From positions 1 to 32,240 of the forward strand of contig JADLHW010000121.1 in NCBI GenBank assembly GCA_020848615.1: DNA of 32,240 nt, read 5' to 3'. Position numbers and translations under genes: made by a program. The notes below the pieces were generated by a model that did not search any database, was not told the DNA's origin, and saw nothing but the letters and a program-made list of their open reading frames with translations. This document shows positions 1-32,240 of this stretch, piece by piece. Every line of letters starts with the position of its first letter. Within the stretch, counting starts at the first letter, position 1. The DNA is from Thermoleophilia bacterium. Its GTDB lineage: Bacteria; Actinomycetota; Thermoleophilia; Miltoncostaeales; Miltoncostaeaceae.

Positions 1-160
1 CGCAAAACCCCCCGGACGCGCCATGCGACCACGATGGCGAGCCGGGCGGCAATGAAAAGCCCACGCGACAACTGTCAACGGCCGCCGGATCCCATCCCCC
101 TGGCGAGTTGATGCGCAGGTAGCGCCGATCGGTGCCCGTGTGGACGCTGACCCCGGCAGG
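1..160. repeat. Imperfect direct repeat, copy A (cut by window edge)
   Basis: Bases 1-160 match bases 260-420 with an offset of 259-260 nt. Shared blocks include GATGGCGAGCCGGGCGGCAA (33 and 292), the following AATGAAAAGCCCACGCGACA, and GGACGCTGACCCCGGCAGG (142 and 402), with scattered substitutions between them. The 99 nt between the copies is not obviously repeated. No reading frame looks like a real protein. The copy begins at base 1, so further units may lie outside the window. Confidence 0.75.
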
Positions 161-259
161 CTCGAGGCAGCCATTGTGGACGGCGAGGGCCGGGATCCGG
201 GAGCCATGGATGGCGACCTGGAGTCAGCTGCCAAAGCAGGCGCAGGCCGCGGTTCCAGG

Positions 260-420
260 CGCAAACCCCCCGAACGCGCCATACAACAAACGATGGCGAG
301 CCGGGCGGCAATGAAAAGCCCACGCGACAACCGTCAACGGCCGCCGAGCCCCACCCCCCTGGCGAGTTGCGGCGCAGGAGACGACCATCGGTACCCGCAG
401 AGGACGCTGACCCCGGCAGG
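260..420. repeat. Imperfect direct repeat, copy B
   Basis: Second copy of the repeat described at 1-160. It ends 40 nt before the 3' end of the minus-strand epimerase gene. Together the copies make up a gene-free 459 nt stretch. I see no promoter, RNA gene or transposase fragment in it, so its role is unknown. Confidence 0.75.
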
Positions 421-459
421 GGCAGAGCAAGGCGATAACGAGCCGAGTCGCCCGGGCGG

Positions 460-1539
460 TCAACGACCAGGCGATAGGAAACCCGCGACGAGGGCGGCGA
501 TGCGGGACGACGCGTCGCCGTCGCCGTACAGCTCGGGCGGATCGTCCGGGAACCGCGCGGCGGCCAGGGCGGCCCGCACCCTCCCGGCGTCCATCCCGGT
601 GAGCGTGTTCACGCCGGCGTCGACGGTCTCCACCCACTCGGTGGTGTCGCGCAGGGTCACGCACGGCACACGGTGGAAGAACGCCTCCTTCTGCACGCCG
701 CCGGAGTCGGTGACCACCGCGCGGGCGGTCACGAGCAGCGCCGTGAAGTCCAGGTACCCGACGGGCGGCACGAGGCGCACGTTCGGCAGGGAGCGCGCCC
801 GCTCCCACAGCCCGGCGGTCTGGAGCTTCGCCCGGGTGCGCGGGTGCACGGGGAACACCGCGGGGCCGGGGACCGCCTGGAGCACCTCCACCAGCGCCCG
901 CAGGGCCTCCGGCGTGTCGGTGGCCGCCGCCCGGTGGACCGTGATGAGCTCGTAGCCGCCGGGTTCCAGGCCGAACGCCGCGGCGCCGGGCCGTGCGAGG
1001 GCCGCCTCCCGGAACATCAGGGCCGCGTCGAACATCACGTCGCCCACCATGTGCACGCCGTCGGTCACGCCCTCGCGCGCGAGGTTCCGCACGGCGGCCT
1101 CGGTGGGGCACAGCAGCAGACCGGACAGGTGGTCGGTGACCACCCGGTTCTGCTCCTCCGGCATGGACCTGTCGAACGACCGCAGGCCGGCCTCCACGTG
1201 CGCCAGGGGCGTCGCGGTCTTCGCGGCGGCGAGGGCGCCCGCGAGCGTCGTGGTGGTGTCGCCGTACACGAGCACCGCGTCGGGGCGCTCGGAGCCGATG
1301 AGGTCCTCGATGCCGGTGAGCATCCCGGCGAGCTGCTGCAGCGGCGTGCCCTGGCCGATGCCCAGCGCATGGTCCGGGGCGGGGATCCCGAGCTCGTCGA
1401 AGAACAGGTCCGCGAGCTCCGGGTCGTAGTGCTGGCCCGTGTGCACCAGGATCTCCTCGCAGTCCCGGCGCAGGGCCCGGCACAGCGGGGCGGCCTTCAC
1501 GAACTGCGGGCGGTTGCCCACCACCGACATCACGCGCAT
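460..1539 (-). CDS. wecB: UDP-N-acetylglucosamine 2-epimerase, non-hydrolysing
   Basis: Interconverts UDP-GlcNAc and UDP-ManNAc in the cytoplasm, supplying ManNAc units for cell-surface polysaccharide. The 359-aa length is normal for the family. Family landmarks appear in order: HTGQHYD near residue 36, YGDTTTT with the catalytic-region Asp, HVEAGLRS with the conserved Glu, EEQNR with the second Glu, VHPRTR with the conserved His, and VTDSGGVQKEA for UDP binding. The ATG start at 1539 lies 10 nt after the stop of the YmdB-like gene, so the two are probably co-transcribed. No other polysaccharide genes lie in the window, so the polymer served cannot be told. The gene ends next to the direct repeats. 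Confidence 0.95.
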   Translation of the reverse strand: MRVMSVVGNRPQFVKAAPLCRALRRDCEEILVHTGQHYDPELADLFFDELGIPAPDHALGIGQGTPLQQLAGMLTGIEDLIGSERPDAVLVYGDTTTTLAGALAAAKTATPLAHVEAGLRSFDRSMPEEQNRVVTDHLSGLLLCPTEAAVRNLAREGVTDGVHMVGDVMFDAALMFREAALARPGAAAFGLEPGGYELITVHRAAATDTPEALRALVEVLQAVPGPAVFPVHPRTRAKLQTAGLWERARSLPNVRLVPPVGYLDFTALLVTARAVVTDSGGVQKEAFFHRVPCVTLRDTTEWVETVDAGVNTLTGMDAGRVRAALAAARFPDDPPELYGDGDASSRIAALVAGFLSPGR

Positions 1540-1549
1540 GGGCCGAACC

Positions 1550-2332
1550 CTACGGGGCGACGCTGATGGCCTCGATCGACACGGCGCGTCCGTCGTCGCC
1601 GCAGCGCACCACGGCGCCCTGCACCAGCAGCTCGCCGTCGGCGGGCTCGAACCGTCCCTTCGCGCCGTTGCGGAAGCGGTTGACGATGATGTCGCTGCGC
1701 ACCCCGATGACCGAGTCGTGCGGTCCGCTCATCCCGAGGTCGGTCATGTAGGCGGTGCCCCCGGCGAACACGCGGGCGTCGGCGGTCTGGATGTGGGTGT
1801 GGGTGCCGACCACCGCCGTGACCCGCCCGTCCAGGTACCGGCCCAGCGCGACCTTCTCGGACGTCGCCTCCGCGTGGTGGTCCACGAACACCCACCGGGC
1901 GTCGCGGTGCGCCAGGTCGACCAGCTCGTCGATGATCGCGAACGGCGGCGCCGCGGCCTCCATGAACACGGATCCCTGGATGTTGATCACGGCCGCCGGT
2001 CCGGCCCGCGTGTCCACCACGGCCAGGCCGCCGCCGGGCAGGCCGCTGCCGGGCAGGTTCGCGGGTCGCAGCACGCGCGGGTCGTCGCGCAGCACCGCGT
2101 GGAAGTCCCGGCGCTTGAGGGAGTGGTTGCCGCCGGTGAGCACGTCCACCCCGGCGTCCAGCAGCTCCCCCGCCTGGCGGGCGGAGGTCCCCGTGCCGTC
2201 CGCGGCGTTCTCGGCGTTCACGATCAGCAGGTCCGGGGCGTACCGCTCGCGCAGCGACGGCAGCAGCGACAGCACCGACCGGAGTCCGCTGCCGGCGACG
2301 ACGTCGCCGATCAGGAGCGCGGTGAGGCCCAT
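1550..2332 (-). CDS. ymdB: YmdB-type metallophosphoesterase (TIGR00282-like)
   Basis: Predicted dimetal phosphodiesterase; characterised Bacillus YmdB hydrolyses 2',3'-cyclic nucleotides and affects biofilm and motility programmes. All 260 residues fit the family. The metal-site motifs are visible: GDVVAGSG (Asp10), VNAENAADGTG (Glu41), TGGNHSL (Asn69, His70), VDHHAEATSEK and GTHTHIQTAD, followed by YMTDLGMSGP. The ATG overlaps the stop of the upstream M23-like gene (TGATG at about 2330-2334), indicating translational coupling. The substrate in this organism is not shown by the sequence. The symbol is assigned by family only. Confidence 0.88.
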   Translation of the reverse strand: MGLTALLIGDVVAGSGLRSVLSLLPSLRERYAPDLLIVNAENAADGTGTSARQAGELLDAGVDVLTGGNHSLKRRDFHAVLRDDPRVLRPANLPGSGLPGGGLAVVDTRAGPAAVINIQGSVFMEAAAPPFAIIDELVDLAHRDARWVFVDHHAEATSEKVALGRYLDGRVTAVVGTHTHIQTADARVFAGGTAYMTDLGMSGPHDSVIGVRSDIIVNRFRNGAKGRFEPADGELLVQGAVVRCGDDGRAVSIEAISVAP

Positions 2333-3063
2333 CAGTCGAGGCCCGTCCGCACGACCTCGATCGCCACGTGGTTGCCCGCGTCGGCGGTGTACCGGGACAG
2401 CTCCTGGTCGACCACCCCGGACAGGTCGAGGACCTCGCCCAGCGGCGTCTGCCCGGCCCGCACCGCCTGCCCCACGGTGGGCATGGCCGAGCCGTCGTGC
2501 GCCCCGATGTGGGTCAGCACGACCAGCACGTCACCGGCGTTCTGCGGCTCCACGCTCACCTGATACCCCTGCACCCTGCCGCGCAGCACCCAGGGGCTCA
2601 CCCCGACCACGACGGCGTCCACGGGGGAGTACACCAGGGTGCCGGCGGGGGCGCCCACGTCCACGGCGGCCCGCTCGGGCCCCGGCCTGCCGTTGCGCGG
2701 GGAGGTGTGGTACTCCAGGTCCCCCACCGGCTGGAGTTCCACGGAGGTGGGGTTGTCCGAGGCATGGAAGGCGATGGCGGTGATGCGCGTCTGGTCGATG
2801 GGCAGGCGCAGCTCCACCAGCCCGGCGCGGGCGATGGGGAGGTCCTTCGGGCGGTCGCCCGGGCCGATCGGGATCTCTGGTGCGGTCAGCCCGCCCGCCC
2901 CCTCGTCGGAGTTCCCCAGCACGACCCACAGGGTCGCCAAGAGGAGCGCCACGACGATCGCCGGCACGACCGCCGAGACGGCGGCCCGGCGGCGCCGCCG
3001 CCGGAGCTCGGTCCGGCGCCGCGCCCGGCGGTTGGCGAGCTGCTGCCTGGTCAACGGCGGCAT
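2332..3063 (-). CDS. Membrane-anchored degenerate LytM/M23-like protein
   Basis: The N-terminus is very basic (many Arg in residues 11-27), followed by one membrane helix at about 28-50, then an extracytoplasmic region of about 190 residues. The C-terminal part follows the M23 peptidase fold pattern: AVDVGAPAGTLVYSPVD resembles the HxxxD strand, LTHIGAHD the YaHL strand, VRAGQTPLG the GqxiG turn, and GNHVAIEV the HxH strand. The first zinc His and the second His of HxH are absent, so peptidase activity is unlikely; a scaffold or activator role is an inference. The start is set at ATG 3063 because GGGAGG precedes it. In-frame GTG 3096 and ATG 3084 are alternatives. It heads the minus-strand operon with the YmdB-like gene and wecB. 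Confidence 0.7.
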   Translation of the reverse strand: MPPLTRQQLANRRARRRTELRRRRRRAAVSAVVPAIVVALLLATLWVVLGNSDEGAGGLTAPEIPIGPGDRPKDLPIARAGLVELRLPIDQTRITAIAFHASDNPTSVELQPVGDLEYHTSPRNGRPGPERAAVDVGAPAGTLVYSPVDAVVVGVSPWVLRGRVQGYQVSVEPQNAGDVLVVLTHIGAHDGSAMPTVGQAVRAGQTPLGEVLDLSGVVDQELSRYTADAGNHVAIEVVRTGLD

Positions 3064-3133
3064 CGGCCTCCCAGGTTCGCACATCTGGACATGCACCCGG
3101 ACCGACCCGGTGGGTACGGCCGACGGGGCCCAC

Positions 3134-3139
3134 TAGGAT
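3134..3139 (+). promoter_or_regulatory. -10-like box TAGGAT before the AI-2E-family gene
   Basis: TAGGAT lies 9 nt before the ATG at 3149. This spacing would put transcription start at or very near the start codon, a leaderless arrangement seen repeatedly in this window. No clear -35 is seen. Confidence 0.45.
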
Positions 3140-3148
3140 CGGTGTGCG

Positions 3149-4372
3149 ATGAGCGGCGCCCCGCCCACGCCCCCCTGGGCCATCTTCCTGACGGCCACCG
3201 CGGCGCTGGTGGCGCTGTGGATCCTGGGGCAGGCCATCGGCCACGTGCTCATCGTGTTCGCGTTCTCGATGGTCCTCGCGCTGCTGCTGAACCCCGCGGT
3301 GCGGATGTTCCGCCGCCTCCGGGTGCCGCGGGGGCTCGCCGTGCTGCTGGTGTTCCTCATCCTCATCGGCACGGTCGGCGGCACCGTCACGCTGGTCATC
3401 TCACCGGTGCGCGGCCAGGTGGAGGAGATCCAGGAGAACCTGCCGGCCTACACCGACCAGGCGAACCGCCAGGTCGACCGGCTGCAGCGGTTCTTCGACG
3501 ACCGCGGCGTGAACGTCGACGTCAAGGAGCGGCTCGGCGAGGCCATCACCGCCGTCGAGGAACGGGCCTCGGAGGCCGCCGACAACCTGCTGTCGTACTC
3601 CCTGGACGTGCTCGGGGTGCTGGTCACCCTCATCATCGTCCTGGTGAGCACCGTGTACATGCTGCTCGACGCGCCGCGCATGCTGCGGTTCGCCCGGCGC
3701 CTGGGCGGGCCGCCGACCGCGGCGTTCCTGCGCCGCACCGAGCGGACCCTGGTGGAGTACATGAAGGCCCAGGTGCTGGTGTCGATGATCATCGGGACCT
3801 CCGCGGGCCTGGTGCTGTGGCTCTACGGGGTCACGGGCATCTTCCCGCTGGGCGCGACGTTCGCCGTGGCCTTCGCGACGTGGGTGTTCGTGATGGAGTT
3901 CATCCCCTACGTGGGGCCCATCCTGGGGGCGGTCCCCCCGCTGCTGCTGGCGCTGGTGACCTCGCCCGTCGCCGCGATCTGGGTGGTGGTGGCGTTCCTG
4001 GCCATCCACCAGCTCGAGGGCCACGTGGTCGTGCCCAAGGTCATGGGCGACGCCGTGGGGGTGCATCCGCTGGTCGTGATCTTCGGCCTGCTGGTGGGCG
4101 AGCAGCTGGCGGGCCTGGTGGGGGTGGTGCTCGCCATCCCCATGGTCGTCGTGGTGAAGGAGGCCGCGGTGTTCGCCTCGGACCGGCTGTTCGAGCGCCG
4201 TCGCGCCATGGAGGCCGCCGAGCAGGCCCCGCCGGAGCCCGTGCCGGTGGTGGTCGTGGGCGAGCGGGACCCGGCGGGCGACACGGCGGAGCTCGGGCCC
4301 GTCACCCAGCCGTCCGTGCCGCGTGAGGCCCCCGGGGGGCTGGCGGGAGGCTCCGTCGCCGCCGACGGCTGA
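3149..4372 (+). CDS. AI-2E family transporter (TqsA/PerM-like permease)
   Basis: A 407-aa multi-spanning membrane protein of the PF01594 type. Two hydrophobic segments at about 9-80 are followed by a polar region at about 90-150 (VEEIQENLPAYTDQANRQVD), then more helices with FIPYVGPILGAVPPLL, AIHQLEGHVVVPKVMG and the last helix EQLAGLVGVVLAIPMVVV, all family hallmarks. The C-terminal 60 residues are a cytoplasmic Pro/Glu/Val-rich tail. Members export diverse small molecules or act as Na+/H+ antiporters, so the AI-2 substrate should not be assumed. The start is ATG 3149, divergent from the M23-like gene across 85 nt. The ABC ATPase starts 5 nt after the stop, suggesting one transcript. Confidence 0.88.
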   Translation: MSGAPPTPPWAIFLTATAALVALWILGQAIGHVLIVFAFSMVLALLLNPAVRMFRRLRVPRGLAVLLVFLILIGTVGGTVTLVISPVRGQVEEIQENLPAYTDQANRQVDRLQRFFDDRGVNVDVKERLGEAITAVEERASEAADNLLSYSLDVLGVLVTLIIVLVSTVYMLLDAPRMLRFARRLGGPPTAAFLRRTERTLVEYMKAQVLVSMIIGTSAGLVLWLYGVTGIFPLGATFAVAFATWVFVMEFIPYVGPILGAVPPLLLALVTSPVAAIWVVVAFLAIHQLEGHVVVPKVMGDAVGVHPLVVIFGLLVGEQLAGLVGVVLAIPMVVVVKEAAVFASDRLFERRRAMEAAEQAPPEPVPVVVVGERDPAGDTAELGPVTQPSVPREAPGGLAGGSVAADG

Positions 4373-4376
4373 CCCC

Positions 4377-5105
4377 ATGGACGCCCGTCCCCTCATGGAG
4401 GCGCGCGCGCTGGTGCGCCGCTACCGGCGCTTCGTGGCGCTCGACGGCGTCGACATGCGCCTGTCGCCGGGTGAGTCCGTGGCGCTCCTGGGTCCCAACG
4501 GGGCGGGCAAGACCACGCTCCTGGAGCTGCTGGCGGGCGTCGCGCGCCCGTCGGAGGGCACCGTCACCTGGAACGGCGACGGCGCCGTGCGCGTGGGCTG
4601 GGTCCCGCAGCGCCCCGCGGTGTACCAGCGCCTCACCGCGCGGGAGAACCTGCGCCTGTTCGCCGGCCTGGAGGGCGCGGAGGACCCGGCCGCCGAGGCC
4701 GCGCGGCTGCTGGAGCGGGCCGACCTGGAGGCGGTGGCCGGCCGTCCCGCCGGGAGCCTGTCCACGGGCACGCTGCAGCGCCTGAACCTCGCGGTCGCAC
4801 TCGCCGGACGGCCCGCGGCACTGCTGCTGGACGAGCCCACCGCGACGCTCTCCCCCGATCAGCGGCTGCGGCTGTGGGAGTGGCTCGGCGACCTCCGGGC
4901 CGCGGACGAGCTGGCCCTGGTGTTCTCCACCCAGTCCGTGCAGGAGGCCGCCCGCCACGGTGACCGCATGGTGGTGATCGCCCGGGGCAGGTGCGCGTTC
5001 GCGGGCGGCATGCCCGAGCTCATGGACCGCTGGGGATCGCGGCAGGACGGCGCCGACGCCGACGAGCGGGCGTTCCTGCGCCTGGTGGAGGGCACCCCGG
5101 CGTGA
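4377..5105 (+). CDS. ABC transporter ATP-binding protein with a non-canonical H-loop
   Basis: A 242-aa ATPase subunit that would power the permease encoded immediately downstream. Visible motifs are Walker A GPNGAGKT (39-46), Q-loop WVPQRP (about 75-80), a signature LSTGTLQR (128-135; usual form LSGGxxQR) and Walker B LLLDEP (149-154). The switch position reads FSTQS, so Gln186 replaces the usual H-loop His. The start is ATG 4377, which follows the previous stop by 4 nt; an upstream in-frame ATG at 4323 would overlap the permease gene, and ATG 4395 is another option. The stop overlaps the next gene's GTG (GTGA at 5102). The family resembles ABC-2/CcmA-type exporters; the substrate is unknown. 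Confidence 0.9.
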   Translation: MDARPLMEARALVRRYRRFVALDGVDMRLSPGESVALLGPNGAGKTTLLELLAGVARPSEGTVTWNGDGAVRVGWVPQRPAVYQRLTARENLRLFAGLEGAEDPAAEAARLLERADLEAVAGRPAGSLSTGTLQRLNLAVALAGRPAALLLDEPTATLSPDQRLRLWEWLGDLRAADELALVFSTQSVQEAARHGDRMVVIARGRCAFAGGMPELMDRWGSRQDGADADERAFLRLVEGTPA

Positions 5106-6436
5106 GCGGCGTGCTGGCCCTGTTCGCGAAGGACCTGCGGCTGCTGGTGCGGGCGCCGCTGATGCTGGCGGTGCTGGTGGGCTACCCGCTGCTGGTCGCG
5201 CTGCTGGTCGCCGCCGCACTGCAGGGCGAGGACCGCCGCCCGGTGGTGGCCCTGGTGAGCCTGGACACGCCGGGCCGCACCGTGCAGGTGGGCGACCGCC
5301 GCCTGTCGGTCGACGACTACGTGGACCGCCTGCGCGAGGAGGTGGACGTGGAGCGGCTGCCGGCGGGTCGCGCGCGGCAGGAGCTGGACGCGGGCCGCGT
5401 GGCGGCGGTGCTGACGATCCCCGAGGGGTTCATCGCCGACCTGCAGTCCGGCGTGCGCCAGCCGACGCTGGAGCTGGTCACCTCACGGCGGTCGCCCATC
5501 GAGGGCGAGGCGATCCAGCGGCGGCTGGAGTCGGCGGTCTACCGCTTCAACCAGGGGCTCGCCCAGGGGTACGTGAAGCAGGTCCTGCAGCTGGTGGACT
5601 TCATCGTGAACGGCGGGAGCATCGCGGTGCTCGGCCGGCAGGGCGACGTGGTGGGCCTGGTGCGCGGCCGGCAGCTCATCCTGGACGCCCAGGCGCAGCT
5701 GCGGCGCCAGGGCGACGCGCGGCTCGCCCTGCGGCTGGAACCGCTCGTCACCTTCATCGACGAGACCCAGAACAACCTGGACCTCGCGCGGCCGGCGGCC
5801 ACGGCGATCAGCAGCCCCATCCGGCTGACGACCCGGGAGGGCGCCAGGGGGCGCGAGCCCCTGTCGGCGTTCGGCATGGCGGGGGCGCTGCTGGTGAGCC
5901 TGGCCCTGGCCGGCGTGCTGCTCGCCGCCGCGGGCATCGCCTCGGAGCGCGAGGAGAACACCCTGGTGCGGCTGCGGCGGGGGCTGGTGCCCCTGCCGCT
6001 GGTGGTGCTGGAGAAGGTGCTGTTCAGCGCCCTGGCGTGCCTCGTGGTGGGCATGGTGCTGCTGGGCGCCGTGGCGGGGCTCACGGACCTCGCGGTGGGC
6101 CGGTGGGCGGCATGGCCCGGCGTGCTGCTGCTCGCAGGCGCCGCGTTCGGGGCGTTCGGGGCCCTGGTGGGGTCGGCCGCGCGCGAGACGCGCACCGCGC
6201 TGCTGGCGGCCCTCATGCTGAGCCTGCCCCTGGTGTTCGTGGGGCTCATCCCCGGCGACCGGATCGGGGTGGTGGCCGACGTCGTGCCCTTCGGCCCGGC
6301 GTTCGACGTGTTCCGGGCCCTGCTCGCGGACCCGACCCTCGGGTCGGTGCGCGGTCCCCTGGTGCTCCTGGGCGTCCTGGCGGCGGCCCTCACCGCGCTG
6401 GCGGCGGTCGTCCTGCGGCGCCGGGCCACGGCGTAG
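5102..6436 (+). CDS. ABC-2 type transporter permease
   Basis: A 444-aa permease. One helix near residues 15-38 is followed by an extracytoplasmic loop of about 230 residues, then a C-terminal block of about five helices beginning near GMAGALLVSLALAGVLLAA. This is the ABC2_membrane_3 architecture. The motif ASEREENTLVRLRRGLVP, near the coupling-helix position, is typical of drug and lipid ABC-2 exporters. The start is GTG 5102, overlapping the ATPase stop by 4 nt. With a single permease gene the transporter would be a homodimer with two copies of the ATPase. Nothing shows the substrate. Confidence 0.87.
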   Translation: MSGVLALFAKDLRLLVRAPLMLAVLVGYPLLVALLVAAALQGEDRRPVVALVSLDTPGRTVQVGDRRLSVDDYVDRLREEVDVERLPAGRARQELDAGRVAAVLTIPEGFIADLQSGVRQPTLELVTSRRSPIEGEAIQRRLESAVYRFNQGLAQGYVKQVLQLVDFIVNGGSIAVLGRQGDVVGLVRGRQLILDAQAQLRRQGDARLALRLEPLVTFIDETQNNLDLARPAATAISSPIRLTTREGARGREPLSAFGMAGALLVSLALAGVLLAAAGIASEREENTLVRLRRGLVPLPLVVLEKVLFSALACLVVGMVLLGAVAGLTDLAVGRWAAWPGVLLLAGAAFGAFGALVGSAARETRTALLAALMLSLPLVFVGLIPGDRIGVVADVVPFGPAFDVFRALLADPTLGSVRGPLVLLGVLAAALTALAAVVLRRRATA

Positions 6437-6448
6437 CGCCCGCGGGCG

Positions 6449-7057
6449 TCAGGGGGCGAACGCGCGGCGCACGGCGAGGGCCCGCGCGAGGCGGCGCAGG
6501 TACTCGCCGCGGTCCACGAGCTCGGCCCCGAACCGCGCGGTGTGCTCGGTGGCCATCTGGATGTCCCACAGCACGTAGTCGCGCTCGGCGAGGCGCCGGG
6601 CGGTGGCCCACAGCGCCACGTTGCCGGCGTCCGGGGCGCGGTGGAACATGCTCTCGGAGGTGAACAGCCCGCCCAGGGCCACGCCGAACAGACCGCCCGC
6701 CAGGCGGCCGTCGCGCCAGCACTCCACGGTGTGGCAGTGCCCGGCCATGTGCAGCGCCTCGTAGGCGTCCACCAGGCGCGGGCTCAGCCACGTGCCGTCA
6801 CGGCGGCGAACCGCGCAGGCCTCCAGCACCTCCCGGACGGCGGTGTCCACGCGCACCTCGTACTCGCCGCGCCGCACGGCGCGCGCCACCGAGCGGGGGG
6901 TGCGGAAGCCGTCCACGGGGATCACCGCCCGCGGGTCGGCCTCGTAGAACTCGACCGGGCCGCCCGGGTGGGCCGGGTCGTCCATCGGGAACGCGCCGTG
7001 CGCGTACGCCGCCAGGAGCGCCCGCGGCTGCAGCACTTCGTGCGCCCGGTGCCTCAT
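6449..7057 (-). CDS. aat: Leucyl/phenylalanyl-tRNA-protein transferase
   Basis: Transfers Leu or Phe from aminoacyl-tRNA to N-terminal Arg/Lys of proteins, creating N-degrons for ClpS/ClpAP. The 202 aa from ATG 7057 contain the family pattern: AYAHGAFPMDD, TWLSPRLVDAYEALHMAGHC, HTVECWRDGRLAGGLFGVALG, FTSESMFHRAPDAGNVAL and the WDIQ segment. The usual FxGESMF is FTSESMF and the usual ASKxAL is AGNVAL, so the protein is somewhat divergent. Earlier in-frame starts to 7099 would overlap the divergent regulator's promoter. A -10-like CATAAT on the minus strand (7084-7079) lies 21 nt upstream. The gene is convergent with the ABC permease. Confidence 0.88.
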   Translation of the reverse strand: MRHRAHEVLQPRALLAAYAHGAFPMDDPAHPGGPVEFYEADPRAVIPVDGFRTPRSVARAVRRGEYEVRVDTAVREVLEACAVRRRDGTWLSPRLVDAYEALHMAGHCHTVECWRDGRLAGGLFGVALGGLFTSESMFHRAPDAGNVALWATARRLAERDYVLWDIQMATEHTARFGAELVDRGEYLRRLARALAVRRAFAP

Positions 7058-7071
7058 ATGCCCCGGCCGGA

Positions 7072-7113
7072 CGTCCACATTATGCTTGCACCGGCCCACA
7101 TGGACGCTATTGT
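7072..7113. promoter_or_regulatory. Divergent aat/regulator promoter region with half-sites
   Basis: On the plus strand TTGCAC (7086-7091) and TATTGT (7108-7113) are 16 nt apart, a plausible sigma-70-type promoter ending 7 nt before ATG 7121. On the minus strand CATAAT (7084-7079) would serve aat. Two elements resembling one arm of the palindrome at 7756-7781 occur here in the same orientation, 21 nt apart: TCCACATT at 7074 and CCCACATG at 7095. This suggests autoregulation by the adjacent winged-helix protein, as an inference. Confidence 0.5.
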
Positions 7114-7120
7114 GGCCATG

Positions 7121-7720
7121 ATGGACTTCACCTCACCCATGCGCGTCGTGAGCGGCGGCCTGGACGGCCCGGTGCTCGCGGTGCTGGCCCGGGCGGACCG
7201 GCCGCTCACGGGACGCGAGGTCGCACGCATCGCCGGGCAATCGTCGCACAGCGGCGTGCGCGGCGCGTTGCACCGCCTGGAGACCCAGGGCGTCGTCATC
7301 GCCCTGCCGGCGGGCCGCGCGGTGATCTACCAGCTCAACCGCGAGCACCTGGCGGCGCCGCACATCCTGGCGCTGGCCGCGCTGCCCGAGGAACTGCCCC
7401 GGCGACTGCGGGAGCGGGTGCGGTCGTGGGACCCCCAGCCCGTGTGGGCGGTGCTGGTGGGGCCGGTCGCGCAGGGCACGGCCGGCCCCGACGACCCCCT
7501 GGAGCTGCTGGTGGTGCGCCCGGACGAGGTGGACCGCGAGCAGCCCGCCTGGCGCGCGCAGGTGGACGCGCTGCGCAGGGACGTGGCCGCCTGGACCGGC
7601 AACCCGGTGCGCCTGGCCGAGCACGCCGTGGAGGACCTGGAGGCGGGCGCGGCCGCCGAGCTGGTGCGCGAGGCGCTCATCGACGGCGTCGACCTGGCCG
7701 GATCGCCGGGCGCCTATTAG
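7121..7720 (+). CDS. Winged-helix regulator with degenerate nucleotidyltransferase-like domain
   Basis: A 199-aa cytoplasmic protein, probably a DNA-binding regulator. Residues 10-75 form a winged helix: VLAVLARADRPLTGREVARI, then SSHSGVRGALHRLETQGVV and the wing IALPAGRAVIYQLNREH. The C-terminal part resembles MNT-type minimal nucleotidyltransferase domains often found behind such winged helices, but the catalytic GSxARG...DSDxDLLV pattern has decayed to LVGPVAQGTAGPDDPLELLV, so transferase activity is unlikely. ATG 7121 is chosen because a promoter ends just upstream; in-frame ATGs at 7118, 7100 and 7082 are alternatives. It lies 158 nt upstream of hemB on the same strand, so heme genes are plausible targets. 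Confidence 0.72.
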   Translation: MDFTSPMRVVSGGLDGPVLAVLARADRPLTGREVARIAGQSSHSGVRGALHRLETQGVVIALPAGRAVIYQLNREHLAAPHILALAALPEELPRRLRERVRSWDPQPVWAVLVGPVAQGTAGPDDPLELLVVRPDEVDREQPAWRAQVDALRRDVAAWTGNPVRLAEHAVEDLEAGAAAELVREALIDGVDLAGSPGAY

Positions 7721-7755
7721 GACGGCATTCCGGCCGCCGCGGCCGTGTGACAACG

Positions 7756-7781
7756 CATGTGGATGAAATAGCGTCCACATG
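7756..7781. promoter_or_regulatory. 26 bp palindrome, likely operator upstream of hemB
   Basis: Arms CATGTGGA (7756-7763) and TCCACATG (7774-7781) are perfect 8 bp inverted repeats with dyad centre at 7768.5, plus further inner matches. The A/T-containing centre stands out in this GC-rich DNA. A GGAGGTGA string overlaps the right end at 7781-7788. Related half-sites occur at 7074 and 7095 near the regulator's own promoter. Size and symmetry fit a dimeric winged-helix binding site; the binding protein is inferred from adjacency. Confidence 0.6.
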
Positions 7782-7861
7782 GAGGTGACACGCCCGCGAT
7801 GACGGGGATCCGCCCGCGCGGTGTGCGCGCCCCGATCCGGCGGCCCCCGCCCCGCCCGGGC

Positions 7862-7867
7862 TACACT
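7862..7867 (+). promoter_or_regulatory. -10-like box TACACT before hemB
   Basis: TACACT ends 11 nt before the hemB ATG at 7879, giving a very short or absent 5' leader. No good -35 is visible 16-18 nt upstream. It lies about 80 nt downstream of the palindrome, so a second, upstream promoter cannot be excluded. Confidence 0.4.
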
Positions 7868-7878
7868 CGCCGGGCGCG

Positions 7879-8889
7879 ATGCACGATCACGAGGCGACTC
7901 ACACCATCGCGGGCCACCCCACGGCCCGTCCCCGGCGGCTGCGCCGCGGCGCGACGCTGCGCCGGATGGTGCGCGAGACCCGCCTGTCCCCCGACCAGCT
8001 CATCCTCCCCCTGTTCGCCGTTCCCGGCGCCGGGGTGGAGGTGCCCATCCCCTCCCTGGCGGGCCAGGCGCGGCTGTCGCCGGACCTGGTCGCCGCGCGC
8101 GCGTCGCGCGCGTACGCGGCGGGTGTCCCCGCGGTGCTGCTGTTCGGTGTGTCGGACGAGAAGGACGCGCTGGCGAGCGTGAGCCACGACCCCGACGGGG
8201 CCGTGCAGCGCGCCGTCGCCGCGGTGAAGGACGCCGTGCCGGACATGGTGGTCATCACGGACGTGTGCCTGTGCGCGTACACCGACCACGGCCACTGCGG
8301 CCTGGTGGTGGACGGCGAGGTGGACAACGACGCCTCGCTGGAGGTGCTGGCGCGCGCGGCCCTGAGCCACGCCGAGGCCGGCGCCGACGTGGTGGCGCCC
8401 AGCGACATGATGGACGGCCGGGTGGGGGCGATCCGGCGGCTGCTGGACGCGGAGGGCTTCCAGGGCACCGCGATCCTGTCCTACGCCGCCAAGTACGCCT
8501 CGGCGTTCTACGGCCCGTTCCGCGACGCGGCGGGCTCCGCCCCCGGATACGGGGACCGCAAGGGGTACCAGATGGACCCCGCCAACGGCCGCGAGGCGCT
8601 GCGGGAGGTGCGGCTGGACGTCGGCGAGGGCGCCGACATGGTGATGGTGAAGCCCGCCGCCACCTACCTGGACGTCATCGCCCGGGTGCGGGACATCACC
8701 GACCTGCCCGTCGCCGCGTACCACGTGAGCGGGGAGTACTCGATGCTCAAGGCCGCCGCCGAGCGCGGCTGGCTGGACGAGAGGACGGCCACGATGGAGA
8801 CGCTCACGGCGATCGTCCGTGCCGGCTCCGACCTGGTCATCACCTACGCCGCGGAGGACGCGGCCAACTGGCTGCAGGAGCTCGCATGA
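7879..8889 (+). CDS. hemB: Delta-aminolevulinic acid dehydratase (porphobilinogen synthase)
   Basis: Condenses two 5-aminolevulinate molecules to porphobilinogen, the first common pyrrole of heme and siroheme. The 336 aa match the family. The metal loop DVCLCAYTDHGHCG holds three Cys (130, 132, 140), indicating a zinc-dependent type. The two active-site lysines are in SYAAKYASAFYGPF (Lys205) and MVMVKPAATYLDV (Lys258, Schiff base). The start ATG 7879 lies 11 nt after a -10-like box. The ATG of ahbAB overlaps the stop by 4 nt (ATGA). It heads the run hemB-ahbAB-hemL-168aa-ubiD. Confidence 0.97.
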   Translation: MHDHEATHTIAGHPTARPRRLRRGATLRRMVRETRLSPDQLILPLFAVPGAGVEVPIPSLAGQARLSPDLVAARASRAYAAGVPAVLLFGVSDEKDALASVSHDPDGAVQRAVAAVKDAVPDMVVITDVCLCAYTDHGHCGLVVDGEVDNDASLEVLARAALSHAEAGADVVAPSDMMDGRVGAIRRLLDAEGFQGTAILSYAAKYASAFYGPFRDAAGSAPGYGDRKGYQMDPANGREALREVRLDVGEGADMVMVKPAATYLDVIARVRDITDLPVAAYHVSGEYSMLKAAAERGWLDERTATMETLTAIVRAGSDLVITYAAEDAANWLQELA

Positions 8890-9992
8890 CGACCACCGCC
8901 GCGCCCCGCCGCATCCACCACAAGCCGGACGACCGCGACCGGGAGCTGCTGAACGCGCTCCAGGCGGGCCTGCCGCTGGTGCGCCGCCCCTTCGAGGAGA
9001 TCGGGCGGGCCATCGCGATGCCGCAGGACGAGGTGCTGCGCCGCATGGGCGTCCTGCGCGACGCCGCGATCATCCGGCAGATCTCCGCGATCTTCGACAC
9101 CCGGGCGCTGGGGTACACCAGCACCCTGGTCGCCGCGAAGTACCCGGACGAGCGCCTGTTCGACGCCGCGGCGATCGTGGGCGGCCACCCGGGCGTGAGC
9201 CACAACTACCGCCGCAGCCACGCGTTCAACCTGTGGTTCACCCTCGCCGTGGAGCCCGGTGCACGGCTGGGCCTGGAGCAGACCCTCGACATCCTCGCCG
9301 AGCGCACCGGCGCCGAGTCGATGCGGATGCTCCCCACGCTGAAGCTGTTCAAGATCAACGTGCAGCTGGACATGACCGGCGCGCAGGGCAACGACGCGAA
9401 GGACGCGGCGCCCAAGCCGGCGCCCAAGCGCGGCGACGGCGTGCTGCCCACCGAGGACGACAAGCGGTTCATCTGCATCCTCCAGCGCGACCTGCCCATC
9501 GAGCCGGCGCCGTTCGACACGTGGGCGGCCGAGGCGGGCATCGCGCCGGACGAGCTGCTGGAGCGCGCGCAGGGCTTCGTCGACCGGGCGTACATGCGCC
9601 GGTTCGCGGCGGTGCTGAACCACCGGCGCGCCGGGTTCGGCGCGAACGGCATGGCCGTGTGGGACGTGCCGGAGGAGGAGCTGGAGGAGATCGGTCCGAG
9701 GATGGCCGCCTTCCGGTCGGTGTCCCACTGCTACAGGCGGCCGACGTACGAGGACTGGCCGTACTCGATCTTCACGATGGTCCACGCGCGGTCCAAGGAG
9801 GACTGCGAGCAGACCATCGACGCGATCGCCGAGGAGTGCGGCATCACCGACCCGTCCCGCCGGGCGGTGCTGTACTCCACGTACGAGTTCAAGAAGGTCC
9901 GGCTCGTGTACTACACCCCGGAGTACCGGGCCTGGGAGGACCTGGCGCTCGCCGGGGCGCCGCTGCCCGAGTGGCGTCCGCAGGCCGCGTGA
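8886..9992 (+). CDS. Fused AhbA-AhbB siroheme decarboxylase-like protein
   Basis: 368 aa in two tandem Lrp/AsnC-like halves. Half 1 (about 15-165) has a helix-turn-helix-like segment, then IRQISAIFDTRALGYTSTLV and VSHNYRRSHAFNLWFTLAVE, typical of AhbA/NirD/NirG. A charged linker (about 165-192) leads to half 2, with RRFAAVLNHRRAGFGANGMA and SHCYRRPTYEDWPYSIFTM, typical of AhbB/NirH/NirL. Such pairs decarboxylate siroheme to 12,18-didecarboxysiroheme on the way to heme or heme d1; AhbA and AhbB are usually separate chains. Its place between hemB and hemL supports a tetrapyrrole role over a generic AsnC regulator, but AhbC/AhbD or other partners are not in the window. The ATG 8886 overlaps the hemB stop. 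Confidence 0.8.
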   Translation: MTTTAAPRRIHHKPDDRDRELLNALQAGLPLVRRPFEEIGRAIAMPQDEVLRRMGVLRDAAIIRQISAIFDTRALGYTSTLVAAKYPDERLFDAAAIVGGHPGVSHNYRRSHAFNLWFTLAVEPGARLGLEQTLDILAERTGAESMRMLPTLKLFKINVQLDMTGAQGNDAKDAAPKPAPKRGDGVLPTEDDKRFICILQRDLPIEPAPFDTWAAEAGIAPDELLERAQGFVDRAYMRRFAAVLNHRRAGFGANGMAVWDVPEEELEEIGPRMAAFRSVSHCYRRPTYEDWPYSIFTMVHARSKEDCEQTIDAIAEECGITDPSRRAVLYSTYEFKKVRLVYYTPEYRAWEDLALAGAPLPEWRPQAA

Positions 9993-11269
9993 GCGGGGCG
10001 GCACCGGAGGGCGCGCGCAGCGCCGAGCTGTTCGGCCGTGCGCGCCGCGTGCTGGTGGGCGGCGTGAACTCCCCGGTGCGGGCGATGCGCTCCATCGGGC
10101 GGGACCCGCTGTTCATCGATCGCGCCGAGGGGCCCCACGTGTGGGACGCCGACGGCAACCGGTACGTGGACTACCTGTCCACGTGGGGGCCGGCGATCCT
10201 GGGGCACGCCGCGCCCGCGGTGCTGGACGCCCTGCGCGATGCGCTGCCGCGCGGCACCTCCTACGGCGCCCCCACCGAGCGCGAGGTGGTGTTCGCCGAG
10301 GCCGTCATCGACGCGTACCCGTCGGTGGAGCGGCTGCGCATGACCTCCTCCGGCAGCGAGGCCGTCACCGGTGCGCTGCGCCTGGCACGGGCCGCCACCG
10401 GCCGGGACGTGATCGTGAAGACCATCGGCGGATACCACGGGGCCATCGACGTGCTGCTGGTGCAGGCCGGCAGCGGGGCCACGACCCTCGGCACGCCGGA
10501 CAGCCCGGGCGTGCCCGCCGCCGCGACCGCGGACACGCGGCTGGTGCCGTACAACGACCTGGCCGCCGCCGAGGCCGCCCTGGAGGGCGCCGCCGCCATG
10601 ATCATCGAGCCCGTCGCCGGGAACATGGGCGTGGTGCCGCCGGAGCCTGGCTACCTGGAGGGCCTGCGGGCCGCGTGCGATCGCACCGGGGCGCTGCTGA
10701 TCCTGGACGAGGTCATCACGGGCTTCCGCCTGGCCCGGGGCGGCGCGCAGGAGCGCTTCGGCGTGCGCGCGGACCTCACGTGCCTCGGGAAGATCATCGG
10801 CGGGGGCCTGCCGGTGGGGGCCTTCGGGGGCCGGGCCGACGTGATGGCCGACCTGGCGCCCGAGGGGCCGTGCTACCAGGCCGGCACCCTGTCCGGGAAC
10901 CCCCTGGCCACCGCCGCCGGCCTCGCGGTCATCCGCGAGCTCGCCGCCCCCGGCGTGTACGACCGCCTGGAGGAGTCCGCCGCCGAGCTTGAGGACGCGA
11001 TCCGGGCCTCCGGGGCACCGGTGACGGTCAACCGGGTGGGCTCCATGCTCACCCCGTTCTTCACCGAGGGCCCCGTGCGCGACTACGCGTCGGCGACCGC
11101 CAGCGACACCGCCGCGTACGGGGCCTTCGCCCGGGCGCTGCTCGACCGCGGCGTGTACCCGCCGCCGTCGCAGTTCGAATGCTGGTTCACGGGCCTCACG
11201 CACACCGGCGACGACCTCGCGCACACGCGCCGGGCCCTGGCGGAGGCCGCCGAGGCCGCGGCACCGTGA
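9989..11269 (+). CDS. hemL: Glutamate-1-semialdehyde 2,1-aminomutase
   Basis: PLP enzyme of the C5 pathway that makes 5-aminolevulinate from glutamate-1-semialdehyde, feeding HemB. The 426 aa contain the expected landmarks: GGVNSPVRAM near residue 24, the substrate/PLP region TSSGSEAVTGALRLAR (119-134), GGYHGAID, LILDEVITGFR with the PLP-binding Asp, and the Schiff-base lysine in TCLGKIIGGGLPVGAFGG (Lys268). The start is GTG 9989, overlapping the ahbAB stop (GTGA). It implies tRNA-Glu-dependent 5-aminolevulinate synthesis; the reductase hemA is not in the window. Confidence 0.96.
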   Translation: MSGAAPEGARSAELFGRARRVLVGGVNSPVRAMRSIGRDPLFIDRAEGPHVWDADGNRYVDYLSTWGPAILGHAAPAVLDALRDALPRGTSYGAPTEREVVFAEAVIDAYPSVERLRMTSSGSEAVTGALRLARAATGRDVIVKTIGGYHGAIDVLLVQAGSGATTLGTPDSPGVPAAATADTRLVPYNDLAAAEAALEGAAAMIIEPVAGNMGVVPPEPGYLEGLRAACDRTGALLILDEVITGFRLARGGAQERFGVRADLTCLGKIIGGGLPVGAFGGRADVMADLAPEGPCYQAGTLSGNPLATAAGLAVIRELAAPGVYDRLEESAAELEDAIRASGAPVTVNRVGSMLTPFFTEGPVRDYASATASDTAAYGAFARALLDRGVYPPPSQFECWFTGLTHTGDDLAHTRRALAEAAEAAAP

Positions 11270-11772
11270 GGGACGCCCTGCTGGCGGAGCCGACCCTGGC
11301 CACCAGGGTCCGGCCGGCCGCGGCCCCGGCGCTGCTGGCACCCCTGGTGACGCCGCCGCTCTCGCCGGCGCATGCGGCGGGCGTGGACCTCATCCTGGAG
11401 GGCTTCCTCGCGCACCACGGCACGCCGCGGCAGCTGGTCGCCGACGCCGACACCGGCACCCGCGTGCTGGCCGGTGACTACTGCTACGCCTCGGGGCTGG
11501 TGGCCGTGGCGGCATCCGGCGACCTGTTCGTGATCCGCGCCCTGGGCGGGCTGGTGGCGGTGTCCGCCGGGCTGGTGGCCGCGGGGCGCCGCACCGACCT
11601 GCCGGCCCTGTGGCTCGGCACGGTGGCCGCCATCGCCGGACCGCGCGGCCCGCGGGCCGAGAACGGGTTCGACGCGGCGCTGCGCGCCATGCGCGACGGT
11701 GACCGCACCCCCCTTGCCGCGCTCGCCGCCGGGCTCCACCGTGCACCCGACCTGGAGGCGGTGCTGGCATGA
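11266..11772 (+). CDS. Small polyprenyl-synthase-like protein without catalytic motifs (function unknown)
   Basis: 168 aa, not firmly recognised. The stretch from residue 40 to about 110 can be aligned by eye with the polyprenyl diphosphate synthase at 19090-20049: LAGDYCYASGLVAVAASGDL here against QVGDYLFARAFEDLAAAGEP there, with similar spacing to an upstream Gly/Arg segment, and LWLGTVAAIAG against LFAAACRLGALVGG. Both Asp-rich motifs (DDxxD) are absent, so catalysis is not expected; a regulatory or partner subunit is an inference. GTG 11266 overlaps the hemL stop and the gene's own stop overlaps the ubiD ATG, so it is made in step with both neighbours. Confidence 0.6.
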   Translation: MRDALLAEPTLATRVRPAAAPALLAPLVTPPLSPAHAAGVDLILEGFLAHHGTPRQLVADADTGTRVLAGDYCYASGLVAVAASGDLFVIRALGGLVAVSAGLVAAGRRTDLPALWLGTVAAIAGPRGPRAENGFDAALRAMRDGDRTPLAALAAGLHRAPDLEAVLA

Positions 11773-13220
11773 TCCGCGACCTTCGCGACTGGATGGACCG
11801 CCTGCGCAGGGCGGGGGAGCTCGTCGAGGTGACCACCGAGGTGGACCCCCGCCTGGAGATCACCGAGATCACCGACCGGGTGAGCAAGGTCTTCGGCCCG
11901 GCGCTGCTGTTCCGGAACGTGACGGGCAGCGGCATGCCGGTGCTCATCAACCAGTTCGGCAGCGAGCGCCGCATGTGCATGGCGCTGGAGAGCGACACCC
12001 TCGACGGCCCGGGCGAGCGCATCCAGGACCTCATGGAGCTCCAGCCGCCGCAGGGGCTGGTGGAGAAGGTGAAGGCCCTCGGCAAGCTCCGCGAGCTGGC
12101 GTCGTTCAGCCCGAAGGAGGTGAAGTCCGCGCCGTGCCAGGAGGTGTGGATGGACCCCCCGGACCTCTCGAAGCTCCCCGTGCTCACCTGCTGGCCGGAT
12201 GACGGCGGCCCGTTCGTGACCCTGCCGCTGGTGTTCAGCAGGGACCCGGTCACCGGCGTGCGCAACTGCGGGATGTACCGCGTGCAGGTCGTCGACGACC
12301 GCACCGCGATGATGCACTGGCAGATCCACAAGGACGGCGCCGCGCACCTGCGCGACAGCGACGGCCGCGTGGAGGTCGCCATCGCGATCGGCACCGACCC
12401 CGCGGTCACCTACAGCGCCACGGCACCGCTGCCGCCGAACATCGACGAGATGATCTTCGCCGGCTTCCTGCGCGGCGGGAGCGTGGACATGGTGCGGTGC
12501 CGCACCGTCGGCGTGGAGGTGCCCGCGAACGCCGAGATCGTGATCGAGGGGTACGTCGACGCCGCCGACATCCGCCCGGAGGGGCCGTTCGGCGACCACA
12601 CCGGCTTCTACACGCCGGTGGACGACTACCCCGCGTTCCACGTCACGGCGATCTCGCACCGCCGCGACCCGGTGTACGCCACCACGATCGTCGGCAAGCC
12701 GCCCATGGAGGACTTCTTCCTGGGCAAGGCCACCGAGCGGATGTTCCTGCCGCTCATCCGGATGACCGTGCCGGACCTCCACGACATGAACCTGCCCCTG
12801 GAGGGCGTGTTCCACAACTGCGCCATCGTCTCCGTGAAGAAGCGGTACCCGGGGCACGCGAAGAAGCTCATGAACGCCGTCTGGGGCCTCGGGCTGCTCT
12901 CGCTGTCCCGCTGCGTGATCGTGGTGGACCACGACGTGGACGTGCACGACGTCTCCCAGGTGGCGTTCCGGGCGTTCAGCAACGTCGATCCGGCCCGCGA
13001 CATGCTGCTGGTGGACGGCCCGGTGGACGCCCTCGACCACGCCGCCCCGTACTTCGCCTACGGCTCCAAGATCGGCTTCGACGCGACGCGCAAGCTCCCC
13101 GGGGAGGGGCAGGTGCGGCCCTGGCCGGACGAGATCCGCATGAGCGAGGACATCCGCGCGCTGGTCGACCGGCGATGGGCGGAGTACGGCATCCCCGGCG
13201 CGGGGACCCGCGCCCCCTAA
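11769..13220 (+). CDS. UbiD-family decarboxylase, probably for menaquinone synthesis
   Basis: 483-aa prenylated-FMN-dependent decarboxylase. In the futalosine route a UbiD-like enzyme (MqnL) acts after MqnD, on the dihydroxynaphthoate carboxylate; mqnA and mqnC in this window make that role likely, though UbiD enzymes act on many aromatic acids. Landmarks: RDLRDWMDRLRRAGELVEV at the start, TLPLVFSRDPVTGVRNCGMYR in the cofactor region, IVIEGYVDAADIRPEGPFGDHTGFY (shown here in part: EGPFGDHTGFY with the catalytic Glu region) and LMNAVWG. Its cofactor would come from UbiX at 17703. The ATG overlaps the preceding stop, and its own stop overlaps the convergent hydrolase stop by 3 nt. Confidence 0.85.
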   Translation: MIRDLRDWMDRLRRAGELVEVTTEVDPRLEITEITDRVSKVFGPALLFRNVTGSGMPVLINQFGSERRMCMALESDTLDGPGERIQDLMELQPPQGLVEKVKALGKLRELASFSPKEVKSAPCQEVWMDPPDLSKLPVLTCWPDDGGPFVTLPLVFSRDPVTGVRNCGMYRVQVVDDRTAMMHWQIHKDGAAHLRDSDGRVEVAIAIGTDPAVTYSATAPLPPNIDEMIFAGFLRGGSVDMVRCRTVGVEVPANAEIVIEGYVDAADIRPEGPFGDHTGFYTPVDDYPAFHVTAISHRRDPVYATTIVGKPPMEDFFLGKATERMFLPLIRMTVPDLHDMNLPLEGVFHNCAIVSVKKRYPGHAKKLMNAVWGLGLLSLSRCVIVVDHDVDVHDVSQVAFRAFSNVDPARDMLLVDGPVDALDHAAPYFAYGSKIGFDATRKLPGEGQVRPWPDEIRMSEDIRALVDRRWAEYGIPGAGTRAP

Positions 13221-15067
13221 CGCGTGAAGGACAGCCGGCGCCCGCCCAGGGTGCCGGTGACCCTGCGGCCCTCCAGGCGCACGACGCCCGCGGCGGCCGA
13301 CCGCCCGCGCACCCGCAGGGTCGCGACCGACGGCCCGACGAGCCCACGCCGGATGGTCCCGCTCACCACCACGCCGGGTACCGCGACGTAGTCGGCCAGC
13401 TGCAGCCGGACGCCCCCGGGCGTGAGGATTCCGAGGCCGCGTCCGCCGCGCAGGCCCCGGAAGCGCACGCGGGTGGAGTTGCCGCTGCCGAACGACACGG
13501 CCTGGGACACATCGTCGAGCGTGGCGATGACGGCCCGCGCGGTGCGGCCCGGCAGGTCCCGCACGCCGAGCGGCCGCAGCGCGGCGACCGACCGTGGCGG
13601 CACCGGGGCGATGTCCGGGTACCCGGCCTCGCCGCACGGCTGCCCCACCGTGGATCCGCGCAGGAACCGGCGGATGGCGAGCAGGGTGCAGTCGGTGCGG
13701 GCGCTGAGGCTGGAGTGGCCGCTCCCCACGGCCCGCACGAGGCTGGCGCGCGGCAGGCCCTGCGCCACCGACCGGGCGGTCTCCAGCGGCGTGCGCACGT
13801 CCTGGGTGCCGGCGACGAGCAGCGTGGGGACGTCCGGCAGCGCCGCCGCCGGCGGCGTGGCGAGGTGCGCCTCGGGCCATCCGGCGCAGGCCTCCACGAG
13901 CGAGGCGTCGGTCCCGGGGATGCGGAACGGCCCCGCCGAGCCCGGCGTGAGCCCCGTGAGCAGTGCGGTGGCCGCGGCGAAGCGGTCGGCGGTGGCCTGG
14001 CCCGTCGTCCACGGCAGGTCGGCCTCGCCGCATTCGGTGGCGAGGAACAGGCCCACCGACAGCTCAGAGGGGTCGCCGGGGCCGGAGTCGGCGCCGTCGA
14101 TGCGGAACAGCAGCGCCGGGTCGCCCCGCAGGGCGAGCTTCACCGCCGCGGGGAACAGGCCGCGGGCATCGGGGTTGAGGTCGCCGGAGCCGTACAGCTC
14201 GAACAGCGCGGTGGCCTCCGACGGCCCGCCGAACGTGCCGGCCGCCGTGCGGCCGGACGCCAGCACCCGGCGCCCGGACAGGCCCGCGGTGGCGAGGCGC
14301 GCCTCCAGCGCGGCGACGTCGGCGACCGGGTCGGAGGTCACGCCCCGGCACCGCCGCGCCGCGCACAGCTCCGCGAGCGACCTGGCCGCGGCGGCGTAGC
14401 CGTCCGCCTCGAACACGGTGCTGCCCCGCAGGCCCACGACCGAGTCGAGGATGAGCCCCGCGGTCTGCGCCGGGTGCAGCCGGGCGTACCAGGTGGCGAC
14501 CAGCGTGCCGTACGACACCCCCAGCGGGGTGATCCGGGCGCGGCCGAGGGCGGCCCGCAGGTCGTCCATGTCGGCGACGCTGTCGGCGGTGGTGAAGTGC
14601 ACGCGCCGCGGCCCGATCTCGCCCGCGCACGCCTGCACCGCGGCGGCGATGGCCCCGGCCTCGTCGGTGACCGCGTCCAGCGAGCTGCAGCGCAGGGCGT
14701 TGGCCCCCGTGCCCCGCTGGTCGAAGGCCACCACCTCGTACCCGGCGGGCGCCGCCGCCCGCAGCTGCTGCTCGAGCCCCCCGCCGTCGGTGATGGCCGA
14801 CTGGCCGGGGCCGCCGGCCAGGAAGACGATGGTCCCGCGGTGGGTGCCCCGGGCGGGAAGCACCCGCACGTCGAGGACCTGGGTGCCCTGCGCCGGGTCC
14901 GCCCGGTCGACGGGCACGGTGAGCGTGCCGCACCGGAAGCCGGCGGGCTCCGGGCAGGCGCGCAGGGTGAGGGGCGCCTGGCCTGCGGCGGCCGTGGGAA
15001 GCGCCAGCGCGACGCCCGCGGCCGCCATGGGGAGGGCGCGGCGGAGGCGCGCGGGGACCGGTCCCAT
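13217..15067 (-). CDS. Secreted alpha/beta hydrolase (tripeptidyl aminopeptidase-like)
   Basis: 616 aa with an N-terminal signal sequence (Arg-rich n-region, hydrophobic 12-28, AAAGQA cleavage-like site). The hydrolase core shows the oxyanion region FLAGGPGQS, FDQRGTG, the nucleophile elbow GVSYG (Ser185), the acid in VAGTQDVRTPLE and the His in GSGHSSL. This matches the S33 / TAP-like actinobacterial exopeptidase and lipase group. The last 110 or so residues form a Gly/Val/Arg-rich, probably beta-sandwich, extra domain. The start ATG 15067 lies 6 nt downstream of a minus-strand TAGGGT, a leaderless-like spacing. It is convergent with ubiD. Substrate unknown. Confidence 0.85.
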   Translation of the reverse strand: MGPVPARLRRALPMAAAGVALALPTAAAGQAPLTLRACPEPAGFRCGTLTVPVDRADPAQGTQVLDVRVLPARGTHRGTIVFLAGGPGQSAITDGGGLEQQLRAAAPAGYEVVAFDQRGTGANALRCSSLDAVTDEAGAIAAAVQACAGEIGPRRVHFTTADSVADMDDLRAALGRARITPLGVSYGTLVATWYARLHPAQTAGLILDSVVGLRGSTVFEADGYAAAARSLAELCAARRCRGVTSDPVADVAALEARLATAGLSGRRVLASGRTAAGTFGGPSEATALFELYGSGDLNPDARGLFPAAVKLALRGDPALLFRIDGADSGPGDPSELSVGLFLATECGEADLPWTTGQATADRFAAATALLTGLTPGSAGPFRIPGTDASLVEACAGWPEAHLATPPAAALPDVPTLLVAGTQDVRTPLETARSVAQGLPRASLVRAVGSGHSSLSARTDCTLLAIRRFLRGSTVGQPCGEAGYPDIAPVPPRSVAALRPLGVRDLPGRTARAVIATLDDVSQAVSFGSGNSTRVRFRGLRGGRGLGILTPGGVRLQLADYVAVPGVVVSGTIRRGLVGPSVATLRVRGRSAAAGVVRLEGRRVTGTLGGRRLSFTR

Positions 15068-15244
15068 CAGGCGACCCTATCCTGGCGGGCAGACGACGCG
15101 CACGCCCATTCGGTGCCCCTCCGCCCTGACGTGAAGGACATTCGACCGGTCGCCAGGGACGTCGGCTTCACCGGGGTCTGGTTGAATCGTGCGGCCGGGA
15201 ATCCATCCCGGCACGCTCGTCCCTGCACGAGGAGGTTGCACCAG

Positions 15245-15937
15245 GTGGCAGACAGCCAGGGGAACGGATCCCCCACCGGGGCGTCCGGGGGTACGGGGGG
15301 CATGTACGGCGGCCCGCGTGCCGTCGACCCCGAGCCGACGCACTCGCACCACGACGATCCCGAGCACATCACTCGGACCCGGTTCCTCTCCGGCGTCGCG
15401 GTCGCCGGTGGCGCCGTCCTCACGGCCGCCATCCTGGTGCCGATCGTCGGCTTCGCCGTGACGGACGCCGTCAAGGAGGAGGAGTGGCGGTGGATCGACA
15501 TCGGCCCGCTCTCCGACTTCCCCGACGGCAAGACCTCGTCGATCGCGATCTCCGGTCCCAACCCGGTGTCCGACCGCCGCGCCTTCGTGCGCCGCAAGGG
15601 GAACCAGATGACCGCCATCTGGAACCGCTGCGCCCACCTCGGGTGCCCCGTCGAGTACGTCGAGGCCGGTGACAACTACGTCTGCCCGTGCCACGGCGGC
15701 GCGTACGACTCGGAGGGCCGCGTCACCGCCGGCCCGCCGCCGCGTCCGCTCGACCGCTTCGACATCAAGGTCGTGAAGCAGGGGAGCGCCGAGCGCCTCG
15801 ACCCGTCGAACGCGCCGGACGACTCGCGCGTGCTGGTCGGCAAGCCCTTCTCGCTCGACGACGACCTCAAGCCCTACCGCCTCCACGGGCCGGGCGAAGA
15901 GGTCACCGGCGTCCTTGCCAACCTCTACCCCTTCTAG
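15245..15937 (+). CDS. qcrA: Rieske iron-sulfur subunit of menaquinol:cytochrome c reductase
   Basis: 230 aa. The N-terminal tail is rich in Gly and His (residues 1-45), then one membrane anchor at about 47-72 follows TRTRFL, then the periplasmic-side Rieske domain. Box I is CAHLGC (Cys129, His131, Cys134) and box II CPCHGG (Cys147, Cys149, His150), giving the [2Fe-2S] ligands and the disulfide pair. It takes electrons from menaquinol and passes them to cytochrome c. The start is GTG 15245 with GGAGG at 15231-15235. The 177 nt upstream holds the promoter region shared divergently with the hydrolase. It is followed 9 nt later by the cytochrome b gene. Confidence 0.93.
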   Translation: MADSQGNGSPTGASGGTGGMYGGPRAVDPEPTHSHHDDPEHITRTRFLSGVAVAGGAVLTAAILVPIVGFAVTDAVKEEEWRWIDIGPLSDFPDGKTSSIAISGPNPVSDRRAFVRRKGNQMTAIWNRCAHLGCPVEYVEAGDNYVCPCHGGAYDSEGRVTAGPPPRPLDRFDIKVVKQGSAERLDPSNAPDDSRVLVGKPFSLDDDLKPYRLHGPGEEVTGVLANLYPF

Positions 15938-15946
15938 GAGCGACCG

Positions 15947-16777
15947 GTGAGCACCACGAACATCGGACCCAAGGGGCCGGCCGGCCAGGTCGGGGAGGCG
16001 GTCGTCGACTACGTCGAGGACCGTACCGGCGCCAAGACCGGCCTCACCTGGTTCCTCAAGCGCAACATCCCGGCCGAGACCAGCTGGTTCCAGACGCTCG
16101 GCTTCGCCGCCATGGCGGTGTTCGGCCTGCAGGCCGTCACCGGCATCTTCCTGGCGATGTACTACAAGCCGGACCCCTCCCGGGCCTACCAGAGCATCGA
16201 GCACATCACGAACGACGTGACCTGGGGCTGGCTCGTGCGCGGCATGCACAAGTGGGGCGCCAGCGCGATGATCGTGCTGGTCTTCCTCCACATGGCCCGC
16301 GTCTTCATCTTCGGGTCCTACAAGTACCCGCGCGAGCTCACCTGGGTGACCGGCGCGATGCTGCTCATCATGACCATGTTCATGGGCCTCACCGGCTACC
16401 TGCTGGTGTGGGACGAGAAGGCCTACTGGGCCACCGTCGTGGCCATGAACATCACCGCCAGCGCGCCCATCCTGGGTCCGTACGTCGCGGACATCCTGCG
16501 GGCGGGCTCCGAGTTCAACGGGGACACGCTGTCGCGGTTCTACTCGATCCACATGCTCGCGATCCCCGGGGGCATCGCGACGTTCATCGGTTTGCATCTG
16601 TTCCTGGTGGCCAAGCTCGGCATCTCCGAGCCGCCGCACTCCCACCGGCTCGCCCGGGTGCGGCGCGAAGAGGAGGCCGCCCGCCGGGCGGCGGCGCGTG
16701 ACCGTCAGCCCCACGGCCGTCGCCAGGTGACGCCCGAGACGTCCCCGCAGACCATCTCCGCGGAGGGCGGCTCATGA
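15947..16777 (+). CDS. qcrB: Cytochrome b6-type subunit of menaquinol:cytochrome c reductase
   Basis: 276-aa membrane protein carrying the two b hemes. Heme ligands are visible as two His pairs, His101/His115 and His202/His217. The 14 and 15 residue spacings are those of b6-type rather than mitochondrial bc1-type cytochrome b. About four helices are present, and the C-terminal helices are on the next gene, so the cytochrome b is split as in b6f and Bacillus QcrB. A charged tail (about 230-276) is cytoplasmic. GTG 15947 follows an AGGAG just after the Rieske stop. The stop overlaps the next ATG (ATGA). Confidence 0.93.
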   Translation: MSTTNIGPKGPAGQVGEAVVDYVEDRTGAKTGLTWFLKRNIPAETSWFQTLGFAAMAVFGLQAVTGIFLAMYYKPDPSRAYQSIEHITNDVTWGWLVRGMHKWGASAMIVLVFLHMARVFIFGSYKYPRELTWVTGAMLLIMTMFMGLTGYLLVWDEKAYWATVVAMNITASAPILGPYVADILRAGSEFNGDTLSRFYSIHMLAIPGGIATFIGLHLFLVAKLGISEPPHSHRLARVRREEEAARRAAARDRQPHGRRQVTPETSPQTISAEGGS

Positions 16778-17526
16778 ACAAGGCACAGCAGGAGGCGTAC
16801 CTGCGGGAGTACTCGCAGGCCAAGAAGGAGGGGAAGTCCTTCTTCCCCTACGCCATCTACAAGGACCACATCGTCGCGATCCTGGCCTTCGGCTGGATCA
16901 TCGGGATGGCGATCTGGCACAAGGTCGAGATCGGCAAGCCGGTGTACGCCGCAACGACCGACTTCGTGCCGCGGCCCGAGTGGTACTTCTTCTTCCTCTT
17001 CGAGCTGCTGAAGATCTTCAAGGGCCAGAACGCCCTGATGCCGGTCATCATGGCGACGTTCATCGTGCCGAACGTGCTGATGGTGCTGCTCCTGCTCACC
17101 CCGTTCATCGACCGGGGACCGGAGCGCCGCATCAGCCGCCGGCCGATCGCCCTGGCGACCGCGGTGGTCGTGTTCGCGTCCCTCGCGTGGCTCACCCACA
17201 AGGGCGCGACCAGCGAGGCCCCGACCGGTGAGGGCCCGGCCATCCAGAACCTCACCCCGGAGGCGGAGGCCGGTTACGTCCTGTTCCAGGACAACGCCTG
17301 CCTGAGTTGCCACAAACTCGGGGGCTCCGGCGGTGTGCTGGGGCCGGATCTCTCGAACGAGGGGTCGAAGGCGCACGGCGTGCAGTGGCACATCGACCAC
17401 CTGAAGAACCCGCAGGCCGTGAGCCCGGGTTCGGCGATGCCGGCATACGCGGGCTTCACCGACGAGGAGTACCAGAACCTGGGGACGTTCCTCGACGGGC
17501 TCGGGACGAAGTGGAAGGCCGGCTGA
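16774..17526 (+). CDS. qcrC: Cytochrome b subunit IV-cytochrome c fusion
   Basis: 250 aa. Residues 1-145 are subunit IV-like, with three hydrophobic segments and the Q-site motif PEWY (68-71). Residues 160-250 are a mono-heme cytochrome c domain with CLSCH (Cys176, Cys179, His180) and a probable axial Met222 in GSAMPAY. This is the architecture of Bacillus-type QcrC, different from the di-heme QcrC of classical actinobacteria. The fused domain can pass electrons from the Rieske centre to the next carrier without a soluble cytochrome. The ATG overlaps the qcrB stop. A hairpin terminator follows 29 nt after the stop. Confidence 0.93.
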   Translation: MNKAQQEAYLREYSQAKKEGKSFFPYAIYKDHIVAILAFGWIIGMAIWHKVEIGKPVYAATTDFVPRPEWYFFFLFELLKIFKGQNALMPVIMATFIVPNVLMVLLLLTPFIDRGPERRISRRPIALATAVVVFASLAWLTHKGATSEAPTGEGPAIQNLTPEAEAGYVLFQDNACLSCHKLGGSGGVLGPDLSNEGSKAHGVQWHIDHLKNPQAVSPGSAMPAYAGFTDEEYQNLGTFLDGLGTKWKAG

Positions 17527-17555
17527 GGCCGCCCCGCTCCTCCTGACGGACCTCG

Positions 17556-17580
17556 ACGGCCCGCTCATCGAGCGGGCCGT
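17556..17580 (+). terminator. Hairpin terminator after the qcr operon
   Basis: A perfect 11 bp stem, ACGGCCCGCTC / GAGCGGGCCGT, with a 3 nt loop (17567-17569), followed by CGTCGTT. The T-tract is weak, as is common in GC-rich genomes. Confidence 0.75.
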
Positions 17581-17688
17581 CGTCGTTCCGGGACCGGCGT
17601 GCGGGTGACGGGTCCAACGGGGACGACCGTCCGGCCGATTGAGGACCGCCCCGGCGCGACCCCCGTGCAGCGCCCCTGCGGGACCCCC

Positions 17689-17694
17689 TACCAT
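17689..17694 (+). promoter_or_regulatory. -10-like box TACCAT before ubiX
   Basis: TACCAT ends 8 nt before GTG 17703. It is nearly the same string and spacing as at the minus-strand membrane-protein gene (27176-27171, then GTG 27163), which supports a leaderless-type promoter. It follows the qcr terminator, so ubiX starts a new transcript. Confidence 0.5.
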
Positions 17695-17702
17695 TGCCCG
17701 TT

Positions 17703-18365
17703 GTGAAGCGGATCTTCCTGGGAGTGACCGGCGCATCCGGCGCCCCGTACGCGGCCGGCGCCCTGCGCGCCCTCACCGCGGCCGGGTGCGAGGTGGGCCT
17801 GTGCGTGAGCCGCTCCGGGGCGCACGTGATCAGCCACGAGATCCTGCGCGCCGGCCGGGAGGCGCCGCGCGACCCGGACGCCGTGGTGCGGGAGTTCGTG
17901 GCCCGCTCCACCGAGCATCCCCGGCGGGTGACGGTGCTGGGGCCGCGGGACCTCACCGCCCCGTTCGCATCGGGCTCGTCCCTGGCGCCGGCGGCGCTCA
18001 TCTGCCCGTGCTCGGGCAGCACGCTCGCCGCGATCGCCCACGGCACGGCGCAGAACCTCATCCACCGCTGCGCCGACGTGATGCTCAAGGAACGGCGCAC
18101 CCTGGTGCTGATGACCCGCGAGACGCCGCTGTCGATCATCCACATCGAGAACATGGCGGCCGTGACACGCGCGGGGGCGATCGTGATGCCGGCCATGCCG
18201 GGCTGGTACAACCACCCGGAGCGGGTGGAGGACCTCGTGGACTTCATGGTCGGCAAGGCCCTCGACCACCTCGGCGTCCCGAACCACCTGCTGGCCAGGT
18301 GGGGCGACGACCCGGAGGTGCGCGTGCCCGACGTCCCGCCCGCCGACCTGGAGCGACCCTCATGA
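17703..18365 (+). CDS. ubiX: Flavin prenyltransferase UbiX
   Basis: Attaches a dimethylallyl group to FMN to make prenyl-FMN, the cofactor for UbiD enzymes such as the one at 11769. 220 aa with the family motifs: GVTGASGAPYA at the FMN-binding start, SSLAPAALICPCSGSTLAAIA (in part, CPCSGSTLAAIA), RRTLVLMTRETPLS with the conserved Arg/Glu, and IHIENM. In the futalosine cluster of Streptomyces a UbiX homologue is the matching partner (MqnM). The start is set at GTG 17703; TTG 17694 is possible but overlaps the -10-like box. The stop overlaps the menG ATG (ATGA). Confidence 0.93.
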   Translation: MKRIFLGVTGASGAPYAAGALRALTAAGCEVGLCVSRSGAHVISHEILRAGREAPRDPDAVVREFVARSTEHPRRVTVLGPRDLTAPFASGSSLAPAALICPCSGSTLAAIAHGTAQNLIHRCADVMLKERRTLVLMTRETPLSIIHIENMAAVTRAGAIVMPAMPGWYNHPERVEDLVDFMVGKALDHLGVPNHLLARWGDDPEVRVPDVPPADLERPS

Positions 18366-19093
18366 GCGCGACGGCCGACCCCCGCAGCGGACGGCTGCCG
18401 GCCGGCGAGGTGCGGGCGATGTTCGACCGCATCGCCCCCCGCTACGACCTGCTGAACCGGGTGATGACCGCGGGCCTCGACGGCCGGTGGCGCGAGGCCG
18501 CCGCGGCCGCCGCCGACGTCGCCGCGGGCGGGTCCGCCGTCGACGTGTGCACCGGCACCGGCGACCTGGCGCTCGCCCTCGCCCGCCGGGTCACGCCCAC
18601 CGGCCGCGTCATGGGCGTGGACTTCGCCGAGAACATGCTGGAGATCGGCCGGGCGAAGGCCGCGGAGCGCGGCGAGCGCGTCGAGTTCGTGGCCGGCGAC
18701 GCCCTGGCGCTGCCCGCGGAGGACGACGCCTACGACGCCGCCACCGTGGCGTTCGGCATCCGCAACGTGTCCGACCTGGACGGCGCCCTCGCCGAGATGG
18801 CCAGGGTGGTGCGCCCGGGCGGCAGGGTCGTGATCCTCGAGATCACCACCCCCCGGCGGCTGCGCCGCTTCTACCACGCGTGGTTCGACCGGGTCGTGCC
18901 CCTGCTGGGGCGGGTGCTGGGCCGCGACGGCGACGCCTACGGCTACCTGCCCGCGTCGGTGCGGCGGTTCCCCGAGCCGCCGGAGCTCGCGCGCCGCATG
19001 CACGCAGTGGGGCTGGAGGACATCCGCTGGCGGCCGTTCGCCGCCGGCATCGTCGCGCTGCACCACGGCCGGGTGCCGTCATCGCCGCGGTGA
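18362..19093 (+). CDS. menG: Demethylmenaquinone methyltransferase
   Basis: Last step of menaquinone synthesis: SAM-dependent C-methylation of demethylmenaquinone. 243 aa with the UbiE/MenG signatures MFDRIAPRYDLLNRVMTAGLD near the N-terminus (RYDLLNRVMTAGLD), SAM-binding motif I VDVCTGTGDLALALA, GVDFAENMLEIGR, FGIRNVSDLDGALAEMARVV and GGRVVILEITTP. The context (ubiX, polyprenyl synthase, mqnA, mqnC; no ubiquinone genes) supports menaquinone over ubiquinone. It overlaps ubiX before it and the polyprenyl synthase (GTGA) after it, so the series is translationally coupled. Confidence 0.93.
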   Translation: MSATADPRSGRLPAGEVRAMFDRIAPRYDLLNRVMTAGLDGRWREAAAAAADVAAGGSAVDVCTGTGDLALALARRVTPTGRVMGVDFAENMLEIGRAKAAERGERVEFVAGDALALPAEDDAYDAATVAFGIRNVSDLDGALAEMARVVRPGGRVVILEITTPRRLRRFYHAWFDRVVPLLGRVLGRDGDAYGYLPASVRRFPEPPELARRMHAVGLEDIRWRPFAAGIVALHHGRVPSSPR

Positions 19094-20049
19094 CCCCCGC
19101 AGCCGCCGCGCTCGCCGGCGCGGCCGCCGATGCCCTGGCCGCGTGCGAGGCGCACCTGCGCGCCGTGGTGGGCGGCGGGATGCCGCAGGTCGCGGCGCCG
19201 GGCGCCGACACCCTGGACGCGGGCGGCAAGCGCCTGCGGCCGCTCCTGGTGCTGTGCTGCGCGGGCCGCGTGGCGGATCCCACGCAGGAGCTCATCCGTG
19301 CCGCGTCGGCCGTCGAGCTGGTGCACATGGCCACCCTGGTGCACGACGACCTGCTGGACGGCGCCACGATGCGCCGCGGCCGGCGCACCGTCGCCAGCGC
19401 CCAGGGCGCGGACGCCGCGATCCAGGTGGGCGACTACCTGTTCGCCCGGGCGTTCGAGGACCTGGCCGCCGCCGGGGAGCCGGAGGCCGTGCGGGTGCTG
19501 GCGTCGTCCGCGCTGGACCTGTCCCTGGGCGAGCTCGCCCAGGGCCGGGCCGCGTACGACCTGGCGCTCACCGAGCGGGCGTATGCCGACCGGGTGCGCC
19601 GCAAGACGGCCTCCCTGTTCGCCGCCGCCTGCCGGCTGGGGGCCCTGGTGGGCGGCATCCCGGCGTCGGCGCACGACGGCCTGGCCAGGTTCGGCGACGA
19701 GGTGGGCATGGCGTTCCAGATCTTCGACGACATCCTCGACCTCACCGGCGACCCGGCCGCGACGGGCAAGCGCCGCGGCGCCGACCTGCGCGACGGCACC
19801 GTGACCCTGCCGGTCATCCTCGCCCTGCGCGGTGAGCCGGAGCTCGCCGACGCCATCCGCGCGGCCGACGACGAGGAGGCCATCGACGCCCTGTGCGACC
19901 GGCTGGCGGCCAACACCGGCTGCGCGGCCGCCCGGCAGCGCGCCCTCGGCCACGTCGGCCGTGCCCGGGAGGCGGTGGAGGGACTGGAGGGACCCGACGT
20001 GCCCGCATTGCTCGCGATCGCCGACGGAGTGGTGGACCGTTACTCGTGA
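19090..20049 (+). CDS. Polyprenyl diphosphate synthase (menaquinone side chain)
   Basis: Builds the all-trans polyprenyl diphosphate tail by adding isopentenyl units. 319 aa. Family motifs: GGKRLRPLLVL (45-55), first Asp-rich motif LVHDDLLD (DDLLD 86-90), GDYLFARAFE (114-123), KTASLF, and second Asp-rich motif QIFDDILDLTG (213-217). It is comparable to HepT and other long-chain synthases; chain length cannot be read from the sequence. GTG 19090 overlaps the menG stop. The next gene's GTG overlaps its stop. A shortened relative may be encoded at 11266-11772. Confidence 0.92.
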   Translation: MTPAAAALAGAAADALAACEAHLRAVVGGGMPQVAAPGADTLDAGGKRLRPLLVLCCAGRVADPTQELIRAASAVELVHMATLVHDDLLDGATMRRGRRTVASAQGADAAIQVGDYLFARAFEDLAAAGEPEAVRVLASSALDLSLGELAQGRAAYDLALTERAYADRVRRKTASLFAAACRLGALVGGIPASAHDGLARFGDEVGMAFQIFDDILDLTGDPAATGKRRGADLRDGTVTLPVILALRGEPELADAIRAADDEEAIDALCDRLAANTGCAAARQRALGHVGRAREAVEGLEGPDVPALLAIADGVVDRYS

Positions 20050-20600
20050 CCATGGACCGTGACCAGCTCATCGCCCTCATCGCCTCGGCGGACCCCATCG
20101 CCGCGGCCCGCGCCGCCGGCGTCGCCCCGGGCGGCACCGTGACGTTCGCCCACGGACCCGACCCGTCGCAGTGGCTCGACGACGGCGACGCCGAGGGCCC
20201 GGTGGAGTCCCACCGTGCCGCGCACGCCGAGGGCCGGCCCAGCGTGGCGGCCGTCGCCTACGGCGCGGGGTCGGGCCCGGAGACCGTGGCCGACCGACTG
20301 CTGTCCCTCGCGGCCCTGGCCGGCGAGACCGGCATGCTGCGCGCGGTGGTGCCGGTGCCCGGCGAGGGCACCAGCGCCCGCCCGGGATCGTGGGGCGTGG
20401 AGGACCTGGTGGTGATCGGCGCGGCCCGTGCCGTCCTGCCCGGGAGCGTGGCCGTGCGCCCCTGCTGGCCGCGCCTCGGCGCGCCCGGCGCGCAGGTGGC
20501 CGCCGCGTTCGGCGCGACGGACTGGCAGATCCCCGACGGCGAGGACGAGGACCCGGCGCGACTCGCCGGGGCCGTGGGCCGCACGGCGGTGCCGCGATGA
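20046..20600 (+). CDS. MqnC/MqnE-like protein lacking the radical-SAM core
   Basis: 184 aa. By eye it aligns in two blocks to the window's own MqnC (21437-22537). Residues 8-36 match MqnC 28-62 (LIALIASADPIAAARAAG against LALLRSGDLVGVGEAARA). Residues 57-165 match 207-317 (RAAHAEGRPSVAAVAYG against RAAHLQGLSTSATMMYG; DRLLSLAALAGETG against EHLRRLRELQDEAPG; RPCWPRLGAPGAQVAAAFGA against QSSWVTQGLRIGQMALEFGC). The middle 140 or so residues, including the CxxxCxxC cluster motif, are missing, and the protein has only one Cys (140). It cannot be a radical-SAM enzyme; a pseudoenzyme or partner role is inferred. GTG 20046 overlaps the synthase stop (ATG 20052 also possible), and its stop overlaps mqnA. 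Confidence 0.8.
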   Translation: MTMDRDQLIALIASADPIAAARAAGVAPGGTVTFAHGPDPSQWLDDGDAEGPVESHRAAHAEGRPSVAAVAYGAGSGPETVADRLLSLAALAGETGMLRAVVPVPGEGTSARPGSWGVEDLVVIGAARAVLPGSVAVRPCWPRLGAPGAQVAAAFGATDWQIPDGEDEDPARLAGAVGRTAVPR

Positions 20601-21406
20601 CCGGCAGCGCCGCCCTGCGCGTCGGCCGCATCGCCGCCCTGAACATGTACCCGCTCTACCACCACCTGGAGGCGGTGGGCGGCCCGGAGTTCGCGTTCAC
20701 CGACGGCGTGCCCACCACGCTGAACCGCGCGGTGCTGGACGGCGCCCTGGACGTCTCGGCGATGTCGTCCATCGAGTTCGCCCGCAACGCGGCGAACCTG
20801 CGGCTGCTGCCGGTGGCGTCGGTGACGGCGTCCGGCGCGGTCGACTCCATCGAGCTGTTCTCCCGGGTGCCGTTCGAGGAGGTGCGCAGCGTGGCGGTGA
20901 CGCCGCACAGCGCGACCAGCGTCGCCCTGCTGCGCGTGCTGCTGGGCCCCGGGCCGGTGTTCGGGCCCCTGGACGGGCCGCCGGCCGAGGCGCTCACCGA
21001 GCGCGACGCCGTGCTGCTCATCGGCGACGAGGCCCTCGCCGGGTTCCGCGCGCCGTTCGCGCCCGTCCGCACCGACCTGGGCGAACGGTGGCGCGCCCTC
21101 ACCGGGCTGCCCATGGTGTTCGCCGTGTGGGCCGCCCGGGCGGACCTGCCGGAGCGGCTGGAACCGGCGTTGGAGCGCCTGATGGCGCTGCTCACCGAGG
21201 CGCGGCTGCGCTACGAGGCCGACCCGGACCGCGTGGTCGCCGCGGCCGCCGAGCGCTTCCCGTTCCCCGCGGAGTTCATCGCGGCCTACTTCACGAGGCT
21301 GAGATACGGTTTCGGGACGGCCGAGCGGCGCGGCCTGGAGCGGTTCCTCGAGCTGGCCCGCGAGGCGGGCGAGCTGCGGGAGCTGCCGGCCCTCGCCGCC
21401 GCCTGA
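20597..21406 (+). CDS. mqnA: Chorismate dehydratase (futalosine pathway)
   Basis: Converts chorismate to 3-enolpyruvylbenzoate, the entry step of futalosine menaquinone synthesis. 269 aa with a periplasmic-binding-protein-like fold. Motifs: IAALNMYPLYHHL, FTDGVPTTLNRAVLDGALDVSAMSSIEFARN (in part, SAMSSIEFARN), VAVTPHSATSVALLRVLL, DAVLLIGDEAL, GLPMVFAVWAAR and YFTRLRYGFG, the last typical of MqnA. ATG 20597 overlaps the preceding stop (ATGA). mqnC follows after 30 nt. The partner MqnE is not in the window. Confidence 0.93.
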   Translation: MTGSAALRVGRIAALNMYPLYHHLEAVGGPEFAFTDGVPTTLNRAVLDGALDVSAMSSIEFARNAANLRLLPVASVTASGAVDSIELFSRVPFEEVRSVAVTPHSATSVALLRVLLGPGPVFGPLDGPPAEALTERDAVLLIGDEALAGFRAPFAPVRTDLGERWRALTGLPMVFAVWAARADLPERLEPALERLMALLTEARLRYEADPDRVVAAAAERFPFPAEFIAAYFTRLRYGFGTAERRGLERFLELAREAGELRELPALAAA

Positions 21407-21436
21407 CACACGCAGAGGAAGGACCGCCACCCACCG

Positions 21437-22537
21437 ATGAGCACGCTCGCACCCGCCCCGGCCCACACGGAGATCCTCGAGCGCGCCCGCTCCGGCGAGC
21501 GCATCGGCGAGCAGGACGCGCTGGCGCTGCTGCGCAGCGGCGACCTGGTGGGCGTGGGTGAGGCGGCCCGGGCCGTCCGGGAGGCCCGCACGAACCCGGA
21601 CGAGGTCACGTTCATCATCGACCGGAACGTGAACTACACGAACTTCTGCGTCACGGACTGCGACTTCTGCGCCTTCTACCGGCTGCCCCGCGACCCGGAG
21701 GGCTACGTCCTCCCGAAGTCCGTGATCTTCCGGAAGATCGAGGAGACCCTCGCCCTCGGCGGGACGGCGCTGCTGCTGCAGGGCGGGCATCACCCCGGCC
21801 TGCGGATCGACTACTACGAGGACCTGTTCCGCGCCATCAAGGCGCGCTACCCCATCCATCTCCACGCCCTGTCGCCGTCGGAGGTGCTGCACATCGCGAA
21901 GTTCTCCAAGCTCACCCTGGAGGACACCATCGCCCGCCTGCGGGCCGCGGGCCTGGACTCCATCCCCGGCGGCGGCGCGGAGATCCTGGTGGACCGGGTG
22001 CGGGCGATCATCGCCCCGAAGAAGACCACCAGCGACGAGTGGCTCGGCGTGATGCGGGCCGCGCACCTGCAGGGCCTGTCGACGTCGGCGACCATGATGT
22101 ACGGCACGGTCGACACCCTCGAGGACCGGGTGGAGCACCTGCGCCGCCTGCGTGAGCTGCAGGACGAGGCCCCCGGCTTCCGGGCGTTCGTGTGCTGGAG
22201 CTACCAGTCCGGCGGCGGGTCGCGGCGCGGCGACGACCACGCCCACACCACCGCGGCGGACTACCTGATGACCCTGGCCGTGAGCCGCCTGTACCTCGAC
22301 AACTTCGACCACTTCCAGTCGTCGTGGGTCACGCAGGGGCTGCGCATCGGGCAGATGGCGCTGGAGTTCGGCTGCGACGACATGGGCTCGATCATGATCG
22401 AGGAGAACGTCGTGCGGGCCGCGGGCACCGCCTTCGCGCTCGACACCGCGCGCATGGTCGCCGCCATCGAGGCCACCGGCCGCCGCGCCGTGCAGCGCGA
22501 CACGGCGTACCGGGTGGTCAGGCGCTTCTCGGCGTAG
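21437..22537 (+). CDS. mqnC: Dehypoxanthine futalosine cyclase (radical SAM)
   Basis: Radical-SAM enzyme that turns dehypoxanthine futalosine into cyclic dehypoxanthine futalosine. 366 aa. The cluster motif is CVTDCDFC (Cys71, 75, 78) in VNYTNFCVTDCDFCAFYR. Other MqnC features are LLLQGGHHPGL, GLDSIPGGGAEIL, STSATMMYG and the C-terminal DDMGSIMIEENVV with GCDDMGS. It is closer to MqnC than to MqnE, which has a different QGGxHP context and C-terminus. A purine-rich GAGGAAGGA lies about 13 nt before ATG 21437, slightly far for a ribosome-binding site. It ends the plus-strand menaquinone run, with a shared hairpin just after it. Confidence 0.94.
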   Translation: MSTLAPAPAHTEILERARSGERIGEQDALALLRSGDLVGVGEAARAVREARTNPDEVTFIIDRNVNYTNFCVTDCDFCAFYRLPRDPEGYVLPKSVIFRKIEETLALGGTALLLQGGHHPGLRIDYYEDLFRAIKARYPIHLHALSPSEVLHIAKFSKLTLEDTIARLRAAGLDSIPGGGAEILVDRVRAIIAPKKTTSDEWLGVMRAAHLQGLSTSATMMYGTVDTLEDRVEHLRRLRELQDEAPGFRAFVCWSYQSGGGSRRGDDHAHTTAADYLMTLAVSRLYLDNFDHFQSSWVTQGLRIGQMALEFGCDDMGSIMIEENVVRAAGTAFALDTARMVAAIEATGRRAVQRDTAYRVVRRFSA

Positions 22538-22538
22538 G

Positions 22539-22571
22539 CACGTTCCGCCGGTCTACGCCCGGCGGAACGTG
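22539..22571. terminator. Bidirectional hairpin between convergent genes
   Basis: Perfect 13 bp arms CACGTTCCGCCGG (22539-22551) and CCGGCGGAACGTG (22559-22571) with a 7 nt loop. It starts 2 nt after the mqnC stop, and its right arm lies in the last codons of the minus-strand secreted-protein gene, whose stop is in the loop. It could terminate transcripts from both sides. Confidence 0.75.
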
Positions 22572-24010
22572 ATGGTCTGGGCGGCGGCGTCGCCGTCCGC
22601 GGTGCGCGCCCGGACCGCGACGTTCAGGTCCTCGCCGGAGTCCCAGGAGGCCCCTCCCACCGACGTGGCGCACGCCGTGAGGTTCACGGTGAACGTGATG
22701 GTGTTGCCGGTGTCCGGCACGGCGTCCCTCGCAAGGTCCAGCAGGCGGTCGCCATCCGCCGTGAGGCCGGCGTCGGCGGTGCCGGGGGTCGCGCCGGGGC
22801 ACGGGCCGTTCGGCACGTCCACCGAGTAGCCGAGGCCGCCGATGTCCACCCAGTCGCCCACCTCGCCGGCCGCCGAGATCGCGGCGCGCTGCGGGCGCCA
22901 CAGTGTGAACGTCACGTTCACGTCGCCGGTCGCCGGCACGGTGATGGGCGTGCCGGCGGTGCCCGGGTCGGACGGCGCCACCGGGTAGGCCACGCCGGCC
23001 GTCGTGCCGCCGTTCACCTGGAAGGACGTGATCGCCGGGGTGGTGGCGAACTGGAGGTTCAGGACCCCGGGGACGGCGGTCTCCACGCCGCCGGCGCCGA
23101 TGCGCCAGATGAACGCGTCGCCGGAGCCGATCTGCGTGGACGTGGCGTTCGGCTTCAGCCGGAGGTCGCCGGAGGGCCCGCGGGTGACGGTGCCGAAGCC
23201 GTCACCGTCGGTGTCGACGGTGCCGGGGAACACGCCGCCGCCCACCGCGAGGGTGCCGGTCCCGCCGCGGCTGCAGTAGCCCAGCCTGCCGCAGTCCAGC
23301 TCCACCTCGTCGCCCGCCGGCACGGCGACCGCGAGGATCGACGCGCCGGAGAGCGCCGCGTCGATCTCGGCGCGCTCGACGCCGGCGTTGGCGTTCAGGG
23401 ACCCCTCCAGCGGCAGCTCGAGGGTGCTGAGGACCCGCGGCCCGGTGCCCGCCGTGGACCCGGTGCCGGGGGTCCGGTCGAGGCCGTCGAGGATGCGGTC
23501 GCCGTCGTCGTCGATGTCGTAGGCGCCGGGCACGCCGTCGCGGTCGAGGTCACGGCCGGGCCCGGAGGGCCCCTTCACGGCGGACTTCACCAGCCCCAGG
23601 GACCGCGCGCCCAGCGGCACGCCCTTCCTCGCGGCGGCGGTGCGGGACCGGTCGGTCGACACCACCGGCGGGGTGGCGACCCACGCGCCCCCCACCCTGC
23701 GGATCACCCCGAGCCTCGCCCCGGCGCGCACGCCCATCACGGTGGTGCCCTTCGGCCCCTTGCCCACCACGACCGGGCCGGCGTACCGGCCCTTCGGGCC
23801 GATGAGGTGCAGGGTGAACGTCCTGGCGGGCGGCACGAGGGTGACCCGGCCCCTGACGGTCGCCGCCGCGGCCACCGCGCCCGTGTACGACAGCGCGACC
23901 AGGCGGTGCCCCGAGGGCACGGTGCCCGTGACCGGGGCGGGTACCGCGCCCGCGGTCGCCGTCGCCACCAGGGCGCAGCCCAGGGCCGCCCCCGCAAAGA
24001 CCTTCCGCAT
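22553..24010 (-). CDS. Secreted protein with Ca-binding-like Asp repeat (function unknown)
   Basis: 485 aa, no family recognised. It has an N-terminal signal peptide (MRKVFAGAALGCALVATATA, cleavage near AGAVPA). Residues 28-130 are Gly/Val/Thr-rich beta-like. Residues 150-180 carry DLDRDGVPGAYDIDDDGDR, resembling thrombospondin type 3 / dockerin-like calcium loops, with a second DTDGDGFG loop near residue 268. The rest is Thr/Gly/Val-rich, predicted beta, with few Cys. An exported calcium-stabilised surface or matrix protein is a reasonable inference. A GAGGGAG lies 7-8 nt before ATG 24010. It is downstream of the rhodanese gene on the same strand, 75 nt apart. Confidence 0.7.
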   Translation of the reverse strand: MRKVFAGAALGCALVATATAGAVPAPVTGTVPSGHRLVALSYTGAVAAAATVRGRVTLVPPARTFTLHLIGPKGRYAGPVVVGKGPKGTTVMGVRAGARLGVIRRVGGAWVATPPVVSTDRSRTAAARKGVPLGARSLGLVKSAVKGPSGPGRDLDRDGVPGAYDIDDDGDRILDGLDRTPGTGSTAGTGPRVLSTLELPLEGSLNANAGVERAEIDAALSGASILAVAVPAGDEVELDCGRLGYCSRGGTGTLAVGGGVFPGTVDTDGDGFGTVTRGPSGDLRLKPNATSTQIGSGDAFIWRIGAGGVETAVPGVLNLQFATTPAITSFQVNGGTTAGVAYPVAPSDPGTAGTPITVPATGDVNVTFTLWRPQRAAISAAGEVGDWVDIGGLGYSVDVPNGPCPGATPGTADAGLTADGDRLLDLARDAVPDTGNTITFTVNLTACATSVGGASWDSGEDLNVAVRARTADGDAAAQTITFRRA

Positions 24011-24085
24011 CCGCCGCTCCCTCGCTCGCCGCTTCCACCGAGGTATCGGCGGATCCGCACGGGACGTTGAGGAGGCCTCACCGGC

Positions 24086-24403
24086 TCAGCGGGGCGGTTC
24101 CCCCTCGTACGGCAGGCCGGCCTGCGCCCACCCGATGATGCCGCCCTCGAGGTTCGCGGCGTCGCGCTCCCCGGTGGCGTTCAGGTGGTCGGCGACCTGG
24201 GCGCTGCGGCGCCCGGACCGGCAGATGATGGCGAGCGGCGCGTCCGGCAGCTCGTCGATGCGCTCCATGAGCTCGCTCATCGGCAGCAGGGGGACGCCCG
24301 GGATGCGCGTGGTGTCGTGCTCGTGCTGCTCGCGCACGTCCACGATCGCGATGTCGCCCGCGGTCCAGGCCGCGTGGGCCTCCTGAGGGGTCATGTCCTC
24401 CAT
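24086..24403 (-). CDS. Rhodanese-domain protein
   Basis: Small single-domain sulfurtransferase-like protein, about 105 aa. Motifs: TPQEAHAAW, IVDVREQHEHD (the VDVRE strand), GVPLLPMSEL, the active-site loop ICRSGRRSAQVA with the catalytic Cys, and NLEGGIIGWAQAGLPYE. It could move sulfane sulfur in the cytoplasm, for example for Fe-S or lipoyl pathways, but no partner is shown. ATG 24403 is preferred because TAGGAT (24419-24414, minus strand) would place transcription start just upstream. In-frame ATG 24415 would overlap that box. Confidence 0.87.
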   Translation of the reverse strand: MEDMTPQEAHAAWTAGDIAIVDVREQHEHDTTRIPGVPLLPMSELMERIDELPDAPLAIICRSGRRSAQVADHLNATGERDAANLEGGIIGWAQAGLPYEGEPPR

Positions 24404-24470
24404 GCCGACGGGCATCCTAGACGGCGGCGGGCACCCCCGCCTGGGGAGCGTCCGCCGCCGCCGAGGGGGC

Positions 24471-24932
24471 CTAGAAGTCCATGGGCTCGATGAGATCCAG
24501 GTGGATCGCCTCGATGAGGCGCTCCACGTCCTCCTCCATGTTCGAGCGCGCGAAGTTGCGGAGGTTCACCAGCAGGTCCTCGGTGCCCTCGTTCAGGACG
24601 TCGTCGAACAGCTCCACCTCGCTCTGGTGGAACTCGTCGACGTCCCGCCACTCGCAGTTCGGGCAGCGCCGCTCGATGCGCCAGCGGTCGCCCTCGCGCT
24701 CCTCCCACGCGACGGGGTACACGAGGTCCCCGCCGCAGCGGTCGCACACGTGCAGGCCGGATGCCGGGGCGTCGTCGGTCGTGACGTCCAGCTGGGCCCC
24801 CACGAGGGAGGTGTCCTGCGGTGTCTCCGTGCCGGTCTCCGGGGCGGTGTCGCCGTCCGGATCCGAGAAGTACACGATCTCGATGACCCTGCCACCGGGC
24901 AGGGCGATCTTCTTGGTTCGGTAGCCCTTCAT
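24471..24932 (-). CDS. Zinc-ribbon protein (function unknown)
   Basis: 153 aa. The N-terminal 20 residues are basic, followed by an acidic, Thr-rich segment. A four-Cys zinc ribbon of the CxxC-x(25-27)-CxxC type (CDRCGGDL ... RRCPNCEW) occupies about 62-97. The C-terminal 55 residues are acidic and helical (EDLLVNLRNFARSNMEEDVERL). It resembles small conserved actinobacterial zinc-ribbon proteins of unknown role; I cannot name a family. AGGAAAGG lies just upstream of ATG 24932, a good ribosome-binding site. The rhodanese gene follows on the same strand. Confidence 0.72.
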   Translation of the reverse strand: MKGYRTKKIALPGGRVIEIVYFSDPDGDTAPETGTETPQDTSLVGAQLDVTTDDAPASGLHVCDRCGGDLVYPVAWEEREGDRWRIERRCPNCEWRDVDEFHQSEVELFDDVLNEGTEDLLVNLRNFARSNMEEDVERLIEAIHLDLIEPMDF

Positions 24933-25077
24933 GGCCCTTTCCTAGACTCTGGCCCGACCGCCATCCGTGGCGTGCCGTTGATGGCCGTTGCCCTCGACAA
25001 GCACCACCCCTATCGGGCCCCGCCGACCCCGACTTGAGCGGGGGGCGACGGGAGCCGCCGGGAGGGTGTCCCGGGGT

Positions 25078-26133
25078 TCAGACGGCGTGCGCCGGGGCCG
25101 CGGCCTCGGCGACGCGGTCGGCCTCGAAGGAGGACCGCACGAGCGGCCCCGCCTCGACGTGCGCGAGGCCCAGCGACGCTCCCAGGCGGGCGAGGGCCGG
25201 GTACTCCGCGGGCGCGTAGTAACGGCTCACCGGCAGGTGCGCCGGGGTGGGGCGCAGGTACTGGCCCACGGTCGCCAGCTCGCAGCCCGTGGACGCCAGG
25301 TCGCGGAACACCGAGGCGATCTCCGGCAGGCGCTCGCCCAGGCCGACCATGATGCCGCTCTTGGTGCGCAGGCCGGCGGCGGACGACCGCGCGAGCAGCT
25401 CCAGCGTGCGCTCGTACCGCGCGCCGGGACGCACCTGCGAGTACAGGCGGGGCACGGTCTCGGTGTTGTGGTTCATCACGTCGGGAGCGGCCTCGAGGAT
25501 CACGTCCAGCGCGTCCCACGCGCCGCGGAGGTCCGGGATGAGGACCTCGACCTTCACGCCCGGCACCCGTTCCCGCAGCGCCCGGATGGTGGCGGCGAAG
25601 TGCGCGGCGCCCCCGTCCGGGATGTCGTCGCGGGCGACGGCGGTGACCACCACGAACCGCAGGCCCATCTGGGCGGCGGTCTCGGCCACCCGCATGGGCT
25701 CCTCGGGGTCCGGCGGCCCCACCGGCTTCGCGGTGGCGATGTTGCAGAACCGGCAGCCCCGGGTGCAGTTCGCCCCGGCGATCATGAAGGTGGCGGTGAG
25801 GCGCGACCAGCAGCGGCCGATGTTCGGGCAGGCCGCCTCCTCGCACACCGTGGTGAGGCCCTTGCTGCGCATGAGCGCCTTGGTCTCCACGAAGCCGCCG
25901 GACAGCGGGTTCTTCGCGATCACCCACCGCGGCAGGCGCCGTCCCGCGAGCAGCTGCTCCAGCTCCTCGGGGGTCACGTCCACGGGGTCGAGCGCCTCGA
26001 TGGGCCCGTCGCCGATGAGGACGCCGTCGAGCAGGAGGTCCGGGACCCGGGCCGCCGCGCGGGCATCCCGTGCCCGCTCAAGCAGGTCGGCGTCCGGGCG
26101 GACGTCCACCCGGAATGCACGCTCCAGATCCAC
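25078..26133 (-). CDS. lipA: Lipoyl synthase
   Basis: Radical-SAM enzyme that inserts two sulfurs into octanoyl groups to form lipoyl cofactor on 2-oxoacid dehydrogenases and GcvH. 351 aa. Auxiliary cluster CEEAACPNIGRC (Cys97, 102, 108), radical-SAM cluster CTRGCRFC (Cys123, 127, 130), then HNTETV, GLRTKSGIMVGLGE and the C-terminal RSSFEAD whose Ser completes the auxiliary site. The first 65 or so residues before RRLPRWV are an acidic extension not usual in LipA. GTG 26133 is the only plausible start: TACCCT on the minus strand ends 6 nt upstream. It diverges from dcd. No lipB lies in the window. Confidence 0.94.
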   Translation of the reverse strand: MDLERAFRVDVRPDADLLERARDARAAARVPDLLLDGVLIGDGPIEALDPVDVTPEELEQLLAGRRLPRWVIAKNPLSGGFVETKALMRSKGLTTVCEEAACPNIGRCWSRLTATFMIAGANCTRGCRFCNIATAKPVGPPDPEEPMRVAETAAQMGLRFVVVTAVARDDIPDGGAAHFAATIRALRERVPGVKVEVLIPDLRGAWDALDVILEAAPDVMNHNTETVPRLYSQVRPGARYERTLELLARSSAAGLRTKSGIMVGLGERLPEIASVFRDLASTGCELATVGQYLRPTPAHLPVSRYYAPAEYPALARLGASLGLAHVEAGPLVRSSFEADRVAEAAAPAHAV

Positions 26134-26139
26134 GCTCCG

Positions 26140-26184
26140 AGGGTAGCGCACGGGTCCTCCAATGTGGGGGTGGGGCTGTACGCT
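26140..26184. promoter_or_regulatory. Back-to-back lipA/dcd promoters
   Basis: Minus strand: TACCCT (26145-26140), 6 nt before lipA GTG 26133. Plus strand: TACGCT (26179-26184), 7 nt before dcd GTG 26192. Both spacings predict transcripts beginning at the start codon. The 58 nt between the starts has no ribosome-binding site for either gene and no clear -35 boxes. Confidence 0.5.
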
Positions 26185-26191
26185 TGCGCCC

Positions 26192-26749
26192 GTGGTCCTG
26201 TCCGACCGGAGCATCCGCGAGCAGCTCGCCGAGGGGAGGCTCAAGATCGAGCCGCTCGACGAGGCGCTCATCCAGCCGTCGTCCGTGGACGTGCGGGTCG
26301 CGCGCGAGTTCCGGGTGTTCCACAACAACCGGCAGCCGTTCATCGACGTGCGCAAGCCGTCGGCCGACCTGACCGACGTCGTGAGCGTCGCGGACGACGA
26401 GCCGTTCATCCTCCACCCGGGGGAGTTCGTGCTGGGCTCCACCCTGGAGCGCGTGACGATCCCCGACGACCTGGTGGCGCGCCTGGAGGGCAAGTCGAGC
26501 CTGGGCCGACTGGGCCTGCTCATCCACTCCACCGCGGGGTACATCGACCCGGGCTGGGACGGGATGATCACGCTGGAGCTCTCGAACGTGGCGCGCCTGC
26601 CCATCACGATCTACCCGGGCATGCCCATCGGGCAGATCTCGTTCCTCACGCTCACCACGCCGGTGGACCGCCCCTACCGGGGCAAGTACCTGGGCCAGGA
26701 GGGTCCCACCGCGAGCGAGTACTACCGGAACTTCCCGGGCGGGGGCTGA
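26192..26749 (+). CDS. dcd: dCTP deaminase, likely bifunctional (deaminase-dUTPase)
   Basis: Makes dUMP from dCTP (deamination plus pyrophosphate release in bifunctional forms), feeding dTMP synthesis. 185 aa. The core [20 protein letters not shown] and [14 protein letters not shown] carry the conserved Ser/Arg and catalytic Glu; [14 protein letters not shown] and [14 protein letters not shown] close the fold. The sequence pattern ([25 protein letters not shown]) is closest to what I know of the mycobacterial bifunctional enzyme. Start GTG 26192 is chosen over the upstream ATG 26162, which would include the -10-like box. Confidence 0.94.
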
Positions 26750-26752
26750 CCG

Positions 26753-27172
26753 TCAGCGGCGGCCCTGCCGCCCGGGCCGCAGCCAGGAGTTCGCCACCCA
26801 GCCACCGGTCAGCGCGGCGGCGAGGGCCGCGGCCACCGCGATGAACGTGTCGGTGGCGCCGTGCGGGACCAGGGACGGGGGGTTGGGCCCGCCGAGCCCG
26901 TCGGCGATGGCGGCGAGCAGCACGAACACCACCCACAGGGCGTGTCCGACGCCCCAGGAGGCGACGGCGTGGGCGGCGCGCCGGTCGATGGTGCGGACGC
27001 CGGCGAGGAACCCGCCGACGGCGAAGGCCGCGCAGGTGATGACCAGGCGTGAGGCCAGCTCGGCCCGGGATCCGGTCATCAGCCCGATGGCGCCCACCAG
27101 CCCGCCCCAGGCCGCGGCGATGGGGTCAAGCCGGCTCGCACCACGTCGACGCGAGGCGCTCACACCGGGCAT
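26753..27172 (-). CDS. Small four-helix membrane protein (function unknown)
   Basis: About 139 aa with a basic N-terminus and four hydrophobic segments: LDPIAAAWGGLVGAIGLMTG, LVITCAAFAVGGFLAGV, GVGHALWVVFVLLAAIADGL and FIAVAAALAAALTGGWVANS. No family recognised. ATG 27172 overlaps a minus-strand TACCAT (27176-27171); GTG 27163, 7 nt downstream of that box, fits the leaderless pattern better and would shorten the protein by three residues. It is convergent with dcd, with stops 3 nt apart, and divergent from tatA. Confidence 0.65.
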   Translation of the reverse strand: MPGVSASRRRGASRLDPIAAAWGGLVGAIGLMTGSRAELASRLVITCAAFAVGGFLAGVRTIDRRAAHAVASWGVGHALWVVFVLLAAIADGLGGPNPPSLVPHGATDTFIAVAAALAAALTGGWVANSWLRPGRQGRR

Positions 27173-27180
27173 GGTACCCT
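27171..27180. promoter_or_regulatory. Overlapping divergent -10 boxes around GGTACC
   Basis: The 10 nt ATGGTACCCT contains TACCAT on the minus strand (for the membrane protein) and TACCCT on the plus strand (for tatA). The two share the palindrome GGTACC, so polymerase binding in one direction should block the other. Confidence 0.4.
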
Positions 27181-27230
27181 GAGCCGTCGGCCTGTCCGGC
27201 GTGCCCGACCCCTCCCATCCGAGGTCTCCG

Positions 27231-27425
27231 ATGGACTTCTCGCCCATCCAGCTGCTCATCGTGCTGCTGATCGTGCTGGTCGTCTTCGGGGCGAAGCGCC
27301 TCCCGGAGATCGGCCGCAGCATGGGTTCCAGCGCCCGCGAGTTCAAGAAGGGCATCACCGGGGAGGAGGAGAGCTCCTCGTCGTCGGTGCAGCGCTCCGA
27401 GCCGAACGACGCCGAGCGCTCCTGA
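27231..27425 (+). CDS. tatA: Sec-independent translocase subunit TatA
   Basis: 64 aa, pore-forming subunit of the Tat pathway that exports folded proteins with twin-arginine signals, such as Rieske subunits. One N-terminal helix (IQLLIVLLIVLVVFGAKRLPE) followed by the hinge and amphipathic helix IGRSMGSSAREFKKGI and an acidic tail. The FGAKRLPE motif is diagnostic. GAGG lies 6-9 nt before ATG 27231. TACCCT at 27175 may be its promoter, giving a leader of about 44 nt. tatC is 3 kb away on the other strand; no tatB is seen. Confidence 0.92.
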   Translation: MDFSPIQLLIVLLIVLVVFGAKRLPEIGRSMGSSAREFKKGITGEEESSSSSVQRSEPNDAERS

Positions 27426-27426
27426 T

Positions 27427-28737
27427 CTGATCCTGCGGGCGGCCCGGGTCCTCCCGGTCGCCGCCGCTCCACTCGCGGATGGCGCGGTCGCCGTCCGCGG
27501 CGGGCGCATCGCGGCCGTCGGCCCCGCCGCCGAGGTGTCCTCGGCGCATCCGGACCTGCCGGTGGAGGACCTGGGGGACGTCCTGCTGGCCCCGGGGTTC
27601 GTGGACGTGCACTGCCACACCGAGTGGAGCCTGTCGGGCGGCATCGCGCCCGGGCCGGGGTTCGGCCGGTGGCTCCGCGCGTTCCTCGAGGGGATGGTGG
27701 TGTCGGGGTGGAGCGGCCACGAGGCCGCGGCGGACCTGGGGGTGCTCGCCGCCGTCCGCGCCGGCACCACGACGCTGTGCGACCAGGGCCCGCTGGGGTG
27801 CGGCGTGGACGCCGCCACGGCCGCCGGGGTGCGCGCCGTCGTCTGCCTGGAGGTGTTCGGCGAGTCGGCGGACCGGGTGGCGCCCCTCGCGGAGCGCGTG
27901 GCGCTGCTGGCCTCCCGGGCCGGCCCCCGCGTCGCCGTGGGCATCTCGCCGCACGCGCCGTACTCGGTGGGCCCGGTGCTGTGGGAGGCCCTCGCCGCGC
28001 ACGAGGTGCTGGGCCGCGTGCCCTGGACCACCCATGTCGCCGAGTCGGTGGACGAGGAGCTCGCGATCGCCGGTGAGGGCGGTCCGCTCACCGAGGCGAT
28101 GCTGGCGGTGGGTGCCGGGCCACGCCGGTGGCCGGCGACACGGGGCGCCTCGGTGGTCGCCCGGATGGCGGCGGGAGGGGCCCTGCGCGACGGCCTGGTG
28201 GCGGCCCACTGCGTGCGCCTCGCGCCGGACGACCCCGCGGTGCTCGCCGCGATGGGCGTCCGCGTGGCGCACTGCCCGGTGTCGAACTCCCGGCTGGGAT
28301 GCGGGCGCATGCCGCTGGAGGCCCTGGACGCCGCCGGCGTGATCGTGGGCCTGGGCACCGACAGCCCGGGGTCCGCGGGGGCGTACGACGTGCGGGCGGA
28401 AGCCCGTGCCTGCGAGGTGCTGCACGGTGCGACCGGGTCGCCGCCCTCCCCGGCCCGCCTGGTGGAGCTCGCGACGCTCGGCGGTGCGCGCGCACTGGGC
28501 CTGGACGCCCGGATCGGCAGCATCGAGCCCGGCAAGTCGGCGGACCTGGTCGCCGTCCGGCCCGGCCACGGCACCGGACTGGCCGGGGACCCCCACGAGG
28601 CGCTGCTGCGCGCCGATTCCCGGGTGCTGCACTCATGGGTCGCGGGCGAGGCGCTGCTGCGCGACGGCGAGGCGTGCACGCTGGACGCGGGGCGCATCGA
28701 GGCCCTGGCGGGCGAGGCTCGCCGGGTCCTGTGTTAG
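27427..28737 (+). CDS. Amidohydrolase-family deaminase, candidate aminodeoxyfutalosine deaminase
   Basis: About 436 aa metal-dependent TIM-barrel deaminase. Motifs: FVDVHCHTEW (HxH metal ligands), GTTTLCD, HAPYS, TTHVAESVDE (His), AAHCVRLAPDD (His), HCPVSNSRLGCGRMPL and GTDSPGSAG (Asp), which together fit the ATZ/TRZ and MqnX-type group. Aminodeoxyfutalosine deaminase is attractive because mqnA and mqnC are nearby, but other deaminated substrates are possible. The N-terminal strand LILRAARVLPVAA...DGAVAVRGGRIAAVG is encoded upstream of the first standard start (GTG 27535), so the true start is probably CTG 27427, two bases after the tatA stop. Confidence 0.75.
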   Translation: MILRAARVLPVAAAPLADGAVAVRGGRIAAVGPAAEVSSAHPDLPVEDLGDVLLAPGFVDVHCHTEWSLSGGIAPGPGFGRWLRAFLEGMVVSGWSGHEAAADLGVLAAVRAGTTTLCDQGPLGCGVDAATAAGVRAVVCLEVFGESADRVAPLAERVALLASRAGPRVAVGISPHAPYSVGPVLWEALAAHEVLGRVPWTTHVAESVDEELAIAGEGGPLTEAMLAVGAGPRRWPATRGASVVARMAAGGALRDGLVAAHCVRLAPDDPAVLAAMGVRVAHCPVSNSRLGCGRMPLEALDAAGVIVGLGTDSPGSAGAYDVRAEARACEVLHGATGSPPSPARLVELATLGGARALGLDARIGSIEPGKSADLVAVRPGHGTGLAGDPHEALLRADSRVLHSWVAGEALLRDGEACTLDAGRIEALAGEARRVLC

Positions 28738-28740
28738 CTT
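28735..28740 (+). promoter_or_regulatory. -10-like box TAGCTT before the TPR gene
   Basis: TAGCTT starts at the amidohydrolase stop codon and ends 7 nt before GTG 28748. The spacing matches the other leaderless-like genes here. Confidence 0.35.
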
Positions 28741-28747
28741 CCCGCGC

Positions 28748-29302
28748 GTGCTGCTGGACGAGAAGCGCACCAAGCGCATCGTCAGGATCATCGCGATCCT
28801 CACCTCGATCGCCTTCGCGGGCGTCGGGGCCATCGTCATCGCCCTGGTGATCTTCGGCGGGAGCACGTCCGCCTCGGAGCAGCTGGTGAAGGACGCGAAG
28901 TCCGCCGTGGAGTCCTCGCCGAACGACGCGGAGGCGTGGAACCGGCTGGCCTCCGCCTACCTGGCCGACAGGAAGTTCACGGACGCCCTCGCCCCGGCGA
29001 AGAAGGCCGTGAGCCTCGGCCCGGAGGACTTCAGCAACACCCAGGTGCTGGTGAGCGTGCAGACCCAGCTCGGCAACCCCGAGGGGGCGATCACCGCCCT
29101 GCAGGACTTCACCAAGCGGGTCCCGGACGAGCCGCAGGCGTTCCTCCAGCTCGGTCAGCTCGCCCAGCAGCAGGGCCGCACCGCCCTCGCGCGCCTGTCG
29201 TATTCCGCGTACCTCACCCTCAACCCGGAGGGCGCGACGGCGGACGCCGTGCGGGAGGCGCTGGAGAGCCTGACGGGCTCGGGGACCACGACAACCCCCT
29301 GA
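28748..29302 (+). CDS. Membrane-anchored TPR protein
   Basis: 184 aa. Basic start (DEKRTKRIVR), one membrane helix at about 11-37 (IIAILTSIAFAGVGAIVIAL), then two to three tetratricopeptide-type helical pairs: DAEAWNRLASAYLADRKFTDA, NTQVLVSVQTQLGNPEGAIT and EPQAFLQLGQLAQQQGRTAL. It probably acts as a protein-interaction scaffold facing outside the cytoplasm (N-in topology inferred). GTG 28748 is the only start consistent with the leading helix. It lies 10 nt after the amidohydrolase stop and ends 32 nt before the tRNA gene. No specific partner can be named. Confidence 0.82.
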   Translation: MLLDEKRTKRIVRIIAILTSIAFAGVGAIVIALVIFGGSTSASEQLVKDAKSAVESSPNDAEAWNRLASAYLADRKFTDALAPAKKAVSLGPEDFSNTQVLVSVQTQLGNPEGAITALQDFTKRVPDEPQAFLQLGQLAQQQGRTALARLSYSAYLTLNPEGATADAVREALESLTGSGTTTTP

Positions 29303-29322
29303 ACGGCCAGCCGCCGGTCCGG

Positions 29323-29328
29323 TAACAT
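29323..29328 (+). promoter_or_regulatory. -10 box TAACAT of tRNA-Lys
   Basis: TAACAT ends 6 nt before the mature tRNA 5' end. It gives an internal reference for the distance between -10 boxes and transcript starts used for the leaderless-like genes. Confidence 0.55.
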
Positions 29329-29334
29329 CCTCCC

Positions 29335-29407
<73 letters not shown>

Positions 29408-29416
29408 CTTCCTTGG

Positions 29417-29443
29417 AAGCCCGCACAGCGTGCGGGCTTTCAT
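29417..29443 (+). terminator. Terminator after tRNA-Lys
   Basis: 10 bp stem AAGCCCGCAC (29417-29426) / GTGCGGGCTT (29430-29439), AGC loop, followed by a short T-run and TCAT. It lies 10 nt downstream of the tRNA. Confidence 0.8.
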
Positions 29444-29803
29444 CGTTCTGGGGCGGTCCAGGCCCGCTCCGTGACTCCGCCCGGTCGACCCCCGGCGGCC
29501 AGCGCACCGGAGACGGGGCCCGCACGACCCGACCGTCGCCCGGTCTCCCGCCTGCTCGAGTACGCCCATGCCGGACGTGCGCCAAGCGGGGCCTGAGGTT
29601 GTTCGTGCGGCCGCGCACCCCGAGGTGGCGGCGCCGCTCGTGCTGCTCGCCGCCGCCGCTGCGGCCGCTGTCGCGGGTGCGGAGCGGTTCGGCCCCTGGA
29701 ACTGGGCTCTGACGGCGGAGACCGGGAGTTCGTCAGGACGAAGGCGGCGGCAACGAAGGCGTCAACCGCCGGGCGGGATCCGGGCCGGCCGGCACGATGC
29801 CCG
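29444..29803. other. Gene-poor stretch after tRNA-Lys
   Basis: 360 nt without a convincing gene. An ORF beginning ATG 29568 (MPDVRQAGPEVVRAAAHPEV, then an Ala-rich run) has an alanine/arginine composition typical of chance frames in such GC-rich DNA and overlaps the downstream minus-strand gene. It could instead be a decayed fragment. I see no att-like duplicate of the tRNA 3' end and no integrase. Confidence 0.4.
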
Positions 29804-30436
29804 TCAGGGACGGTGCGCGTCGCCGGCCTTCCCGGCCGCCTCCCGTGTGCGGCGACGCCGCCATCGCCAGGCCGCGAGTGCGGCCAGCACCGCGAGGGCG
29901 ACGGGCATCCACGGCCGGTATCGCAGGCCGTAGCTCGTGAGGCGGGGCCGGACGACCTCCTGCGTGACGTCGTTCGCGTCGCCCGGCTGCAGCACCCGAA
30001 GGACACCGTGGCGCTCGGCGGCGGGAAGGAGCCGGCCGTGGTCCACCCACACGAGGCAGGCGTCGGCGCCGAACCCGGCGGCGATCTCACGCGGGCTGCA
30101 GTCCGCGATCGGACTCCACGGGCGGTTCCCCGCGAGCACCATGGCGACGCAGGCGACGCAGAGGGCCAGGGTCGCCCCGCCCCACAGCAGCCTCGGCCCG
30201 CCGAATTCCGCGGGCAACCCGGACAGACCCGGCCGCCGAGGGGGGTCGGACACCCGGTCGGGCACGAGCGCCATGACCGCGATGAGCACCGCGAGCCCGC
30301 CGGCCATCACGAGGACCCCATCGGCCGATGGGCGGAACCAGACGGCCGCGCCGCCCATCAGGGCGGCGAACCCGGCCGCCCACCCGATGACCACGAGCGC
30401 CCACTCCCAGAGGCGACGTCTGCGCACCACCCGCAC
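29804..30436 (-). CDS. Multi-pass membrane protein (function unknown)
   Basis: About 210 aa, not recognised. Arg-rich N-terminus, then helices near WALVVIGWAAGFAALMGGA, GVLVMAGGLAVLIAVMALV and LLWGGATLALCVACVAMVLA. An extracytoplasmic segment of about 75 residues with two Cys (DCSPRE, ACLVWVD) follows, then a final helix PVALAVLAALAAWRW with a basic tail. The two Cys may form a disulfide. The start is uncertain: GTG codons at 30436, 30430 and 30427 are candidates and no ribosome-binding site is clear. It lies 65 nt downstream of tatC on the same strand. Confidence 0.55.
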   Translation of the reverse strand: MRVVRRRRLWEWALVVIGWAAGFAALMGGAAVWFRPSADGVLVMAGGLAVLIAVMALVPDRVSDPPRRPGLSGLPAEFGGPRLLWGGATLALCVACVAMVLAGNRPWSPIADCSPREIAAGFGADACLVWVDHGRLLPAAERHGVLRVLQPGDANDVTQEVVRPRLTSYGLRYRPWMPVALAVLAALAAWRWRRRRTREAAGKAGDAHRP

Positions 30437-30501
30437 GCGGAGGAGTCTGCACGTCTCGGCGTGCTCCCGTCCAGCGCGCCGGCGGAGGTGGTCAGCGTCC
30501 G

Positions 30502-31278
30502 TCAGACGGCCGCGGTCCCGATCTCCCCGTCCGCTCGGCGCGGCGTGCCGAACCGGGCCGCCAGACCGACGCCGATGGCGTACAGCACCAGCTGCGGGGC
30601 GAGCAGGAGCATCATGCTCAGCGGGTCGCCGCCGGGCAGGAGCGCCGCGATCGCGGCCATGACCACCAGCCCGATGCGCCAGTGGCGGCGGTAGAGCCGC
30701 GCGGAGGCGACGCCCATGCGGGCGAGGGCCATCATCGCGACCGGCACCTCGAACAGCAGCCCCGAGGCGAGCAGCATCGTCGTGGCGAAGCCGAAGTACT
30801 CCCCCGCACGCACCTGGGCGTCGAACGTGCCCTCGCCGAAGCCCAGCAGGAACCTCAGGGCCACCGGCAGGACCACGGCGTAGCCGAACGCCACGCCCGC
30901 CACGAACAGCCCGCACAGGCCCGTCACGACGGCCACCATCCCGCGGCGCGACTGGTCGGCGACCGCGGGGATCATGAACGCGTACAGCTGGTACAGCCAT
31001 ACCGGCAGCGCCACCAGCACCGCCGCCCACAGGGTGACCTTCAGGACGGTCATGAACGGCTCGGTGGGCGACAGGGTCACCAGCCGGTCGTGGCCGTCCG
31101 GCAGCGGCGCGGTGAGGGCGTCCACCAGCTGCGCGTGGACCGCGTACATCGCCGCGAACGCCACCACCAGCGACACGACGCCCACCATGAGGCGCCGGCG
31201 GAGCTCGTCCAGGTGGTCCACCGCCGTCATCCGCTGGTCGCGGCCGGCACGCCGGGCGAACAGGGGGATGCGCGTCAC
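30502..31278 (-). CDS. tatC: Sec-independent translocase subunit TatC
   Basis: 258-aa six-helix receptor for twin-arginine signal peptides. Motifs: AVDHLDELRRRL at the N-terminus (the conserved HL.ELR signal-binding region), TLSPTEPFMTVLKVTLWAA (F-x-x-x-x-K segment), PVWLYQLYAFMIPAV and FEVPVAMM (FExP motif). GTG 31278 is well supported: AGGAGG lies 8 nt upstream. Earlier in-frame ATG 31446 would add an unlikely Pro/Arg-rich leader. It acts with TatA (27231). The C-terminus is a short cytoplasmic tail. The membrane protein at 29804 follows it. Confidence 0.93.
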   Translation of the reverse strand: MTRIPLFARRAGRDQRMTAVDHLDELRRRLMVGVVSLVVAFAAMYAVHAQLVDALTAPLPDGHDRLVTLSPTEPFMTVLKVTLWAAVLVALPVWLYQLYAFMIPAVADQSRRGMVAVVTGLCGLFVAGVAFGYAVVLPVALRFLLGFGEGTFDAQVRAGEYFGFATTMLLASGLLFEVPVAMMALARMGVASARLYRRHWRIGLVVMAAIAALLPGGDPLSMMLLLAPQLVLYAIGVGLAARFGTPRRADGEIGTAAV

Positions 31279-31336
31279 GTGAGGGACCTCCTGGGGAGCC
31301 GGCGGATGTGAGGGGCCTACGGCCGACCCGGCGGCG

Positions 31337-31376
31337 CGGATCACCCGCCCGTCGCATCGCGACACCCGGTGATCCG
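31337..31376. repeat. Nested inverted repeat between tatC and the ferritin-like gene
   Basis: Outer arms CGGATCACC (31337-31345) and GGTGATCCG (31368-31376) enclose inner arms GTCGC (31351-31355) and GCGAC (31359-31363) with an ATC loop. It lies between two divergent starts (31278 and 31461), so it could be an operator, a leader hairpin or a cruciform rather than a terminator. Confidence 0.5.
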
Positions 31377-31460
31377 ATCCCGGGTGAGGCACGAAGAACG
31401 GCCCGTACCGGGGGCCACGGGGCGTCCGGGACAGGTCGAACCCCACACAGGAGACATCCG

Positions 31461-32045
31461 ATGACCGACGTCAACCGCGCGCAGTTCCTCACCCGCGGCG
31501 CCGCGGGCGGCCTCGCCCTCGTCGCGGGCGGATCCGTCCTCGGCCTCGCCGCCGGACAGGCCGCCGGCGCGACCGCCGCGGGGGACGTGGCGATCGCCAA
31601 GCTCGCCGCCACCGCCGAGCTGCTGGCCGTGGACTTCTACTCCCGCGCCATCGCCTCGCGGAAGTTCGTGGGCGACGAGCGGGAGTACCTCGTCGACGCC
31701 CGCCGCAACGAACGCGACCACTACCGGGCCCTCGCGAAGGTCCTGGGCTCCGGCGCGCCGAAGGGCCTGGGCTTCCAGTACCCGAAGGGCGCGTTCGCGA
31801 GCCGCAGGTCGATCGCCAAGCTCGGCGTCGCCCTGGAGACCGCGTTCGTGGGCGCCTACCTCGGCGCGGTGACCGCGCTGAAGAGCAACGACCTGAAGGG
31901 CGTCGCCGCCCAGATCGGCGCCAGCGAGGCCCAGCACCTGTCCGTGTTCTCCGAGATCTCCCTGGACGACCCCGTCGGGATCTCGTTCCCGAGGGCCCTC
32001 ACCGCCGCCCAGGCGACGAAGGCCGTCACCCCGTTCCTGGCGTGA
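31461..32045 (+). CDS. Exported ferritin-like domain protein
   Basis: 194 aa. The N-terminus (MTDVNRAQFLTRGAAGGLAL then an AG-rich hydrophobic stretch ending near AAGATAAG) looks like a signal sequence related to the Tat type, but with single rather than paired Arg. The mature part is a four-helix ferritin-like domain: AELLAVDFYSRA, ARRNERDHYRALAK (E..H), ALETAFVGAYLGAV and ASEAQHLSVFSEI (E..H), which supply carboxylate and His ligands for a possible di-iron site. It resembles the Ferritin_2 / desiccation-related group. AGGAGAC precedes ATG 31461. A strong hairpin follows the stop. Role unknown. Confidence 0.83.
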   Translation: MTDVNRAQFLTRGAAGGLALVAGGSVLGLAAGQAAGATAAGDVAIAKLAATAELLAVDFYSRAIASRKFVGDEREYLVDARRNERDHYRALAKVLGSGAPKGLGFQYPKGAFASRRSIAKLGVALETAFVGAYLGAVTALKSNDLKGVAAQIGASEAQHLSVFSEISLDDPVGISFPRALTAAQATKAVTPFLA

Positions 32046-32054
32046 CCCCGGCGG

Positions 32055-32080
32055 GTGGGGGCGCCGTCCGGCGCCCCCAC
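32055..32080. terminator. Hairpin between the ferritin-like gene and the right-edge gene
   Basis: Perfect 11 bp stem GTGGGGGCGCC / GGCGCCCCCAC with a 4 nt GTCC loop, between two convergent genes. No T-tract; probably acts in both directions. Confidence 0.7.
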
Positions 32081-32087
32081 CGCGGGC

Positions 32088-32240
32088 TCAGGCCCCCACG
32101 TTCAGCGTGACCGTCATCCCGCCCGCCGCGTCGCCGGTCACGGTGCCCAGCTGCGTGGCGTACCCGTCGGCGAACACCATGTCCGTGTCGAGCGACACCC
32201 CGCCGAGGTTCGCCAGGCTCTGCGCGTAGCCGTCCGCCGC
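32088..32240 (-). CDS. Partial protein, C-terminal 50 residues (function unknown)
   Basis: Open frame from the window edge to a TGA at 32090-32088. The visible part contains ADGYAQSLANLGGVSLDTD and ADGYATQLGTVTGDAAGG, a loosely repeated ADGYA unit, and ends TVTLNVGA. The composition (Gly, Thr, Val, Asp) suggests an exported beta-rich protein or ferritin-like relative. The N-terminal part is outside the window, so no family can be given. It is convergent with the ferritin-like gene. Confidence 0.5.
   Translation of the reverse strand, partial: AADGYAQSLANLGGVSLDTDMVFADGYATQLGTVTGDAAGGMTVTLNVGA

Follow-up and report, generated by a model that had tools for sequence, protein, structure and literature searches.

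The menaquinone operon of the Miltoncostaeaceae carries, immediately before mqnA, a gene for a 184-aa protein that shares ancestry with the C-terminal half of radical-SAM proteins of the CofH/MqnE/MqnC family and is a remodelled pseudoenzyme, neither a decaying gene nor a catalytic subunit. We consider it very probable that this half gene is a descendant of the operon's own mqnE, which was displaced by a second MqnE and then cut down. The gene lies in a stretch of 32,240 nucleotides (the window), one part of a 3.6-Mb source genome (G000), with the gene order ubiX–menG–hepT–half gene–mqnA–mqnC:

17694..18365, + strand: ubiX, flavin prenyltransferase (TIGR00421, 8e-53)
18362..19093, + strand: menG/ubiE methyltransferase (TIGR01934, 3e-70)
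19090..20049, + strand: hepT-like polyprenyl diphosphate synthase, directly upstream of the half gene (PF00348, 4e-64)
20046..20600, + strand: half-MqnE pseudoenzyme gene, 184 aa (ORF read directly; CofH/MqnE profile matches; 33 orthologues aligned; AF2 pLDDT 94.6)
20046..20049, + strand: 4-base overlap of the half gene with hepT, GTGA (sequence; similar coupling in orthologues)
20597..20600, + strand: 4-base overlap of the half gene with mqnA, ATGA (sequence)
20597..21406, + strand: mqnA-type chorismate dehydratase (PF02621, 2.4e-61)
21437..22537, + strand: mqnC, full-length radical SAM enzyme (TIGR03699, 3.2e-139, above the cut-off)

The ORF starts with GTG at 20046 and ends with the stop codon TGA at 20598–20600. 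An earlier note on this DNA, made from the sequence alone, had described it as overlapped by genes at both ends, and this is what we observed: GTGA is shared with hepT and ATGA with mqnA, the latter overlap taking the form A/GTGA at the end of the half gene in all 33 aligned orthologues. Stop/start overlaps of four bases also link ubiX, menG, hepT, the half gene and mqnA in series (window positions 17694–20600). Downstream, on the opposite strand (22553–24010), lies a gene for a protein of 485 aa whose N terminus is signal-like; it contains a DLDRDGVPGAYDIDDDGD segment and has no Pfam match. Outside the window, G000 encodes a second PF02621 protein (contig C18), probably of the mqnD type, a full-length MqnE-like radical SAM protein (C63) and CofH (C140).

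Residues 53–161 of the half protein matched the profiles TIGR00423 (E = 1.6e-7), TIGR03551 for CofH (3.4e-5), TIGR03700 for MqnE (3.7e-5) and TIGR03699 for MqnC (0.003), the radical-SAM families against which the earlier note had proposed a profile search. All NCBIfam matches fell far below the curated cut-offs; with TIGR03700 the score was 22.8 bits against a cut-off of 434.55 bits, so that by score the protein is not a member of MqnE. Membership in the wider CofH-like family is clear, with TIGR00423 matched by 22 of the 33 orthologues (best E-value 1.6e-13). A Pfam search of the half protein returned no match, and with every NCBIfam score also this far short of its cut-off, the gene would be overlooked or misnamed in annotation. 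When a profile of the 33 orthologues was used, a single PDB sequence was matched, MqnE of Pedobacter heparinus (6xi9/6xig, E = 1e-8). Together with the profile matches, this identifies the resemblance first seen by eye as real homology. Comparison of the same half-protein profile by hhalign gave a score of 101 with canonical MqnE (E = 1.5e-14), 81 with the family's own C63-type MqnE and 68 with MqnC. The likeness to MqnC noticed earlier thus stands as C-terminal homology to the family, but the closest relative is MqnE and not MqnC.

Alignment bore out the earlier description of a product without the central part, some 140 residues with the CxxxCxxC site among them. The gap extends from just after the first strand to just before MRAAH, and none of the 33 orthologues has the CxxxCxxC motif or the part of the barrel that binds SAM. 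A second missing stretch, near the C terminus, corresponds to GTVVEEKIxHAAG of MqnE. The parts that remain are as follows:

20058..20114, + strand: N-terminal helices, residues 5–23, collinear with the N-terminal helices of MqnE/MqnC (alignment, DSSP)
20136..20153, + strand: first barrel strand, residues 31–36 (alignment, DSSP)
20214..20528, + strand: homologous core, residues 57–161, corresponding to the final strands and helices in the barrel of MqnE (profiles, alignment, hhalign, Foldseek)
20379..20405, + strand: new invariant motif RPGSWGxED, residues 112–120, in the loop after strand 98–105

The N-terminal flank gives a weak match on its own, yet at the collinear place: hhalign positions the N-terminal helices at MqnE 23–48 (weakly) and at MqnC 20–60. 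In MqnE, the CxxxCxxC stretch comes next after the first strand, and it is this stretch that is deleted in the half protein.

AlphaFold2, run with 43 sequences, predicted a confident fold over all 184 residues (mean pLDDT 94.6, pTM 0.91), with strands at 31–36, 66–73, 98–105, 136–137, 159–162 and 180–183 and helices between them according to DSSP. Structure prediction had been suggested as a check for the C-terminal barrel part of the family, and a Foldseek search of the PDB with the model found that fold: four matches had E-values below 0.001, all of them MqnE chains (E = 2.6e-6, TM-score 0.62 by query length). A fold search against viral structures found nothing. Judging from the topology of the model, the first strand and the last strands that are retained would be contiguous in the closed barrel.

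The retained part no longer carries the residues that are fixed in MqnE, defined here as those present in all MqnE compared, the C63 type included. In half-protein numbering, the lost residues are His at 74, Glu at 76, His at 84, Arg at 89, Gln at 92, Asp at 93, Phe at 98, Phe at 106 and Pro at 108. Half of the 28 most conserved positions (14) depart from the MqnE consensus, and the newly conserved residues include R84, R112, S115, W116, P132, R138, A157, W160 and P163. With the fixed residues lost and a new set conserved, the half protein is incapable of the MqnE reaction and is under new constraints. Barrel enzymes bind their ligands and keep their active sites on the face formed by the C-terminal ends of the strands. 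In the half protein, conserved positions were enriched in the zones that comprise these strand ends and the loops after them (15/67 versus 12/117, p = 0.02), a weak enrichment for zones drawn by hand from the DSSP line.

The half gene is under purifying selection, weaker than that on the mqnA and mqnC enzymes. Pairwise dN/dS values (Nei–Gojobori) ranged from 0.11 to 0.30, compared with 0.07–0.26 for mqnA and 0.03–0.15 for mqnC in the same pairs. Compared with the nearest relative of the window, the half gene shows 109 substitutions, distributed as 21, 21 and 67 over the three codon positions, and no indel. Twenty residues are invariant across the 33 orthologues, and no internal stop was found in the half-gene matches of 38 genomes. 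The protein thus combines the loss of catalytic residues with purifying selection, as expected of a pseudoenzyme. A random or frameshifted ORF is ruled out by the codon-position pattern and the conservation.

The half gene was found in 38 of 42 Miltoncostaeaceae genomes, covering 11 of 12 genera, and its scores were sharply separated from those of all other matches. Its slot before mqnA, which the earlier note had proposed to survey in related genomes, is conserved family-wide. Among about 207 other Thermoleophilia searched, the half gene was absent and all matches were full-length, save one cut by a contig end; in the phylum sample outside Thermoleophilia, no genome matched the half-gene search at 1e-18. 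The impression that the gene is maintained rather than decaying is therefore upheld by its dN/dS and its presence in 38 of 42 genomes, and the two outcomes named beforehand as counting against it, an unrelated fold and an occurrence restricted to this genome with relaxed selection, were looked for and did not occur.

Two of the four genomes without the half gene constitute the whole of one genus, g7 (G007 and G016, 90 and 94% complete). In both (L096, L097), hepT directly overlaps mqnA, and the rest of the operon and MqnE are kept. As g7 is nested within the family in the MqnA + MqnC tree, this is a clean loss, and since MqnA, MqnC and MqnE remain there, the half gene is dispensable in this genus and the three enzymes do not strictly need its product. 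The remaining two genomes are incomplete (82 and 69%), and one of them, G032, also lacked the operon mqnC in our search. Another genus, g9, has undergone a further deletion of about 29 aa, comprising the helix HRAAHxxG, which leaves a protein of 155 aa (L023–L030, L046, L047, L049, L050, L098 and L099). This shorter form is predicted with a pLDDT of 95.0 and a pTM of 0.90, and its nearest fold is again MqnE.

The origin of the half gene is indicated by its position. In other Thermoleophilia families a full-length mqnE sits between hepT and mqnA, in the order ubiX–menG–hepT–mqnE–mqnA–mqnC; the six loci read for this order (L109, L110, L112, L113, L101 and L115) showed (ubiX–)menG–hepT–mqnE–mqnA(–mqnC), and one operon MqnE of these families that was tested scored 490.8 bits, above the TIGR03700 cut-off (434.55 bits). 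In the Miltoncostaeaceae, the half gene occupies exactly this mqnE slot. The only full-length MqnE of the family is encoded outside the mqn operon (G000:C63:17093–18196; L081:1894–2997) and is divergent, with at most 46% identity to other MqnE of the phylum sample and 410.6 bits against the same cut-off. This MqnE seems to have replaced the operon copy and may have been acquired by transfer; its source was not found. Synteny and profile scores favour a shrunken MqnE over a relative of MqnC, and descent from mqnE rests on these two lines, the tree leaving the ancestor undecided. The half proteins form one clade (SH-aLRT 100), whose stem is about 2.4 changes per site long, and with this stem and an alignment of 109 columns the placement of the clade in the CofH/MqnE/MqnC tree is not settled: AU tests gave p > 0.3 for grouping with MqnC, CofH or C63-type MqnE alike. 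An origin from a tandem duplicate of mqnC draws on that result (p = 0.49 for the MqnC grouping), on the proximity of mqnC, only two genes away, and on the N-terminal 36 residues, which fit the MqnC profile better than the MqnE profile. We nevertheless regard it as quite improbable, as the half gene sits in the exact mqnE slot, its core scores 101 with MqnE versus 68 with MqnC, and MqnC is set apart in the larger tree with a support of 100. Under descent from mqnE, a divergent MqnE encoded elsewhere in the genome of the Miltoncostaeaceae ancestor would have taken over aminofutalosine synthesis. The operon copy would then have lost the [4Fe-4S]- and SAM-binding part of the barrel and some of its C terminus, and would have persisted as a folded, non-catalytic half barrel with new invariant residues.

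Other explanations concern what the protein does now. The main rival is that it is a different enzyme, with two copies rebuilding a closed barrel or with a new non-radical active site formed in the half barrel and centred on the Arg, Trp and Asp/Glu residues that have become invariant. R112, W116, E119, D120, R138, W141 and W160 do lie largely at strand C-terminal ends, but many of the invariant residues are Gly, Pro or Trp with no obvious catalytic set, the fold search points to radical SAM barrels only, and the gene was cleanly lost in g7; we therefore judge a new enzyme unlikely. The shrinkage that continues in g9 and ends in complete loss in g7, along with a dN/dS above that of mqnA and mqnC, could instead be read as the decay of a remnant, or as a mere translated bridge coupling hepT to mqnA. 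Both variants are very improbable given 20 invariant residues in 33 orthologues, matches free of internal stops in 38 genomes, a dN/dS well below 1 and a confident prediction even for the shortest form (pLDDT 95); moreover, the direct overlap of hepT with mqnA in g7 makes a bridge unnecessary. The presence of only a half barrel might also suggest a split radical SAM enzyme, of which the half protein would be the C-terminal subunit and the cluster half the product of another locus, an idea hardly credible for a retained half from which the MqnE-fixed residues are gone. A TIGR00423 search of the whole of G000 found only MqnC, CofH and one MqnE, all full-length, and the split enzyme was rejected.

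Regarding function, the likeliest of the readings considered is that the half protein serves menaquinone synthesis as an accessory factor, with an intermediate of the pathway or another enzyme as its binding partner, a proposal for and against which we see about equal weight. The overall explanation that joins descent from mqnE to such a role is the best available and is likewise evenly poised. The half protein would be made in step with MqnA through the gene overlaps, and the old substrate face of the half barrel would bind an intermediate or MqnA, MqnC or MqnE, an interaction that would steady, channel or regulate the pathway without performing chemistry. A bolder and rather doubtful version sees the excised half barrel, without its cluster site and its ancestral substrate residues, as a regulator of the futalosine menaquinone pathway or a carrier of its intermediates, dedicated to that role throughout the family. 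In g7, changes at positions otherwise invariant in the family affect 5 of 59 in UbiX, 4 of 124 in MqnC and none in MqnA, HepT or MqnE, with 0–3 per protein in control clades. The MqnC changes, F70, D86, P87 and G89, cluster by its iron-sulfur motif. UbiX and the MqnC residues beside the cluster may hence be pointers to a partner, albeit a weak lead from sequence comparison; MqnA and MqnE are unsupported as obligate partners, since no otherwise invariant position is broken in either.

This one locus displays the ancestral, derived, further-trimmed and lost states of an enzyme gene that was apparently displaced. The half protein suggests a previously undescribed accessory factor of the futalosine pathway and offers, as a natural half barrel of 155–184 aa, a model for paring down (β/α)8 proteins. 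If it does act as a regulator or carrier, the accessory factors of radical SAM pathways would include a new class, that of half-barrel pseudoenzymes. A survey of quinone pathways across Bacteria, Actinomycetota included, covers futalosine genes without mentioning mqnE in its main text (PMC13386864). In the literature searched, largely without subscription papers, we found nothing on shortened MqnE paralogues or on the menaquinone genes of the Miltoncostaeaceae.

Among known systems, the closest is MqnE itself (aminofutalosine synthase, TIGR03700; 6xi9/6xig), which occupies the same operon slot in the sister families and whose last barrel part is homologous to the half protein in sequence and predicted fold. 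In contrast to MqnE, the half protein has neither the CxxxCxxC/SAM part nor the fixed residues and is missing a C-terminal stretch; it cannot serve as an aminofutalosine synthase. MqnC (cyclic dehypoxanthinyl futalosine synthase, TIGR03699), encoded two genes downstream, belongs to the same CofH-like family but keeps the full radical SAM apparatus and gives a lower profile score with the half protein than MqnE does. CofH_C (PF19288), the C-terminal region of CofH and MqnC, matches MqnC over part of the region that the half protein retains, whereas the half protein itself has no Pfam match. Pseudoenzymes are well known, and the half protein resembles them as an enzyme homologue retained after losing its catalytic machinery; unlike the usual cases, however, it has had a large part of a (β/α)8 barrel removed rather than a few catalytic residues. 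As far as we can tell, the present case, in which half the barrel of a radical SAM enzyme has been excised yet conserved within the enzyme's own operon, is a new variant of this theme.
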